The position numbers were made by a program, and so were the translations under genes. A stretch of DNA of 64,000 nt from Xanthomonas sp. SI (GTDB lineage: Bacteria > Pseudomonadota > Gammaproteobacteria > Xanthomonadales > Xanthomonadaceae), in the NCBI RefSeq assembly GCF_014236855.1, contig NZ_CP051261.1, positions 1,116,001 to 1,180,000 of the forward strand. Reading direction: 5' to 3'. Shown piece after piece: positions 1 to 64,000 of this stretch. Numbering within the stretch: the first letter of the stretch is position 1; each line of letters opens with the position of its first letter. The notes under the pieces were generated by a model. The model saw only the letters and a program-made list of their open reading frames with translations. It was not told the DNA's origin and ran no database searches.

Positions 1-1680
1 CTGATCCTGCACTTCAGCGGCGCCGGCGCCAGTCCCGACTTGCGCACCCAGGGCAACACCGTGGTGGTCGATGTCGGCAACGCCGCGTTGCCGGCGGAGT
101 TGCAGCATCCGCTCAACGTCACCGATTTCGCCACTCCGGTACAGCGCATCGACGCCAAGCCGTACGCCGGCGGCGCGCAGCTGGTGCTGAGCACCAATGG
201 CGCGTTCGAGTCGATGGCCTACCAGTCCGGGAACGAATATGTGGTGGAGATTTCGCCGCGGACCTCGGCGCCGGCGGTGGGCGCGGTCAGCGCGGCCACG
301 GTCAGCCAGGCGGCGGCGCAGGTCGCCGCGCGCGGCTATAGCGGCCGCCCGGTGACGTTCAACTTCCAGGACGTGCCGGTGCGCACCGTGCTGCAGCTGA
401 TCGCCGAGGAATCCAACCTCAACATCGTCGCCTCCGACACCGTGCAGGGCAGCGTCACTCTGCGCCTGGTCAACGTGCCGTGGGACCAGGCGCTGGACAT
501 CGTGCTGCGCGCCAAGGGCCTGGACAAGCGCCGCGACGGCGCCGTGGTCTGGGTCGCGCCGCAGCAGGAGCTGGCCAAGTTCGAGCAGGACAAGGAAGAC
601 GCGCGGATCGCGATCGAGAACCGCGAGGACCTGAGCACCGACTACATCCAGATCAACTACCACAGCGCCAGCACGATCTTCAAAGCGCTGACCGAGGCCA
701 AGGGGATCGGCGGCGGCTCCGGTGGCGGAGGCGGTGGCGGCGGCGGTAGCGGCCAGACCGACAACGGCTTCCTGTCGCCGCGCGGGCGCATCGTCGCCGA
801 CGAGCGCACCAACACGCTGATGATCAGCGACATTCCGAAGAAGATCGCGCAGATGCGCGAGCTGATCAATGTCATCGACCGTCCGGTCGACCAGGTGCTG
901 ATCGAGGGCCGCATCGTCATCGCGACCGATACCTTCGCCCGCGATCTGGGCGCCAAGTTCGGCATCGGCGGCACCCATACCTACGGCGACAACACCGCTA
1001 CCGTCGGCAGCGGGGCGGCGGGCGGCGGCAGCGCGGCCACGCGCGGGCTCAACGTCGATCTGAGCGGTCCCAGCCTCACCAGTGCGACGACCTTGCCGAG
1101 CCTGGCCTATACGCTGCTCGGATCCAACTTCAACTTGGATCTGGAGCTGTCGGCGCTGCAGGAAGAGGGCCGTGGCGAAGTCATCTCCAACCCTCGCATC
1201 GTCACTTCCAACCAGCGCGAAGCGGTGATCAAGCAAGGTAAGGAAATCGGCTACGTCACCATCACCGGCGGTACCGGCGGGACTGCGGCGACGCCGAACG
1301 TGCAGTTCAAGGAAGTGCTGTTGGAACTGAAGGTCACCCCGACCATCACCGACGACAATCGCGTCTTCCTGAACATGAACGTGAAGAAGGACGAGGTCGA
1401 GCGCTTCGTGGTGCTGGATAACTACGGCACGGTCCCGGAAATCAACCGCCGCGAGATCAATACCGCAGTGCTGGTGGACGACGGCCAGACCGTGGTGATC
1501 GGCGGCGTGTACGAGTTCAGCGACCGCAACAGCATTTCCAAGGTGCCGTTCCTGGGCGATATCCCGTTCCTGGGCAATCTGTTCAAGAAGCGCGGCCGCA
1601 GCAAGAGCAAGGCCGAGCTGCTGATCTTCGTGACCCCGAAGGTGATGCGCGTGGCCAAGCGCGCGCCTGCCGCCGGCTGA
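1..1680 (+). CDS. pilQ: Type IV pilus secretin PilQ (5' end outside window)
   Basis: This is the outer-membrane secretin ring through which type IV pili leave the cell. The frame is open from base 1, so the N-terminus is missing. Visible in order are the end of an AMIN domain, an STN domain (around bases 345-560), a secretin N1 domain interrupted by a glycine-rich linker (about 706-756), and the C-terminal secretin domain. The latter carries EVISNPRIVTSNQ and the family-typical VPFLGDIPFLGNLFKK near the end. By synteny it should close a pilMNOPQ operon lying upstream, outside the window. A hairpin follows the stop. Confidence 0.95.
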   Translation: MILHFSGAGASPDLRTQGNTVVVDVGNAALPAELQHPLNVTDFATPVQRIDAKPYAGGAQLVLSTNGAFESMAYQSGNEYVVEISPRTSAPAVGAVSAATVSQAAAQVAARGYSGRPVTFNFQDVPVRTVLQLIAEESNLNIVASDTVQGSVTLRLVNVPWDQALDIVLRAKGLDKRRDGAVVWVAPQQELAKFEQDKEDARIAIENREDLSTDYIQINYHSASTIFKALTEAKGIGGGSGGGGGGGGGSGQTDNGFLSPRGRIVADERTNTLMISDIPKKIAQMRELINVIDRPVDQVLIEGRIVIATDTFARDLGAKFGIGGTHTYGDNTATVGSGAAGGGSAATRGLNVDLSGPSLTSATTLPSLAYTLLGSNFNLDLELSALQEEGRGEVISNPRIVTSNQREAVIKQGKEIGYVTITGGTGGTAATPNVQFKEVLLELKVTPTITDDNRVFLNMNVKKDEVERFVVLDNYGTVPEINRREINTAVLVDDGQTVVIGGVYEFSDRNSISKVPFLGDIPFLGNLFKKRGRSKSKAELLIFVTPKVMRVAKRAPAAG

Positions 1681-1731
1681 CGCGCCGGCCTTGCCGAACG
1701 ACGGCGCACAGGCCAGCATCGCGGCGGTATC

Positions 1732-1768
1732 GAGACGGGAGAAGCATCTGCTTCTCCCGTCGTCGTTT
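1732..1768 (+). terminator. Hairpin after pilQ
   Basis: GACGGGAGAAGC pairs with GCTTCTCCCGTC around an ATCT loop (12-bp perfect stem). The T-run after it is weak (GTCGTTT), so it may be an intrinsic terminator or a 3'-stabilising hairpin. Confidence 0.55.
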
Positions 1769-1857
1769 GTGCCGGCGGATGAGGCAAATCTGAATTTGCG
1801 GCCGATTGTTGCGCTGGACGCAGAACCATTTCACCGCCGATGGGTCAAACTCGGCAC

Positions 1858-2877
1858 ATGAACACCACGCCCTCCAGCTTCGATCCCACTCCCGCCGCGC
1901 CCGAGCAGCAGCGCCTGCACGCGGCGTTCCTTGCCCTGCGCGACGGCCTGTCCGAAACCATCGTCGGCCAGTCCGCGTTGGTGGAGCGCTTGCTGATCGC
2001 GCTGCTCGCCGATGGCCACCTGCTGGTCGAAGGCGCGCCTGGCTTGGCCAAGACCACCGCGATCCGCGCGCTGGCCGCGCGGCTGGAAGCGGATTTCGCC
2101 CGTGTCCAGTTCACCCCGGACCTGTTGCCGGCCGACCTGACCGGGACCGAGGTATGGCGTCCGCAGGAAAGCCGCTTCGAGTTCCTGCCCGGGCCGATCT
2201 TCCATCCGATTCTGCTCGCCGACGAGATCAACCGCGCGCCGGCCAAGGTGCAGTCGGCGTTGCTGGAAGCCATGGGCGAGCGCCAGGTCACCGTCGGCCG
2301 GCATACCTATGCGCTGCCGAAGCTGTTCCTGGTGATGGCGACGCAGAACCCGATCGAGCAGGAAGGCACGTTCCCGCTGCCGGAAGCGCAGCTGGACCGG
2401 TTCCTGATGCATGTGCGGATCGGCTATCCGGAGGCCGCCGCCGAGGCCGAGATCCTGCGCCTGGCGCGCGAGCGCGCACGCGAAACCCTGGACCACGGCG
2501 AAGCGCCGCCGCCGCGGATGCCACTGGACGACGTGTTCGCCGCGCGCCGTGCAGTGCTGTCGCTGCACATGGCGCCGCCGCTGGAGCGCTACCTGATCGA
2601 ACTGGTGCTGGCCTCGCGCGACGCCAGCGGCTACGACCCGGCACTGGCGCGGCGCATTGCCTGGGGCGCGAGTCCGCGCGGCTCGATCGCGCTGGAGCGC
2701 TGCGCGCGCGCACGTGCCTGGCTGGCGGGACGCGATTTCGTGACCCCCGACGACGTGCGCGCCGTCGCGCCGGACGTGTTGCGCCATCGCGTGCTGCCCA
2801 GCTACGAAGCCACGGCCGAGGGCTGGGACGGCGATCGTCTGGTCGCAGCGCTGCTGGACAAGGTGCCGCCGCCTTGA
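1858..2877 (+). CDS. MoxR-family AAA+ ATPase
   Basis: This is a 339-residue AAA+ ATPase of the MoxR group, cytoplasmic chaperone-like enzymes that act with von Willebrand factor A proteins. Walker A is GAPGLAKT (about residues 62-69), Walker B is LLADEINRAP (about 119-128), and the MATQNPIEQEGTFPLPEAQLDRF stretch holds sensor 1 and the arginine region. An in-frame ATG six codons upstream (1840) is possible, but MNTTPSS fits the family better. It heads a six-gene cluster with a DUF58 protein, two VWA proteins and BatD. By analogy with other MoxR-VWA clusters it probably remodels or matures an envelope or metal-dependent target; the target is unknown. Confidence 0.9.
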   Translation: MNTTPSSFDPTPAAPEQQRLHAAFLALRDGLSETIVGQSALVERLLIALLADGHLLVEGAPGLAKTTAIRALAARLEADFARVQFTPDLLPADLTGTEVWRPQESRFEFLPGPIFHPILLADEINRAPAKVQSALLEAMGERQVTVGRHTYALPKLFLVMATQNPIEQEGTFPLPEAQLDRFLMHVRIGYPEAAAEAEILRLARERARETLDHGEAPPPRMPLDDVFAARRAVLSLHMAPPLERYLIELVLASRDASGYDPALARRIAWGASPRGSIALERCARARAWLAGRDFVTPDDVRAVAPDVLRHRVLPSYEATAEGWDGDRLVAALLDKVPPP

Positions 2878-2984
2878 GCGAGCGGCAGCGCCAATCCGGG
2901 CGGCCGCAGCGCCGCGGCACGGCGGCGTATCGCGCCGCCGCGCGGTCAGCGCGCGGCAGCGTGGCGCAGGCGAGGTAAGCGACC

Positions 2985-3929
2985 ATGGCGGTGCAGGTGA
3001 TGCCTCCGCAGACGCCACGCGCCGATGCCGCGACCGGCGCGGCCGGCGTGCGGCCGTCTCTGGCCGAACTGGTGGCGCTGCGCGCGACGGTGGCACGGGT
3101 GCCGCCGCCGCGGCGCGGCCGCCATGGCCTCAGCGGCAGTGCGCCGGCGGCGCTGCGCGGTCGCGGCATGGAGTACGCCGAGTCGCGCGAATACGTGGCC
3201 GGCGACGACGTGCGCCACATCGACTGGCGGCTCACCGCGCGTAGCGGGCGCACCCATACCAAGCTGTTCCAGGCCGAGCGCGAGCGGCTCAGCCTGATCG
3301 TGGCCGATACCGCGCCGACGCTGTATTTCGGCACCCGCGTGCGGTTCAAGTCGGTGCAGGCGGCGCGTGCGGGGGCGGTGGCGGCGTGGACCGCACAGCG
3401 CCAGGGCGACCGCCTGGCCGCCTTGCGCGGCAGCCGCAGCGAGGCGCCGGTACCGCCTGCGGCCGGGCCGCGCGGCGCATTGCGCGTGCTCGACGCGCTG
3501 GCGCGCTGGTACGCGCAACCGCCGCAGGACGATGCCGGCCTCGGCGTGGCGCTGGAACACGCGGCCAAGCTGCTGCGGCCGGGCTCGCGGCTGGTGGTGC
3601 TGGCCGATCCGGCCAGCGCGCATGCGATTCCGGCGGCGCGCTGGGCCGGGCTGGCGCTGCACAACGATGTGGTGCTGCTGCTGTTGGCCGACGCGCTGGA
3701 ACTGCAGCCGCCGCGGGCGGCGTTGCCGTTCTGGGCCGGCGGGCGGCGGGTGGAAATCGATTTGCAGGCGGCCAGTGCGCAACAGCGCTGGCACGAACAA
3801 TTCGTCGCGCCGCTGGAAACCCTGGCGGCCGAACTGCCCGGCCGCGGCGTGCAGGTGCGCGTGCTGCGCAGCGATGCGGCCAGCGAATCCTGGCTGCTGC
3901 CGGTGCCCGGCGGGAGCGCGCCGCGATGA
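2985..3929 (+). CDS. DUF58 protein of the MoxR/VWA cluster
   Basis: This 314-residue protein has the DUF58 signature: GMEYAESREYVAGDDVRHIDWRLTARSG (about residues 60-87), followed by a degenerate VWA-like fold. DUF58 proteins almost always sit directly after MoxR ATPases and are thought to be their partners. No signal peptide or membrane segment is evident. It starts 107 bases after the moxR stop, and its stop overlaps the next start as ATGA, which implies translational coupling. Its function beyond the MoxR partnership is not established. Confidence 0.88.
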   Translation: MAVQVMPPQTPRADAATGAAGVRPSLAELVALRATVARVPPPRRGRHGLSGSAPAALRGRGMEYAESREYVAGDDVRHIDWRLTARSGRTHTKLFQAERERLSLIVADTAPTLYFGTRVRFKSVQAARAGAVAAWTAQRQGDRLAALRGSRSEAPVPPAAGPRGALRVLDALARWYAQPPQDDAGLGVALEHAAKLLRPGSRLVVLADPASAHAIPAARWAGLALHNDVVLLLLADALELQPPRAALPFWAGGRRVEIDLQAASAQQRWHEQFVAPLETLAAELPGRGVQVRVLRSDAASESWLLPVPGGSAPR

Positions 3930-4381
3930 CGCCGCAACAGCTGCCGTTGCGCGATGTGCATCTGCCGCCGGCGCCGCCGTGGTGGCCGCCGGCGCCGGGC
4001 TGGTTGCTGCTCGGCGCAGCGCTGTTGTTGGCGCTGGGGATCGCGCTCGGCCTGTGGGCCTGGCGGCGCGCGCGCCTGCGCCGCTGGCAGCGCCAGTTCG
4101 ATGCGGCGCTCGTTACCGGCGCTGCGCCGGCGCAAGTGGCCGCGGTGTCGGAACTGCTGCGCCGCGCAGCGCGGCGGCGCGACCCGGCCGCCGCCGCATT
4201 GCAGGGCGAGCCATGGCTGCGCTTCCTCGACGGCGGCAAGCGCAAGGACTTCTCCGTGGGACCGGGCCGCGTGCTGCTCGATGGCGGCTATCGGCGCGAC
4301 CTGGAGCATGCGCAACTGCAGGCGCTGCTGCCGCTGGCGCGGCGCCGCTTCCTCGAGCTGATGGGCGGGCGCCGCGCATGA
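3926..4381 (+). CDS. DUF4381 membrane protein
   Basis: This 151-residue protein has a proline-rich N-terminus (PLRDVHLPPAPPWWPPAPG), one membrane helix (about residues 24-46), a basic stop-transfer region and a cytoplasmic helical C-terminus. It matches the DUF4381 proteins found between DUF58 and VWA genes in MoxR clusters. Both ends overlap their neighbours as ATGA (start 3926 in the DUF58 stop; stop in the next start), so the cluster is co-translated. It is probably a membrane scaffold for the VWA proteins; that role is inferred from position only. Confidence 0.85.
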   Translation: MTPQQLPLRDVHLPPAPPWWPPAPGWLLLGAALLLALGIALGLWAWRRARLRRWQRQFDAALVTGAAPAQVAAVSELLRRAARRRDPAAAALQGEPWLRFLDGGKRKDFSVGPGRVLLDGGYRRDLEHAQLQALLPLARRRFLELMGGRRA

Positions 4382-5409
4382 TGGCGATGGGCACGCTCTC
4401 GCAGCACTGGCAAAGCTTCAGCGATCTGCTCGCCGGATTCGCCTGGCCGTGGATGTGGCTGGCGATGCCGTTGCCGCTGCTGGCGCGCCTGCTGCTGCCG
4501 GCGCAGCGCGGCAGCGCGCCGGCCCTGCGCGTGCCGTATGGCGCGCAGCTGCAGGCGGTAGCGGCTGCGCCCGCGCGCGGCGGCTTGTGGCGGGTCGGCC
4601 TGTGGCTGACATGGCTGGCCTGGTTCTGCCTGTGCGGTGCGGCGGCGCGGCCGTTGCAACTGGGCGAGCCGATCTCGCCGCCGCAGCAGGCGCGGCAACT
4701 GATGCTGGCGGTGGACCTGTCCGGCAGCATGAGCGAGCCGGACATGACCCTGGGTGGGCGCGTGGTCGACCGACTGACCGCGGCCAAGGCGGTGCTGGCC
4801 GACTTCCTCGATCGCCGCGACGGCGACCGCATCGGCCTGCTGGTATTCGGCCAGCAGGCGTATGCGCTGACCCCGCTGACCGCCGACCTGGCGACGGTGC
4901 GCGACCAGTTGCGCGACAGCGTGGTCGGCCTGGCCGGACGCGAGACCGCGCTCGGCGATGCGATCGCGCTGTCGGTCAAGCGCCTGCGCGAGCAACCGCA
5001 GGGCGACCGGGTGCTGATCGTGCTGACCGATGGCGTCAACACCGCCGGCGTGCTGGAACCGAGCAAGGCGGCGGAGCTGGCCAAGGCCGAACACGTGCGC
5101 GTCTACACCATCGCCTTCGGCGGCGCCGGCGGCTATTCGCTGTTCGGCTTGCCGATGCCCGGTGGCGGCGGCGACGACCAGGTCGACGAGGACACCTTGC
5201 GCAAGATCGCGCAGGACACCGGCGGGCGTTTCTTCCGCGCCCGCGACACAGAGCAACTGGTCTCGATCTATGCCGAGCTGGAGCGGCTGGAACCGGTGCG
5301 TTCGGCCGGTCCGGCGGTGCGCCCGCGGATCGAGCGCTATGCGTGGCCGCTGGGCGCGGCGCTGCTGCTGGGACTGATCGCCTTCGTGTGGCCATGGAGG
5401 CGGCAATGA
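4378..5409 (+). CDS. BatA-like VWA-domain membrane protein
   Basis: This 343-residue protein has N-terminal hydrophobic segments (about 15-40 and 75-95), a VWA domain (about 108-300) with an intact MIDAS motif (AVDLSGSMSE and a later TDGVN), and a C-terminal helix before PWRRQ. This is the BatA layout, with the VWA domain on the periplasmic side. The ATG at 4378 overlaps the previous stop; ATGs at 4381 and 4387 are possible alternatives. With the next gene and BatD it resembles the Bacteroides aerotolerance (Bat) set. In proteobacteria the role is poorly defined. Confidence 0.9.
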   Translation: MMAMGTLSQHWQSFSDLLAGFAWPWMWLAMPLPLLARLLLPAQRGSAPALRVPYGAQLQAVAAAPARGGLWRVGLWLTWLAWFCLCGAAARPLQLGEPISPPQQARQLMLAVDLSGSMSEPDMTLGGRVVDRLTAAKAVLADFLDRRDGDRIGLLVFGQQAYALTPLTADLATVRDQLRDSVVGLAGRETALGDAIALSVKRLREQPQGDRVLIVLTDGVNTAGVLEPSKAAELAKAEHVRVYTIAFGGAGGYSLFGLPMPGGGGDDQVDEDTLRKIAQDTGGRFFRARDTEQLVSIYAELERLEPVRSAGPAVRPRIERYAWPLGAALLLGLIAFVWPWRRQ

Positions 5410-7229
5410 ACGCCGTGCTCGGTTTCCTGGAGGCGTTGCATCTGCTGCGTCCGCAGTGGCTGTGGGCGTTGGCGTTGCTGCCGGTGCTGGGCTGGAGCTG
5501 GCTGCGCCGGCGCCGGCGCAGCAACGTGTGGCGGTACGCGGTGGACGCGCACCTGTTGCCGCATCTGCTGGCGAAGGAGGATGGGCGGCAATCGCTGTCC
5601 GGGTTGTGGCTGGCCGCGCTCGGCTACGTGCTCGCGGTCGTGGCGCTGTCCGGGCCGAGCTGGCGCCAGGAACAGCAGCCGCTGTGGCAGTCGCGCACGC
5701 CGCTGGTGATCGCGCTGGATCTGTCGCCGCGGATCGAGGCCGGCGACCTGCCGCCGTCGCGATTGCTGCAGGCGCGCGCCAAGCTGGCGACGCTGCTGCG
5801 CGAGCGTGCCGGCGGCGAAGTCGCGTTGCTGGCCTACGCCGGCGAACCCTACACCGTCGCGCCGTTGACCGACGACGCGGCCAACGTCGCCCTGTTCCTG
5901 GACGCGCTGTCGCCGCAGGTGATGCCGGCGCCTGGACAGCGCAGCGACCTGGCTATCGATTGGGCGGCACAGCTGCTGCGCCAGGCCGGGTTCACCCGCG
6001 GCGACATCCTGCTGCTCAGCGACCAGGCCGACGCGCAGGCGCAGCAGGCCGCGGCGCGCGCGGCCGGGCAGGGCTACCGGGTGTCGGCGCTGGGATTGGG
6101 AACCGCGCAGGGCGCGGCCTATCGCGACGGCCAGGGCGGCGTCGGCCACGCGCAGCTGGATGCCGGTTCGCTGCAGGCACTGGCGAGCGCCGGCAACGGC
6201 CGCTACGCCGCGTTGACGCCCACCGATGCCGATCTGCGCGGCCTGGGCGTGCTGCAACCGGCGCAGCAGCAGGACGCGACAGCCGCTGGCGAGCACAGCG
6301 GCCGGGTCTGGCTGGACCAGGGTTATTGGTTGCTGCCGCCGCTATTGCTGCTGGCCCTGTTCGCGTTCCGCCGCCGCGGTGGCGCTACGTTGCTGCTGGT
6401 GTTGTTGCTGCCGTTGGCGATGCCGCTGCCGGCGCACGCGGCGGCAGCCGAAGCGGTCGCCGGCGATTGGTGGCGGCGTGCCGACCAGGTGCGCCAGCAG
6501 CGCCTGGATGCGGGCGTGCAGGCCTACCGCAAGGGCGATTTCGCCGCCGCGCAGCAACAGTTCGAAGGCATCGACAGCGACCAGGGCTGGTACAACCTGG
6601 GCAATGCCCTGGCCCGCCAGGGCCGCTACGACGAGGCGATCGACGCCTACGACAAGGCGTTGCGGCAGCATCCGCAGATGCCCGATGCGGTCGCCAACCG
6701 CGCCGCGGTCGATGCCGCGCGCAAACGCCAGTCCGGGCAGAACGATTCCGCGCAGAACAAGCCGGGGCAGCAGGGCAAGGACCAATCGCAGCAGAGCCAG
6801 AAGGGCCAGTCGCAGCCGGACGCCGGCGGCGCGCCCAAGGGCCAGGATCCGTCGCAGGCTAAGGCGCCGGCGCCGGCGGATGCGCAAGGGCAGCCAGGGC
6901 AGCCAGGGCAGAAGAATGCGCAGTCGCAGGCGGGGTCCAAGCAGAAGGATGCGTCGCCGCCGGGGCCACCGAAGCCGGGCGATGCGCAGGCGCAGCAGCA
7001 GGCCGACGCGGCGCAGCGCCAGCAGATGCAACAGGCGATGGCGCAGCAGGGCGCGGCAGGCAAGGAGGCGGCCGCACGCGCTGCCGCCGCTGCCGCGGAA
7101 ACCCCGCAGCAGCGCGAACAGCGCCAGGCGGTGGAGGCATGGCTGCGGCGGGTGCCGGACGATCCGGGCAACCTGCTGCGCGCCAAATTCAAGCTCGAAC
7201 ACGAACGCAGGCAGCGGGAAGGACCATGA
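5406..7229 (+). CDS. BatB/BatC-like VWA-TPR fusion protein
   Basis: This 607-residue protein is a fusion. It has an N-terminal membrane helix, a VWA domain (about residues 95-260), two hydrophobic segments (about 305-345), TPR repeats (about 355-430, DQGWYNLGNALARQGRYDEAIDAYDKAL), a long Gln/Gly/Lys/Ala/Pro-rich disordered stretch (about 440-570) and a short conserved C-terminus (WLRRVPDDPGNLLRAKFKLEHERR). The MIDAS is degenerate: DLSPR replaces the usual DxSxS. The start overlaps the batA-like stop as ATGA and the stop overlaps batD the same way. The TPR part corresponds to BatC, fused here to BatB. Confidence 0.9.
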   Translation: MNAVLGFLEALHLLRPQWLWALALLPVLGWSWLRRRRRSNVWRYAVDAHLLPHLLAKEDGRQSLSGLWLAALGYVLAVVALSGPSWRQEQQPLWQSRTPLVIALDLSPRIEAGDLPPSRLLQARAKLATLLRERAGGEVALLAYAGEPYTVAPLTDDAANVALFLDALSPQVMPAPGQRSDLAIDWAAQLLRQAGFTRGDILLLSDQADAQAQQAAARAAGQGYRVSALGLGTAQGAAYRDGQGGVGHAQLDAGSLQALASAGNGRYAALTPTDADLRGLGVLQPAQQQDATAAGEHSGRVWLDQGYWLLPPLLLLALFAFRRRGGATLLLVLLLPLAMPLPAHAAAAEAVAGDWWRRADQVRQQRLDAGVQAYRKGDFAAAQQQFEGIDSDQGWYNLGNALARQGRYDEAIDAYDKALRQHPQMPDAVANRAAVDAARKRQSGQNDSAQNKPGQQGKDQSQQSQKGQSQPDAGGAPKGQDPSQAKAPAPADAQGQPGQPGQKNAQSQAGSKQKDASPPGPPKPGDAQAQQQADAAQRQQMQQAMAQQGAAGKEAAARAAAAAAETPQQREQRQAVEAWLRRVPDDPGNLLRAKFKLEHERRQREGP

Positions 7230-9001
7230 TCGAACGCAAGCAACGCCGCTGGCGCGGGGGCGTGTCCGCGATGCGGATGCGATCGGCACTGCTGACGGTG
7301 TGGGCAGCGTTACTGCTGACCGCGCTGGCGCTGCCGGCCGCGGCCGCCACCCGTGCCTGGCTGGACCGCGACAGCATCGGCGCCGGCGAGAGCGTCACCC
7401 TCAACATCGAGACCGACCAGGGCCTGGCGGCGCCGGAGTACGCGCCGCTGCGCGCGCAGTTCGCGCTCAGCGACGAGGTCAACAGCCGGCAGATGCAGAT
7501 GGTCAACGGCCAGGTCACCGCCAAGTCGCTGTTCGGCGTGGCGCTGACCCCACGCGACACCGGCACGATCGACATTCCGTCGTTGCGGGTGGGCAACGAG
7601 CGCACCGCGCCGCTGCGGCTGCAGGTCGCCCCGGCCGTGCCGGCGCCGGCCGGCAGCACCCGCGCGGGCGATCCGGCGCAACTCGGCAATGCCGACGTGT
7701 TCGTGCAGACCGTGGCCGACGACGCGCAGCCGTATGTGCAGCAAAGCGTCGGCGTGGTGGTGCGGCTGTACCTGGGCGTGCCGCTGACCTCGGGCGAACT
7801 GGATCTGGATCCGCCGGCCGGCGCCGCGCTGCAGCGCATCGGCGACGATGTGCAGAGCCGGCGCGAAATCGACGGACGCATGTTCACCATCGTCGAGCGC
7901 CGCTACCTGCTGGTGCCCGAGCGCAGCGGGCCGTTGACGCTGCCCGGCGCGCGCTTCCGCGGCCGCGGCCCCAGCGGCTTCTTCGACGATTATTTCGGCC
8001 GCGGCGGCGACCTCAGCGCGCGCAGTGCGGCGCAGACCCTGCAGGTGCGCGCGCAACCGGCCAATGCGCCGCAGCCGTGGCTGCCGCTGCACGACCTGCG
8101 CCTGCGCTACACCGCCACGCCGCAGCGTGCGGCGGTGGGCGAGGCGGCCGACATCGTGGTCGAGGCCAGCGCGCGCGGCGCCACCCAGGCGCAGTTTCCG
8201 GAGCTGCCGACGCCAAGTGTGGATGGCGCGCAGGTGTTCGCCGAGCCGCCGCAGTTCGATGAGAAGTTCGTCGACGGCAGCCCGCAACTGAAGATCACCC
8301 GGCGCTACTCGATCGTGCCGCAAACCGCGGGGCCGTTGCGGGTCAGCGGGCTGCGCGTGCCGTGGTGGGACGTGGCGGCCGGCAGCGCGCGCGAGGCCAG
8401 CTTGCCCGATCTGGACCTGCAGGTGCTGCCCGGGCGTGCCGCACCCGCTGCGCCTGCGGCGCCGGCCAGCGCAGCGGCGCCGAGCGTGGACACGGCGCCG
8501 GCCGGCAATGCGGTGACGCCGACTCACGCAGTGTCCGGATGGCGCGGGTCGTTGCCGCTATGGATGGCGCTCGCCGCGCTGTTCGCGCTGCTGTGGCTGG
8601 CGACGCTGGTGTGGGCTTGGCGCCGCGGCCGCAACCGCGGTGCGCCTGCACCGGCCGGCGCATACGCTGCGCCGGCTGCGGTGGGGGCTGCGCCACGCGC
8701 GCGCTACGGCCTGCCCGACCTGCGCAAGGCGCTGGATGCCGGCGGCCTGGACGAGGTCGCCGCGATCCTGTGCGCGCAGGCCGGCGTCGCCGACCTCGAT
8801 GCGCTGCTGACCCGCCTGGACGATCCCGCGCAACGCGAAGCGGTGCTGCGCCTGCAACGCGCGCGCTGGGGCGGTGCAGGCGATGTGCCCGGCGCGCGCG
8901 CCGCGCTGCGCCAGGCGTTCTGGGCCGGGCCGCGTTGGCGCGACGCGCCGCGCAAGCATGGCAAGGACGAGCTGCCGCCGCTGTATCCGCGCGACGCGTA
9001 A
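7226..9001 (+). CDS. BatD-like exported protein (oxygen-tolerance family)
   Basis: This 591-residue BatD-family protein has a cleavable signal (a basic N-terminus, then LLTVWAALLLTALALPAAAATRA) and extended beta-rich periplasmic domains (starting RAWLDRDSIGAGESVTLNIETD). A C-terminal membrane helix lies near residues 440-465 and a cytoplasmic tail follows. It closes the MoxR-DUF58-DUF4381-VWA-VWA/TPR-BatD cluster, in which every junction from DUF58 onward is a four-base ATGA overlap. The family name comes from a Bacteroides aerotolerance locus; the function here is inferred from that cluster only. Confidence 0.88.
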   Translation: MIERKQRRWRGGVSAMRMRSALLTVWAALLLTALALPAAAATRAWLDRDSIGAGESVTLNIETDQGLAAPEYAPLRAQFALSDEVNSRQMQMVNGQVTAKSLFGVALTPRDTGTIDIPSLRVGNERTAPLRLQVAPAVPAPAGSTRAGDPAQLGNADVFVQTVADDAQPYVQQSVGVVVRLYLGVPLTSGELDLDPPAGAALQRIGDDVQSRREIDGRMFTIVERRYLLVPERSGPLTLPGARFRGRGPSGFFDDYFGRGGDLSARSAAQTLQVRAQPANAPQPWLPLHDLRLRYTATPQRAAVGEAADIVVEASARGATQAQFPELPTPSVDGAQVFAEPPQFDEKFVDGSPQLKITRRYSIVPQTAGPLRVSGLRVPWWDVAAGSAREASLPDLDLQVLPGRAAPAAPAAPASAAAPSVDTAPAGNAVTPTHAVSGWRGSLPLWMALAALFALLWLATLVWAWRRGRNRGAPAPAGAYAAPAAVGAAPRARYGLPDLRKALDAGGLDEVAAILCAQAGVADLDALLTRLDDPAQREAVLRLQRARWGGAGDVPGARAALRQAFWAGPRWRDAPRKHGKDELPPLYPRDA

Positions 9002-9644
9002 GGCGTTTCTCGCGGACAAGATAATCTGGCGCGAGGTAGCGCCTGGCTGCACGCCTTGGCGCCCGGCGACGTTGGTGTCGGTGATTTCCCGCATGCCGCC
9101 GCGGTACGGGCGCCAGTCTCGCGCCTGCGCTCGCCGCCTCGTGCGGCACGCCACGGCCGAGATGGTGCTGGTACGCGGCAACTACGACCGCTATGCAAGC
9201 GCCCCGCTAACGGCCCTGGGCACAGCGGCGGTGGATGCGCTCTGGTCCGCCGGCCGCTCGCGTGCTGCCACCGTCCGCAGACCCCATCCCACGCCATGTG
9301 CTGGCCAGTCACGTGCGCCCGTCCGCGGTGCTGCGGGGCCGCGCGCGACGCCGTGCGTTAGCCGTGCTTCGGCATCGCCCCCGCAGCCGGCGCTGCTGCC
9401 GGGGTTCGGCTTCTTCACCGGCACCGCCCACGTTGAAGTCTGATACGGCGCAGCGGATGTTCGCCTTGGAGGGCGGGCCGGTCTCGCCGGCACCGCCCGT
9501 CCGCGTCCAAGGAGATGATTCGAACATGGCTGTTGTCGGCCATTGCCTCGATCCGACGTCCTGCGTCTATGCCGGATGCGAGCGTTGATGGCTTGTAAGC
9601 GGCAAGGCGCGCTCATCAGCTACGGTAGGGCAAGGCGCCAAATT
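9002..9644. other. Gene-poor stretch, possible gene remnants
   Basis: About 640 bases have no convincing gene. One plus-strand frame runs from the batD end to 9443 and carries patches that look protein-like (AEMVLVRGNYDRYASAPLTALG near 9160-9230, then LPGFGFFTGTAHVEV before a stop at 9443), joined by Arg/Ser/Pro-rich text typical of non-coding GC-rich DNA. At 9507-9520 a good AAGGAG precedes ATG starts that give only 20-27 codons (MIRTWLLSAIAS...). It may be an eroded gene plus an orphan leader; I cannot name the source. Confidence 0.35.
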
Positions 9645-10634
9645 TCAATACCGGGTGATGACCGAATGGTCCGACCAAAGAACACCCACTTTCAGCATGC
9701 CTTCCTGCCTGACTGGCCCCAGCACCCAAGTGTTGGGATCATTGCCGGCTGCGATGTGCCGCAGGTCCATGGCCTCGGTCTGGGCAAATACCCCGTCCAC
9801 CCGGTAATCGTTCAAATCCCAGCTGGCTTTCAGCTGTTCCGGCAGGCCTTCGTTGTAAGCCTGGACCATGTTCGCGAGGTTTTGACGGGTGATGCAGGTG
9901 TGGTAGAAACGCTCTTCGTTGAGCGGGACCCGGCCGATGACGGAATCGTCCGAACCAGGCGCTTTCGTCGTGAATAGACCATTCTCCTTGGCCAGCGAAT
10001 ACATGTAGCGGCCTACTTCGGCGTTGCCCCAGCCTTCACCGGTGCCTTCGTTCCGGTTGGCCCAAAGTTTGATCGTCAAGTTGATGTTCTTGCCCAGCCT
10101 GGTGTCCTGGATGAAGACCGAAAAATAGCTTTGCACCTTGGGGTCGCTTTCTCCGGAGAAGTAGGTCACCTTGTGCCGCGCCGCAAAGCACACTCGACTA
10201 TTGGGTCCAAAGGACCAGTTGTGGATCTGGTTGTTGTCCAGCGAGCCCCCGAATGCGCCGTCCATCTTGTAGTCGACAGCGCCGTCATGCGCGTAGGTAT
10301 TCAAGAATACGCCCGCCTTGCCTCCTCCCATGTTGAAGCTCGTACTGCCATAGTGGGTGGCATTGAAGCTGGCTTGATTCGCCGCTTGTACAGGTGCGCC
10401 GGCCTGAGTGAAGGCATTCACGTCCCACAGTGCGTGCAGCGGAAAGTCCACCGCGCTGCCGTGACCTTCATTGAATAGATAGTAGCCCTTGGGTTGGTGC
10501 GCCTTGCCCGCCAACCCGCCTGCCCACTCGGTACCGGATGCGCGTTGCCAGATTTCATTCTCGGCCTTCACTGTCGTTGCTGTGCCAGTCAAGGCGGCGG
10601 TAGCCAACGTCAGGGCGAACAGAGTCTTCTTCAT
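9645..10634 (-). CDS. Exported protein of unknown function
   Basis: This 329-residue protein has a clear signal peptide (MKKTLFALTLATAALTGTATTVKA, cleavage near residue 24). The mature part is hydrophilic, aromatic and Asn/Gly-rich, with two cysteines (VCFAAR, YHTCITRQ) that could form a disulfide. AAGGA lies a few bases before the ATG. GC content and codon choice are less extreme than the neighbours. Gene-poor DNA flanks it on both sides, which fits acquisition by transfer. I do not recognise a family; it is probably periplasmic or secreted. Confidence 0.8.
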   Translation of the reverse strand: MKKTLFALTLATAALTGTATTVKAENEIWQRASGTEWAGGLAGKAHQPKGYYLFNEGHGSAVDFPLHALWDVNAFTQAGAPVQAANQASFNATHYGSTSFNMGGGKAGVFLNTYAHDGAVDYKMDGAFGGSLDNNQIHNWSFGPNSRVCFAARHKVTYFSGESDPKVQSYFSVFIQDTRLGKNINLTIKLWANRNEGTGEGWGNAEVGRYMYSLAKENGLFTTKAPGSDDSVIGRVPLNEERFYHTCITRQNLANMVQAYNEGLPEQLKASWDLNDYRVDGVFAQTEAMDLRHIAAGNDPNTWVLGPVRQEGMLKVGVLWSDHSVITRY

Positions 10635-11383
10635 GGGTTTCCTTTTTTGTGCCGATATTGGCGTCGAGCGAAATGCTCGAGGGGACTGATTCCAGTGCTG
10701 TCCCCGCGCTTCAATTTAGCTATCCAGCAATGTCGGAAATAAGATTTCCAGCACAATAAAAAGATTCGGCTGTCAATTATTCCAAGCCGTGTGCCAGTTT
10801 CTAGTTGCAGCATGGCCGATACGCCCAGCTATGGCTGCATCTCTGCGTACGGGGCACGGTTGGCGGCATGTGCGATGCACTGCTGATCGCCGGCTGCGCC
10901 TCCAGCGATGGTCGCTGCGATCGAGGAATTACGTCGAATCGCCTCGCTGCGACCTGCTCCCAAAGAGGTACGCCCTGCGCTTGCACAGGTTGCGCGAGTT
11001 CTCGGCGAATGTCTGCTGGACGATGCAGGACGCGTAGTGGATGTAGTTCGGCAGCGAGCGCGGACGGCGCCGCGGGTCCAGCGGCAGGCGCGGTTATCGT
11101 GCGTCCAAGCCAACTACGCGCCACGTTCCCGGCATGCCTTCGGCGCGAAGCACTGCGTGTGACGGTAGAGCGCGGGGCTGCGCGGAAGATCGACGCGGCA
11201 AGAGCGGGATGGTGAGGCCGGTCGGCATCGCGCATTCTGCGTGGTGGACGACGTGACCACGCTCTAGGGCACGGATCGGCATGCCACCGCGCCTGTGCGC
11301 GCCTCGCTCGCCGCCCGCGCACGCTTGCAGGCCACCGGTGCGGGTTTGTTAAGCTCGCGGTTCTTTCCTGCAAGGCACACACC
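10635..11383. other. Gene-poor intergenic stretch
   Basis: About 750 bases lack a supportable gene. Bases 10640-10800 are AT-richer and should hold the promoter of the minus-strand exported protein. On the minus strand, about 11055 to 10920, one frame reads LPNYIHYASCIVQQTFAENSR before a stop. This looks more protein-like than the surrounding frames and may be an eroded gene. The last ~60 bases contain AAGG before the symporter start. Confidence 0.35.
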
Positions 11384-12697
11384 ATGACCGACACCCCCGT
11401 GAAGGCCAAGACCGGCATGCCTTTGCATTGGAAAATGGCGATCGGCTTCGCTTTCGGGCTGGTGTTCGGCCTGGCGGTGCACATGAGCGTGGGCGGCGAT
11501 GCGGCCTGGGTGCAGGCGCTGACCAAGTACCTGACCACGCCGTTGTCCAAGCTGTTCCTCAGCCTGATCTTCATGCTGATCGTGCCGCTGCTGTTCTCGG
11601 CGTTGGTGATGGGCATTTCCGAGATGGGCGACATCCGCGCGCTGGGCCGGATCGGCTGGAAGACGCTCGGCTATACGGTGGTGCTGTCCGGCATCGCCGT
11701 GCTGCTCGGGCTGGTGCTGGTCAACGTGCTCAAGCCGGGCATCGGCGTGGACCACGCCCTGGCGCAGCAGTTGCTGCAGCAGAACGCCGAGCGCGCCGCG
11801 CAGATCGTCGACCAGAGCAAGCAGCAGCCGCGCGGGATGGACATGCTGCTGTCGATCGTGCCCGACAACGTGGTCGCCGCCGCCTCCAGCAACGGCGCGA
11901 TCCTGTCGCTGATGTTCTTCGCGGTGATGTTCGGCGTGGGCATGGTGCTCAGCGACGACGCCAAGGTGGCGACGCTGCGGCGCGGCATCGAGGGTGTCTT
12001 CGAGATCTCGATGACCCTGATCGGGCTGGTGATCCGCCTGGCGCCGTACGCGGTGGCCTGCTTCATGTTCAACCTGGCGGCGCTGTTCGGCTTCGAACTG
12101 TTGATCCGGCTCGGTGCCTACGTCGGCGTGGTGGTGCTGGCGCTGGGCCTGCACATGGTGGTGACCTACGGGCTGGCGGTGAAGTTGGCCGGGCGCTCGC
12201 CGCTGGCGTTCTTCCGCGCCACCCGTGAGGCCACGGTGATGGCGTTCTCCACCGCCTCCAGCAACGCCACCTTGCCCACCGCGCTGCGCGTGGCCGACGA
12301 GATGGGCCTGCCGAGCAAGGTGTCGCGCTTCGTGCTGACCGTCGGTGCCACCGCCAACCAGAACGGCACCGCGCTGTTCGAGGGCGTCACCGTGATCTTC
12401 CTCGCCCAGTTCTTCGGCGTGGAGCTGAGCATCGCGCAGCAGTTCATGGTGATGCTGGTGTGCATCCTCGGCGGCATCGGCACCGCCGGCGTGCCGTCCG
12501 GCTCGCTGCCGGTGGTGGCGCTGATCTGCGCGATGGTGGGAGTGGACCCGGTTGGCATCGGCATGATCCTGGGCGTCAACCATTTCCTGGATATGTGCCG
12601 CACGGCGCTGAACGTGACCGGCGACCTGGCGCTGACCACCCTGGTGGCGAAGGGCGAGGGGAACGACGCCGCGCCACGGGCGGCCGCGGTCGGCTGA
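11384..12697 (+). CDS. Dicarboxylate/amino acid:cation symporter (DAACS family)
   Basis: This is a 437-residue inner-membrane symporter of the SLC1/GltP-DctA family, which takes up C4-dicarboxylates or acidic amino acids with Na+ or H+. The diagnostic elements are all present: the serine-rich hairpin STASSNATLPT (about residues 286-296), the NQNGTALFEG version of the NMDGT motif (about 325-334), GGIGTAGVPSGSL in hairpin 2 (about 363-375) and DMCRTALNVTGD in TM8 (about 403-414). The loop with GIGVDHALAQQLLQQNAERA follows the third helix. Substrate cannot be decided from sequence. It appears monocistronic. Confidence 0.92.
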   Translation: MTDTPVKAKTGMPLHWKMAIGFAFGLVFGLAVHMSVGGDAAWVQALTKYLTTPLSKLFLSLIFMLIVPLLFSALVMGISEMGDIRALGRIGWKTLGYTVVLSGIAVLLGLVLVNVLKPGIGVDHALAQQLLQQNAERAAQIVDQSKQQPRGMDMLLSIVPDNVVAAASSNGAILSLMFFAVMFGVGMVLSDDAKVATLRRGIEGVFEISMTLIGLVIRLAPYAVACFMFNLAALFGFELLIRLGAYVGVVVLALGLHMVVTYGLAVKLAGRSPLAFFRATREATVMAFSTASSNATLPTALRVADEMGLPSKVSRFVLTVGATANQNGTALFEGVTVIFLAQFFGVELSIAQQFMVMLVCILGGIGTAGVPSGSLPVVALICAMVGVDPVGIGMILGVNHFLDMCRTALNVTGDLALTTLVAKGEGNDAAPRAAAVG

Positions 12698-12849
12698 TCG
12701 GCTAATCGGCCGAGCGCGGCGGCGTCCGAGGCCGCCGCGGTCGCGGTCGTGGTCGCGTGTCCAGGTCCGGTGACTGTCCTGCGCTCCGGGCTGTGGGACA
12801 ATGGTGGACCCGACGCCCCCGCGCCCGTTCCCTGTCCAATAGAACCCAC

Positions 12850-14850
12850 ATGACCACGCCTACTCGCCGCCAGCTCGCCAACGCGATCCGCTTCCTCGCC
12901 GCCGATGCGGTCGAGGCCGCCAAGTCCGGCCATCCCGGCATGCCGATGGGCATGGCCGACATCGCCGAAGTGCTGTGGAACGACTTCCTCAGCCACAATC
13001 CGAACAATCCGAAGTGGTTCAACCGCGACCGCTTCGTGCTCTCCAACGGCCACGGTTCGATGCTGCAGTACGCGCTGCTGCACCTGTCCGGCTACGACCT
13101 GCCGCTGGAGCAGCTGAAGCGCTTCCGCCAGCTGCACAGCAAGACCGCCGGCCACCCCGAGCGCAGCGAGACCCCCGGAGTGGAGACCACCACCGGCCCG
13201 CTCGGCCAGGGCTTCGCCAACGCGGTCGGTTTCGCGCTGGCCGAGAAACTGCTGGCGCAGCGCTACAACCGCCCCGAGCATCAGATCGTCGACCACCGCA
13301 CCTGGGTATTCATGGGCGACGGCTGCATGATGGAAGGCATCTCGCACGAAGCCGCCTCGCTGGCCGGCACCTGGGGCCTGGGCAAGCTGGTCGCGTTCTG
13401 GGACAACAACCATATCTCCATCGACGGCAACACCGCCGGCTGGTTCAGCGACAACACCCCGGCGCGGTTCGAGGCCTATGGCTGGCACGTGCTGCGCGAT
13501 GTCGACGGCCAGGATGCCGACGCGATCAAGGCCGCGATCGAGGCCGCCGTCGGCGAGAGCGACAAGCCGACCCTGATCTGCTGCCGCACTACCATCGGCT
13601 TCGGTGCGCCGAGCAAGGCCGGCAAGGAATCCTCGCACGGCGCGCCGCTGGGCAAGGACGAACTGGAAGGCGCACGCAAGGCGCTGCAGTGGCCGTACGG
13701 CCCGTTCGAGATTCCGCAGGAGATCTACGACGGCTGGCGCGCCGGTGGCGCCGGCACGCTGCGCCAGGCCGAGTGGGAGCAGGCGTTCGACAAGTACGCC
13801 AAGCAGTTCCCGGCCGAAGCCGCGGAGCTGACCCGCCGTTCGCACGGCGAACTGCCGGAGGACTTCATCGCCCAGGCCGACGCCTACATCGCCAAGCAGG
13901 CAAGCGAAGCGCAGACCATCGCCTCGCGCAAAGCCTCGCAGATGGCGATCGAGGCGTTCGCGCCGCTGCTGCCGGAACTGGTCGGCGGCTCGGCCGACCT
14001 GGCGCATTCCAACCTGACCCTGTGGAAGGCCAGCAAGTCGGTCGCCACCGACGACCCGAACGCCAACTACGTGTACTACGGCGTGCGCGAGTTCGGCATG
14101 ACCGCGATCGCCAATGGTCTTGCGCTGCACGGCGGCTTCATCCCGTTCGACGCCACCTTCCTGGTGTTCAGCGACTACGCGCGCAACGGCGTGCGCATGA
14201 GCGCGTTGAACCCGGCGCATGCGATCCACGTCTACACCCACGATTCGATCGGCCTGGGCGAAGACGGTCCGACCCATCAGCCGGTGGAACACCTGGCCTC
14301 GCTGCGCTACATCCCCAACAACGACGTGTGGCGCCCGTGCGATACGGTGGAGTCGGCGGTGAGCTGGAAGGCTGCGATCACCCGCCAGGACGGCCCGAGC
14401 TGCCTGGTGTTCAGCCGCCAGAACCTGCCGTTCCAGGCGCGCAGCGACGCGCAGATCAAGCAGATCGAACGCGGCGGCTACGTGCTGGCCGATGCCGAGG
14501 GCGGCGCGCCGGACGTGATCCTGATCGGCACCGGTTCGGAAGTGGGCCTGGCCGTGGACGCGAAGAAGGTGCTGGATGCCGCGGGCCTGAAGACCCGTGT
14601 GGTGTCGATGCCGTCGACCGACGTGTTCGACCGCCAGGATGCGGCCTACCGCGAATCGGTGCTGCCGAACGCGGTGCGCAAGCGCGTGGCGGTGGAAGCC
14701 GGCGTCACCGGTTTCTGGCGCAAGTACGTGGGCCTGGATGGTGCGGTGGTCGGCATCGACACGTTCGGCGCCTCGGCACCGGCCGACGAACTGTACAAGT
14801 ACTTCGAGATCACCGCCGAGCACGTGGTCGCGGCGGCGAAGGCGTTGTAA
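12850..14850 (+). CDS. tkt: Transketolase
   Basis: This is a 666-residue thiamine-diphosphate transketolase of the non-oxidative pentose phosphate pathway, moving two-carbon units between ketose donors and aldose acceptors. The length is normal. Visible are the N-terminal GHPGMPMG, the ThDP/Mg motif [12 protein letters not shown]...N, the pyrimidine domain ([16 protein letters not shown]) with [17 protein letters not shown], and the C-terminal domain. MTTPTRRQL at 12850 is chosen because upstream codons do not resemble the family. A strong terminator follows. Confidence 0.97.
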
Positions 14851-14874
14851 CGCGGCGTCTTCCGCGGGAACGGA

Positions 14875-14902
14875 GAAGGCCGGCGCAAGCCGGCCTTTTT
14901 CT
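14875..14902 (+). terminator. Intrinsic terminator after tkt
   Basis: AAGGCCGGC and GCCGGCCTT pair around a GCAA-type loop and are followed by a T-run (TTTTTCTT), a classic rho-independent terminator 25 bases past the tkt stop. Confidence 0.85.
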
Positions 14903-14935
14903 TGTGTGTGTGCCTCGCCTAATCAGAAGCGCACT

Positions 14936-15004
14936 CTGTAGGAGCGGCTTCAGCCGCGACAGGTTTTCTGAGGCAGCCTGTCGCGGCTGAAGCCGCTCCT
15001 GCAG
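14936..15004. repeat. REP-like palindrome, complete copy
   Basis: Two 27-base arms (14936-14962 and 14978-15004) are inverted copies with one mismatch around a 15-base loop. The core is GGAGCGGCTTCAGCCGCGAC. Related copies are at 42526-42613 and, as a single arm, 30688-30713. It lies between the convergent ends of tkt and the DUF2894 gene. Confidence 0.85.
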
Positions 15005-15068
15005 AGGCGTTATCGGCCTGGATTGGGCCATGCGCCGGCACGCATTGCGGCCAGCGCCTGGCGGTGTT

Positions 15069-15788
15069 TCAACCGCGCTTGCGCGGCTTGCCGCGCGTCG
15101 GCTTCTTGCCGATGGCGGCGCCGGGTTTCTGCTGGGTCGCGAGTACGTCAGCGTCTTGCATCTGCTGCAGCCACGACAGCGCGTCGACGTAGGCCAGGAA
15201 ATGCTGCAGATAGCCCGGCGATAGGGTGCGCATCAGCGCCAGCGCGCGGTGTACCAGCACACCGGAATTCAGCGGGCCGGCATCGGCAGGGGCCTGCTGC
15301 AGCGATTGCCGCAGCTGGCTGCGGCTGCGCAGCTCGGTCCACAGTCTGCGCGCATCATCGAGTGCGGGCAGTTGCTGCGCAGACTGCGGCGATATGGCGT
15401 TTGCCGCGTCGTTCGCGTTATGCGCGTTATGCGCGGCGCCGCCGGCGAACCGCTGCAGCAGTTCGCCGAGTGGGCTGCGCGCGGTCGCGCTTGTGGCCGG
15501 CGCGGTATCGGCATCGGCTACAGCGACGGCCTCGCTGTCGGTATCGATAGCGTCATGGGCATCGACGTCGGCGGTCGTCGCAGCCGACATCCTGGCCAGG
15601 TCCGCGGCATAGGCGTCGAGCAGCACGGACAGTTTCTGTTCGAGCAGGCGCCGCGCTTGGCCATGATGCCCATCGACGCGCCGCGCCAGCGCTTCGATGA
15701 AGCGGAAGCGCAGCGGATCCATGCGCTCGGCGTGCCGCTGCCGCCAGGCGCCGAGCAGTTCGCTGGCGGATGTCGCGTTATCGCGCAT
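15069..15788 (-). CDS. DUF2894 protein, last gene of the stator-like cluster
   Basis: This 239-residue, largely helical soluble protein has no signal peptide. An Ala/Asp/Thr-rich linker (about residues 68-105) separates an N-terminal helix region (LLGAWRQRHAERMDPLRFRFIEALARRV) from a C-terminal domain ending in a Lys/Arg-rich tail. It corresponds to DUF2894, which co-occurs with DUF3348, DUF802 and OmpA-like genes. The start lies 11 bases inside the end of the OmpA-like gene, so it is translationally coupled. Function unknown; the coupling suggests a cytoplasmic partner of the MotA/MotB-like pair. Confidence 0.82.
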   Translation of the reverse strand: MRDNATSASELLGAWRQRHAERMDPLRFRFIEALARRVDGHHGQARRLLEQKLSVLLDAYAADLARMSAATTADVDAHDAIDTDSEAVAVADADTAPATSATARSPLGELLQRFAGGAAHNAHNANDAANAISPQSAQQLPALDDARRLWTELRSRSQLRQSLQQAPADAGPLNSGVLVHRALALMRTLSPGYLQHFLAYVDALSWLQQMQDADVLATQQKPGAAIGKKPTRGKPRKRG

Positions 15789-16428
15789 GCGCTCTCGCGG
15801 CAGACGTGGACAGCTTCGGCAGCGGCGCCATTTCCACGCGCCGGTTGCTGGCGCGTCCGGCTTCGTCGGTGTTCGGGCTGACCGGTTGCTGCGCGCCGAA
15901 CGCGGCGGCGAACACCGCGTCGGCCGGCACGCCTTCTTCGATCAGCGCACGGGTCACGGTCAGCGCGCGCTGCGCCGACAGTTCCCAGTTGTCGGCGAAC
16001 TGGCGGTTGCTGTCGCGCACCTGGCGGTCGTCGGTGAAGCCGCTGACCATCAGGATCTCGCCGCGCGCCTTGAGGTAACCGGCCAGTGGCGCGGCCAGGC
16101 TCTTCAACACCTCGCGCCCCTCGGGTTGCAACTGATCGGAATTGAGCGCGAACAGCACGCTGCCGCGGATGCCGATGCGGCCATCGACCAGGGTCACCCG
16201 GCCCGCCGCCAGCGGCGCGGCCAGCGCCTGTTCCAGAGTCTTGCGTTGCCGCGCCTCGGCCTGCCGCTGCCGGACTTCCTCGTCCAACTTGTTCGACAGC
16301 TGCAGTTGCACGCCGATCACGCCGATCAGGATCAGCACGAACGCGCCCAGCAACACCGACATCAGGTCGCCGAACACGGCCCAGATCGGCGCGCCTGATT
16401 CGGCGTCGATTTCCAGCTCGTCGCTCAT
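15778..16428 (-). CDS. MotB/ZorB-like OmpA-family protein
   Basis: This 216-residue protein has a single N-terminal membrane helix (about 15-38) containing Asp21 in the context VFGDLMSVLLGAFVL, the position and pattern of the proton-binding Asp of MotB and ZorB stators. A coiled coil follows (about 45-75), then an OmpA peptidoglycan-binding domain (about 90-205) with NWELSAQRALTVTRAL and NRRVEM. The start overlaps the DUF802 stop as ATGA. The pair should form an ion-conducting inner-membrane complex anchored to peptidoglycan. The flagellar role is unlikely because no motility genes are near. Confidence 0.88.
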   Translation of the reverse strand: MSDELEIDAESGAPIWAVFGDLMSVLLGAFVLILIGVIGVQLQLSNKLDEEVRQRQAEARQRKTLEQALAAPLAAGRVTLVDGRIGIRGSVLFALNSDQLQPEGREVLKSLAAPLAGYLKARGEILMVSGFTDDRQVRDSNRQFADNWELSAQRALTVTRALIEEGVPADAVFAAAFGAQQPVSPNTDEAGRASNRRVEMAPLPKLSTSAARAHAR

Positions 16429-18761
16429 GCCGCTTCGGCTCCGCCGTCGGCGTGCTGGCCGGGCAGCTGGCGCAATTCCTCGATGATCTGCTTCTGCGAC
16501 AGCATGCTCAGGTCGATGACTTCGCGCGCCTGGGCTACGTAATAGGCCAGTTGCTCGTCGCTGCGCGCGAGCGACTTGTCCAGCGCCTGCTCGATGCCCT
16601 GCAGGCGCTCCAGCAGTGCCGCGTTCGATTGCCCGAACGCCTCCACCGCGCCGCCGAATGCATCACCCAGACTCGCCACCTCGGTGGCCCCGACCGCGAC
16701 CTGCGCGGCGACCGATTCGAGCTTGCCGGTCTCCGCTTCGATGTGGTCGGTGAAGCGGGTGCCGACGCGTTCGAGCAGGTCGGCCGAGGTAGTGACCAGG
16801 GCGTCCACCGCGGTGCGTTGCTCGGTGGAGGCGTGGTTCACCGCGTCGAGCAAGGTGTGCAGCGTGTCCAGCAGGCGGCTGCGCTCTTCCAGCATGGCGG
16901 TGTCGCGGACCATGCTCTCGGAGAGTTTCTGGCGCAGTTCGGCGACGACATCGGCGGCGGCCTTGGGCGCTTCCGAGGCGGTCTGCACCAGGCGCGAGAT
17001 CTCGGCGATGGTCTCGCTGGCATGCGCCTGGATCTGCGCCGCGATCGCGCCTGCGGTGCGTTCGAGGGTGTCGCAGATGTCCTCCTGGCGCTGCGCGATG
17101 CGCTCGCCGTTGCGCTCCCAGTCCGCGTTCAAGCCGGCGACCATCGTGGCGAAGGTGTCGGTCCACGTGGCCAGGCGCGCCTGGTCGCGCGCTTGCAGCG
17201 CGTCCTGCGATTGCGCGTGGGAATGCTGCATGGCCTCGACCAGCGCCGCCGCGCGCTGTTGCAGCGTTGCCGCGGCCGCGTCCAGCGCCTGCGCGTTGCG
17301 CTCGGCCAGGGCGGCGTTGACGTCCTCCTGGCGCGACAGCGCATCGCTCCAGGCCTGCTTGGCGCCATCCGCGGTGGCGTCGAGCCGTACCGAGATCGCG
17401 TCCAGCGCCTGTGCGTTACGTTCCGCCAACTGAGCGTTGATCGCTTCCTGGCGCGACAGCGCATCGCTCCAGGCCTGCTTGGCGCCATCCGCCGTGGCAT
17501 CCAGGCGCACCGAGATGGCATCCAGCGCCTGCGCGTTGCGCTCCGCCAATTGCGCGTTGATCTCTTGCTGCCGCGACAGCGCATCGTTCCAGGCCTGCTT
17601 GGCACCATCCGCAGTGGCGTCCAGGCGCGCCGACACGGCATCCAGCACGCCGTTCGAGCGCGTCGCGAAGCTGTCGCCGAAGCCTTCCAGCGCGCTGCGC
17701 AGATCCTGGACCAGCGCCTGGTTGGTATCGCGCTGGCCGGCCAGTGCGGCCTCCCACGCCTGTGCGGCGCGCGCAGCGGCGTTCTCGAAGCCGCTGGCCA
17801 GGCCGTCCAGCTGGCGTTGCACGGCCTGGCCGACGTGCTCGTGCAGCGTGGCGGTTTCGCGCGCCAGGCCGTCCAGGGTGGCCTGCATCACCGGCTGCAG
17901 CGCCGCGCCGAGCGCGCGCGCGTTCTCCGCGACGCCGGCCTGCAGCGACTGCTCCACCGCGCCGGCCAGGCGCGTGTAGGCGGCCTCGGTCCTGGCGTGG
18001 AAGGCGTCCTGGTTGCTGGCCAGGCGTTCGCCGCTGGCCGCGCCCTGTTGCTCGATGCCGGCTGCCATCGCCTGCAGCCGGTCGATCAAGGCCGGCATCA
18101 ATTCGGTCTGCCGCTGCAGCAGCTTGAACGCTTCGCTGCGCTGGAACGCCTGCGAATGGACGTGCAGGGTGGTCGCGATGGCCAGGTCGAGCGCTTGCAC
18201 CGCCTGCAGCCGCTCGCGCCGGCAAAGTGCGGCGAGCAAGCCGAGCATCGCCGAGCTGGCCACGCCGGCGATGGAGGTGCCGAACGCGAAGCCCAGGCCC
18301 TTGACCGGTGCGGCCAGCGAGTCGCGGATGGCCTGCAGGTCGGTCGCGCTTTCCAGCGCCAGGCCGGTACCGCGCAGGGTCGCCATCATGCCCAGGAAGG
18401 TGCCGAGCATGCCCAGCAGGACCAGCAGGCCGACCAGGTACGGGGTCAGCCCCGGCGCCGGCAAGGCCACGCGCTCGCCGTCGATGCGCAGGCGCACCGC
18501 GTTGCGCAGGCTCGGATCCAGGCGTTGCAGCCAGCCGCCCAGGTCGGACCGCGCCGCCTCCGCGTCGTCCACGGCATGGACCAGCGTGACCGTGGCCTGC
18601 TGGTAGCGGTACAGCTCCAGCGCGCCGGCCACGTAGCACGCGCCGATCAGCAGCGCGAAGGAGATGCCTAGCGGATTGTTGCCGAGGTAGCCCACGCCGA
18701 TCCAGCACACGGCGGCGAGGCCGGCCAGGAACACGACGGAATTGAAGAAGTTCTTGAACAT
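16425..18761 (-). CDS. DUF802 protein: MotA/ExbB/ZorA-like channel with long coiled-coil tail
   Basis: This 778-residue protein has four membrane helices in its first quarter (about 7-27, 31-52, 105-127, 155-180). The last two carry LGMLGTFLGMMATLRG and GLGFAFGTSIAGVASSAMLGLL, the MotA/TolQ/ExbB pattern with pore-lining Thr (Thr121, Thr162). The remaining ~590 residues are a predicted cytoplasmic coiled coil rich in Ala/Gln/Glu/Arg. They include three 40-residue repeats (about 375-494). The layout, four helices plus a very long tail next to an OmpA/MotB-like partner, matches ZorA. It is co-translated with the OmpA-like gene. Confidence 0.87.
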   Translation of the reverse strand: MFKNFFNSVVFLAGLAAVCWIGVGYLGNNPLGISFALLIGACYVAGALELYRYQQATVTLVHAVDDAEAARSDLGGWLQRLDPSLRNAVRLRIDGERVALPAPGLTPYLVGLLVLLGMLGTFLGMMATLRGTGLALESATDLQAIRDSLAAPVKGLGFAFGTSIAGVASSAMLGLLAALCRRERLQAVQALDLAIATTLHVHSQAFQRSEAFKLLQRQTELMPALIDRLQAMAAGIEQQGAASGERLASNQDAFHARTEAAYTRLAGAVEQSLQAGVAENARALGAALQPVMQATLDGLARETATLHEHVGQAVQRQLDGLASGFENAAARAAQAWEAALAGQRDTNQALVQDLRSALEGFGDSFATRSNGVLDAVSARLDATADGAKQAWNDALSRQQEINAQLAERNAQALDAISVRLDATADGAKQAWSDALSRQEAINAQLAERNAQALDAISVRLDATADGAKQAWSDALSRQEDVNAALAERNAQALDAAAATLQQRAAALVEAMQHSHAQSQDALQARDQARLATWTDTFATMVAGLNADWERNGERIAQRQEDICDTLERTAGAIAAQIQAHASETIAEISRLVQTASEAPKAAADVVAELRQKLSESMVRDTAMLEERSRLLDTLHTLLDAVNHASTEQRTAVDALVTTSADLLERVGTRFTDHIEAETGKLESVAAQVAVGATEVASLGDAFGGAVEAFGQSNAALLERLQGIEQALDKSLARSDEQLAYYVAQAREVIDLSMLSQKQIIEELRQLPGQHADGGAEAA
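17281..17640 (-). repeat. Three 120-bp in-frame tandem repeats in the DUF802 gene
   Basis: Units 17281-17400, 17401-17520 and 17521-17640 are diverged copies encoding a 40-residue block around ARLDATADGAKQAWNDALSR followed by QLAERNAQALDA. The exact period keeps reading frame and coiled-coil phase. Copies differ mainly at third positions, so the duplication is not recent. Confidence 0.9.
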
Positions 18762-18771
18762 GATGTCTCGG

Positions 18772-19503
18772 TCAGCGGGGGCGCAGCGCTGCGAGCAGCG
18801 CGTCGATGGGATGGAAGCGGACGTCCAGCTCGGCGCGCAGCACGTTGCGCATGTCCTGGCGGAACACGTCCAGCCAGGCGTTGGCGGTCGGTGCCTGAGC
18901 GGTGTCCGCCGTGTGCGTATCGGCCGCCGCGGCGGGCTCGGTGTCGCGCAGGCGTTCGAAATGCTGTTGCAGCAGCGCCGGCACGGCCGCCAGCAGGGTC
19001 TGTTCGCGCGGACTCAGGGTCAGCTCCATGACCGCATCCACGTCCGCCAGCCGCGCCATGTCGGCCGACGTGCGCGCCAGTGTGTCGCGCAGCTGGCCAC
19101 GCAGGCGGCCGGTCGCGGTCAGCATCGAGCGCTGCAGCGCCAGGTAGCGCTGGCGGAACGGCGCATAGTCGAGCGGCGCGTTCGCGTCGGCGGCGTGGCC
19201 AGGCCGGGGGCCTTGCTTGCCGGCGTCCGCGGCGGTGTCGCTGGAAATCGCCTCCTCCAGCGCGCTGCGCACGCGCGCGCACTCGTGTGCGTCGACGCCC
19301 TCGAACGGCGCGTCGGCGTCGATGGCGGTCGGCCTGCCGTCCAGCGCCCTGGACACGGCCACGGCACGCGTCCAGTCGATCCATTGGCCGAGCCGGTCGG
19401 CCAGCGCGGGGCTGGACGGCGCGATGTCGGCGTCGGTGAGACGTGCGAGGAGGCGAATGAACGCCGGGCCCGGGACAGGCGGCCGTGGAAGAGCTTTCGC
19501 CAT
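18772..19503 (-). CDS. DUF3348 protein, first gene of the stator-like cluster
   Basis: This 243-residue cytoplasmic helical protein matches DUF3348: FIRLLARLTDADIAPSSPALADRLGQWIDWTRAVAVSRAL at the N-terminus, a YAPFRQRYLALQRSM helix in the middle and FRQDMRNVLRAELDVRFHPIDALLAALRPR at the end. It lies 10 bases upstream of the DUF802 gene and starts the DUF3348-DUF802-OmpA-DUF2894 operon. Function unknown; constant association with the channel pair implies a cytoplasmic subunit or regulator. Confidence 0.85.
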   Translation of the reverse strand: MAKALPRPPVPGPAFIRLLARLTDADIAPSSPALADRLGQWIDWTRAVAVSRALDGRPTAIDADAPFEGVDAHECARVRSALEEAISSDTAADAGKQGPRPGHAADANAPLDYAPFRQRYLALQRSMLTATGRLRGQLRDTLARTSADMARLADVDAVMELTLSPREQTLLAAVPALLQQHFERLRDTEPAAAADTHTADTAQAPTANAWLDVFRQDMRNVLRAELDVRFHPIDALLAALRPR

Positions 19504-19807
19504 TGCTTCTGGGTAAAACCGGGAATTTTACACGCGAATGACATGGCGGGCCGGCCGGCGACCCCGGCGGCGGCCCGAAAGCCGGCTCACCGGTCCGGTG
19601 CGGTTCAAGCTGCGGTTTTTCGATTGCCGCCGGCAATGGCGCAGAGCGCCTTGCGTGGGCTTACTGCGGGAGCGGCTGCGCAGGCAAGCGTCGGTGGGGC
19701 GGAGGCCTGCGTTTCAAGGCGTTCGGCCATCGGCGGATCCAGACACGATGCGGACGTGCCTGCGCTCGCGCAGCCTGTGGAGACGCAACTTCAGGCCGCG
19801 CCTGCGC
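19504..19807. other. Intergenic region upstream of the DUF3348 operon
   Basis: About 300 bases between the M23 peptidase stop and the DUF3348 start. The 40 bases just upstream of DUF3348 contain an AT-richer patch (AATTTTACACGCGAATGACAT read on plus) that could hold the operon promoter. Nothing else recognisable. Confidence 0.4.
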
Positions 19808-20518
19808 CTACAACCGCTGCTCGCCGCGCAGCAGCGGATACGGATTGAGCGATTCGCCCTTCCACCACTGCTTTTCCGGGCCCAGCCGGTGGATCTCGAA
19901 ATGCAGGTGCGGCGCGCCGGGATCGGCATTGCCGGTGCTGCCGACATAGCCGAGCACCTGGCCGCGGCGGATCGTCTGTTTCTCCGCCAGTCCATCCGCG
20001 TAGCGCTGCAGGTGCGCGTAATAGTAGGCGTAGCGGCCGCTGGGTTCGAACTGGTACACGGTGAGGCCGCCGCGTTCGCTGTCGAACAGCTTCTCCACGC
20101 TGCCGTCGGCCACCGCCAGCACCGGCGTGCCGGCCGGCGCCAGGATGTCGATCGCGTCGTGGCGCCGGCCCTGGCTGCGCGCGTCGGTGAAGGTGTCCTG
20201 CAGCTGGTCGCGGCGCACGCCTTGTACCGGGATCAGTAGGTCATCGGATGCGTTCGCCGGCGCTGCCGCGGGGGCCTCTACGGCCGCGACAGGCTGCTCC
20301 GCCGGTGTGGCGTCCATCGCCACGGGGGCAGGCACCAGGGTAAGCGCCTCCCGCTGCGCCGGCGCCGTTGCCGGCGCTGCGGCGGGCGACATCGCCGGCG
20401 TGGCCGCCGCATCGTCGGCATGGGCAGCGCTGGGGCGCACCTGCACGCCGGCGCGCAGCACCCAGTAGCCGAGCGCTACCGCCATCACCAGCGCCGCCAG
20501 GCTGAGCAGGGTCTTCAT
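19808..20518 (-). CDS. M23-family peptidoglycan endopeptidase (LytM domain)
   Basis: This 236-residue exported metallopeptidase has an N-terminal membrane or signal segment (LLSLAALVMAVALGYWVLRAG), an Ala/Pro-rich linker (about 30-90) and an M23 domain (about 110-225). The zinc ligands are visible as HDAID (HxxxD) and PHLHFEIH (HxH). M23 enzymes cut peptidoglycan cross-links, or act as regulators if inactive; the ligands here look intact. It starts 4 bases after the L,D-transpeptidase stop, so the two wall enzymes are co-transcribed. Confidence 0.92.
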   Translation of the reverse strand: MKTLLSLAALVMAVALGYWVLRAGVQVRPSAAHADDAAATPAMSPAAAPATAPAQREALTLVPAPVAMDATPAEQPVAAVEAPAAAPANASDDLLIPVQGVRRDQLQDTFTDARSQGRRHDAIDILAPAGTPVLAVADGSVEKLFDSERGGLTVYQFEPSGRYAYYYAHLQRYADGLAEKQTIRRGQVLGYVGSTGNADPGAPHLHFEIHRLGPEKQWWKGESLNPYPLLRGEQRL

Positions 20519-20522
20519 CCGC

Positions 20523-21482
20523 TCACTCCTGCATCGTCACCGGCACCGATGCGTTCACCGCAGCGGCCACGGTCAGCGCATCCCAGTTGGTCAGGCGCAC
20601 GCAGCCATGCGATTGCGCCTTGCCGACCCGCGCCGGATCCGGCGTGCCATGCAGGCCGTAGTGGTCCTTGGACAGATCGATCCACACCTCGCCGACCGGA
20701 TTGTTCGGGCCTGCGGCCAGTGTGGCCTTCTTGTCGGACTTGTCGGCGTCCCAGAACAGCTTGGGGTTGTAGTGGAAGGTCGGCTGCCGCACCACGCCCT
20801 TGATCTTCCAATCGCCGATCGGCAGCGGGTCGTGCTCGCTGCCGGTGGAGGCGGGAAACTGGGCCAGAATCGCGCCGCCGGCGTCGAGCAGGCGCACAGT
20901 GGAGTCGGACTTGTCGACTACCAGCTTGGCCGCCTTCGGCAGCGCCGCGGTGCCGAGCACGTTCGGCACCTGCACGCTGGCGCCGGCCTGGCTGAAATCG
21001 ACCGATGGGTTGAGCGCACGCAACAGCGCAGGCGCGGCGTGGAAGCGTTCGCCCAGGCGCTCTTCCACCGACTCGTAGCCCAGCGCCGGCAGCTTGGCCT
21101 TCTCCGCGGTGTCCTCGGGAATCTTGGGGAACGGGCCGGCGACGTCCTCGGCGGTGAGCGTGTAGGCGATCAGCGCGGGCGCGGCGTCCTGCACCAGCGC
21201 CTGCCAGGTGGCGTCGTCGAGTTCGCCGTTTGCGGTCAGCCCGCGCGCCTGCTGGAAGCCGGAGACGGCGCGGCGCTGGTTGGAGCCTGGCTGGCCGTCG
21301 ATCTCGCCCGGGGAGAAGTGCGCGCGGTCCAGCAGCACTTGCGCGTGCAGCGGCGAACGCTCGCCGCTGTCCGGGGCTGCGCTGGAGGCCGCGGCCTTGG
21401 CGGGCGGTTGCGCCGACGCGTTGCCGACTGCGCTTGCGAACAGCACGGCAAGGCAGGCGAGTGGAAGCGATAGGCGGGACAT
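20523..21482 (-). CDS. L,D-transpeptidase (YkuD) with peptidoglycan-binding domain
   Basis: This 319-residue exported enzyme forms 3-3 peptidoglycan cross-links or attaches proteins to the wall. The signal peptide is [27 protein letters not shown]_binding_1-like repeat follows ([27 protein letters not shown]), then the YkuD catalytic domain with HGTPDP...SHGCVRL. I prefer the ATG at 21482, which has GGAG six bases upstream; an ATG five codons earlier is possible. It is transcribed with the M23 peptidase directly downstream. Confidence 0.93.
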
Positions 21483-21600
21483 CGGCGACTCCGGCATGAA
21501 TTCCCGCCACCATGCCTAAGCGCCGCGACTAGCCAGCGTGAAATGACTGGCTGTCCGCTGACCGGAGCGCGGCCGGCACTGCCGGGCCTCGCATCCGTCG

Positions 21601-21647
21601 CCTTCGAGATCGAAGGCGCGAGGCCTCCGGCGCGATACGCCGGAGGC
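21601..21647 (-). terminator. Hairpins downstream of the TonB-dependent receptor
   Basis: A perfect 10-bp stem (GCCTCCGGCG / CGCCGGAGGC, loop CGATA) and a second palindrome (CCTTCGAGATCGAAGG) lie just past the receptor stop, read on minus. No T-run follows, so the role as terminator is only likely. Confidence 0.45.
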
Positions 21648-21656
21648 AGGCTGCGC

Positions 21657-24380
21657 TCAGTAGGTATAGCCCAGCGTCAGCATGTACACCCGGCCGGTCT
21701 CGACATAGGCACCGTCGGCGCCGGGATCGTAGGCCATGTAGCGCGTGGACTTGCCCTGGGTCTCGTAGAACGTGGCCGCATTGAGCAGGTTCTTGGCCGA
21801 TACGCCCACGTCGATGCCGTGCGGCAGGTGGTAGGTGGCGTTCAAGTCCAGCGACTTCACCGGCTGCAGGTAGTAGTTGAGCCGGTCGCTGGTCAGGCCG
21901 AGCAGTTGCAGGCCGGTGTAGTTGTAGCTGAGGTCTGCACGCAGCTTGGTGTCGTCGTAGAACAGGTCCAGGTTGTAGATGCGCTCCGGCGCGCGCGGCA
22001 ACCAGGTGTTCTCCGGCTGGTCGGCGCGTTTGCTGTCGGCCGAGCTGTGCTGCAGGGTCAGGTTGGCGGTGGCGCCGAAATTGCCCCAGAAACCGGGCAG
22101 ATCCTGCAGGCGCTTGCTCAGCGCCAATTCCACGCCGTAGAGCTTGGCGGTGCCGCCGTTCTGCGGCATGGTCACCGGCACGCCGTTCTCGAACGTGGTG
22201 CCGGTGGGAACCAGGCCGCCGAGCGTGTTGTCGTTGCTGGTGGCCGACTGCGAGGTGTAGACGAAGCCGGTGATGCGCTTGTAGTAGGCCGCCGCGCTGA
22301 GCACGCCGCCGTGGGCGTCGTAGAACTCCGCGGACAGGTCGGCGTTGTCGGCCTTGCTCGGATTGAGGTCGGGATTGGGCTTGGAAATGCCGATGACCGT
22401 GTTGTTGGGATCGATGGTGTAGACCGTCTCGCCGGAAATCAGGCCGAACGCCGGGCGGCTGAAGCTGCGCCGCAGCGAGGCGCGGTAGACGGTGAGATCG
22501 TCCGGGCGATAGTTGAGGCTGATTCCCGGCAGCACTTCGCCGTAGGTGCGGCCGTTGCCGACGAACTGGCCATTGACGCCATCGCCGCTGGATTGCCAGG
22601 AGTCGGCCGAGTAGCGGGTCAGTTCGTAGCGCACGCCGGGCAGCACGGTCACCTCGCCGATGTGCAGCGTGGCCATTGCGTAGCCGGAATAGATCGCTTC
22701 GGTACTGGAGGTGGTGTTGGCGTTGTAGTCGTTGGCGGTATAGACGCCGGCGCCCTTGGGATCGTCGATGTACTTGTAGGGCACGGCCTGCGCCAGCATC
22801 CAGTTGCGGTCCAGGATCTTGAACGGGCCGGCATAGTGGCCATCGAAGGCGCCGTAGGTCACCCGCCCCGGGATCGCGCTCAGCGGAGGGCCGCCGGCGG
22901 TGGGGAAGGCGTAGTTGGGGCCGCCGAAGTAGGGGCCGTTGGAAACGAAGTTGCCGTCCTTGTGGAAGAACGGATGGTCGTAGGCGCCGCGGTCGGCGTG
23001 GTCGGCCGACAACCCGACCTTGACGCTGTCCAGCACGCTGTCGTCCACCCGGTAGGTGATGTCGGTATGCGCATTGACGCGGTTGTCGTGGCTGCCGGCA
23101 TCATGGCCCTGCACCTTCCACAGCAACGACGAATCCAGGTTGTAGAAGTAATTCTTCAGCGCGTCGGAGCTGGGGCCGATGCCCGGATAGGTCGGGTCGC
23201 TGAGGTCGAAGGCGAAGCTGCCGGGGGTGAAGCCGTACAGGCTGGCCGAGACGTAGTCCGGCCGGCTGCGGGTGCCGCGGCCGAACGAGGTGCCGTAGTC
23301 GAATTGCAGGCGGTCCAGCGTGGTCGTGCCGCCCAGTTGCAGCGTCGCCAGTTTTTCGCCGATGTCGTGCGTGTTGAAGTAGCCGCCGCGCACGGCCGTG
23401 GGCTGGTTCAAATAGGTTTCCAGACGCGCGCTGGACTGGTCCTGCTGCCCGCTGACATCGTAACTGCCGTAGATGGCGCGCGCGTACAGCTTGCTGTGCT
23501 CGCCCTGCCAGTCGAAGGCGAGATTGGCGCCATAGCGCTCGATCTGGCTGGTGTAGACGCTGTACTTGTAGCGGGTGCTGACCAATGGCCCCACGTCGCG
23601 CAGATCCACGGCATTGGCCTGCGCCGGATCGGCCGGGACGTATTTGCTGTTGGGCGCAGGCGCCTGCGCCATGTTGTTGTTCTTGCCGTAGTAAGCGGAG
23701 GCGTAGAGGCCGAAGGCCTGGTTGTCGCCGAACTTCCAGGCCAGTTCCTGTTGCAGCGTGCCGCCCTTGTCCTTGCCGCCCAGGTCCGAGGCCAGCGCGT
23801 TGAACTGGCCCTGCGCGGTGGTCTTGCCGTAGAAATCGCCGTTGAAGTCGAACGCGCTGGGGGTGCGCATATCGATCGCGCCACCGATCGCATCGCCGGG
23901 CATGTCCGGCGTCGGCGCCTTGGACACTTGCACCGACTGGATGCCGAACGGGGCCAGCATGTTCAACGAGATCGCACGCGTCGACGAGTCGGTTTCGGGC
24001 ATGCCGAAGCCGTTGAGGGTGTAGGCGTTGTAGCTGGCGTCCATGCCGCGGATGCTGACGTAAGCGTTCTCGCCGGTGGTGGCCTGGCCCAGGTGCATGT
24101 CGCTGTAGGCCGACAACCCCGGCATGTGCGCGAGCACATCGGCGATGCCGGCCGAGGGAATCGCGTCGATCTGCTCCTTGTCCATCACGCTGTTGACGCT
24201 GGCGGACAGGCGTTGTTCGTTGATCGAACCGGGCGCGGGCGCCTGGTCGGCCTGCACGTTGACCGAGTCCAGCGTGGTGGGCGTGCGTGGGCTCGCGTCC
24301 TCCGCGAACGCGGGTGCGCAGAACGTCAGGGCGATACTGATGGCGTAGGTCAGGCGGCTGATGGAACGGAAGGACGGCAT
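21657..24380 (-). CDS. TonB-dependent outer-membrane receptor
   Basis: This 907-residue receptor has a signal peptide (MPSFRSISRLTYAISIALTFCAPAFA), a plug domain (about 40-170: AGIADVLAHMPGLSAY, VSIRGMDASYNAYTLNGF, VQVSKAPTPDMPGDAIGGAIDMRT) and a 22-strand-type barrel ending in LTLGYTY with the terminal aromatic residue expected for outer-membrane assembly. TonB energy drives uptake of its ligand. The pattern fits the TIGR01782-type receptors common in Xanthomonas, often for carbohydrates or complex organic nutrients. A PI-PLC-like gene lies upstream on the same strand, so a phosphate- or lipid-derived ligand is possible but unproven. Confidence 0.92.
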   Translation of the reverse strand: MPSFRSISRLTYAISIALTFCAPAFAEDASPRTPTTLDSVNVQADQAPAPGSINEQRLSASVNSVMDKEQIDAIPSAGIADVLAHMPGLSAYSDMHLGQATTGENAYVSIRGMDASYNAYTLNGFGMPETDSSTRAISLNMLAPFGIQSVQVSKAPTPDMPGDAIGGAIDMRTPSAFDFNGDFYGKTTAQGQFNALASDLGGKDKGGTLQQELAWKFGDNQAFGLYASAYYGKNNNMAQAPAPNSKYVPADPAQANAVDLRDVGPLVSTRYKYSVYTSQIERYGANLAFDWQGEHSKLYARAIYGSYDVSGQQDQSSARLETYLNQPTAVRGGYFNTHDIGEKLATLQLGGTTTLDRLQFDYGTSFGRGTRSRPDYVSASLYGFTPGSFAFDLSDPTYPGIGPSSDALKNYFYNLDSSLLWKVQGHDAGSHDNRVNAHTDITYRVDDSVLDSVKVGLSADHADRGAYDHPFFHKDGNFVSNGPYFGGPNYAFPTAGGPPLSAIPGRVTYGAFDGHYAGPFKILDRNWMLAQAVPYKYIDDPKGAGVYTANDYNANTTSSTEAIYSGYAMATLHIGEVTVLPGVRYELTRYSADSWQSSGDGVNGQFVGNGRTYGEVLPGISLNYRPDDLTVYRASLRRSFSRPAFGLISGETVYTIDPNNTVIGISKPNPDLNPSKADNADLSAEFYDAHGGVLSAAAYYKRITGFVYTSQSATSNDNTLGGLVPTGTTFENGVPVTMPQNGGTAKLYGVELALSKRLQDLPGFWGNFGATANLTLQHSSADSKRADQPENTWLPRAPERIYNLDLFYDDTKLRADLSYNYTGLQLLGLTSDRLNYYLQPVKSLDLNATYHLPHGIDVGVSAKNLLNAATFYETQGKSTRYMAYDPGADGAYVETGRVYMLTLGYTY

Positions 24381-24516
24381 GCAGAGAACTCGCGGTTGGT
24401 GAGCTTGGGTACCCTGGCCCCGGCTAAGCGGGCGCAGGCGAATTGCATCGCCCATGCGTTCCATTGCGACAGGTGTGTGGAGGTGGTGCGGTACGAACGG
24501 GGCGAGCGACGCCGAT

Positions 24517-25686
24517 TCAATGCGTCAAATCGGTGCCGTCGCAGCGTGCGTTCGGGAATTGCGGATTGCAGCGCGCGGCGGCGTCGCCATCGAAACGCAC
24601 CACGTAGCCGGAAGCGGCCGCTTCGTGATCGGGAAAATCGGTGCTGAGCAATTGCGCGCCGCTGGCGAGCATGGCGTCGCGGCGCGTGGTGTCGTTGTTT
24701 GCCGGCTCTTTCAGGTCCGCATCGGTGCGGGTACGCACCAGATATCCCGCTTTCACCAGGCGCGCGATCTCTTCCGCGCTGCCGTCGTTGCGCTCGGTGA
24801 AGGCGGCATCGTCTTCGCCGGGAATGGCATTGGTGAAGCACACGCGGCCGCGCAGCGACGCATGGTCGGGCAAGTAGTGCCGGCCCACCGAATGCTGGTC
24901 GAGCAGGAACACGATCTTGCCGCGCGCCTCGTCCAGGGATGGCCAGCCGTGTTCGAGGATCGCGGCATTGAGCGTGGCTGCGCTGCCGCGCACCTGGTCG
25001 GGACTCAGGTACTCGCCGCGTCGGAACACCGAGCGGATTTCCGCATCCAGCGCGTCCATCGCCTTGGCATCGAAGGGTTCGGGCTGCACGGTCGGGAACG
25101 CCAGCTGCAACGGCGACTCCTCGGTTTCCAGCAGCACGAATATCGGCAGGTGGCGCGGATGCCGCTTGGACCACGCGCGCACTTCCCGCAGGCAGGCGAC
25201 CAGCGGTTGGCAGGTACTGCGCTGGTCAAGATCCTGCACATGCATGACCTTGAATCCAGGCTTCTCCATCACCCCGGGCGCGGCGTGGGCCGGCGCCGGC
25301 GGCAGTCCGGCCTTGGCGATCTGCTCGGCGATCGCCGGATGCGCATAGCGGCCGCCCTTGGCGTCGGCATAGATGTCCAGTTCGATCTGCCTGACGCCGT
25401 CGTCGAACTGCTGCGTCAGCGGCGGATGGCGGTAGTCCAGCTTGGCGAACACCGCCGGATTGGTTTGCTTCCACAGTGCCGCTTCGCTGGGCGCAAAACC
25501 GGCGTGGTAGCTGTTGTGGCTGCCGATGTACTGCAGTTCGTTGAGCCGCGGCGCGGCATGCAATGCGAGCGGGACGATCGTCAACAGGCCGAGCAGGGCG
25601 CACCGGATCAGGTGCAGGCGCGCGGCAGGCGGTAGCGTGGGGCAGGCCGTTTCCAGCGCCGGGGATACAGGTGAACAGGGGCGCAT
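24517..25686 (-). CDS. Ca2+-dependent phosphoinositide phospholipase C-like protein, exported
   Basis: This protein of up to 389 residues has a signal peptide after a longer-than-usual N-terminus (LHLIRCALLGLLTIVPLALHA). The PI-PLC TIM-barrel family (PF16670 type) is recognised by IGSHNSYHAG, QFDDGVRQIELDIYAD, FKVMHVQDLDQRSTC and LPIFVLLETEE. Such enzymes hydrolyse phosphoinositide-type phosphodiesters. No good ribosome site precedes the ATG at 25686, so the true start may be a later non-ATG codon. It precedes the TonB receptor on the same strand (136-base gap), suggesting joint nutrient scavenging. Confidence 0.85.
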   Translation of the reverse strand: MRPCSPVSPALETACPTLPPAARLHLIRCALLGLLTIVPLALHAAPRLNELQYIGSHNSYHAGFAPSEAALWKQTNPAVFAKLDYRHPPLTQQFDDGVRQIELDIYADAKGGRYAHPAIAEQIAKAGLPPAPAHAAPGVMEKPGFKVMHVQDLDQRSTCQPLVACLREVRAWSKRHPRHLPIFVLLETEESPLQLAFPTVQPEPFDAKAMDALDAEIRSVFRRGEYLSPDQVRGSAATLNAAILEHGWPSLDEARGKIVFLLDQHSVGRHYLPDHASLRGRVCFTNAIPGEDDAAFTERNDGSAEEIARLVKAGYLVRTRTDADLKEPANNDTTRRDAMLASGAQLLSTDFPDHEAAASGYVVRFDGDAAARCNPQFPNARCDGTDLTH

Positions 25687-25784
25687 GCGGCAAAGCCGAA
25701 GAACGTGGTGCGAGCATCATCGAGGGTCAGCTTGACGCGCATCTTTCCAAACTATTGCTGCATTGCGTCATTCGGTGTGACCGC

Positions 25785-25956
25785 AACGCGGCAAGCAACA
25801 GACTGCGACGGAGATGGCGATGCGGCGACCTCGGCGCTGGCTGGTACGCAGACGCGCCGTGCCGTTTTTCGCCGCACCGCTGCGTCGAGGTTCTCAGGGC
25901 GCCCTGGTCTGGCGCAGGGCGTAGGCCAGCAGACGCGCTTCCACGCGCTCGCCGAT
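25785..25956. repeat. 172-bp perfect tandem duplication, copy 1
   Basis: Bases 25785-25956 are identical to 25957-26128, directly abutting. The unit carries the last 21 codons plus stop region of the acetyl-CoA hydrolase-family gene and 109 bases of its downstream DNA; this copy holds an orphan duplicate of the gene's 3' end (25894-25956). Confidence 0.95.
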
Positions 25957-26128
25957 AACGCGGCAAGCAACAGACTGCGACGGAGATGGCGATGCGGCGA
26001 CCTCGGCGCTGGCTGGTACGCAGACGCGCCGTGCCGTTTTTCGCCGCACCGCTGCGTCGAGGTTCTCAGGGCGCCCTGGTCTGGCGCAGGGCGTAGGCCA
26101 GCAGACGCGCTTCCACGCGCTCGCCGAT
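25957..26128. repeat. 172-bp perfect tandem duplication, copy 2
   Basis: This second, gene-proximal copy contains the functional 3' end and stop codon (26066-26068) of the acetyl-CoA hydrolase-family gene. The unit length is not a multiple of three, but the stop is met before the junction, so the protein is unaffected. Confidence 0.95.
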
Positions 26129-28012
26129 ACTGCGCGGCGCATCCAGCGCCATGCGTTGCAGGCTGGCCGGATCGCCGGGCGTGCGCGACAGCAGCGCGCG
26201 CACGATGGTGGCAAGCTTGGTGCCGGTGCCTGCGGTGTTGCGCTTGAGCCAGGCCAGCGCGCGCAGCAGGCGCTGTTCGACCTCGGTGAAATCGCTGCCC
26301 AGCGGATAGTCGGGCAGGGTGCCGTCGGCGCGGAACGGGGCCAGCGCGGCGCGCACGCGTTCGGCGCGGTTGCGCTGCCAGTGCGGCCGCGCGATGACAT
26401 CGGCGCACAGCTTGCCGGCCTGTTTGGCTTCGGCCAGCAGCGCCGGCTGGAACGCCGCATCGGCGATGCCGATCATCCCGACGACGCAGTCTTCGTCGGT
26501 CATGCCGCGCAGGTCGGCGATGCCGTATTCGTTGAGATAGATGTCGCGCAGGTGGCGCGGGATCGTGGTGTGGCCGTAGTTCCAGCGCACGTTGGAGTGC
26601 AGCGCGGGCGCCTCGCCGCGGACGGCGCGGAACATCAGCACGCTGCGCGCGTCGTCCAGCGCGTGCGCCATCGCCACGAAGTTGTATTGGCCGCCGACCC
26701 CGGACACCACGCGGCCGTCGTCCAGCGCATCGGACACCGCCGCGCCCAGCACGGTGGCCATCATGCACGAGTTGAAGAAGCGCGCCTCGCGGCGTTGCAG
26801 GCGGCGCAGGCGCTCGTCGCCATACAGCTGGTTGATCGCGCTGATGCGGTGCATGCCGATGCCGGCGCGCGCCTGCGGCGCCATCTCGCGCAGCCAGGCG
26901 TAGAACTCGGGCGAGCCGAGATAGAACGCACCCTGCAGGTATTCGCCGTCGCGCTGCAGTCGCGCCTGGTCGCCGGCATCGGCGCTGCCATCGGCCACGC
27001 GCTGCATCAGCTCCGCGTCGTCGAGTACCTTGCGCTGGATCACGCCGCACTGGACCAACTGGCGGAAGCCTTCGTTGAGCATCTCGCTGCAGCCGAACAG
27101 GCCGATCGAGAACGGCGCGAGTCCGCCGCATTCCTGGACCGCGGGATGCGTTTGCAGTTCCGGATCCAGCGCCGCCAGCACCTGCCGGTAGCGCGCGTTG
27201 TCGGTGTGCCGCAGCACCAGCGCGTGGCACAGCGCATCGGCCAGGGTGCCGATGCCGATCTGCAGCGTGCCGCCGTCGCGCACCAGCGTGCTCGCATACA
27301 GGCCGATGGCGTAGTCGGCATCGGCCACCGGTTGCCGCGGCAGTCCGAACAGGCGCGGATACGGGCCCGGCGGGGTCACCACCACGTCGAAGAACGATGG
27401 CTCCACCGCCGCGCTGCCACCGATCCACGGCAGCTGCGGATCGATCTCGGCGACCAGCAGCGGCCGCGGCAGGCCGCGCCGGCGCACCGCGTCCAGCGTG
27501 TCCTGGGTGATGTCGTTGTTGCAGGAGAACGACAGGCGGGTGCCGTCGGGTTCGCGCGCCACCTTCTGCACGATCAGGTTGGGCGCGCGCTGCGCCACCG
27601 CATCGGCCGCATGCGTGTAGTTGAGGCTGGTGTAGTTGCGCTGCGCCTGCGTCGAGCGCAGCAGCGCGCCGGATTGCATGTAGAACTCTTCCACCTGGAT
27701 ATGCGCCGGCAGCGCATCGCGCTGCAAGGCCTGCACATACTTGAGCTGGGGGAAATCGTCGCCGAAATGGCGCTGCACGAACGGGCGCAGGAAGCGGCCT
27801 TCCAGTCCGCCGCCGGGCGCCGGCGCGTTCAGCGACAGCGCGGTGTAGAGCTGCATCGGTCGCTGCGGATCGGCGGCGACCCGGTCGTACAGCGCGTTGA
27901 GCAGGCGGTGCGGCTTGCCGATGCCCAGCGGCGCGCCGATGCGCAGTGGGCCGGGGATGCGCTGCAGGATCAGCTCGACAGCGGCGTCGAGGTCTTCGAG
28001 GGAGTCGGTCAT
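26066..28012 (-). CDS. Acetyl-CoA hydrolase/transferase family protein
   Basis: This 648-residue protein of the CoA-transferase superfamily (class I, acetyl-CoA hydrolase/transferase) is longer than the usual ~430-550 residues. Supporting motifs are GIGTLADAL (about residue 250), the C-terminal AcetylCoA_hyd_C-type stretch GVGGQYNFVAMAHAL and the NYGHTTIPRHLRDIYLNEYGIADLRGMTDEDCV segment, typical of this group. Enzymes of the family move CoA between acetate, succinate or similar acids or hydrolyse acyl-CoA. The start MTDSLEDLD is chosen because upstream codons are atypical. It is divergent from the blaI-like operon and ends inside a 172-bp duplication. Confidence 0.88.
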   Translation of the reverse strand: MTDSLEDLDAAVELILQRIPGPLRIGAPLGIGKPHRLLNALYDRVAADPQRPMQLYTALSLNAPAPGGGLEGRFLRPFVQRHFGDDFPQLKYVQALQRDALPAHIQVEEFYMQSGALLRSTQAQRNYTSLNYTHAADAVAQRAPNLIVQKVAREPDGTRLSFSCNNDITQDTLDAVRRRGLPRPLLVAEIDPQLPWIGGSAAVEPSFFDVVVTPPGPYPRLFGLPRQPVADADYAIGLYASTLVRDGGTLQIGIGTLADALCHALVLRHTDNARYRQVLAALDPELQTHPAVQECGGLAPFSIGLFGCSEMLNEGFRQLVQCGVIQRKVLDDAELMQRVADGSADAGDQARLQRDGEYLQGAFYLGSPEFYAWLREMAPQARAGIGMHRISAINQLYGDERLRRLQRREARFFNSCMMATVLGAAVSDALDDGRVVSGVGGQYNFVAMAHALDDARSVLMFRAVRGEAPALHSNVRWNYGHTTIPRHLRDIYLNEYGIADLRGMTDEDCVVGMIGIADAAFQPALLAEAKQAGKLCADVIARPHWQRNRAERVRAALAPFRADGTLPDYPLGSDFTEVEQRLLRALAWLKRNTAGTGTKLATIVRALLSRTPGDPASLQRMALDAPRSIGERVEARLLAYALRQTRAP

Positions 28013-28069
28013 AGCGGCATAGCTTAGGCGAGCGCCGCAATCGCGTGTTTCCGCGGTTGGCGAAAGCGC

Positions 28070-28098
28070 TTGACAACGGATTCGATTACTCATGTAAT
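28070..28098 (+). promoter_or_regulatory. Sigma70 promoter of the blaI-M56 operon
   Basis: TTGACA (28070-28075), a 17-base spacer and TGTAAT (28093-28098) form a near-consensus promoter 27 bases upstream of the blaI ATG. The -10 is embedded in the upstream operator. Confidence 0.8.
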
Positions 28099-28119
28099 CG
28101 ATAAAAATTACAGGCGTAA
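28085..28119 (+). promoter_or_regulatory. Pair of BlaI-type operators
   Basis: ATTAC-TCAT-GTAAT (28085-28098) and TTAC-AGGC-GTAA (28108-28119) share the TAC-N4-GTA half-site geometry of BlaI/MecI/CopY operators. Their centres are 22 bases apart, about two helical turns, so two dimers would bind the same face over the -10 and early transcript, giving autorepression. Confidence 0.72.
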
Positions 28120-28124
28120 ACGAT

Positions 28125-28493
28125 ATGTCGATCAGTGATGCCGAAGCCGTGGTGATGGAGGTGCTGTGGAACCGGAGCCCGCTCGGTGCCGAGGAGGTGT
28201 TCGCGGCGCTGTCGGGGCATGGCGGCTGGGCCGAACCCACGGTCAAGACCTTGCTCAATCGGCTGCTCAACAAGGGCGCGATCCGCGCCGACAAACAGGG
28301 CCGCCGCTATCTGTACGCGCCGCTGCTGCAGCGCGAACAGTGGGTGCAGCAACAGAGCGAAGGCCTGCTCGAACGCCTGTTCGGCGGCCGCGTCGCGCCG
28401 CTGGTGGCGCACTTCAGCGAACGCGGCAAGCTCAGCGACGCCGATATCGCCGAACTCAAACGACTGATCCAGGAGCTGGACGATGAGCGTTGA
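28125..28493 (+). CDS. BlaI/MecI/CopY-family transcriptional repressor
   Basis: This 122-residue winged-helix repressor begins ISDAEAVVMEVLWNRSPLGAEEVFAAL and has the recognition helix AEPTVKTLLNRLLNKGAI, both typical of BlaI. The C-terminal helix is the dimerisation and protease-sensitive part in BlaI/MecI. It overlaps the M56 peptidase gene by 11 bases, the classic BlaI-BlaR pairing. Two matching operators lie at its own promoter. No beta-lactamase gene is adjacent, so the regulon is probably envelope stress rather than a local resistance gene. Confidence 0.93.
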   Translation: MSISDAEAVVMEVLWNRSPLGAEEVFAALSGHGGWAEPTVKTLLNRLLNKGAIRADKQGRRYLYAPLLQREQWVQQQSEGLLERLFGGRVAPLVAHFSERGKLSDADIAELKRLIQELDDER

Positions 28494-29979
28494 AACCTTC
28501 GTAGCGGGAATGTGGGCCACGGCGCTGTCCGGCAGTGTGGCGATCGTGTTGGCGTTGGCGCTGCGTGCGCCGTTGCGGCGCGCGTTCGGTGCCGGCGTCG
28601 CCTACGCGGTATGGGGTGTGGTGCCGTTGGCCATGCTCGCCGTGCTGCTGCCTGGCGACGTGCGTCCGGCGCTGCCGGCGGCGTTGGCGATGCCGCAGGT
28701 CTGGGTCGGGCTGCCGCAGGAATCCGCTGGCGCTGCCGGTGCGATGACGCTGGCGAGCAGCCATGCCGCCCTGTGGATGGCTACCCTCTGGCTGCTGGGC
28801 GCGGCGGCGATGGCCGCCGCGTTGTGGCGGCAGCAGCAGCGCTATCGGCATAGCCTAGGCCAGCTGTCGCCCGGCACCGATGGGGTGCTGTACGCGCAAC
28901 ACGCGGTGCATGGTCCGTTGGTGCTCGGCGCCTGGCGCCCGCGTGTGGTACTGCCGATGGATTTCGCGCAGCGCTATCCGCCCGCGCAGGCGCAACTGGT
29001 GCTGGCCCACGAGCGCATGCATATCGCCCGCGGCGACACCCGCCACAATCTGTTGCTGGCTGCCTTGCGCTGCGCGTACTGGTTCAACCCCTTGCTGCAC
29101 TGGGCCGCGTCGCGGTTCCGCTTCGACCAGGAACTGGCCTGCGATGCGGCGGTGCTGGCACGGCATCCAGCTTCGCGCCGCAGCTACGCCGAAGCGATGC
29201 TGCAGACCCAGTTGGATGCGACTGCATTGCCGGTGGGTTGCCATTGGCAGGCCGGGCAGACCCTGCGGCAGCGGATCGGCATGCTGCAGCGGCCGGCCGT
29301 GCGCGGCTGGCGGCGGCGTGCGGGCATCGCCGTGGTGGCGATGGCGACCTTGTGCGGCGGCGGCGCGGCATGGGCGTTGCAACCGCTGCCGGCATCCGCG
29401 TTGGCGGATGCGCAAGCGCCGGATGCGGATGCACTGGCCGGGACTCTGGGCGCAGGGCCAGCCAGCACCGGGACGCGCTTGCCAATGCTGATGGCTTCGG
29501 CAGCCGATGCTGCGACCACATCCGCCAAGCGCGCCACCGTGGATGCCAAGCCAATGGCCATGCCGCCACCGGCCTATCCGCGCGACGCACTGCGCGAGGG
29601 CGCCTCGGGAAAACTGTCGCTGTTGGTGAGCGTGGATGCGGCCGGCGCCGTCAGCGATGTGCAGTTGCTTGATCGTGGTACGGGCAATGCGGCGCTGGAC
29701 CAGGCGGCGATTGCCGCCGCCAGGAAGTGGCGCTTCGTTCCGGCGCAGAAGCAGGGACGGACGGTGGCGTCGCGGTTGAAGATACCGGTCACCTTCGAAT
29801 CCGGGAGGGAGCCTGTGGATGCGCCATCGGGGGTCCCGAATGCATCGAACTATCGCTGGTATCTGGTGGATACGGAGGCGGATGATGCGCCTGAGCAAAC
29901 CTGCGACGTTGTCTCTGTCGATGGGCAAGGGCCGAACCGGCGCGTGTATTGCGGCATGTCCATCAAGACGGCCAAGTGA
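28483..29979 (+). CDS. M56-family (BlaR1-like) membrane peptidase with TonB-type C-terminal domain
   Basis: This 498-residue protein has N-terminal membrane helices (about 8-28, 38-57, 97-115), the zinc peptidase motif HERMH (176-180) and a further helix near 310-325. In BlaR1 and MecR1 the extracellular sensor is a transpeptidase-like domain. Here it is replaced by a TonB C-terminal-type domain (about 365-443: PPPAYPRDALREGASGKLSLLVSVDAAGAV...AARKWRFVPA). The likely role is to sense an envelope signal and cleave the BlaI partner encoded upstream; the TonB-type domain hints at binding an outer-membrane or periplasmic protein. Confidence 0.9.
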   Translation: MSVETFVAGMWATALSGSVAIVLALALRAPLRRAFGAGVAYAVWGVVPLAMLAVLLPGDVRPALPAALAMPQVWVGLPQESAGAAGAMTLASSHAALWMATLWLLGAAAMAAALWRQQQRYRHSLGQLSPGTDGVLYAQHAVHGPLVLGAWRPRVVLPMDFAQRYPPAQAQLVLAHERMHIARGDTRHNLLLAALRCAYWFNPLLHWAASRFRFDQELACDAAVLARHPASRRSYAEAMLQTQLDATALPVGCHWQAGQTLRQRIGMLQRPAVRGWRRRAGIAVVAMATLCGGGAAWALQPLPASALADAQAPDADALAGTLGAGPASTGTRLPMLMASAADAATTSAKRATVDAKPMAMPPPAYPRDALREGASGKLSLLVSVDAAGAVSDVQLLDRGTGNAALDQAAIAAARKWRFVPAQKQGRTVASRLKIPVTFESGREPVDAPSGVPNASNYRWYLVDTEADDAPEQTCDVVSVDGQGPNRRVYCGMSIKTAK

Positions 29980-30569
29980 TGAGCCTGCGCAGGATCTGCC
30001 TGGCCAGCCTGTGCCTGTGCCTGGCCGGCTGCGCCAGCCAGCCGCCGCGCGAGCAGACCCAGCGGCTGGACTCCGTGGACCAGCGCCTGCTTGCACCACG
30101 CGGCGATGGCGCCCCGGGCGGCGCCATCACCGCCTACACGATGCAGCCGCAGCAGGTGTTCCGCATGCCGCAGCCGCTGGACGCGGCGACGCCGCAACTG
30201 CCGGCCGATTCGCCGCGGCGCACGCTGGCGCCGACCACGGTATGCGTGCGCGTGGTCCTGTCCGCGCAAGGCGCGGTGCAGCGCAGCGAGCCCTTGCACG
30301 ACCGCGAGGAATGCAGCGCCGGTGCCCTGGCGGACACTGCCGATCTGCTGCAGGCGGTGCAGCAGGAGGTCGCGCGTTGGCGCTTCGTGCCCGCGGCGAT
30401 CTGCACCTATGCCGATCCGGCGCAGCGGCCGGCAGTGGAGGGACGCTGCGACGATGCGGTGTCGGTGGAAGAGGTGCCGGTGACGCTGGCCTACGCGTTC
30501 ACCTTCGAGGTGCGCGAGGGCAAGGCCAGCGTGCAGGCCGGGCGTGTGGGCGGTCGAAGTGCGCGTTGA
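29979..30569 (+). CDS. Lipoprotein with TonB-C-like fold, third gene of the BlaI operon
   Basis: This 196-residue lipoprotein has a signal ending in the lipobox LAGC (Cys18). The mature part contains TVCVRVVLSAQGAVQRSEPLHDREEC and VQQEVARWRFVPAAICTY, a pattern resembling the TonB C-terminal-type domain of the preceding gene. The ATG overlaps the M56 stop (TGATG), so expression is coupled. It is probably an envelope partner of the M56 sensor; no family name can be given with certainty. Confidence 0.75.
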   Translation: MSLRRICLASLCLCLAGCASQPPREQTQRLDSVDQRLLAPRGDGAPGGAITAYTMQPQQVFRMPQPLDAATPQLPADSPRRTLAPTTVCVRVVLSAQGAVQRSEPLHDREECSAGALADTADLLQAVQQEVARWRFVPAAICTYADPAQRPAVEGRCDDAVSVEEVPVTLAYAFTFEVREGKASVQAGRVGGRSAR

Positions 30570-30687
30570 GTGTTTGATGCCGCACAGTGAGCGCCGGAAA
30601 GTACTTCTCTGACGATTGACGATTGAGGGTTACGGAAGCGATCGGTTAGCTTCTGGCCATCGATTGCGATAGGCGTCGCCGTAGAGT

Positions 30688-30713
30688 CTGTCGCGACTGA
30701 AGTCGCTCCTACA
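30688..30713. repeat. Single REP arm (diverged)
   Basis: CTGTCGCGACTGAAGTCGCT followed by CCTACA is one arm of the REP palindrome seen at 14936 and 42526, with two compensating changes that keep its internal palindrome. The opposite arm is absent. It lies between the convergent lipoprotein and flavin-reductase genes. Confidence 0.75.
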
Positions 30714-30781
30714 AGGGCGGCATCTCGACGGGATGCCCAATATGGCGGCAGCAGGATCGCTGCCGCGCGCTGTCATCGCGG

Positions 30782-31339
30782 TTACAGCATTTCCGGCTTG
30801 AACAGGCGCCGCCGCGAGACTTCCGCGCCGGACAGCATGAACTTGCCGTCGCCGCGGTAGTGCAGGGTCTTGGGCAGTTTCGGCGACGTGGCGACCTGCG
30901 CCTTGACCACCTCCCAGACGAACAGGTTGTGCCTGGCGATCTGGCGGCCATCGTGCAGGCGGCACTCGAAGCTCGCGTAGCACTCGGCAATCGACGGCGC
31001 ATCGACGTGCGTGCCGGCCACCGCGGTCAGGCCGAAGTGCGCGAACTTGTCGAGCTGCGCGCCGCTGCTGTTGCCGATGCCGATCACGGTGTCGAGCAGG
31101 TCCGCGGTCGGCAGATTGATCGTGCATTGCTTGCTGCGCCGGACCAGTTCGAAGCTGTGGTTGGCGCTGGAGATGCAGCAGGCGATCAGCGACGGCGAGA
31201 ACTCCAGCACCATGTGCCAGCCCATGGTCATGATGTCGCGCTGCCCTTTCCATGCAGAACCGACCAGCACCACCGGGCCGGGTTCCAGGAACCGGCGCAC
31301 CTGGTCGAGCGGGAAATCATGCTTGCGGTAGCGGCGCAT
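30782..31339 (-). CDS. Flavin reductase-like FMN-binding domain protein
   Basis: This 185-residue protein of the flavin reductase-like (split-barrel, FMN-binding) family is recognised by PGPVVLVGSAWKGQRDIMTMGWHMVLEFSPSLIACCIS, NHSFELVRRSKQCTINLP and the later SFECRLHDGRQIARHNLFVWEVVKAQV. Such proteins bind FMN and often reduce it with NAD(P)H for a partner monooxygenase; none is adjacent. It is on the same strand as modCBA and 68 bases downstream of modC, so it may be read through from the molybdate operon. Confidence 0.9.
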   Translation of the reverse strand: MRRYRKHDFPLDQVRRFLEPGPVVLVGSAWKGQRDIMTMGWHMVLEFSPSLIACCISSANHSFELVRRSKQCTINLPTADLLDTVIGIGNSSGAQLDKFAHFGLTAVAGTHVDAPSIAECYASFECRLHDGRQIARHNLFVWEVVKAQVATSPKLPKTLHYRGDGKFMLSGAEVSRRRLFKPEML

Positions 31340-31407
31340 GGCGGCGGCCTCGCTTCGTTGCGATGGCGCACAGTCTTGCCATCGGCGGTGAACGCGGCGT
31401 CGGCGCG

Positions 31408-32025
31408 CTATTCCAGCCGATGGATCGCGTCGGCGATGCGTTCCACTTCCTCGGCCTGATGGCTGACGTAGAGCATCGGCAGCCGCACTTCGTCGCGCAC
31501 GCGCTGCAGGTACGGGATCAGTTCGCCGCGGCGTTGCGCGTCCAGCGCCGACAGCGGTTCGTCGAACAGCAGGATCGCCGGCTGCGACAGCAATGCGCGG
31601 CCGATCGCCACGCGCTGCGCCTCGCCGCCGGACAGGTTGCCGGGGCGCCGCGCCAGCAGCGGCGCGATGCCGAGCAGCTCCACCACCGCATCGAAGCCGA
31701 AGCGCTCGGCCTGGCCGCGGCCGTGGCGGCCGTAGCCGAGGTTGCGGCGTACGTCCATGTGCGGGAACAGTCGCGCGTCCTGGAATACGTAGCCGATGCG
31801 GCGCCGGTGGGTGGGCACGTCGATGCCGGCGGCGCTGTCGTAGAGCACGCGCTCGTCGATGGCGATGCGTCCGCTGCGCGGCCGCAACACGCCGGCGATG
31901 GCGTTGAGCATGCTGGTCTTGCCGGCGCCGGACGGGCCGACCAGCGCGACCACGCGCGCCGTTTCCTCGACCCGCAAGCGGCGCTGGAAGCGGCCGCGCT
32001 GCACTTCGATATCGATGCTCAGCAT
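31408..32025 (-). CDS. modC: Molybdate ABC transporter ATP-binding protein ModC (short form)
   Basis: This 205-residue ABC ATPase energises molybdate import. Walker A is GPSGAGKT (about residues 30-37), the signature is LSGGEAQR, Walker B is ILLFDEP and the switch His lies in VSHQAEE. Typical ModC is ~350 residues with a C-terminal TOBE (molybdate-binding) domain; this one ends just after the ATPase core, so regulation through TOBE is absent. The reading frame is clean and ends in HRLE. It is last of modA-modB-modC, 85 bases after modB. Confidence 0.88.
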   Translation of the reverse strand: MLSIDIEVQRGRFQRRLRVEETARVVALVGPSGAGKTSMLNAIAGVLRPRSGRIAIDERVLYDSAAGIDVPTHRRRIGYVFQDARLFPHMDVRRNLGYGRHGRGQAERFGFDAVVELLGIAPLLARRPGNLSGGEAQRVAIGRALLSQPAILLFDEPLSALDAQRRGELIPYLQRVRDEVRLPMLYVSHQAEEVERIADAIHRLE

Positions 32026-32110
32026 CGGCGCATGCTCGCGTCACGTTGCGAATGCGGCGCGCCGTGGACACGCGTGGCGGGCAGATCGCGCGCGGCGTTG
32101 CGGAGCCGGC

Positions 32111-32806
32111 TCACGCGTCCGCCTCCGGCCCGCGCTGGCGCCGCACCAGCCATTCGGACAGCAGCAGCGCGGCCAGCGAGATCGCCAGGGCCACCGCCGC
32201 CAGCCGCCAGATGCCCGCTTCGCCGCCGGGCACCTGCAGCAGGCCGTAGATCGCCGACGACAGGGTCTGGGTTTCCCCGGGAATGTTCGACACGAAGGTG
32301 ATGGTGGCGCCGAATTCGCCCAGCGCCTTGGCGAAGGCGAGCGCGGTGCCGGCGACCAGCCCGGGCCAGGCCAGCGGCAGGGTGATGCTGAAGAACACTC
32401 GCCATGGCCCGGCGCCGAGCGTGGCCGCGGCCGCCTCCAGGCGGCGGTCGGTGGCTTCCAGCGCCATGCGGATCGCGCGCACCATCAGCGGGAATCCCAT
32501 CACCGCGCTGGCCAGCGCCGCGCCGGTCCAGCGGAATACGAACTGCACGCCAAGGTGCTCGAGCAGCCAGGCGCCGACCGGCCCCTGCGTGCCGAACACG
32601 ATCAGCAGCGCATAGCCGGTGACGATCGGCGGCATCACCAGCGGCAGGTGCAGCAACGCATCCAGCAGCGCCTTGCCGGGAAAACGGCGCCGCGCCAGCA
32701 GCCAGCCGCAGACCACGCCGAACGGCAGGCTGCCCAGCGCCGCGACCAGCGCGACCTTGACGCTGAGCGCGATCGCGGTGAGCTCTTGCGGCGTGAATGC
32801 GAACAA
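32111..32806 (-). CDS. modB: Molybdate ABC transporter permease ModB
   Basis: This 231-residue inner-membrane permease has about five membrane helices. The family-specific EAA loop is near residues 120-145 (ALEATDRRLEAAAATLGAGPWRVFFSITLPLAWPGL), followed by AFAKALGEFGATITF. The length is normal for ModB. It lies 10 bases downstream of modA and is transcribed with it; ModC docks on the EAA loop. Confidence 0.93.
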   Translation of the reverse strand: MFAFTPQELTAIALSVKVALVAALGSLPFGVVCGWLLARRRFPGKALLDALLHLPLVMPPIVTGYALLIVFGTQGPVGAWLLEHLGVQFVFRWTGAALASAVMGFPLMVRAIRMALEATDRRLEAAAATLGAGPWRVFFSITLPLAWPGLVAGTALAFAKALGEFGATITFVSNIPGETQTLSSAIYGLLQVPGGEAGIWRLAAVALAISLAALLLSEWLVRRQRGPEADA

Positions 32807-32816
32807 CGGCGATGGC

Positions 32817-33593
32817 TCAGTGCGCGAGCGAGAAACCGCGGCGCTGGAAGATCGCCTGCGCCGGCGGCGTACCCAGCCAGCGCACGAAATCGGCCGCGGC
32901 CGGATGCTTGCTGGCGCGCAGCGCCGCCACCGGATACACGATCGGCGCGTGGCTGTCGGCGGGGAACACCGCCACCACCCGCACCTTCGGTTCGGCCTTG
33001 GCGTCGGAGCCGTAGACGATGCCTAGTGGCGCCTCGCCGCGCGCGACCAGCATCAGCGCGGCGCGCACGCTTTCCGATTCGGCCAGGCGCGCCTGCACGC
33101 CGTCCCACTGGCCGAGTGTCTGCAGCGCGGCGCGCGCGTACTTGCCGGCCGGCACGCTGTTGGTCTGGCCGACCGCAAGGCGGCCCTGCGCACCGAGCGC
33201 GGCGGCGAGCGCGCCGGGTTTGCGCAGGTCCACCTTAGTCTTGCTGGCCGCCGGCGCGACCAGCACCAGCGTGTTGCCGAGCAGGTTGCGGCGCTGCGCC
33301 GCATCGACCAGCTGACGCTGCTGCAGATAGTCCATCCACTCCAGGTCGGCGGAGAAGAACACGTCCGCCGGCGCGCCTTGTTCCACCTGCCGCGCCAGCG
33401 CCGAGCTGGCCGCGTACGACACCTGCACCGGCGTGCCGCTGGAGCGCTGGTAGGCAACCGTGGCCTCGTCCAGGGATTCCTTCAGGCTGGCCGCGGCGAA
33501 TACGGTCAGCGGCGTCTGCGCCCAGGCCGGCGGCGCGGCCATGGCGACGGTGAGCGAGAGCAGGCACAGCAGGCTGCGTAGCGAACGGGACAT
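32817..33593 (-). CDS. modA: Molybdate-binding periplasmic protein ModA
   Basis: This 258-residue periplasmic binding protein starts with a signal peptide ([21 protein letters not shown]). The mature protein begins [18 protein letters not shown], the hallmark of ModA. The oxyanion site is suggested by AAASL, YAASSAL and [13 protein letters not shown] use the ATG at 33593; the longer open frame upstream lacks family similarity. It is first of modABC. No ModE gene or clear ModE box was seen. Confidence 0.93.
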
Positions 33594-33708
33594 GGGGCGC
33601 TCCGAGGAATCAGGGGACGGGCGGCGATCGGCTGGACCTGGCGCAGTGGCGCGCAGGCCGCTGCGATGGCAGCGCGATCGTGCGCGGTACGCCCGCATCC
33701 TACCGTCT

Positions 33709-34542
33709 TCAGCGCGGCGCGGCGTGCAGGTCGTCGGTGCGGCCGGCCTGGATGTTGGCGCGTACCGACGGCTGCATCAGCCGCGGCTGCGCCAAGGTCG
33801 CGTCGCGCGCCTGCCGCAATGCGACGAACTCGGCTTCATCGATGCCGTCGCGCACGTGGATGTTGTCGCGGCGCTGCGCGCCGATGCTGGTTTCGCAGGC
33901 GACCGCGCGGCCGCCGACGCCGTAGTCGTGGCAGACGAACACGCGGGTGGCGGCTGGCAGTGCGTACAGCCTGTGGATCGAACGGAACAGCGTGGCCGCG
34001 TCGCCGCCGGGGAAATCGCAGCGTGCCGTGCCGCTGTCGGGCATGAACAGCGAATCGCCGGGAAACAGCGCATCGCCGATCAGGTAGGCGATGCTGTCGT
34101 CGGTATGCCCGGGCACCGCGATCACCTGCGCCTGCAGCGCGCCGATCGCGAAACGCTCGCCGTCGGCGAACAGGTGGTCGAAGCCGCAGCGCGTGTCGCC
34201 GTTGTCCTCGGCCAGGCCGAACTGCGGCGCGAAGCGCGCGCGTACCGCGCGGATGCCGGCGCCGATCGCCAGCGTCGCCTGCGGCCAGCGTCGCTTGAAC
34301 CACTGCGCGGCGGAGACGTGGTCGGCGTGGGCGTGGGTCTCCAGGATCCAGCGCAGTTGCAGGCCGCGTGCGGACAGCAGCTCGGCCAGGCCCCGCACCG
34401 GCGCGTCGCGCAGGGTAGCGGTGTCCGCATCGAAGTCCAGCACCGGGTCGATCACTGCAGCCTCGTGGCCGTCTTCGACCAGGTAGCTCCAGGTGCCGGA
34501 ACCGGCGTGGTGGAAGGGGTGGACGTTGGGAATCTGGCTCAT
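33709..34542 (-). CDS. ETHE1/Blh-like metallo-beta-lactamase-fold protein
   Basis: This 277-residue MBL-fold protein belongs to the persulfide dioxygenase (ETHE1/Blh) group. Metal ligands are visible as THAHADH (His70, His72, Asp74, His75), VPGHTDDS and [19 protein letters not shown], the last being diagnostic of ETHE1-like enzymes. These oxidise glutathione persulfide to sulfite in sulfide detoxification. The start overlaps the BigR-like gene stop as ATGA. With a rhodanese and a BigR-like repressor it forms a compact sulfide-response operon. Confidence 0.9.
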
Positions 34543-34889
34543 GTGCCTGCCTTGGCGGGAGAGGAAGGTGCGGCGCTGCAATAGATGCCGTGCAAGGTAT
34601 CGAGGATGCGCTGCGCCGGGCCGGGGACCAGCGAATAGTAGATGGTCTGCCCGTCGCGGCGGGTCTGCACCAGGCCGTCCTCGCGCAGCACCGCCAGGTG
34701 CTGCGACAGCGCCGATTGGCTCAGGTCCAGGCGCGTGTTGAGTTCGCCCACCGAGTGTTCGTGGTCCACCAGCAGGCACAGCAACAGCAGCCGCTTTTCG
34801 TTGCCGAGCGCCTTCAGCAGGCGCGCGGCTTCGCCGGCATGCGCACGCATCGCCGCAGGATCCATCGCGGGTTGCAGGCGGCGGGCCAT
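34539..34889 (-). CDS. bigR: BigR-like ArsR-family repressor (sulfide/persulfide sensing)
   Basis: This 116-residue ArsR/SmtB winged-helix protein has the recognition region DLSQSALSQHLAVLREDGLVQTRRDGQTIYYSL. Cys38 (LLLLCLLVD) and Cys104 (HGIYCSAAP) are 66 residues apart, the same spacing as the Cys42/Cys108 sulfide switch of BigR in Xylella. A later ATG (34865) would remove eight residues. It lies between a rhodanese and a persulfide dioxygenase-like gene, matching the BigR regulon. Oxidation to a di- or tetrasulfide would release DNA; that behaviour is known for the family and inferred here. Confidence 0.87.
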   Translation of the reverse strand: MARRLQPAMDPAAMRAHAGEAARLLKALGNEKRLLLLCLLVDHEHSVGELNTRLDLSQSALSQHLAVLREDGLVQTRRDGQTIYYSLVPGPAQRILDTLHGIYCSAAPSSPAKAGT

Positions 34890-34894
34890 CGGAC

Positions 34895-35257
34895 TCAGAA
34901 GGCGACCGGCAGGCCGGCCGCGGTCCAGCCCAGGAAGCCGCCGTTCAACGAGCGCACCGCGCTGTAGCCCAGCTGCTGCAGGCTCAGCGCGGCCAGCGTG
35001 GAACGGCCGCCGCTGGCGCAGTACAGCAGGATCGGCTGGTCGCGCCGGGCCAGCGCCGGGTCGGTGTCGAGACGGAATTCGAGGATGCCGCGCGGAATGT
35101 TGATCGCGTTGGGCAAGTGGCCGACGGCGAACTCGCCGGGTTCGCGCACGTCGATGATCCATTCGCCGGGCAGCGGCGTGGCGGCCGCGTCGGTATCGAC
35201 TTCTTGGATCTGCGGGCGCGCCCTGTCGACCAGGGCTTGTGCGGAGGAATGGGGCAT
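34895..35257 (-). CDS. Rhodanese-domain sulfurtransferase
   Basis: This 120-residue single rhodanese domain has WIIDVREPGEFAVGHLPNAINIPRG and the active-site loop CASGGRS with the catalytic Cys near residue 80. It carries sulfane sulfur as a Cys-persulfide. It is first of the minus-strand operon rhodanese / bigR-like / ETHE1-like (6-base gap to bigR), so it probably passes sulfur from persulfides to thiols or sulfite. It has no signal peptide, so it acts in the cytoplasm. Confidence 0.92.
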   Translation of the reverse strand: MPHSSAQALVDRARPQIQEVDTDAAATPLPGEWIIDVREPGEFAVGHLPNAINIPRGILEFRLDTDPALARRDQPILLYCASGGRSTLAALSLQQLGYSAVRSLNGGFLGWTAAGLPVAF

Positions 35258-35289
35258 TGGGGGGCTCCGGTGGATGAACGGCGCTCATA

Positions 35290-35309
35290 ATATCAGTTGA
35301 CTCTAATAT
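35290..35309 (-). promoter_or_regulatory. AT-rich palindrome, candidate BigR operator
   Basis: ATATCAGTTGACTCTAATAT reads as arms ATATCAG / CTAATAT with one mismatch around TTGACT. It sits in the only AT-rich patch (35286-35330) between the sulfide operon and the divergent RND operon, where an ArsR-type repressor would control one or both. Confidence 0.6.
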
Positions 35310-35338
35310 AAGAAAGTTCTAATTTATCTCGCAGCCAG

Positions 35339-35379
35339 CGAAGGTTCGCTGGCGCCGACCGGGTTCGGTCGAACCTTCG
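35339..35379 (+). repeat. Inverted repeat in the leader of the RND operon
   Basis: CGAAGGTTCG (35339-35348) and CGAACCTTCG (35370-35379) are perfect inverted copies, just before GGAG and the GTG start at 35394. It could be a leader hairpin that affects translation, or an operator. Confidence 0.6.
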
Positions 35380-35393
35380 TCCCGGAGTCCTGC

Positions 35394-36476
35394 GTGAAAC
35401 CGTTTATCCTCTCGATCACGCTGGCCGCGAGCCTGTCGCTAGCGGCGTGCCGCCACGAATCCGCCTCGCCGATGCCGCCGCCGCTGCCCGCGCTGCAGAC
35501 CGATCCGGTGGCGTTCGCCGATCCCGCCGCGCGCGCCTGGGATGGCGTGGTCGCCGCGGTGGAGCATGCCGACCTGTCGGCGCAGACCGACGGGCGCGTG
35601 CGCGAGGTGACGGTGGACGTCGACGATCGCGTCGTCGCCGGCCAGGTGCTGCTGCGGCTCAGCGCGGTGGAGCAGCGCGCCAGCGTGGACAGCGCGCAGG
35701 CGCAGCTGCGTTCGGCCGCGGCCAGCGCCGACGAGGCCGAGGCCAGCTACCGCCGCTACGCCGCGCTGGCCGGCGCGCAGTACGTGTCGCGGGCGCAACT
35801 GGACCAGGCCCGGGCCACCCGCGATGCCGCGGTCGCGGCGCGCCAGTCCGCCGCCGCGCAACTGGCGCAGGCGCGCCAGCCGGCCGACTACACGGTGATC
35901 CGCGCGCCGTTCGCCGGCGTGGTCAGCGCGCGCCAGGTGCAGCCCGGCGAAGCGGTGGCGACCGGCCAGGCCCTGCTGTCGCTGTATGCGCCTGGCGCGC
36001 AGCGCATCGACGTGCAGGTGCCGCAGTCCGACGCCGCCGCGATCCGCGCCGCGCCACGCGCGCAGGTGCGGCTGGACGACGGCCGCGCGCTGACGGTGGC
36101 GCAGGTGGTGGTGTTCCCCACCGCCGATCCGAACAGCCATAGCGTGACCGTGCGCGTGCCGTTTCCCGCGCTGCTGCCGGCACCGGCGCCGGGCACGACC
36201 GCCAAGGTCGCGTTCGCGCTGCCCACCGAGGGCGCAGACGCAAGCGCGGCCACGCTGTGGATGCCGCGCGCGGCGTTGCTGCAGCGTGGCGAACTCAGCG
36301 CGGCCTATGTGCTCGCCGCCGGCACGCTGAGCCTGCGCCAGCTGCGCGTAGGCCGGCAGGAGCCGCAGCGGGTCGAGGTGCTGGCGGGATTGCGCGCCGG
36401 CGAGCGCGTGGCGCGCGATCCGGTCGCCGCCGGGCAGGCGCTGGCCGCGCAGCGGCGCGCGCTGGCGGAGCGCTGA
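35394..36476 (+). CDS. RND efflux periplasmic adaptor (membrane fusion lipoprotein)
   Basis: This 360-residue adaptor has a lipoprotein signal with lipobox LAAC (Cys19). It has the usual HlyD-type layout: barrel-sandwich halves (DLSAQTDGRVREVTVDVDDRVVAGQVLLRL and YTVIRAPFAGVVSARQVQPGEAVATGQ) around an Ala/Gln-rich hairpin (about residues 95-165), then beta-barrel and C-terminal domains. The start is GTG with GGAG upstream. The RND pump follows after one base. No outer-membrane channel gene is adjacent, so it must borrow one. It is divergent from the sulfide-response operon. Confidence 0.92.
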   Translation: MKPFILSITLAASLSLAACRHESASPMPPPLPALQTDPVAFADPAARAWDGVVAAVEHADLSAQTDGRVREVTVDVDDRVVAGQVLLRLSAVEQRASVDSAQAQLRSAAASADEAEASYRRYAALAGAQYVSRAQLDQARATRDAAVAARQSAAAQLAQARQPADYTVIRAPFAGVVSARQVQPGEAVATGQALLSLYAPGAQRIDVQVPQSDAAAIRAAPRAQVRLDDGRALTVAQVVVFPTADPNSHSVTVRVPFPALLPAPAPGTTAKVAFALPTEGADASAATLWMPRAALLQRGELSAAYVLAAGTLSLRQLRVGRQEPQRVEVLAGLRAGERVARDPVAAGQALAAQRRALAER

Positions 36477-36477
36477 G

Positions 36478-39400
36478 ATGGCGGCGCGACTGGGCGTGTC
36501 CGGGCGGCTGGCGGCGGCGTTCCAGGCCAATCCGCTGACTCCGTTGCTGGCGCTGCTGGGCCTGCTGCTGGGCCTGGCCGCGGTGGCGATCACCCCGCGC
36601 GAGGAAGAGCCGCAGATCGACGTGACCATGGCCACCGTGTCGGTGGCCTTCGCCGGCGCCGATGCGCGCGAAGTGGAGCAGCTGCTGAGCACGCCGCTGG
36701 AGCAGAAGCTGGCCGAGATCGAAGGGGTCAAGCACGTGTACTCGGTCAGCCGCCCGGGGCAGGCGCTGCTGACCGTCGAGTTTCAGGTCGGGGTGCCGCG
36801 CCAGGCGGCGCTGGTGCGCCTGTACAACCAGGTCTATTCGAACCTGGATGCGTTGCCGCAGGGCATGGGCGTGGGCACGCCGCTGATCAAGCCCAAGGGC
36901 ATCGACGACGTGCCGGTGATGGCGGTGACCCTGTGGAGCGACGATCCGCAGCGCAGCGCGGTGGACCTGGGCGAGGTCGCGCACACGCTGGAAACCGAAC
37001 TCAAGCGCATCCCCGGCACACGCGACATCTACAGCATCGGCGCGCCGCAGCGGGTGCTGACGCTGACCCTGGATCCGGCGCGGCTGGCCGCCTATGGCCT
37101 GACCGTGTCCGACCTGAGCCAGTCGCTGCAGGCGGCCAATGCGGTGCGCCAGCTCGGCGAGCGCATCGGCGGTGGCCGTGCGGTACCGGTCGCCGCCGGT
37201 ACCTTCCTGGCCGATGCGGACACGGTGGCGGCGCTGGTGATCGGTGTGCACGACGGCCAGCCGCTGCATCTGCGCGACGTGGCGCAGGTGCGCGCCGGCG
37301 CCTACCTGCCCAGCAGCTATGTCTGGTACGGCGCGCCGGCGGCCCGCGGCGATCCGGCGCAGGGCCGCGCGCCGGCGGTGACCCTCGCCATCGCCAAGCA
37401 GCCCGGCAGCGATGCCGCCGCGATCACCCGCGCGGTCGCCGCGCGCCTGCAGCAGCTGCGCGGCGAAACGATCCCGCAGGGCGTGCACGCCGAGGTGACC
37501 CGCGACTACGGCGCCAGCGCCGACGCCAAGGCCGCCAAGCTGATCCACAAGCTGGTGTTCGCGACCGGCTCGGTGGTGCTGCTGGTGCTGTTCGCGCTGG
37601 GCTGGCGCGAGGCCGTCGTGGTCGGCAGCGCGGTGGTGCTGACCCTGGCGCTGACCCTGTTCGCGTCGTGGGCGATGGGCTTCACCCTCAACCGGGTCTC
37701 GCTGTTCGCGCTGATCTTCTCGATCGGCATCCTGGTCGACGACGCCATCGTGGTGGTGGAGAACATCCACCGGCACATGCGCGCCGGCAGCAAGACGTTG
37801 CGCGAGGCGATCCCGCCAGCGGTGGACGAGGTTGGCGGGCCGACCATCCTCGCCACCTTCACCGTGATCGCAGCGCTGATGCCGATGGCCTTCGTCAGCG
37901 GCTTGATGGGGCCGTACATGCGGCCGATCCCGATCAACGCCTCGGTCGGCATGCTGCTGTCGTTGGCGATCGCGCTGATCGTGACCCCGTGGCTGTCGCT
38001 GAAGCTGCTGGCGCGGCATGCGCCGGCGGTAGCCGATGCCGCTGCCGACAGAGCGACGGCGTCCGCATCGCCGCGCCTGCAGCGCTTCTTCTCGCGCTTG
38101 CTGCATCCCTTCCTCGCCCCTGATCGCGGCGCGCGGCGGCGCGGCTGGCTGTTCTCCGGCATCGCCGCGCTGCTGGTGCTGGCGGTGTCGCTGGTCGGGC
38201 TGCAATGGGTGGTGATGAAGATGCTGCCGTTCGACGACAAGTCCGAACTGCAGATCGTGGTCGATCTGCCCGAAGGCAGCACCCTGCAGGACACCGATGC
38301 GCTGCTGGTCGAACTGTCGGGCGTGCTCGACCGCACCGCGGACGTGCACGACTACCAGGGCTATGCCGGCACCTCGGCGCCGGTCAATTTCAACGGTCTG
38401 GTGCGCCAGTACTACCTGCGCAGCGGCAACAACGTCGGCGACCTGCAGGTGAACCTGGTCGACAAACACCTGCGCACGCGGCAGAGCCATGCCATCGCGC
38501 GCGCGTTGCGTCCCGAACTGGCGGCGATCGCACGCCGCCATGGCGCGGCGCTGAAGGTGGTGGAGGTGCCGCCGGGTCCGCCGGTGCTGGCGCCGTTGGT
38601 CGCCGAGGTGTACGGCCCGGATTACGCGCGCAGCCGCCAGCTGGCACTGGCGTTGCAGCAGCGCTTCCTGCGCACGCCGAACGTGGTCGATGTGGATACC
38701 AGCGTGGAAAGCGCCGCGACGCGCGAGGTGATCGTGGTCGATCGGGGGCGCGCGGCGCGGCTGGGCGTGAGCCAATCGGCGATCGCCGATGCGCTGGCGA
38801 CGTCGGTGCAGGGCGTGGATGCGACCTGGCTGCACGATGGCGCCTCCAAGTACCCGCAACCGGTGCGGCTGCGCCTGGCCGCGGCCGACCAGGCCGGCGT
38901 CGCGCGCATGTTGGCGCTGCATGTGCGCGGCGGCGACGGCCAACTGGTGGCGTTGTCGGAGCTGGTCGCAGTGCAACGCTTGCCCTGGGACGGTGCGATC
39001 TCGCACAAGGATCTGCGGCCGGTGGTGTACGTCACCGGCGACGAGGCCGGGCGCCTGGACAGTCCGCTCTACGGCATGTTCGACCTGGTCGGGCAACTGC
39101 GCCGACAGCGCGTCGGCGGGCAGGCGGTGGCGCAGTATTTCATCGCGCAACCGCTCGACAGCGGCGACTTCGCGGTCAAGTGGGATGGCGAGTGGCAGAT
39201 CACCTACGAGACCTTCCGCGACATGGGCATCGCCTACGCGGTCGGCCTGCTGCTGATCTATCTGCTGGTGGTGGCGCAGTTCCGCAGCTATCTGGTGCCG
39301 CTGGTGATCATGGCGCCGATCCCGTTGACGGTGATCGGAGTGCTGCCGGGGCACGCGCTGCTCGGCGCGCAGTTCACCGCCACCAGCATGATCGGCATGA

Positions 39401-39702
39401 TCGCGCTGGCCGGCATCATCGTGCGCAATTCGATCCTGCTGGTGGACTTCATCCGCCAGGCCTTGGCGCAGGGCCGCAGCGCCGAGCAGGCGGTGGTGGA
39501 GGCCTGCGCGGTGCGCGCGCCGCCGATCGTGCTGACCGGGCTGGCGGCGATGCTGGGTGCCTTCTTCATCCTCGACGATCCGATCTTCAACGGCCTGGCG
39601 GTGTCGCTGATCTTCGGCATCCTGGTCAGTACCGCGCTGACCCTGCTGGTGATCCCGCTGCTGTACTACCCGCTGGCGCGCCGCGCTGCCAAGCCGGCGT
39701 GA
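36478..39702 (+). CDS. RND-family efflux transporter
   Basis: This 1074-residue inner-membrane proton-driven exporter shows the 12-helix RND pattern. Helix 1 lies in NPLTPLLALLGLLLGLAAVAI, the conserved acidic pair in helix 4 is in FSIGILVDDAIVVVENIHRHM (about residue 420), and the C-terminal helices carry TVIGVLPGHALLGAQFTATSMIGMIALAGIIVRNSILLVDFI. The periplasmic porter domains look complete. It resembles the two-component AcrB/CusA-like pumps often found beside adaptor lipoproteins; substrate unknown. Head-to-head placement with a BigR-like operon suggests sulfur or oxidative stress control. Confidence 0.93.
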   Translation: MAARLGVSGRLAAAFQANPLTPLLALLGLLLGLAAVAITPREEEPQIDVTMATVSVAFAGADAREVEQLLSTPLEQKLAEIEGVKHVYSVSRPGQALLTVEFQVGVPRQAALVRLYNQVYSNLDALPQGMGVGTPLIKPKGIDDVPVMAVTLWSDDPQRSAVDLGEVAHTLETELKRIPGTRDIYSIGAPQRVLTLTLDPARLAAYGLTVSDLSQSLQAANAVRQLGERIGGGRAVPVAAGTFLADADTVAALVIGVHDGQPLHLRDVAQVRAGAYLPSSYVWYGAPAARGDPAQGRAPAVTLAIAKQPGSDAAAITRAVAARLQQLRGETIPQGVHAEVTRDYGASADAKAAKLIHKLVFATGSVVLLVLFALGWREAVVVGSAVVLTLALTLFASWAMGFTLNRVSLFALIFSIGILVDDAIVVVENIHRHMRAGSKTLREAIPPAVDEVGGPTILATFTVIAALMPMAFVSGLMGPYMRPIPINASVGMLLSLAIALIVTPWLSLKLLARHAPAVADAAADRATASASPRLQRFFSRLLHPFLAPDRGARRRGWLFSGIAALLVLAVSLVGLQWVVMKMLPFDDKSELQIVVDLPEGSTLQDTDALLVELSGVLDRTADVHDYQGYAGTSAPVNFNGLVRQYYLRSGNNVGDLQVNLVDKHLRTRQSHAIARALRPELAAIARRHGAALKVVEVPPGPPVLAPLVAEVYGPDYARSRQLALALQQRFLRTPNVVDVDTSVESAATREVIVVDRGRAARLGVSQSAIADALATSVQGVDATWLHDGASKYPQPVRLRLAAADQAGVARMLALHVRGGDGQLVALSELVAVQRLPWDGAISHKDLRPVVYVTGDEAGRLDSPLYGMFDLVGQLRRQRVGGQAVAQYFIAQPLDSGDFAVKWDGEWQITYETFRDMGIAYAVGLLLIYLLVVAQFRSYLVPLVIMAPIPLTVIGVLPGHALLGAQFTATSMIGMIALAGIIVRNSILLVDFIRQALAQGRSAEQAVVEACAVRAPPIVLTGLAAMLGAFFILDDPIFNGLAVSLIFGILVSTALTLLVIPLLYYPLARRAAKPA

Positions 39703-39786
39703 GCGGGATGCGCATGCGCGTCCACGCGGTCTTTGCAGTGCAGGCGTAGAGCCGGCGATTCCGTCATCGACGTCCTGGAGATCCGC

Positions 39787-39977
39787 ATGAGCATCGGCGA
39801 TCCGATCCGCGTCACCCTCAAACAGGAGACGGATTTCGCGTTCCGCATCCAGTTCGACGAAACCGATCTGGCCGTGGCTGGGCGACGAGACCGCGCCGCC
39901 TCGACCAGTTCGAACGGTTCTGCGTGGTCACACAGAGCGTGCGCCAGGGCATCGACGTGCAGGTCCTGGCTTGGCGG
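39787..39977 (+). pseudogene. Remnant of an OsmC-family gene
   Basis: The ATG at 39787 begins MSIGDPIRVTLKQETDFAFRIQFDETDLA, an OsmC-like N-terminus. A +1 shift then reads WLGDETAP, and a third frame at about 39901-39976 reads QFERFCVVTQSVRQGIDVQVLAW, the conserved OsmC C-terminal motif with its Cys. The ~80 middle residues of a normal ~140-residue protein are missing. It is a deleted, frameshifted relic of a peroxide-detoxifying OsmC/Ohr-type protein. Confidence 0.7.
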
Positions 39978-40291
39978 TCTTGCTATCGTTCAATCGACAC
40001 CATCCGGACGACGCACGCAGACTGCGGCTTCGTTGCAGTAGTTAAGAAAAACGTCAGGGGCATGAAGCGCTCCTGTTAGTCGGACACGAGCTACAGCGGA
40101 ATGCGAAGAGGCTCCGTCCGATCGCCGGACGCATGACGAGTGTCGGAAGCGATCCCAGAATCGGTCGAAACTCTACTGTTTTCACGACTTTCTAACGAAA
40201 GCCGGCGTAGCCGTCGATTGGCGTGGCTGGCATGGGATAGCAATTGCCGATCACGCTGCTAAGGATCATTCAACCAACAACGGAGATTGTT
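39978..40291. other. Intergenic region upstream of the V8-like protease
   Basis: About 310 bases, less GC-rich than average, hold no gene. The last part supplies ACGGAG as ribosome site for the protease. A promoter should lie in the AT-richer 40165-40270 part, but no convincing -35/-10 pair was identified. Confidence 0.4.
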
Positions 40292-41287
40292 ATGAAAAAT
40301 CTAGCCGTTCTGAGTTTGGTGTTGCTGGTTTCGGCCCCCGCGGTGAACACTGCGGTAGCAAAGGAAGCCACATTCGAGAAGTTGAACAAGAAAGCCAGCT
40401 TCATACATGGCGACAATCTGGTGACAAACGTTCTACCGGAAAGGGGGGCGTCGGCTGACGACCGTCTGCAGTCACCTCAGCAGAAGGCCGCCGGGCTGAG
40501 TGCTGTCATGGTCACCCGCAATGGCGACTTGTACGAATCCAGGATGGATCCGGAAGATGTCGCCATTTTCGAGCAGGCCATCATGGACTTGCAGATGCTT
40601 GGCCGCACGTCCACGACGTTCAGCACGCCTCCGAGGCTTCCAGATTTCTACGGAAGCAGTCGCGTCAATCCCAATGTCGTTATCGGCACCGACGACCGGG
40701 TGCAAGTGTCGAATACCGTGGCGTCTCCGTACTGGCATATCGGTCGTATCGGAATCGGTTGTACCGGTACGCTGATTACGCCGAAACATGTCCTCACCGC
40801 GGGGCACTGTGTATCCAACGGAGCGGGTACTTTTTATTCCAGCCTGGATTTCACCACGGCGCAGAACGGTAGCTATCAGCCTTGGGGGACGACCACATGG
40901 TCGAGGGCCATCACCACGTCGGCATGGCACAACAGCGCGGACAGCAACTACGATTATGCGCTGATCGTGCTGAGCACGGCTCCGCATGGCGGTAACTCCG
41001 GCTGGGGCGTGTATTCGGGAGGTACGCATACCATCACCGGTTATCCGGGTGACAAACCTCTGGGTACGATGTGGACGCATTCCGGGTCGGTATCGACCAG
41101 TGGTTCTTACAGGCTTTGCTATACCATCGATACCTCCGGCGGGAACAGCGGAAGCGGGATTGCAAGCGACGGTGGGGTCAATGTCCGCGGGATCCATACT
41201 ACGGGATCGTCCAGTCAGAACTGTGGAACGAGGCTGACCAGCACCGTCTACAATACGCTTCAAAACTGGATCGCTACGTACCCGTGA
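40292..41287 (+). CDS. Exported V8/trypsin-like serine protease
   Basis: This 331-residue exported protease of the chymotrypsin fold is closest in look to V8-like glutamyl endopeptidases. After a signal peptide (MKNLAVLSLVLLVSAPAVNTAVA) comes a ~100-residue propeptide, then the catalytic domain with TAGHC (His), NYDYALIVL (Asp) and DTSGGNSGSGI (Ser). The ATG at 40292 has GGAG upstream; an earlier in-frame ATG gives a non-signal N-terminus. Base composition is clearly lower in GC than the flanks, suggesting acquisition. A perfect terminator follows. It is probably secreted. Confidence 0.9.
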   Translation: MKNLAVLSLVLLVSAPAVNTAVAKEATFEKLNKKASFIHGDNLVTNVLPERGASADDRLQSPQQKAAGLSAVMVTRNGDLYESRMDPEDVAIFEQAIMDLQMLGRTSTTFSTPPRLPDFYGSSRVNPNVVIGTDDRVQVSNTVASPYWHIGRIGIGCTGTLITPKHVLTAGHCVSNGAGTFYSSLDFTTAQNGSYQPWGTTTWSRAITTSAWHNSADSNYDYALIVLSTAPHGGNSGWGVYSGGTHTITGYPGDKPLGTMWTHSGSVSTSGSYRLCYTIDTSGGNSGSGIASDGGVNVRGIHTTGSSSQNCGTRLTSTVYNTLQNWIATYP

Positions 41288-41319
41288 CTGCTCATTGACG
41301 CTGACTTGAAATAACACGG

Positions 41320-41354
41320 ACGTGGTGCGCCGCATGGCCGGCGCACCACGTTTT
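41320..41354 (+). terminator. Intrinsic terminator after the protease
   Basis: CGTGGTGCGCCG and CGGCGCACCACG form a perfect 12-bp stem with loop CATGGC, extended by an A-T pair and followed by TTTT. Confidence 0.85.
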
Positions 41355-41388
41355 CGCGGCGTATCGGCCAAGGCGCGAGGAGGCAAAT

Positions 41389-41667
41389 ATGAAAACGGTT
41401 TTTATTGCAGCGCTGATGCTGTTGGCAGGCTGCGGCCTCGACCGCACGCAGCCGGCCAAGAATCAAGAGCCGTTGGAGCGCGCGCTGATCATCGGCAGTG
41501 CAGAATCTCCGGACCCAGTGCTGGTCAAGGTCATGGAGTTGGAAAAAAGCGGTGTAGTGGAAGATGTCGTTGTGCACGAATCCTTTCCCGTGCAGATCCG
41601 CTTGCGCGCACCACAGAAAGTAATCGACGAGCTCAATGGAATCCCTCGGTCCGGCAAGTTGCGTTAG
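41389..41667 (+). CDS. Small lipoprotein of unknown function
   Basis: This 92-residue protein has a lipoprotein signal (MKTVFIAALMLLAGC, Cys15) and a compact 75-residue mature part (LIIGSAESPDPVLVKVMELEKSGVVEDVVVHESFPVQIRLRAP). GAGG lies upstream of the ATG. Composition resembles the preceding protease rather than the high-GC flanks, and a terminator separates the two. The mature part alternates strands and helices, like a small inhibitor or chaperone domain, and it could be the cognate partner of the protease. That is inference. Confidence 0.7.
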   Translation: MKTVFIAALMLLAGCGLDRTQPAKNQEPLERALIIGSAESPDPVLVKVMELEKSGVVEDVVVHESFPVQIRLRAPQKVIDELNGIPRSGKLR

Positions 41668-41819
41668 CGGTAGCCGACTTTACCGGGGATGCTTACTCGA
41701 CTCATCCGCATTTCGGGGGACTGGCATGGCAGTAGGCGACGCGCTAGAGATGAATTGGCTGGCGTCTTGCTCTCGTTCGGTTGACGTCGTCGGAACGACG
41801 AACCCAGGCCGCAGCCGCC

Positions 41820-42055
41820 ATGCCCACCACCCGCATCGCCGGCCGCATCCATGCACCGCGCGCTGCGCCGTCCATCGCGCATTGATCGATTCCGACGCTG
41901 TCGCGACGTGGACGGTTCCCGGCGGCGTGACCAGCGAGGTCCATGTCTTCGAAGCGCGCGAGCAGGGGCGGTGCCGCATCTCGCTCACCTATACGGTCAA
42001 GGACGCGCACGGCACTGTGCTGCTGGGCGACAAGAGCATCGAGGCCGGCGCGTGA
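41820..42055 (+). pseudogene. Remnant of an SRPBCC (AHSA1-like) gene
   Basis: The ATG at 41820 reads MPTTRIAGRIHAPRAA, the usual start of an AHSA1/SRPBCC protein. After a shift near 41870 another frame continues ALIDSDAVATWTVPGGVTSEVHVFEAREQGRCRISLTYT and ends VKDAHGTVLLGDKSIEAGA with a stop at 42055. About half of a normal ~150-residue protein is missing in the middle or end. The stop overlaps the GTG start of trxC as GTGA. The 3' part may be fused sequence of other origin. Confidence 0.6.
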
Positions 42056-42489
42056 GCGATCCGCTGCACATCGCCTGCCCGCACTGCCAGGCGCTGAACC
42101 GGGTGCCGGCCGAGCGCCTGGCGGCGGCGCCGCAATGCGGGCGTTGCCATCGTGCGCTGTTCGTCGGCACGCCGGTCGCGTTGAGCGCGGACACCTTCGC
42201 CGCACATGCCGAGCGCAGCGACATTCCGCTGCTGGTGGATTTCTGGGCGCCGTGGTGCGGTCCGTGCCGGACCATGGCGCCGCAGTTCGAGGCCGCCGCC
42301 GCGCAACTGGAGCCGCGCATACGCCTGGGCAAGCTGGACACCGAGGCGCAGCCGGCGCTGGCGACGCGCTTCGGCATCCGCAGCATTCCGACCCTGGCCT
42401 TGCTGCGGCATGGCCGCGAGCTGGCGCGGCACAGCGGTGCGATCGGTGTGGCCGACATCGTGCGCTGGGCGCGAGCGAACGCGGGTTAG
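42052..42489 (+). CDS. trxC: Thioredoxin 2 (zinc-containing)
   Basis: This 145-residue thioredoxin has an N-terminal zinc finger (Cys9/Cys12 and Cys29/Cys32 in ACPHC and CGRC) and the active site WCGPC (68-72) with the cis-Pro loop RSIPT. TrxC reduces protein disulfides and is often induced under oxidative stress. The start is GTG at 42052; the frame stays open upstream but without similarity. It overlaps the end of a decayed SRPBCC gene, so it may now lack its original promoter or coupling. Confidence 0.92.
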   Translation: MSDPLHIACPHCQALNRVPAERLAAAPQCGRCHRALFVGTPVALSADTFAAHAERSDIPLLVDFWAPWCGPCRTMAPQFEAAAAQLEPRIRLGKLDTEAQPALATRFGIRSIPTLALLRHGRELARHSGAIGVADIVRWARANAG

Positions 42490-42525
42490 GCGTCCCCCTG
42501 TCAGGCGCCGAATTCCTATTGCGTT

Positions 42526-42613
42526 CCTGTAGGAGCGGCTTCAGCCGCGACAGGATCTATCGGTAAGACCTGTCGCGGCTGATGGCCCGAGGCCACCCGG
42601 AGCCGCTCCTACA
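42526..42613. repeat. REP-like palindrome with an 18-base insertion
   Basis: The left arm (42526-42554) matches the copy at 14936. The right arm is split exactly in its middle by TGGCCCGAGGCCACCCGG (42583-42600); removing it restores a perfect arm. It lies between the convergent trxC and nuclease genes. Confidence 0.85.
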
Positions 42614-42640
42614 AAAAGCAGATGGAGCAGATGCCGTGCG

Positions 42641-43453
42641 CTACTTCCCCAGCGCCGCGTTCAGCGTCGCCGCCAGATCCACGCCGGCCTGGCGCAGCTG
42701 CGCTTCGGCGACCGGGCGCCAGGTCGCCACGTAGTCCGCCGGCAGCTTGGCGCCGGGCGGGTAGAAGCCCGGGCGCAGCATGATCTTGCACGAGGCTTCG
42801 GCCCAGGCCGCGGCTGGCGGCGGCAGCGCGCTGCCGGCAGGCGAGGGTGCCGGCAGCGGTTGCGCCTGCAGTTGCGCCAGGTAGTGCGCCTCGTCCAGGC
42901 CGCGGCTGCGCAGCAGGCCGCTGTCCCACAGCGAATGCAGGTTGCTGCCCTTGCCCTCGAACTGGATCTGGAACGTGTTGGCGCCCTTGTCGTGGGCGTA
43001 GCCGGCGTGCAGCGGCTGCTGGATGTCGCCGGCGAAGTGCACCACGAACTTCAGCGCCTGGGTGCGCGCCGCCTGCGGTTGGCTGCGGTCGGCGAGGATC
43101 GCGGCCTGGCGGCGCAGCGCCTCGACCACGCAGTTGCCGTCGGGACAATCGCGGGTTTCCTCGTAGTGGCACTGCTCTTCGCCGAGGTTGACGTAGTGCC
43201 AGGGGCCGGTGCGTTTGCCCATGTCAGGGTCGCTTTCGCGCAATTGGTCGGCCCAGTTGGCGACGCCGGCCAGGGTCGGCTCGGGCTCGCCCTGCAGCAA
43301 CTGCTGCACCTGCGCACGGGCCTGCGGAGTGAGTCGGGCATCGGCGAGATCGGCGACCAGGCGATGGCCCAGCGGACCCCAGGCGAAGGCGGCAGACGGC
43401 GCGGCGGCCAGTGCCGTGGCGAGCGCGGCGGACACGAAGAGAGAGGATTTCAT
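42641..43453 (-). CDS. S1/P1-family nuclease, exported
   Basis: This 270-residue exported zinc nuclease has a signal peptide ending ...AAFA, and the mature protein starts with Trp (WGPLGHRLVADLADARL), whose N-terminal amine and His are zinc ligands in this family. Other ligand motifs are WADQLRES, GPWHYVNL, VVHFAGDIQQPLHAG and NLHSLWDSGLL. It cuts single-stranded DNA/RNA and can release 3'-phosphates; in plant pathogens it may scavenge phosphate. It appears monocistronic. Confidence 0.93.
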   Translation of the reverse strand: MKSSLFVSAALATALAAAPSAAFAWGPLGHRLVADLADARLTPQARAQVQQLLQGEPEPTLAGVANWADQLRESDPDMGKRTGPWHYVNLGEEQCHYEETRDCPDGNCVVEALRRQAAILADRSQPQAARTQALKFVVHFAGDIQQPLHAGYAHDKGANTFQIQFEGKGSNLHSLWDSGLLRSRGLDEAHYLAQLQAQPLPAPSPAGSALPPPAAAWAEASCKIMLRPGFYPPGAKLPADYVATWRPVAEAQLRQAGVDLAATLNAALGK

Positions 43454-43558
43454 CCGAGAATTCTAGCCGGCGCCGATGACGTTGCCATGGCCGCGTCGTC
43501 GCGCCGTTGCGCAACCGCTAAGCCTCGCCCTTGCGGACGCGGCTGCGGGCCCTGCGAA

Positions 43559-44179
43559 TCAGAAATACAGCAGGTAGGCCAGGCCGTAGGTGATGGGGTC
43601 GAGCTTGGCCTTGCCGAGCGTGCCGCTGTCCACTTCCACATCGCTGCGCATGCTGGTCCAGCGCGCGTCCACGCGCAGCGCGCTGCGCTCGCCGATGGCG
43701 AAGTCCACGCCGGCATGCACGGCCGGGCCGACGCTGTCCTTGAACTTGACGTCGTCGCGGGAGAACGCGCCCTTGCCGTCGGCGCCCAGGAAGGTGGTGT
43801 AGTTGAGGCCCACGCCGACGAACGGGGAAATGTCGCCGTTGCCGTTGAAGTGGTACTGCAGCGAGACTGTCGGCGACAGCGCCCAGGCGCTGCCGATATC
43901 GCCGCCCTGTTCCAGGCCGATCTTCTGCTGTCCGACCAGGGTCTGGATCTCCACGCCGAGGTTGCCGCGGAAGAAGTATTCGTAGCTGAACGAGAGCGCC
44001 GGCGTGGTGTCGGCGCTGAAACGCTGGTCGGTGCCGTCCAGCGTGCCGTTCGAAGAGCCGGGCACCATGCCGTGGATGCCGTAGCTGGTGGTGTAGTGGC
44101 CGGCCGACTGCGCCGCGGCGGGCAGGGCGATGGCGGCAAGGGCGGCGACGGCAAGACGGCGGAACAGGCGTGGCTTCAT
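43559..44179 (-). CDS. OmpW-family outer-membrane protein 1
   Basis: This 206-residue small beta-barrel has a signal peptide (ending ALPAAAQS) and the OmpW pattern SFSYEYFFRGNLGVEIQTLVG, PTVSLQYHFNGNGDISPFVGVGLNYTTF and a C-terminal DPITYGLAYLLYF with a final Phe. OmpW forms an 8-stranded channel for small hydrophobic molecules. The ATG at 44179 follows the signal-peptide logic; a longer frame upstream is unlikely. It lies downstream of a paralog with a 117-base gap. Confidence 0.92.
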   Translation of the reverse strand: MKPRLFRRLAVAALAAIALPAAAQSAGHYTTSYGIHGMVPGSSNGTLDGTDQRFSADTTPALSFSYEYFFRGNLGVEIQTLVGQQKIGLEQGGDIGSAWALSPTVSLQYHFNGNGDISPFVGVGLNYTTFLGADGKGAFSRDDVKFKDSVGPAVHAGVDFAIGERSALRVDARWTSMRSDVEVDSGTLGKAKLDPITYGLAYLLYF

Positions 44180-44296
44180 TGGGGACCCCGGTGGACGGCG
44201 AATGGGCGGATGCGAATCCCAGTGTCGGCCCGGCGGCGACCGATCCACATCCTTGTGGAGCGTAGTCTGCCAGAGAAGCGCGGCGCCCGCGCAGCC

Positions 44297-44926
44297 TCAG
44301 AACTTCATCACGTAGGCTAGGCCGTACACCAGCGGATCGATGTTCGCGGTGCCCATGCTGGCGCCGTCGACCTTGACCTTGCTGTCGATGTCGGCCCAGC
44401 GCAGGTCCACCCGCAGCGCCGACTTGTCGGTGAGCGCGACGTCCACGCCGACATGCGCGGCCAGGCCCCAGGAATCTTCCAGCTTGAGCTTGGTGCCGGC
44501 CAGCGCGCCGGTGCTGTCTTCGCTGAAGAAGGTGGTGTAGTTGATGCCGGCGCCGACGAACGGGGAGACCTTGCCGGCGCTGTTGAAGTGGTACTGCAGC
44601 GAGACCACCGGCGGCAGCTGCTTGGTGCTGCCGACCTTGCCGACGCCCTTGACCGCGATGTCGTGCTTGAACGGCAGCGCGGCCAGCACTTCGATGCCCA
44701 GGTCCTGGTGCACGAAGTATTCGAAGGTGACGGTCGGCTTGATGTCGCTGCCGATGCTCAGCGGCAGGGTGCCGCCGGCCAGCTTGCCGTTGTCGGACTT
44801 CGGGTTGACCTGGTGGGCGCCGATGCCCACGGTCCAGTCGCCCTGCGACTGCGCCAGCGCCGGCAGGGCGCACAGCGACAGGGCGACGGCCAGGCCGGAC
44901 AGCAGAAGGGGGGAGGTCTTGCGCAT
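44297..44926 (-). CDS. OmpW-family outer-membrane protein 2
   Basis: This 209-residue paralog of the neighbouring OmpW has a signal peptide (LLLSGLAVALSLCALPALAQ), the motifs TVTFEYFVHQDLGIEVLAALPF and PPVVSLQYHFNSAGKVSPFVGAGINYTTFF and the end DPLVYGLAYVMKF. The two genes arose by tandem duplication. A perfect FNR-type box lies about 60 bases upstream of this one only, suggesting oxygen control as known for ompW in enterobacteria. Confidence 0.93.
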   Translation of the reverse strand: MRKTSPLLLSGLAVALSLCALPALAQSQGDWTVGIGAHQVNPKSDNGKLAGGTLPLSIGSDIKPTVTFEYFVHQDLGIEVLAALPFKHDIAVKGVGKVGSTKQLPPVVSLQYHFNSAGKVSPFVGAGINYTTFFSEDSTGALAGTKLKLEDSWGLAAHVGVDVALTDKSALRVDLRWADIDSKVKVDGASMGTANIDPLVYGLAYVMKF

Positions 44927-44982
44927 GATGGGTGTCTCGTTTGGGTGTGGGCGCAGTGTCCCGCCGGCGTCACCGCGCCGCC

Positions 44983-44996
44983 TTGATCCTGATCAA
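44983..44996. promoter_or_regulatory. Perfect FNR/CRP-family box
   Basis: TTGATCCTGATCAA (TTGAT-N4-ATCAA) matches the FNR consensus exactly. It lies between the divergent ompW2 (minus, ATG at 44926) and gap (plus, ATG at 45087). Confidence 0.75.
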
Positions 44997-45029
44997 AAGC
45001 GCGTGCCCGGCGCGATGCGGCCGGCCTGA

Positions 45030-46088
<1,059 letters not shown>

Positions 46089-46103
46089 ACCGCGCCGCGC
46101 CGC

Positions 46104-46139
46104 CCACAAAAAAAGCGCCCTCGGGCGCTTTTTTTGTGG
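46104..46139. terminator. Bidirectional terminator between gap and the next minus-strand gene
   Basis: AAAAAAAGCGCCC and GGGCGCTTTTTTT pair around TC; the A-run and T-run serve both directions. Confidence 0.9.
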
Positions 46140-46173
46140 CTGTCGCTGCCGGCGCCGCGCGCCGGCCACCCGC

Positions 46174-46632
46174 TCACTCGGCGGCGATGCGCATGCTCTC
46201 GCCGCTGCCGGTGACCGTGACCCGGCTGCCCACCGCCAGCCCGGAGACTTCGGCGCTGGGCTTGGACACCACCACCTGCGACTTGTCGTCGAAGCGGATC
46301 TTCACCATGTAGTGCGCGGCCGGGCCGTTGCCGGCGATCTTGGCGCCGACGGTCTCGCCAGCGGCGGTGCCGGCCGCCTGCCCGGTGCCGACGCCCATCG
46401 AGCTCTTGCTCTTCAGGCCGAGGAAGCCGCCGGCCAGGCCGCCGAGACTGGCGGCGGCATTTTTGATGGTCTTGGTCCGCTCCGGCACGTCGGTGTTCTT
46501 GTTCTCGATCGGCTCCAGCGCCACGATCGCGCCGTGCCGCGCTCCTGCGGCCAGCGCCGGTACGCTCAGGGCCAGCAGCATCAATGCGATCGCCGACCAG
46601 GCGATACGGGCGAGCGAGTTCTTTGCGGTCAT
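46174..46632 (-). CDS. Exported glycine-zipper-like outer-membrane protein
   Basis: This 152-residue protein has a signal peptide (SAIALMLLALSVPALAAG). Its centre is Ala/Gly-rich (NAAASLGGLAGGFLG...GTGQAAGTAAGETVGAKIAG), resembling the glycine-zipper membrane segment of SlyB/Pcp-type outer-membrane proteins. The end (HYMVKIRFDDKSQVVVSKPSAEVSGLAVGSRVTVTGSGESMRI) looks like a small OB/SH3-like domain. No lipobox Cys is present, unlike SlyB. It probably stabilises the envelope; family assignment is tentative. Confidence 0.75.
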   Translation of the reverse strand: MTAKNSLARIAWSAIALMLLALSVPALAAGARHGAIVALEPIENKNTDVPERTKTIKNAAASLGGLAGGFLGLKSKSSMGVGTGQAAGTAAGETVGAKIAGNGPAAHYMVKIRFDDKSQVVVSKPSAEVSGLAVGSRVTVTGSGESMRIAAE

Positions 46633-46684
46633 CGGATGTTGCCCCTGTGGATGTGGATCGAAAGCCGGCCTGCAGGCGCGGCGA

Positions 46685-47152
46685 CTACTTCTTTTTCTTC
46701 GGCCGGCCCCAGCCGCGGAAGTACGGGCTGCATTTGCTGCCGGCGAAATCGTAGCGGGTGATGATGCCGTCGGCATTGGCGACGAAGGTGACTTCACAAT
46801 GATTTTCGGTGGGGACGAAGGTGGTCTGGCTGTGCTCTTCCTGCCGATAGAGCGGCGTGCCGCGATCCACGCCTATCAACGGCCCGTCCGTCGTCCAGTA
46901 ATCGGTCCGGTAGTGCGCGTCGATGCCGAAGTTGTAGGTGTAGGCGGTTTCGTGGGTCTCGATGTTTTCCGCGGTGTACAGGCCGCGGTCCACCGGCCAC
47001 TGCATCATCAGTTCGCTGGCATCGTGTCCGATCCAACTGCGCGCGACATCTTCGGGACTGCCGAACATGTCGGCCGAGGCCAGCGGCGCGCTCCCCAGCA
47101 GTGCCAGGGCGCACAGCGCGGGCAGGATATGGGAGCGACGGTAAGTTGGCAT
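46685..47152 (-). CDS. Exported protein of unknown function
   Basis: This 155-residue protein has a signal peptide (HILPALCALALLGSAPLASA). The mature part is acidic and aromatic (DVARSWIGHDASELMMQWPVDRGLYT, YTYNFGIDAHYRTDYW), has two cysteines (HCEVTF, SKCSPYF) and ends in a Lys run (RPKKKK). The C-terminal DGIITRYDFAGSKCSPYFRGW pattern recalls small proteins that follow BamE/SmpA-like folds. It lies 52 bases upstream of the glycine-zipper gene on the same strand. Confidence 0.72.
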   Translation of the reverse strand: MPTYRRSHILPALCALALLGSAPLASADMFGSPEDVARSWIGHDASELMMQWPVDRGLYTAENIETHETAYTYNFGIDAHYRTDYWTTDGPLIGVDRGTPLYRQEEHSQTTFVPTENHCEVTFVANADGIITRYDFAGSKCSPYFRGWGRPKKKK

Positions 47153-47396
47153 TGCGGTACGTCCTTGCGGTGGGGCGGCGACGCCAGATCCATGGGCTGC
47201 GCCTGGAATGCGCGCATCGCGCTGGCGCGTTTTTTAGCATGCCCGGCGGGTGCCGGCAAGCGTCGATGGCGGCACCGCCAGGCGTGGACATCGGCGCCGA
47301 CGCATGCACTAATGCGACGCTGGCCAGCGGATGTTCCCGCGCTGGCATGACAGACGCTGGACAAGGGGGCACTCAATGGATGCAAGGAGCGAAAAG

Positions 47397-47870
47397 ATGC
47401 AGATCAACCGTGTATGGACGGGAGCCCTGGTGCTGGCCGTGGCGATGGCGGCCGCGCTGCCGATGCAGGCGATGGCCAAGAAGCACAGCGGCACGCCGAG
47501 CTGGATGAACGCCGATGGCGAGGTCACCAATTCCTCGCAGGTCGAAGCCGGCTACGGCGAGACCGTGAAGGGCGTCAACGATTACGAAGGCGAGATCACC
47601 GGCAAGCCGGCACCCGGCAGCAAGTTCACCCAGCTCAAGATCGGCATGCCGATGAAGCAGGTGACCGACCTGATCGGCGAACCCACCGACCAGGGTTCCT
47701 ATGTCACCGGCAAGGCGTTCATCCCGTTCTTCTACGGCGGCGACCGCTACCGTTACGAACTGGCCTACAAGGGCCAGGGCCGCCTGGTGTTCGCCGGCAA
47801 GTCGATGGGCAGCGGCGGCAACCTGATCTGGATCATCCACAACAAGAACGACAGCGGCTACCGCGAATAA
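47397..47870 (+). CDS. Exported BamE/SmpA-like protein
   Basis: This 157-residue protein has a signal peptide (VLAVAMAAALPMQAMA). The mature domain contains FTQLKIGMPMKQVTDLIGEPTDQGSYVTGKAFIPFFYGGDRYRYELAYKGQGRLVFA, the GM-xx-V-xx-LIG-P pattern and strands of the BamE/OmlA fold. It is not BamE itself because no lipobox Cys is present. GGAG lies nine bases upstream of the chosen ATG; upstream ATGs lack one. A terminator follows. It is probably a periplasmic envelope protein. Confidence 0.78.
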   Translation: MQINRVWTGALVLAVAMAAALPMQAMAKKHSGTPSWMNADGEVTNSSQVEAGYGETVKGVNDYEGEITGKPAPGSKFTQLKIGMPMKQVTDLIGEPTDQGSYVTGKAFIPFFYGGDRYRYELAYKGQGRLVFAGKSMGSGGNLIWIIHNKNDSGYRE

Positions 47871-47886
47871 GCGGGCGCAGCAGCGC

Positions 47887-47921
47887 AGCCCGGGCCGCGT
47901 CGCGCGCCCGGGCTTTTTTTT
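47887..47921 (+). terminator. Intrinsic terminator after the BamE-like gene
   Basis: AGCCCGGGC and GCCCGGGCT pair around CGCGTCGCGC and are followed by TTTTTTT. Confidence 0.88.
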
Positions 47922-48135
47922 GCCTGGCGAAACGCCATTCGTGCGCGCCTGGATGCATCCGGTGCGGGGACGGCAGGCAGATGACGGTCGTCCGCGCTGC
48001 GGATGCGGGCGCCTGGCGCTCAGCGCTTTCGCGCGGCGACGTGTTGCCGGCCAGGAGTCGCCCAGCCTCGGCGGCGCGCCTGGTGCGACCGCCGGCGGCA
48101 AGCACGCGCGCCGGCGTCGCGTCGCGCTGCCGCGA

Positions 48136-48735
48136 TCACGTTCTGCTGCGCGTGCCTGCTGCCGGGGCCGTGTCCAGCGCCGCGAGCATGTTGGCGCGGC
48201 ACGCCGCGAGGATCTCGTCCGCCAGCGGCGAATCGTCCGGGCAGGCGCGCGACATGACGATCGCGCCGAGCGCGTGCGCCAGCATGTCCAGGCGCGCGGC
48301 GCGCGCATCGGCGGGGCTGGCGCCGGTCGCCGCAGCGTCCCCGCGCTCCATGGTCGCCAGCACGGCTTCGACACCGTCCGCGAACGCGGAGCGCACCGTT
48401 TCCGGCTCGCGTGCGGCGTCGCCGCCCAGCGCGGCCATGGTGCAGCCCGCCGCGCGGGCATCGCGGTGTTCGCGCGACACGTAGCGGCGGACGAATTCCG
48501 GCGCATCGACCCCGTCCACCAGCATCACGGTCTGCGCGATCCCGCATGTCGTCGCCTCCGCCATCAGGTCGGCCTTGGACGGGAAGTGCTTGTAGAAACC
48601 GCCGTGGGTGAAACCGGCGGCGGCCATCAGATCGGCGACGCCGATCCCCTCGTAGCCGCGCTCGCGAAACAGCGCGGACGCGGTTTCGACGATATGCGCC
48701 CGGTTCGCCTGCGCCTGCGCCTTGCTGACCTTCAT
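48136..48735 (-). CDS. TetR-family transcriptional regulator
   Basis: This 199-residue TetR regulator has its HTH in the first 50 residues (IVETASALFRERGYEGIGVADLMAAAGFTHGGFYKHFPSKADLM). The ligand domain has Cys64 (TTCG) and Cys98 (AAGCTMAAL), so thiol sensing of electrophiles, as in NemR, is possible but unproven. It is divergent from an ene-reductase / SDR / quinone-reductase operon across a ~170-base AT-rich gap (48736-48908), the normal arrangement for a local repressor. MKVSKAQ is chosen as start; the open frame upstream is promoter DNA. Confidence 0.9.
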   Translation of the reverse strand: MKVSKAQAQANRAHIVETASALFRERGYEGIGVADLMAAAGFTHGGFYKHFPSKADLMAEATTCGIAQTVMLVDGVDAPEFVRRYVSREHRDARAAGCTMAALGGDAAREPETVRSAFADGVEAVLATMERGDAAATGASPADARAARLDMLAHALGAIVMSRACPDDSPLADEILAACRANMLAALDTAPAAGTRSRT

Positions 48736-48779
48736 CGCGGATGCCTCCAGCGTCGCTTTTTCAGGGCCCAAGGATACAT

Positions 48780-48840
48780 TGATGTCGGGCATCATCAAAA
48801 TATTGACAAGTAAGATTATGATCATCATCATTAAGCGACT
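48780..48840. promoter_or_regulatory. AT-rich divergent promoter/operator of tetR and ene-reductase
   Basis: This is the only AT-rich block of the locus. It contains TTGACA (48803-48808) and clustered GATGAT/ATCATC motifs on both sides (GATGTCGGGCATCATC and TATGATCATCATCATTAAG), the sort of symmetry a TetR dimer would bind. The exact operator is not resolved. Confidence 0.5.
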
Positions 48841-48908
48841 TGCTTCGCACCGCCGGTTGCGCCCGTCGCGCCGCCAGCGCATCTCCCTCCATCGAGAACG
48901 ACCCCGCC

Positions 48909-50003
48909 ATGTCCGACACCGCCCTGTTCACGCCGTATTCGCTGGGCCCGCTGACGCTCGCCAACCGCATCGTCATGGCGCCGCTGACCCGCAACCGCGC
49001 CGGCAAGGGCCTGGTGCCGGGCGAACTGGCGGCCACCTACTACGCGCAACGTGCGTCCGCGGGCCTGCTGATCACCGAGGCGACGCAGATCTCGGCGGAC
49101 GCGCAGGGCTACCAGGACACGCCGGGCATCTACACGCCGGCGCAGGTCGCGGGATGGCGCGCGGTCGCCGATGCGGTGCATGCCAAGGGCGGGCGCATCT
49201 TCATGCAGCTGTGGCATGTCGGCCGCGTCTCTCACGTGGACCTGCGCCCCGGCGGGACCGCGCCGGTGGCGCCTTCGGCGATTCCCGCCGCCACCAAGAC
49301 CTTCGTCAACAACGGCTTCGCCGACGTCTCCGCGCCGCGCGCGCTGGAGCACGACGAGCTGCCGCGCATCGTGGACGACTTCCGCCAGGCCGCGGCCAAC
49401 GCCATCGCCGCCGGCTTCGACGGCGTGGAGCTGCATGGCGCCAACGGCTACCTGCTGGAACAGTTCATCAAGGACGGCGCGAACCAGCGCACCGACGCCT
49501 ATGGCGGTTCCATCGAGAATCGCGCGCGGCTGCTGCTCAAGGTCGCCGCGGCGGTGGCGCAGGCGATCGGCGCCGAGCGCACCGGCGTGCGCCTCTCGCC
49601 GGTGTCGCCGGCCAACGGCATCTCCTGCAGCGATCCGCAGCCGCAGTACGACTACATCGCCGAGCGGCTCAGCGCGCTGGGCATCGTCTACCTGCATGTG
49701 GTGGAGGGCGCCACCGGCGGGCCGCGCGACGTGGCGCCGTTCGACTACGCCGCGCTGCGCAGCCGCTTCAGGCAGACCTACCTGGCCAACAACGGCTACG
49801 ACCCGGCGCTGGCCAGCGCCAGCCTCGCCGCCGGCCGCGCGGACCTGTTCGCCTTCGGCCGCGCGTTCATCGGCAATCCCGATCTGGTCGAGCGGCTGCG
49901 GGCCGGCGCGCCGCTGGCCGCTCCCGATCCGGCCACGCTCTACGGCGGCGGGGCCAAGGGCTACACCGATTACCCGACGCTGGCCGAGAGCGCCAGCGCC
50001 TGA
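48909..50003 (+). CDS. Old-yellow-enzyme-type ene-reductase (NemA-like)
   Basis: This 364-residue FMN-dependent ene-reductase reduces activated C=C bonds in electrophiles with NAD(P)H. Motifs are RIVMAPLTRNRA, MQLWHVGRVSHVD (His), DGVELHGANGYLLEQFIKD with the catalytic Tyr, QRTDAYGGSIENRARLL and FAFGRAFIGNPDLVERL. MSDTAL at 48909 is the family start. It is first gene of a plus-strand run controlled by the divergent TetR. Confidence 0.95.
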   Translation: MSDTALFTPYSLGPLTLANRIVMAPLTRNRAGKGLVPGELAATYYAQRASAGLLITEATQISADAQGYQDTPGIYTPAQVAGWRAVADAVHAKGGRIFMQLWHVGRVSHVDLRPGGTAPVAPSAIPAATKTFVNNGFADVSAPRALEHDELPRIVDDFRQAAANAIAAGFDGVELHGANGYLLEQFIKDGANQRTDAYGGSIENRARLLLKVAAAVAQAIGAERTGVRLSPVSPANGISCSDPQPQYDYIAERLSALGIVYLHVVEGATGGPRDVAPFDYAALRSRFRQTYLANNGYDPALASASLAAGRADLFAFGRAFIGNPDLVERLRAGAPLAAPDPATLYGGGAKGYTDYPTLAESASA

Positions 50004-50075
50004 GCAGCACCGCAGCACCACCGGCCGCGTTCCCGCGACCGCACCTTCCTTTTTTGATCCGAAGAGACCACTCGC

Positions 50076-50864
50076 ATGAGCACCACTTCCACCGTCCTCA
50101 TCACCGGCGCCTCCAGCGGCATCGGCGCCGTCTACGCGCAGCGCTTCGCCCAGCGCGGCCACGACCTGGTCCTGGTCGCACGCGACCACGCCCGCCTGGA
50201 CGCGCTGGCCGCGCGCCTGCGCGAGGAACACAAGGTCGCAGTCGACGTGCTGCAGGCCGATCTGACCGCACAGGCCGACCTGGCCGCGGTCGAAGCGCGC
50301 CTGCGCGACGACGCGCGCATCGGCATCCTCATCAACAACGCCGGCATGGCCCAGTCGGGCGGCTTCGCCGAGCAGACGGCGGACGGCGTCGAACGCCTGC
50401 TTGCCCTCAACACCACCGCACTGACCCGGCTGGCGCTGGCGATCGCGCCGCGTCTGGCGCAGTCCGGCAGCGGCGCGATCGTCAATATCGGCTCGGTGGT
50501 CGGCCTGGCGCCGGAATTCGGCATGACCGTGTACGGCGCGAGCAAGGCCTTCGTGCTGTTCCTGTCGCAGGGCATGAGCCTGGAGCTGGCGCCCAAGGGC
50601 GTGTACGTGCAGGCGGTGCTTCCGGCGGCCACCCGCACCGAGATCTGGGAGCGCGCGGGCATCGACGTCAACACGCTGCCCGAGGTGATGGATGTGGAAG
50701 AGCTGGTCGATGCGGCGCTGATCGGTTTCGATCGCCGCGAGCTGGTCACCATTCCGCCGCTGCACGACGCCGACCGCTGGGACGCGCTCGACGGCGCCCG
50801 GCAAGCGCTGCTGGGCAGCATCCGCCAGGCCAATGCCGCGCAACGCTACCGGCCGGCGGCCTGA
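50076..50864 (+). CDS. Short-chain dehydrogenase/reductase 1
   Basis: This 262-residue classical SDR has the cofactor motif TGASSGIG (residues 10-17), NNAG (about 89-92), the active-site Ser in VNIGSVVG and YGASK (Tyr/Lys, about 153-157). It reduces a carbonyl or oxidises an alcohol with NAD(P)(H); the substrate is not predictable. It lies 72 bases after the ene-reductase, in the same putative detoxification operon. Confidence 0.93.
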   Translation: MSTTSTVLITGASSGIGAVYAQRFAQRGHDLVLVARDHARLDALAARLREEHKVAVDVLQADLTAQADLAAVEARLRDDARIGILINNAGMAQSGGFAEQTADGVERLLALNTTALTRLALAIAPRLAQSGSGAIVNIGSVVGLAPEFGMTVYGASKAFVLFLSQGMSLELAPKGVYVQAVLPAATRTEIWERAGIDVNTLPEVMDVEELVDAALIGFDRRELVTIPPLHDADRWDALDGARQALLGSIRQANAAQRYRPAA

Positions 50865-50904
50865 AGCCTGCAACCCTGCATCTGGCGCGATCGAGGCGAT
50901 CATC

Positions 50905-51690
50905 ATGCAAACGCAACGCGATAGCTGGGTGCTGATCAGCGGCGCATCGAGCGGATTCGGCGAGGAGTTCGCCAGGCAGTACGCGGCGCGCGGCCACAGG
51001 CTGATCCTGGTCGCGCGGCGCCTGGACCGGCTCGATGCGCTGGCGCAGGCGTTGCGGCAGCGGCACGGTGTCGAGGTCCTGGTCGAGCAGGTCGATCTGT
51101 CGCAGATCGCGGCCGTGCGCCGGCTCCACGCCGGTCTGCATGCGCGCGGCATCGAGGTCGAGGTGCTGATCAACAATGCCGGGCACGGACTGCAGGGACC
51201 GTTCCTGGATGGCGACCTGGAGCCGGCGTTGTCGATGATCCAGCTGGACATCGCCAGCCTGACCGCGATGACCCACCTGTTCGGCCAGGACATGCGCCGA
51301 CGCCGGCGCGGCAAGATCCTGCAGGTGGCCAGCCTGCTGGCCTACCAGGGCGTGGAAAACTTCGCGGTGTATTCGGCCGCGAAGGCCTACGTGTTGCGCC
51401 TGGGCGAGGCGCTGCATCGCGAGTTCGCGCGCGATGGCGTCACCGTCGCCACGCTGTGCCCGGGATTGACCGACACCGGCTTCGCGCGCGTGGCCCAACA
51501 GCGGATCACGCCGCAGTTGAACGCCTTGATGATGCAGACCCCGCCGGTGGTGCGTGCCGGCATGCGCGCGCTGGATGCCGGCCGCATCAGCGTGGTGCCC
51601 GGGCTGCTCAACAAGTTGAACGCGGCCTTCATGTGGGCGACGCCGCGCTGGATCCACCAGGCCCTGCTGTCGCGCATCCTCAACCGGTGA
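50905..51690 (+). CDS. Short-chain dehydrogenase/reductase 2
   Basis: This 261-residue SDR has SGASSGFGEEFA (cofactor), NNAGHG, VASLLAYQG and YSAAKAY (Tyr/Lys). It is of the DltE/YqjQ-like subgroup (LRLGEALHREFARDGVTVATLCPGLTDTGF) and not a close duplicate of SDR 1. It starts 40 bases after SDR 1. The C-terminal helix ends WIHQALLSRILNR. Confidence 0.92.
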   Translation: MQTQRDSWVLISGASSGFGEEFARQYAARGHRLILVARRLDRLDALAQALRQRHGVEVLVEQVDLSQIAAVRRLHAGLHARGIEVEVLINNAGHGLQGPFLDGDLEPALSMIQLDIASLTAMTHLFGQDMRRRRRGKILQVASLLAYQGVENFAVYSAAKAYVLRLGEALHREFARDGVTVATLCPGLTDTGFARVAQQRITPQLNALMMQTPPVVRAGMRALDAGRISVVPGLLNKLNAAFMWATPRWIHQALLSRILNR

Positions 51691-51695
51691 CCGCC

Positions 51696-52070
51696 ATGCG
51701 CCCGCGTTTCCGCTCGCTGTCGGTGCTGGCCTCGCTGCTGTTCCTGGCGATCGCCTGCACCTGGATGTTCTCGCCAGGCACGATGCTGGCGAACTGGGAC
51801 ATCATCGCCTCGCCATCGGCCGAGCTGATGGCGCGACGCGGGGCCGCGCTGTATGCGGGCCTGAGCGTGATGTTGTTCATGGCGCGCGGCGCGGCGCCAT
51901 CGCCGGCGCGTTCAGCGCTGGTGGCGGGCTTGGTCACCGCCTGTGCGTTGCTGGCGGCGCTGGGCATCGGCGAACTGGCCAGCGGCCACGCGGGCCGCGG
52001 GATCCTGGTCGCGGTCGTGCTCGAAATCGTCTTCGTTCTCGCATTCGTTTTCGTCAGGGAAACATCATGA
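51696..52070 (+). CDS. Small four-helix membrane protein (DUF4345-like)
   Basis: This 124-residue integral membrane protein has about four hydrophobic helices (residues 8-27, 48-64, 72-92, 100-120) and a start at ATG 51696 (or GTG 51687). Sequence patterns (MFSPGTMLANWDIIASPSAELMARRGAALYAGLSVMLFMARGA) recall DUF4345-type proteins. Its stop overlaps the next ATG as ATGA. Role unknown; co-expression suggests the operon also changes the membrane. Confidence 0.75.
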   Translation: MRPRFRSLSVLASLLFLAIACTWMFSPGTMLANWDIIASPSAELMARRGAALYAGLSVMLFMARGAAPSPARSALVAGLVTACALLAALGIGELASGHAGRGILVAVVLEIVFVLAFVFVRETS

Positions 52071-53074
52071 AAGCGTTCTTCATCGAAGGCTACGGCAACA
52101 GGCATCCGGGCCGGATCGGCGAACTGCCCGAACCGGAGATGCGCGACGACGAGGTGCTGGTCGAGGTGCATGCCGCCGGCGTCAATGTGCTCGACGCGAA
52201 GATTCGCAAGGGCGAGTTCAAGCTGATCCTGCCGTACCGCTTTCCGCTGGTGCTGGGCAACGACGTGGCCGGCGTGGTGCTGCGGGTCGGGGCCGGCGTG
52301 CGCCGCTTCAAGCCGGGCGACGCGGTGTATGCGCGTCCCGACCAGGCGCGCATCGGCAGCTTCGCCGAACGCATCGCGGTCAAGGAAAGCGCGCTGGCAT
52401 TGAAGCCTGCCAACCTCGGCATGGAACAAGCCGCCTCGGTTCCGTTGGTCGCGCTGACCGCGTGGCAGGCGCTGGTCGAGACGGCACGGCTGCGGAAGGG
52501 CCAGAAGGTACTGATCCATGCCGGCTCCGGCGGCGTCGGCAGCATCGCCATCCAGCTCGCCAAGCACCTCGGGGCCTTCGTCGCGACCACCACCGGCACC
52601 GACAATGTCGCCTGGGTGAAGGCGCTGGGCGCCGACCTGGTGATCGACTACCGGACGCAGGACTTCGCGACCGTCGTGCACGGCTACGACGTGGTCCTGA
52701 ACAGCCTGGGCAGCGACGTGCTGGAAAAATCCCTGCGCGTGCTGAAACCCGGCGGCACGCTCATTTCCATCTCCGGCCCGCCGGACCCGGACTTCGCCGT
52801 GCGACAGGGACTGGCGTGGCCGCTGCGGCAGGCGATCCGTCTGCTGAGCGGCGGCATCCGCAGGAAGGCCAGGCGGCACGGCGTCAGCTACGCCTTCCTG
52901 TTCATGACCGCCAACGGCGAGCAGTTGCGCGAGATCGGCGCGCTGATCGAGGCCGGCAGCATCGGGCCGGTGATGGATCGGGTGTTTCCGCTGGAGGAAA
53001 CCGCGCAGGCCCTGGCCTACGTCGAGAGCGGACGCGCCAAGGGCAAGGTGGTGATCAGGGTCGGCCAGCGCTGA
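52067..53074 (+). CDS. NADP-dependent zinc-free alcohol dehydrogenase/quinone reductase (MDR)
   Basis: This 335-residue medium-chain reductase of the quinone-oxidoreductase type has the GroES-like N-terminal half (EVLVEVHAAGVNVLDAKIRKG) without catalytic zinc Cys/His, and the Rossmann half with HAGSGGVGSIAIQLAKHLGAFVATT. It reduces quinones or unsaturated aldehydes with NADPH. It is the last gene of the ene-reductase operon and overlaps the membrane-protein gene by four bases. Confidence 0.93.
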   Translation: MKAFFIEGYGNRHPGRIGELPEPEMRDDEVLVEVHAAGVNVLDAKIRKGEFKLILPYRFPLVLGNDVAGVVLRVGAGVRRFKPGDAVYARPDQARIGSFAERIAVKESALALKPANLGMEQAASVPLVALTAWQALVETARLRKGQKVLIHAGSGGVGSIAIQLAKHLGAFVATTTGTDNVAWVKALGADLVIDYRTQDFATVVHGYDVVLNSLGSDVLEKSLRVLKPGGTLISISGPPDPDFAVRQGLAWPLRQAIRLLSGGIRRKARRHGVSYAFLFMTANGEQLREIGALIEAGSIGPVMDRVFPLEETAQALAYVESGRAKGKVVIRVGQR

Positions 53075-53100
53075 GCGTTGGCCGACCCGCGCGCGTCGCG

Positions 53101-54177
53101 CTACAGCGCCTGCAGAATCAGCGAATGCCAGCCGGTGCGATAGGTTTCGTAGCCGGGCGAGGCCGCATGCGCGATGCAGTGCGGGCGCCCGTTGAGGTCG
53201 CTCAGCACGGCGCCGCGCGGCTGCTTGAACAGCGCGTCGCGGCCCTGGAATTCGATCCGCTCCTGCAGCATGCGCCCGGCCGAGTCGGCCAGGACCTGGC
53301 CGCGCTGGTCGACGATGCAGACCCGGCTGCGGCCCCATTCCTGCTCCGACAGCGGCGTGCGCTGCACCACCGTCTGCGCCAGCGCGTCCCAGCGGAACAC
53401 GATGCCGAGCACGCCCAGCACGCGGCCGTCGACACGGCCGCCGTCGCGCACCGTGCACGAGTACACCAGCACGCGTTCGCCATCGGCCAGGGTGCTGGCA
53501 TGCACGTCCTGGAAGCCGAATTCCTCGCCGCTGCGGGTGCGCGTGGCGTCTTCGAACCAGGCCTGCCCGGACACGTCGCTGCCGGCCGAGGCGTACTGCT
53601 GCGGCCGGCCGTTGGCGAGGATGCGGCCGTCGGTGCCGGCCAGCACCAGGTCGAAGTACACGGTGTACGAATCCAGGATCTGGCCCATGCGCCGCGACGC
53701 GTAGGCGAGTTCGTCGTCGCCGCGGCCGGGACGCGCGGCGGCGACGATGGCCGCGTCGGTCGCCCACCAGCGCACGTCGCAGCTGCGTTCGTAGAGGTTG
53801 CGGTCGATCAGGTCGATATTGCTCAGCGCCAGTTCGCTCAGGCGCGTGCGGCGCACGTCGTCTTCCAGTCGCTGCAGGGTGTGGCGCATGTCGGCGCTGG
53901 TGCTGGCGGCGACCTTGTCCAGATCCTGGGTGGCATCGGCGACGCGCCGCGACAGCACGTCCATTTCCTGCGCGATGACGCTGAAGCCGCGCCCGGCCTG
54001 GCCGATCCGGGCCGATTCGATGCGGGCATTCATCGAGATCACGTGGGTGGTGCGGTTGATCTCGTCGATGCGCTGCAACGACTGGCGCAGCTGTCCGAGC
54101 AGTTGATCGGACAGGCCGACCACGGAGCGGATATGGTCGTCGATGCCCGCTTCGGTGGGTTTGGCTGGCAGGTTCAT
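53101..54177 (-). CDS. Soluble chemoreceptor-like protein: MCP signalling tip plus Cache-like domain
   Basis: This 358-residue protein without a membrane helix has an N-terminal short MCP signalling hairpin (about residues 8-105) with RIDEINRTTHVISMNARIESARIGQAGRGFSVIAQEMDVLSRRV, the tip motif that contacts CheA/CheW. It is followed by a PDC/Cache-like sensor domain (about 150-358: VRWWATDAAIVAAA, YFDLVLAGTDGRILANGRPQQYA, WFEDATRTRSGEEFGFQDVHAS). The usual order (sensor, membrane, signalling) is reversed. It may signal cytoplasmically or regulate a non-chemotaxis partner. Confidence 0.82.
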   Translation of the reverse strand: MNLPAKPTEAGIDDHIRSVVGLSDQLLGQLRQSLQRIDEINRTTHVISMNARIESARIGQAGRGFSVIAQEMDVLSRRVADATQDLDKVAASTSADMRHTLQRLEDDVRRTRLSELALSNIDLIDRNLYERSCDVRWWATDAAIVAAARPGRGDDELAYASRRMGQILDSYTVYFDLVLAGTDGRILANGRPQQYASAGSDVSGQAWFEDATRTRSGEEFGFQDVHASTLADGERVLVYSCTVRDGGRVDGRVLGVLGIVFRWDALAQTVVQRTPLSEQEWGRSRVCIVDQRGQVLADSAGRMLQERIEFQGRDALFKQPRGAVLSDLNGRPHCIAHAASPGYETYRTGWHSLILQAL

Positions 54178-54427
54178 TGGCGCTGTCGGTGGGAGGGGAG
54201 GGAACAGCGGACGCAACGTGGGATAAGGGAGGTAGCGGCCGCGAATGCATCGGCTTTAGCGCCGATTGCGCTGGCCCGCGTTGCCGGAATGCGTTGCCGC
54301 GCCTGGCTTGCACCGCTGCCGGCGCGGCCGCGGCAAGGCCGAACTCGTCTACCATCTGCCCCAGGACCGGCGCCGTCGGACCATTGGTACGCGCCCAGCG
54401 CCGTGCCGGCTTGGGCATGGAGTGCGG

Positions 54428-57139
54428 ATGGAAGGCTTGATCGTGTTGGCGGTGGTGGCGGTACTGGCGGTACCGATCCTGATGATCATGATGCTGGTGG
54501 CGCTGGCGGGCGTGCGCCGGCGCGTGGCGGTGCTGGAACTGCAACTGGCGCAACTGCGCGGCGCCGCGCCGCGGGCGGCGCAGGCCGATGTCGGGTTCGC
54601 TGCCGAAGCCGATACCGATACCGAAGCCGAATTCAATGCCGGGTTCGAGGACCGCGCTGCGGCCGAGGGTCCGTTCTTCGTCACCGCGCCTGTCGCCACC
54701 GCACCCGCAGCGCCCACGCCACCGCCGCTTCCGCCGCAGTTCGCAACCCGCGCATCCGCGGTGCGCGACGTTGCGGACACGGATACCGACATGGGCGTTG
54801 CGCCAGCGCCCGAGACGTATGTGCCGCAGGGTCCAGGCCCGATCGAGCGGCTGCTGGCCGGCACCAAGCGCTGGTTCACCGAAGGCAACGTGCCGGTCAA
54901 GATCGGCATGCTGGTGCTGCTGGCCGGCGTCGCCGCGCTGCTGAAGTACGCCGGCGACCAGGGCTGGCTGCGCATGCCGATCGAACTGCGCTACGCCGGC
55001 ATCGCCGCCGCGGCGCTGGCCGGCCTGGGCTTCGGCTGGCGCCAGCGCGAACGCAAGCGCAGCTTCGCGCTGGCCTTGCAGGGCGGTGCGATCGGTGTGT
55101 TGCTGCTGACCGTGTTCGCCGCGTTCAAGCTGTCCGGGCTGATTCCGGCCGGCGCCGCGTTCGCGCTGAGCATCGTGCTGGTGGCCAGCATGTGCGTGCT
55201 GGCGGTGGTGCAGGAATCGCGCACGCTGGCGGTACTGGCCACGCTGGCCGGGTTCCTGGCGCCGATCTGGCTGTCCACCGGCAGCGGCAACCATGTCGGC
55301 CTGTTCTCCTATTACGCGGTCTTGAACGCGGCAGTGTTCGCGATCGCCTGGTACCGGCCGTGGCGGGTGCTCAACCTGCTCGGGTTCGGCTTCACCTTCG
55401 GCATCGGCACGCTGTGGGGCGCGCTGCAGTACCAGCCGTCGAAGTTCGCCAGCACCGAGCCGTTCCTGCTGCTGTTCTTCGCCTTCTACCTGCTGATCCC
55501 GATCCTGTACGCGCGGCGCCAGCCGGCCACGCGCGGCAACTTGGTCGACGGCAGCCTGGTGTTCGGCACGCCGCTGGTGGCGTTCTCGCTGCAGGCCGGG
55601 CTGCTGCGCGGCGAAGGCCTGCCGCTGGCGCTGTGCGCGCTGGGCCTGGCGGCGGTGTATGCGTTGCTGGCCGCGGCGCTGATCCGGCGCGAACGCTTCG
55701 CGGTGCTCGGCCAGGCCTATGCGCTGCTGGCGGTGGGTTTCGCCACGCTGGCAGTGCCGCTGGCGCTGTCCGCGCGTGCCACCGCCAGCATCTTCGCGCT
55801 GGAAGGCGCGGCGCTGGCCTGGCTGGGACTGCGCCAGCAGCGCTGGCTGCCGCAGTTCACCGGTGCCGGCCTGCAACTGGCCGCGGCGATCGGCTTCGTG
55901 CTGGGGCTGGACGTGGCCTGGCACGACGTCCATGCGTTGGCCAATGCCACCTTCATGAGCGGCGCGCTATTGGCCCTGGCCGGTCTCGCCAGCGCCTGGA
56001 GCTATCGCCGTGCCGGCGCCGACACGCCGGCGCTGGCCTATTACCTATGGGGCCTGGCGTGGTGGTGCGGGATCGGCGTCGCCGAGATCGAACGCTTCGT
56101 CGCGGCCGCGGCGCAGGCCGACCTGCTGCTGGCGTTCGTCGCGCTCAGCGGCTGGCTGGCCGCCGAGGCGCAGCGCCACTGGCCGGCGCGCGCGCTGGCC
56201 GCGACCACGCTCGGCGGGTTGCTGCTGGCGTTGCCGCTGGCGGTGCTGCAGGCGGACGCGCACGGCCAGCCGTTCGCCGGGCATGGCGCCTGGGCCTGGA
56301 CCCTGTTCGCGGTGCTCGGCGTGCGCAGCCTGATCTGCCTGCGCGGCAGCGGCGGCTGGGTGGCGCGGGCGGCGCAATTCGCCTGGTGGCTGGTGTGGCC
56401 GTCGGTGCTGTCGATGCTCGGCCTCTGGCTGGCGCAGCGCTTCGCCCTGGCCGAGGGCTGGCAGTGGGCATTGCTGCTGGCGCCATGGCTGGCGGCGGCG
56501 GCGTTGTCGCTGCTGCGCTGGCCGTGGCTGGCCGCGCCGCTGGGTGCGGATTTCGACCGTTGCCGCACGGCGCTGCAGGGCAGCTATTTCGGCCTGCTCG
56601 GCTTGGCCTGGCTGTGGACGCTGTGCGTACCCGGCGCCAGCGCGCCGCTGCCATGGGTGCCGCTGCTCAATCCGCTGGAACTGAGCCAGTTGCTGGTGGT
56701 GGCGCTGGCGGCGCGCTGGCTGTGGTCGGCGACCGCGCCGGCCCTGTTGCGGGCGCAGCGCCTGCAACTGCTGGCCGCTGCCGGATTCCTGTGGGTCACC
56801 AGCGTGACCCTGCATGCGGTGCACTACTGGGCGCCGATGCCGTGGGCGTCGCTGTTGTCCGCCGGCGTGGCGCAGACCAGCCTGACCGTGGTGTGGAGCG
56901 TGCTCGGCGTACTGGGCTGGGTGCTCGGCTCGCGCCGCGGCCAGCGCGGCCTGTGGCTGGCCGGTGCGCTGCTGATGGCGGTGGTGCTGGGCAAGCTGCT
57001 GCTGGTGGATCGCGGCAACCTCGGCAATGTCGCCGGCATCGCCTCGTTCATCGCCTACGGCCTGCTGTGCACCGTGGTCGGCTATTTCGCGCCGGCGCCG
57101 CCGCGCGCCATCGAACCGGCCGAGGAGGCCCATCCATGA
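54428..57139 (+). CDS. DUF2339 polytopic membrane protein
   Basis: This 903-residue inner-membrane protein has an N-terminal helix (LIVLAVVAVLAVPILMIMMLVALAGV) and coiled coil, a low-complexity linker (about 40-145) and roughly 25 short hydrophobic helices. It fits DUF2339 (GPIERLLAGTKRWFTEGNVPVKIGMLVLLAGVAALLKYAGDQG at the first block). Such proteins are large and of unknown function, probably transport or envelope assembly. The stop overlaps the DUF3999 ATG as ATGA, forming an obligatory pair. Confidence 0.9.
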   Translation: MEGLIVLAVVAVLAVPILMIMMLVALAGVRRRVAVLELQLAQLRGAAPRAAQADVGFAAEADTDTEAEFNAGFEDRAAAEGPFFVTAPVATAPAAPTPPPLPPQFATRASAVRDVADTDTDMGVAPAPETYVPQGPGPIERLLAGTKRWFTEGNVPVKIGMLVLLAGVAALLKYAGDQGWLRMPIELRYAGIAAAALAGLGFGWRQRERKRSFALALQGGAIGVLLLTVFAAFKLSGLIPAGAAFALSIVLVASMCVLAVVQESRTLAVLATLAGFLAPIWLSTGSGNHVGLFSYYAVLNAAVFAIAWYRPWRVLNLLGFGFTFGIGTLWGALQYQPSKFASTEPFLLLFFAFYLLIPILYARRQPATRGNLVDGSLVFGTPLVAFSLQAGLLRGEGLPLALCALGLAAVYALLAAALIRRERFAVLGQAYALLAVGFATLAVPLALSARATASIFALEGAALAWLGLRQQRWLPQFTGAGLQLAAAIGFVLGLDVAWHDVHALANATFMSGALLALAGLASAWSYRRAGADTPALAYYLWGLAWWCGIGVAEIERFVAAAAQADLLLAFVALSGWLAAEAQRHWPARALAATTLGGLLLALPLAVLQADAHGQPFAGHGAWAWTLFAVLGVRSLICLRGSGGWVARAAQFAWWLVWPSVLSMLGLWLAQRFALAEGWQWALLLAPWLAAAALSLLRWPWLAAPLGADFDRCRTALQGSYFGLLGLAWLWTLCVPGASAPLPWVPLLNPLELSQLLVVALAARWLWSATAPALLRAQRLQLLAAAGFLWVTSVTLHAVHYWAPMPWASLLSAGVAQTSLTVVWSVLGVLGWVLGSRRGQRGLWLAGALLMAVVLGKLLLVDRGNLGNVAGIASFIAYGLLCTVVGYFAPAPPRAIEPAEEAHP

Positions 57140-58500
57140 AACGCCTGATCATTCCGGCCGTGCTGCTGGCGTTGCTGCCGATGGCGGCTTCCGCTGCCAG
57201 CCAGCGCGACGACTACGTGCAGCAATGGCCGCTGACCCTGCAGGATCCGGCCGCCGGCGCCTACCGCGTGCAACTCGACGACGCGGTGTACCGCAGCGCG
57301 CACCTCGCCTCGCTGGGCGACGTGGAGGTGTTCAACGCGGCCGGCGACCCGCTGCCGACCGCATTGTTCGCTGCCGAGCATGCCGAAACCACGCCGCGCC
57401 GGCAGCCGTTGCCCTGGTTCCCGCTGCCGGCGGTGGCCGGTGGCGGTGCGGACAATCTGGAGCTGATCGCCGAGCGCGATACCGACGGCAGCGTGCGCCG
57501 CATCCGCACCCGCATCGCCAGCAGCGCCACGGCCAGCGCCGAAGCGGGTTGGTTGATCGATGCCAGCGCGCTGCGCGAGCCGTTGCGCGCGCTGTCGCTG
57601 CAGTGGGCGGCCGATGCGCAGCCGCGGCAGGCGCGCTACCGGGTCGAGGCCAGCGACGATCTGCGCGACTGGGAACTGCTGGTGCCGGAGGCGACCCTGG
57701 TCGACCTGGCCAACCAGGGCAAACGCCTGCAGCAACTGCGCATCGCCATCGATCGCCAGGTGCGCTATCTGCGGCTGCTGCCGTTGTCCTCGCCGCCGCT
57801 GCCGACGCTGACCGGGGTGGAGGCCGAACTGGCGCCGGCGCCGGTCGCCGCCGACTGGCACTGGCAGCAACTGGATGCGCTGCAGGCCGATCCGGCGCAG
57901 CACAGCTTCGACTTCGTATCGCCCGGCCGCTATCCGGTCGCGCAGCTCGACATCGCGCTGCCCGGCAACAGCGCGATCGAATGGCGGGTGCAGAGCCGCG
58001 ACAGCGCCGAGGCGCCGTGGCAGGACCGGGCCGGGCCGTGGGTGGCCTACCAGGTCGGCGCCGGCGCCAGCCGCTCGCCGCCGCAGGCGCTGACCCAGCC
58101 GGTGCGCGACCGCTACTGGCGGCTGCTGGCCACGCAGGATCCGGGCCGGCAGCGGCCGGCGCTGCGCCTGGGCTACCAGCCGGAAACATTGATCTTCCTG
58201 GCGCAGGGCATGCCGCCCTACGCGCTGGCCGCCGGCAGCGCGCGCACCCAGCGCGCTGCCGCGCCGTTGGCGACCACGTTGCAGGCCCTGCGCGCGCAAC
58301 GCGGACCGCAATGGACGCCGGCCACCGCCACGCTCGGCGCTGCGGTCCCGCTGGCCGGCGCCGCCGCGCTGCAGGCGCCGGCGACGCCACGCGACTGGAA
58401 GACCTGGCTGCTGTGGGCGCTGCTGGTCGGTGGCGCGCTGATCGTGGTCGGTTTCGCCTTCAGCCTGTTGCGCAAGCCGGCCGCGCCCGGCGCGGGCTGA
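57136..58500 (+). CDS. DUF3999 exported membrane-anchored protein
   Basis: This 454-residue protein has a signal peptide ([19 protein letters not shown]), a long periplasmic part of beta-rich, carbohydrate-binding-like domains (about 25-420; e.g. [23 protein letters not shown] and PDIAL-type strands) and a C-terminal helix ([23 protein letters not shown]). It fits DUF3999. It is translationally coupled to DUF2339, so it probably works as its periplasmic partner, perhaps sensing or exporting a polymer. Function unknown. Confidence 0.88.
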
Positions 58501-58765
58501 TCGGCTCGGTACCGCCACGCCACGCGCCCGTCGCGGCGTGGCCACCTCCGTGCGCGCGTGGTTTTGCCCGCGCCGCAGCGCTGCGGCCGCACGCTGCGCG
58601 ATGTCTCGATTTGCCGCTGCGCGGCCGACGCCGGACAATACCCGCCTCGGCACCGCCCGCGCGCGCTGGCGCCAGCGTGCCTGCAGCGGAGGTTCCGAGC
58701 GCCGCGCCCATGCTGCGCACGGCCTCCTCTTTCCTCAGCAACCCCACGATAGCGAGCAACCGACA

Positions 58766-59944
58766 ATGCCCATCCTGCGAATGACCGATCTCGACCTGTC
58801 CGGCAAGCGTGTGCTGATCCGGCAAGACCTCAACGTGCCGATCGACGACAACGGCCAGATCACGTCCGAGCAGCGCATCCTGGCCTCGGTGCCGACGCTG
58901 CGCCACGCGCTCGAGCAGGGCGCAGCGGTGATGGTGACCTCGCACCTGGGCCGGCCCAAGGAAGGCGTGTGGACGCAGGCCGATTCGCTGGCGCCGGTCG
59001 CCGCGCGGCTGACCGCGCTGCTCGGCACCGAGGTGCCGCTGCTGCGCGATTGGGTCGACGGCGTGGACGTGCAGCCCGGCCAGATCGTGCTGCTGGAGAA
59101 TTGCCGCATGAACGTCGGCGAGGGCAAGGACGACGAGGCGTTGTCGAAGAAATACGCGGCGCTGTGCGACGTGTTCGTGATGGATGCCTTCGGCACCGCG
59201 CACCGCGCCCAGGCGTCCACCCACGGCGTGATTCGGTTCGCCCCGATCGCGGCGGGCGGCCCGCTGCTGATGGCCGAACTCGACGCGCTGGCCAAGGCGC
59301 TGGAGCACCCGGCCAAGCCGCTGCTGGCGATCGTCGCCGGCAGCAAGGTCTCGACCAAGCTGGAGCTGCTGTCGAACCTGGTCAACAAGGTCGAGCAGCT
59401 GATCGTCGGCGGCGGCATCGCCAACACCTTCATCGCCGCAGCCGGCTACCCGGTCGGCAAGTCGCTGTGCGAGCCGGACCTGCTCGACACCGCGCGCAAG
59501 ATCGTCGCCGACGCCAATGCGCGCGGCGCGGCGATCCCGCTGCCCACCGACGTGGTGGTGGCCAAGCAGTTCCTGCCCGATGCCGAAGCCACGGTGAAGG
59601 CGCTGGCCGAGGTCGCCGCCGACGACCTGATCCTGGACATCGGCCCGCAGACCGCCGCGCACTACGCCGAGTTGATCGCCAAGGCCGGCACCGTGGTCTG
59701 GAACGGCCCGGTCGGGGTGTTCGAGTTCGATGCGTTCGGCCACGGCACCGAAACCCTGGCGCGCGCCATCGCCGCCTCGCCGGCGTTCTCCATCGCCGGC
59801 GGCGGCGACACCCTGGCCGCGGTCGACAAGTACGGCATCGCCGAGCAGGTGAGCTACATCTCCACCGGCGGCGGCGCGTTCCTGGAGTTCCTGGAAGGCA
59901 AGACCCTGCCGGCGGTGGCGGCGCTGCAGGCGCGCGGCGCGTGA
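58766..59944 (+). CDS. pgk: Phosphoglycerate kinase
   Basis: This 392-residue glycolytic kinase transfers phosphate from 1,3-bisphosphoglycerate to ADP. It has the N-terminal substrate loop ([19 protein letters not shown]), [32 protein letters not shown] and the C-terminal nucleotide motif [13 protein letters not shown]. The length is normal. [11 protein letters not shown] at 58766 is the family start. The stop overlaps the GTG start of a HAD phosphatase, so the two are co-translated. Confidence 0.97.
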
Positions 59945-60585
59945 GCGCGAATACCCTGTTCTTCGACCTGGACGGCACCCTGGTCGATTCGGAGGCCGGC
60001 ATCGTCGGCAGCATCCGCCACGCGTTCGCCGAACTCGGGCGCCCGGCGCCCGAGCCGCAGCAACTGCGCGCCTGGATCGGGCCGCCGTTGCGCGACAGCT
60101 TCAACGACTACTTCCCCGGCGACCCGCCGCTGGTCGAGCAGGCGCTGTCGCTGTACCGCGAGCGCTACGACGCGCAGGGCTGGCGCGAGCACACCGTGTT
60201 CCCGGAGATCGGCGCGGCGGTCGCGGCATTGGCTGCGGCCGGCCATCGCTTCGCGGTGGTGACCTCGAAGAACGAGCGCTTCGCCCGGCGCATCGTCGCC
60301 ACGCTGCCGTTCGCCGCGCATTTCGAGGAGATCGTCGGCGCCAGCGACGACGGCCAGCGCCGCTTCAAGCCGGACCTGATCGCCGAGGCCTTGCGGCGGC
60401 TGTCGCTGCAGCCGGCGCAGTGCGTGATGATCGGCGACCGGCGCATGGACATCGAGGGTGCCAACCACCACGGCATGCGCAGCATCGGCGTGCTGTGGGG
60501 CTTCGGCGACGCGGCGGAACTGCGCCAGGCCGGCGCCAGCGCGCTGGCGCAGTTGCCGGCGCAGTTGCCTGGCTTGGTTGCTTGA
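59941..60585 (+). CDS. HAD-superfamily phosphatase (phosphoglycolate phosphatase-like)
   Basis: This 214-residue HAD phosphatase has the nucleophile motif [11 protein letters not shown], a cap domain (about residues 20-80), motif II Thr in VVTSKN and motif [12 protein letters not shown]. It resembles Gph/PgmB-type enzymes, which remove phosphate from phosphoglycolate or related side products. The GTG start lies in the pgk stop (GTGA), so its job is probably clean-up of a glycolytic by-product; substrate not proven. Confidence 0.9.
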
Positions 60586-60987
60586 CGGCGGGGATTTGGG
60601 ATTGGGGATTCGGGATTCGTAAAAGCGGGTCCTGTTGCCGAATCCGCGCATTCGCGTCATTGCCGGCTCCAGGTGCGCTGCCCGGCCTGCGTCGCGTGCG
60701 CCGGGCGTAGCGGCAGATCATCGCGTGGCGTGTGTGTCCGGCGGTTGGCGGCTTCGCCTGACAGGGCCGGCAACAGCGCAAGAGAGCTGAGCCTGGGCTT
60801 GCCTGGCATGGCGCTCGCGCCGCGGGCTGGGCGCGGGCGCGGCGGCGCCAGCGCGGCTTCGAGTCCGCATACTGTCCCGCACTGTCTGCAAGACATGCAT
60901 GAATCCGCGGTCGCCTATGTCGATTCGCCATCCTGCGGTAGCGGCGCCTGTGCTAGTTTTGACGGCTTTTCCAGGGAACGACGTCTC
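60586..60987. other. Intergenic region upstream of pyk, with GGGATT repeats
   Basis: About 400 bases. At 60591-60629 there are four near-identical GGGATTYG units in tandem. The rest carries no convincing gene. The final 50 bases include TTTTGACGGC and AGGGAACG, the latter a likely ribosome site for pyk. Confidence 0.6.
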
Positions 60988-62454
60988 ATGATCGAACGCC
61001 AGCGCCGCACCAAGATTCTCGCCACCCTCGGCCCGGCCACGGATCCGCCCGGCGTGCTCGAGGACCTGTTCCGCGCCGGCGTCAACGTCGTGCGTCTGAA
61101 TTTCTCCCACGGCGACCCGTCCGGCCAGGCCAAGCGCGCCGCCGAAGTGCGCGCCGCCGCGCAGCGCGTGGGCAGCGAAGTGGGCATCCTCGCCGACCTG
61201 CCGGGGCCGAAGATCCGCATCGAGCGCTTCGCCGCCGGCAAGGTGGCGCTGAAGGCCGGCGCGCGCTTCGACCTGGTCGCCGACCCCAACGCGCCGGCCG
61301 GCGACGAGCACCAGGTCGGCGTCAGCTACCTGGGCCTGCCCAACGACGTCAAGCCGGGCGACGTGCTGCTGCTCGACGACGGCCTGCTGCAGTTGCAGGT
61401 GGTCGAGGTCGACGGCGCGCGCATCGTCAACACCGTGCTCAACGACGGCATGCTGTCCGACCGCAAGGGCCTGAACAAGCAGGGCGGCGGCCTGTCGCTG
61501 GGCGCGCTGACCGAGCGCGACAAGGAGCTGATCGGCATCGTCGCCAAGATCGGCGTGGATTTCATCGCGGTGTCGTTCTGCCGCAACGCGCAGGACATGC
61601 ACGATGCGCGCCGCATCGCCCGCGAACACGGCTGCGAGGCCGCGTTGGTGTCCAAGATCGAGCGCACCGAGGCGATCGAGAACCTGAGCGAGATCGTCGA
61701 GGCCAGCGACGTGGTGATGGTCGCGCGCGGCGACCTGGGCGTGGAGATCGGCGATGCCGAACTGCCGGGCCTGCAGAAGAAGATCATTCGCGAGTCGCTG
61801 GCGCAGAACAAGGTGGTGATCACCGCCACGCAGATGCTGCAGTCGATGGTCGAGAACCCGATCCCGACCCGCGCCGAGGTGCTGGACGTAGCCAACGCGG
61901 TGATCGACGGCACCGACGCGGTGATGCTGTCGGCCGAGACCGCCGCCGGCGCCTACCCGGTCAAGGCGGTGCAGGCGATGGCGCGCATCTGCCTGGGCGC
62001 CGAGCGCCAGTTCGAGATGGACACCGACTTCGAGGCCGCGCAGCGCAACCTCGAGCGTGCCGACCAGGCGATCGCGATGGCGACGATGTTCCTGTCCGAG
62101 CACATCGGCCTGAGCGGCGTGGTCACCCTGACCGAATCCGGCGGCACCCCGCGCTTCCTGTCGCGGTTCCGTTCGAAGATGCCGATCTACGCGTTCACCC
62201 GCCACGACGGCGCGCGCCGCGGCATGGCGATGATGCGCGGCGTGTTCCCGATCAACTTCGACAGCCGCGGCCTGACCCCGCGCGAAGCGGCGCGTGCGGC
62301 GATCCGCCTGCTGGTCGAGGCCGAGCGCATGGGCCCCGGCGACCGCGTGGTGTTCACCAGTGGCGAGCACATGGAAACGCACGGTGCGACCAACACCCTG
62401 CGCCTGCTCGAAGTCGGCCCCGACGGCCGCGCCAGCGGCCTGGGCGAGCTGTAG
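60988..62454 (+). CDS. pyk: Pyruvate kinase
   Basis: This 488-residue pyruvate kinase converts phosphoenolpyruvate and ADP to pyruvate and ATP. Motifs are RRTKILATLGPATD, VNVVRLNFSHGD, KIER (active-site Lys region), MVARGDLGVEIG and DAVMLSAETAAGAYPV. The C-terminal regulatory domain is complete. MIERQRRTK at 60988 is the family start. A perfect terminator follows and fba is next on the same strand, so they are separate transcripts. Confidence 0.97.
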   Translation: MIERQRRTKILATLGPATDPPGVLEDLFRAGVNVVRLNFSHGDPSGQAKRAAEVRAAAQRVGSEVGILADLPGPKIRIERFAAGKVALKAGARFDLVADPNAPAGDEHQVGVSYLGLPNDVKPGDVLLLDDGLLQLQVVEVDGARIVNTVLNDGMLSDRKGLNKQGGGLSLGALTERDKELIGIVAKIGVDFIAVSFCRNAQDMHDARRIAREHGCEAALVSKIERTEAIENLSEIVEASDVVMVARGDLGVEIGDAELPGLQKKIIRESLAQNKVVITATQMLQSMVENPIPTRAEVLDVANAVIDGTDAVMLSAETAAGAYPVKAVQAMARICLGAERQFEMDTDFEAAQRNLERADQAIAMATMFLSEHIGLSGVVTLTESGGTPRFLSRFRSKMPIYAFTRHDGARRGMAMMRGVFPINFDSRGLTPREAARAAIRLLVEAERMGPGDRVVFTSGEHMETHGATNTLRLLEVGPDGRASGLGEL

Positions 62455-62484
62455 CCGCAACCGCGTCGCCAACGCCGACCCACG

Positions 62485-62520
62485 ACCGCGCGCTGCGTCT
62501 GCAGCGCGCGGTTTTCTTTT
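62485..62520 (+). terminator. Intrinsic terminator after pyk
   Basis: ACCGCGCGCTGC and GCAGCGCGCGGT form a perfect 12-bp stem with loop GTCT and a TTTCTTTT tail. Confidence 0.9.
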
Positions 62521-62596
62521 GCCTGTCCGGCGGGCGCTGCCGGTCGCCTGCCGGTGCGCGCGATTGCGCATGCGGTCGCGGATTGCGTCTACCGGA

Positions 62597-62610
62597 TGGA
62601 AACGGTTGCA
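62597..62610. promoter_or_regulatory. LacI-family operator-like palindrome upstream of fba
   Basis: TGGAAACGGTTGCA matches the LacI/GalR family pattern TGnAAnCGnTTnCA exactly. It ends 72 bases before the fba ATG, where a sugar-responsive repressor would act. A short inverted repeat (ATTCC-GTGA-AGGAAT type) follows at about 62613-62628. Confidence 0.55.
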
Positions 62611-62682
62611 GGCATTCCGTGAAGGAATCGGTAGCGTTTGCCGCGATATACTTCGGGTTTCCCCCCGTGCCATAGGAATTCC

Positions 62683-63687
62683 ATGAGCATCGAACAGCTT
62701 GCCGAAACCGCACAGGCGATGGTCGCCCCGGGCAAGGGCATCATCGCGATCGACGAATCCACCAGCACGATCGCCAAGCGCTTCGCCAGCGTCGGCATCG
62801 AGAATGTCGAGGAGAACCGCCGCGCGTATCGCGAGTTGCTGCTGACCACGCCGAAGCTGAGCGACCACATCTCCGGCGCGATCCTGTACGACGAGACCAT
62901 CCGCCAGAAGACCAAGGACGGCGTGCCGTTCCCGAAGTACATGGCCGAGCACGGCATCATTCCCGGGATCAAGGTCGACAAGGGCACGCATCCGCTGGCG
63001 GGCATGCCTGGCGAGCTGATCACCGAAGGCCTGGACGGCCTGCGCGCGCGCTTGGAGGAGTACTACAAGCTCGGCGCGCGCTTCGCCAAGTGGCGTGCGG
63101 TGATCACCATCGGCGAGGACATCCCGTCGGGCGTGTGCATCGAGACCAACGCGCACGCGCTGGCGCGCTACGCGGCGCTGTGCCAGGAGCAGGGCCTGGT
63201 GCCGATGGTGGAGCCGGAAGTGCTGATGGACGGCAACCACGACATCGAGACCTGCTACGAAGTCACCGAAGCCACGCTGCGTTCGCTGTTCGGCGCGCTG
63301 TACGAGCAGAACGTGGTGCTGGAAGGCACCATCCTGAAGGCCTCGATGGTCATCGCCGGCAAGGACTGCGACGAGCAGGCCAGCGTCGAGGAAGTGGCCG
63401 AATCCACCGTGATGTGCCTGAAGAGCACGGTGCCGGCGATCCTGCCGGGCATCGTGTTCCTGTCCGGCGGGCAGACCGACGAGCAGTCCACCGCGCATCT
63501 CAATGCGATGAACCAGATCGGCACCCTGCCGTGGCCGCTGAGTTTCTCCTACGGCCGCGCGATGCAGCAGGCCGCGCTGAAGCTGTGGGCGCAGGACATG
63601 AAGGGCAACTTCGCCAAGGCGCAGCAGGTGGTCTACGACCGCGCCAAGGAAAACGGCCTGGCCGCGCTGGGCAAGTGGCAGGACTGA
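62683..63687 (+). CDS. fba: Fructose-bisphosphate aldolase, class I
   Basis: This 334-residue class I (Schiff-base) aldolase interconverts fructose 1,6-bisphosphate with dihydroxyacetone phosphate and glyceraldehyde 3-phosphate. It is of the eukaryote-like type: GKGIIAIDESTSTIAKRF, KVDKGTHPLAG, VPMVEPEVLMDG and the Schiff-base Lys219 in LEGTILKASMV. This is different from the metal-dependent class II enzyme and is usual in Xanthomonas. The first Met at 62683 is chosen; an in-frame ATG upstream lacks similarity. A terminator follows. Confidence 0.96.
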   Translation: MSIEQLAETAQAMVAPGKGIIAIDESTSTIAKRFASVGIENVEENRRAYRELLLTTPKLSDHISGAILYDETIRQKTKDGVPFPKYMAEHGIIPGIKVDKGTHPLAGMPGELITEGLDGLRARLEEYYKLGARFAKWRAVITIGEDIPSGVCIETNAHALARYAALCQEQGLVPMVEPEVLMDGNHDIETCYEVTEATLRSLFGALYEQNVVLEGTILKASMVIAGKDCDEQASVEEVAESTVMCLKSTVPAILPGIVFLSGGQTDEQSTAHLNAMNQIGTLPWPLSFSYGRAMQQAALKLWAQDMKGNFAKAQQVVYDRAKENGLAALGKWQD

Positions 63688-63708
63688 GGTCCGGCTAGAA
63701 GCGCACGA

Positions 63709-63738
63709 AAAACGCCGGCATCGCGCCGGCGTTTTTTT
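63709..63738 (+). terminator. Intrinsic terminator after fba
   Basis: AACGCCGGC and GCCGGCGTT pair around an ATCGC-type loop with a TTTTTTT tail. Confidence 0.9.
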
Positions 63739-63826
63739 GCCCCTCCTTCTCCCTGCGGGACCATGGCCCCCTTTTCGGGGGAAGGTGCCCCGAAGGGGCG
63801 GATGAGGGTACGGGGCGAAGCCTCTA
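63739..63826. repeat. Intergenic C-rich/G-rich repeat element
   Basis: CCCCTCCTTCTCCCTGCGGG, then CCCCCTTTTCGGGGG, then CCCCGAAGGGGCGGATGAGG, ending GTACGGGG. This is a degenerate version of a dispersed intergenic element common in Xanthomonas, between convergent genes. Copy number is inferred from general knowledge, not from this window. Confidence 0.55.
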
Positions 63827-63885
63827 ACAAAGCCTGTTAGCGCACACCACCGCCCACCGCAAACCGCAAACCGCACACCACAAAC

Positions 63886-64000
63886 TCAAGGCCTCAACGC
63901 AGCCGGCGCATGAAACCGGTAACCGCTATTACGCAGCGTCTTCACCGGCAGCGGCCGCCCGCTGATCTCCTCCACCCGCCGCCGCAGCCGGTACATCTGC
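63886..64000 (-). CDS. C-terminus of a response-regulator-type winged-helix protein (5' end outside window)
   Basis: The last 37 codons before a TGA read QMYRLRRRVEEISGRPLPVKTLRNSGYRFHAPAALRP. The LRRRVE...IKTLRN-GYRF pattern is the end of the OmpR/PhoB-type DNA-binding domain (recognition helix to C-terminal hairpin). The gene enters from the right and ends here; only this fragment is visible. Confidence 0.72.
   Translation of the reverse strand, partial: QMYRLRRRVEEISGRPLPVKTLRNSGYRFHAPAALRP

Follow-up and report, generated by a model that had tools for sequence, protein, structure and literature searches.

Which machine is encoded by a gene pair that resembles the ZorAB and MotAB stators and is flanked by genes of the DUF3348 and DUF2894 families? 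This question is raised by a locus in a 64,000-nucleotide stretch (hereafter the window) of the genome of Xanthomonas sp. SI, a single contig of 5,246,417 bases; the G+C content of the window is 0.69. An initial annotation had read the four genes as an ion-driven stator cluster, possibly of a distinct and as yet unnamed class. We find that the operon is real, complete and typical of type III Zorya, a class that is already known.

A type III Zorya operon

The operon spans positions 15069-19503 of the minus strand, in the order zorG-zorA-zorB-zorF:

18772-19503, minus strand: zorG (DUF3348), first gene of the operon, 243 aa; PF11828, E 4.7e-87; PADLOC ZorG3, 296 bits
16425-18761, minus strand: zorA (type III ZorA, DUF802 repeats), 778 aa; PADLOC ZorA3, 1159 bits; PF05650, E 2.9e-36
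15778-16428, minus strand: zorB (type III ZorB), 216 aa; PADLOC ZorB3, 382 bits; Pfam OmpA, E 3.5e-19
15069-15788, minus strand: zorF (DUF2894), last gene of the operon, 239 aa; PF11445, E 4.8e-61; PADLOC ZorF3, 240 bits

All four Pfam E-values lie far outside chance. The gene labels follow PADLOC-DB, in which DUF2894 is ZorF and DUF3348 is ZorG; the texts of PMC8565338 and PMC11890865 reverse them (DUF3348 as ZorF, DUF2894 as ZorG). A gap of 10 bases separates zorG from zorA, while zorA and zorB overlap by 4 bases (ATGA) and zorB and zorF by 11, and the ORF coordinates and Pfam matches confirm the minus-strand layout of four frames, with both overlaps, that the initial annotation had described. 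Hydropathy analysis placed four membrane segments in ZorA (approximately residues 9-27, 30-48, 98-127 and 158-180) with about 596 residues beyond residue 182, in agreement with the four helices and tail of ~590 residues claimed for the DUF802 protein. ZorB was found to have a single membrane segment (approximately residues 22-48) in addition to its OmpA-like peptidoglycan domain, and hydropathy and the ZorB alignment together bear out an OmpA protein with one helix and with Asp21 in the motif FGDLMS. No membrane segments were found in ZorF or ZorG by hydropathy.

With regard to class, Payne et al. (2021) reported 6,401 pairs (printed as zorBC) flanked by DUF3348 and DUF2894 and named the arrangement Zorya type III (PMC8565338). 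The window locus has the same four proteins in the same order and adjacency, and nothing sets it apart: type III ZorA and ZorB are flanked by DUF3348 and DUF2894 genes on one strand, and the pair carries the ion-site Asp and the pore Thr/Ser residues. Since all four proteins match type III models and the type was named in 2021, the operon does not represent a new stator class. Homology, gene content and gene order show the four-gene unit to be a type III Zorya operon, with a predicted anti-phage role. It resembles types I and II in having homologues of ZorA and ZorB, the ion-site Asp, the OmpA-like wall domain and a long cytoplasmic tail; however, type I/II models in PADLOC-DB score at most 66 bits against the operon proteins, whereas type III models fit all four. 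Unlike type I, the operon lacks zorC and zorD, neither of which was found at the locus among neighbouring genes or in a comparison of recurrent genes over 69 loci, as the initial annotation had maintained, and unlike type II it has no ZorE gene beside it. ZorE was likewise absent from all 20 genomes examined from the window's genus, as judged by a single ZorE model (PDLC00645).

Conservation of the motor residues

The residues through which an ion motor of this kind would operate were compared across aligned relatives:

16366-16368, minus strand: codon of ZorB Asp21, the presumed ion site (FGDLMS); Asp in 80 of 82 aligned rows
18273-18278, minus strand: codons of ZorA Thr162 and Ser163 (GTSIAG); Thr162 in 80 of 83 rows, Ser163 in 81 of 83
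18378-18380, minus strand: codon of ZorA Thr128; Thr in 79 of 83 rows

The two rows with a gap at Asp21 (L118 and L125) reflect starts that were called too late, as the upstream codons read FGDLM. Thr162 and Ser163 are missing from two loci cut by contig ends (L117 and L125), and Thr162 also from L122; at Thr128 two loci carry Met (L099 and L108), and the same two cut loci have Ser (L117) and a gap (L125). Loss of Asp21 or of the pore Thr residues across homologues, which had been named as an outcome that would overturn the stator reading, was looked for, and the residues are kept. The ZorAB/MotAB-like reading therefore stands, supported by the conserved ion-site Asp and Thr/Ser residues, the long cytoplasmic tail and the presence of two soluble partners.

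Seven further ZorB residues are invariant in the 82 rows (D133, N147, R154, R192, N195, R196 and R197), and T132 is Thr in 75 of them. Position 131 is Phe in 81 of the 82 rows and Tyr in the other. By our own mapping through the G-x-T-D motif, this position corresponds to a His of types I and II whose mutation is reported to have disrupted both wall binding and defence (PMC11890865), so wall binding may differ in type III.

ZorA tails vary in length by units close to whole helical turns

Components of types I and II are described as keeping much the same size within each type (PMC11890865), whereas the length of type III ZorA varies widely, from 530 to 1015 residues across the 79 rows kept after omission of one broken locus (L063), the two loci cut by contig ends, and a divergent locus with a ZorA of 1204 aa (L132). 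In the alignment of these rows the repeat-expanded middle (residues 401-480 of the window ZorA) is mostly gapped, and both ends are nearly gap-free. Within the window's genus the 19 intact ZorA proteins, that of the window included, are exactly 698, 738, 778 or 818 residues long (5, 1, 5 and 8 proteins, respectively); that is, 698 residues plus zero to three units of 40. Two features of the tail in the window are relevant here:

17281-17646, minus strand: tandem repeat array of 120-bp (40-residue) units in the ZorA tail; TRF period 120, 3.0 copies, 85% matches, no indels; protein identity 0.98 at offset 40
16482-16601, minus strand: ZorA residues 721-760, the conserved tail tip; mean conservation 0.81-0.87 over 79 rows

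The conservation of the tip resembles that of the channel region (0.80-0.90 over the same 79 rows).

Hydrophobic periodicity in the tails peaks at 3.64 residues (921 windows), which is distinct from the 3.5 residues of a heptad. Repeats with an identity of at least 0.70 occur in different lineages with periods of 40, 51, 62, 69, 80, 84, 87, 94 and 113 residues, and when these nine periods were compared with multiples of 3.64, in a test devised after the periods had been seen, their mean cosine was 0.893, a value that 50,000 random sets drawn from 38-115 never reached. Lowering the identity threshold to 0.55 gave 13 periods and a mean cosine of 0.865 (0 of 20,000 random sets). Two of the 13, 80 and 102, are possibly the periods 40 and 51 taken twice, and without them the value was 0.843 (0 of 20,000). 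When the helical period was left free and scanned with the 13 repeat periods, the fit again peaked at 3.64, which none of 2,000 random sets equalled. The fit is not uniform, as periods 94, 54, 55 and 87 deviate from a whole turn by 36 to 63 degrees (63 for 94 and 36 for 87).

Repeat lengths near whole helical turns suggest a shaft of free length and fixed angular register. Any functional continuous coiled coil keeps register, so the periods support a continuous shaft and leave rotation unproven. Phase variation of the tail within a species was looked for and not seen: ZorA frames did not differ in length between records of one species (3 of 3 for P. caribensis, 2 of 2 for C. metallidurans and 2 of 2 for P. 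largidicola plasmids). A literature search, in which subscription papers were thinly covered, found no published account of such a Zorya tail, and we regard the result as a modest new lead. The existence of tails that differ in length but share a tip and, apparently, a register would provide a handle on how ZorAB signals to its soluble partners, because it would allow length and phase to be altered one at a time in the E. coli system already published.

No fifth gene recurs beside the operon

The neighbours of the operon encode a transketolase, an SDF symporter, M23 and YkuD proteins, a TonB receptor and a PI-PLC. Two of these had been pointed out as peptidoglycan enzymes lying just upstream:

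19808-20518: M23 gene, upstream of zorG
20523-21497: YkuD/PG_binding_1 (LDT) gene, upstream of zorG

Both genes are real, but they are not members of the unit, the link being confined to part of the genus: near-full-length M23 and LDT genes lie by zorG in 7 of the 19 other same-genus loci and in none of 20 loci outside the genus. Among the remaining same-genus loci, L057 and L063 retain an M23 fragment only, and L051 stops at a contig edge and is uninformative. A nuclease, helicase or other fifth partner was also rejected, as no cluster of similar ORFs wholly outside the operon occurs in more than 6 of 69 loci, and those found vary in distance and strand; the larger clusters are the four genes themselves and frames overlapping them. 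Given that no fifth gene recurs and that the single ZorE model finds nothing in the 20 genus genomes, type III seems to run without a nuclease of its own. The lack of a recurrent fifth gene is, together with the range of tail lengths with repeats near whole turns and the inheritance described below, what these data add to the published picture of type III.

ZorF and ZorG as candidate adaptors at the tip of a proposed motor-driven shaft

ZorG is predicted to be all-helical (pLDDT 86.2, pTM 0.82), and ZorF is predicted, at lower confidence, to be helical as well (pLDDT 76.3, pTM 0.43). Fold searches gave no significant match for either protein, and family searches likewise offered no clue. Profile comparison argued against the two being paralogues (probability 0.6%). 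The initial annotation had cast the two as cytoplasmic effectors or sensors, which they may be. As the unit has no nuclease or helicase gene, ZorF and ZorG most likely serve as an adaptor, through which another factor is recruited or blocked, or as a channel gate. Residues 721-760 of ZorA are their proposed docking site.

According to Mariano et al. (2025; PMC11890865), types I and II form complexes of five ZorA and two ZorB and cannot defend without the ion-site Asp, the wall-binding domain or the ZorA tail. The explanation that we favour overall, and that we consider probable, is that the window encodes a type III Zorya operon whose products form a 5:2 ion motor with a tail shaft that works ZorF and ZorG at its tip. 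Five ZorA and two ZorB would assemble in the inner membrane as an ion motor, like the solved complexes of types I and II. Damage to or deformation of peptidoglycan at the site of phage entry would lead the OmpA domain of ZorB to grip the wall, and ion flow past Asp21 and the ring of ZorA Thr/Ser residues would turn ZorA around ZorB. The five ZorA tails would make up one long helical shaft, variable in length but with its angular register kept, which would transmit motion to the conserved tip; there the soluble, helical ZorG and ZorF could dock, to be activated or concentrated where the phage enters. This model builds on what is established here: the identity and gene content of the operon, the conservation of its motor residues, the anatomy of the tail and the mode of inheritance. 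Its 5:2 assembly, wall trigger and ion-driven action would carry over by analogy from types I and II, and the tip docking and the roles of ZorF and ZorG are ones that we infer.

A more specific form of the model concerns the signal itself. If a nuclease-free type III motor has a ZorA shaft that changes its repeats in whole turns only, then the conserved tip would always present itself at a set orientation for a ZorF/ZorG adaptor, and the signal would be rotational or torsional rather than a matter of reach. This we propose tentatively, with clearly less than an even chance of being right.

The main rival to the reading of ZorF and ZorG as adaptors at the tip is already in print, in that Payne et al. 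propose that ZorF and ZorG regulate ZorAB and refer to the idea of a proton channel in Zorya (PMC8565338). On this account the two proteins would keep the ZorAB channel shut and open it upon infection, loss of the ion gradient would stop the phage, and the tail would be a lever that holds them. That the unit has neither nuclease nor helicase also speaks for such a leak. However, types I and II are described as acting through nuclease-type partners gathered by ZorAB (PMC11890865), and neither a long shaft that keeps its register nor a tip conserved like the channel would be needed for a leak. We judge an ion leak rather unlikely.

The operon is core and vertically inherited in its genus

Type III Zorya is reported to be common in Xanthomonas, Stenotrophomonas, Burkholderia, Ralstonia and Paraburkholderia (PMC11890865), and relatives of the operon were found here in Stenotrophomonas, Lysobacter and Luteimonas, among others. 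DUF3348 occurs as one copy in each of 20 genomes of the window's genus; in the wider samples it was found in 42 of 200 genomes of the order and 7 of 274 of the class, and is thus missing from 158 and 267, respectively. DUF2894 was found in the same 42 genomes of the order and DUF802 in 38 of the 42, with genomes matched by eye; the DUF2894 model also matched 1 of 14 control genomes, and in one member of the order (G209) a stop codon lies within the DUF2894 match.

Gene order is stable. In 39 retrieved loci zorG, zorA and zorF follow the order G-A-B-F, and zorB is present in 38; the thirty-ninth, a same-genus locus (L063, 10403-12001), carries a natural deletion from approximately residue 427 of ZorA to residue 139 of ZorF, which removes zorB and leaves a fused frame of 533 residues made of the 5' part of zorA and the 3' part of zorF. 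The system can therefore be lost within the genus. A second set of 43 named loci (Xanthomonadales, Burkholderiales, Marinobacter and others), drawn from at least 80 relatives after exclusion of 37 loci with a ZorB identity of 46% or less (L135-L171), keeps the order wherever the genes were found (zorG in 40, zorA in 43, zorB in 43 and zorF in 42); two of its records, L085 and L094, are probably one record counted twice. Three of the four missing genes fall at contig ends (L117, L125 and L133), and the fourth belongs to the divergent L132 (4387-9406), where ZorB is 48% identical, ZorF gives a weak match (50 bits) and ZorG was not found. L132 is possibly an outlying branch of type III.

With regard to inheritance, the transketolase gene adjoins the operon in the window and in 18 of the 19 further loci of the genus, 19 of 20 in all, and in none of 20 loci outside the genus. 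Over 18 loci, protein distances correlate with those of transketolase, with r values of 0.91 for ZorG, 0.93 for ZorA (compared by its two ends), 0.90 for ZorB and 0.79 for ZorF. Presence in 20 of 20 genomes, a fixed transketolase neighbour and correlated distances together establish that the operon is core and vertically inherited in the window's genus, with one naturally broken copy. The lone exception to the transketolase linkage is L066, where the operon lies apart from transketolase and all other compared window neighbours; the locus has therefore moved or been replaced there. No copies were found in 50,697 phage records at an E-value of 1e-10, and no tRNA genes in the window. Among 72,556 plasmid records 27 match, from Betaproteobacteria, and 20 of the 27 are typed as non-mobilizable.

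Defence genes are usually patchy in distribution, unlike this core and vertically inherited locus, whose inheritance bears on whether type III Zorya is defence only. The operon could be a housekeeping envelope machine in this genus, with phage protection in E. coli a side effect of an ion motor that grips the wall. The single copy in every genome of the genus, the constant position by transketolase with distances that track it, and the absence of copies from the phage records are all consistent with such a role, as is the report that, of the Zorya III genes of B. cenocepacia, no more than the first one or two shifted in expression during infection (PMC12584637). However, the genes are missing from most genomes of the order and class, and a deletion breaks the operon in one member of the genus itself. 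Moreover, type III phage protection has been published: the system of Stenotrophomonas nitritireducens DSM 12575 reduced plaquing of at least one phage in E. coli and let E. coli cultures survive phage PVP-SE1 at low multiplicity (PMC8565338). Core defence systems are also known, among them type III Zorya in R. solanacearum, a highly conserved system reported in at least 90% of the species' genomes (PMC13064858). We consider a housekeeping role distinctly improbable, and defence the better reading. The protection in print is that of the S. nitritireducens system only, and by analogy the window locus is a predicted defence locus.

A stator for flagellar, gliding or other motility shares with the operon the design of an ion-driven A/B pair, as found in MotAB and other 5:2 ion motors, with MotA/ExbB-like motifs in ZorA and a ZorB periplasmic peptidoglycan domain that matches MotB-type structures (3khn, 60.7 bits), but it can be dismissed as very improbable, since MotB, MotD and MotS NCBIfam models reach only 45-90 bits against cut-offs of 250-312 (among the best 25 of 42 families), no solved structure matches ZorA at an E-value of 1, type III Zorya models score far higher, and, unlike MotAB, the operon has a long repeat-bearing tail and two dedicated soluble partners, DUF3348 and DUF2894.

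Other features of the flanking sequence

A promoter scan returned no sites, and a terminator scan found 2 against 2.8 expected. Between transketolase and zorF, positions 14938-14960 hold one copy of a 23-base palindrome-arm sequence. The exact 23-mer has 441 copies in the genome (215 forward and 226 reverse), and its reversed control has none, which marks it as a dispersed repeat family. Further away, at 24517-25686, a gene of the Ca2+-dependent phosphoinositide phospholipase C family (PF16670, E 7.7e-133) adjoins the TonB-dependent receptor gene.
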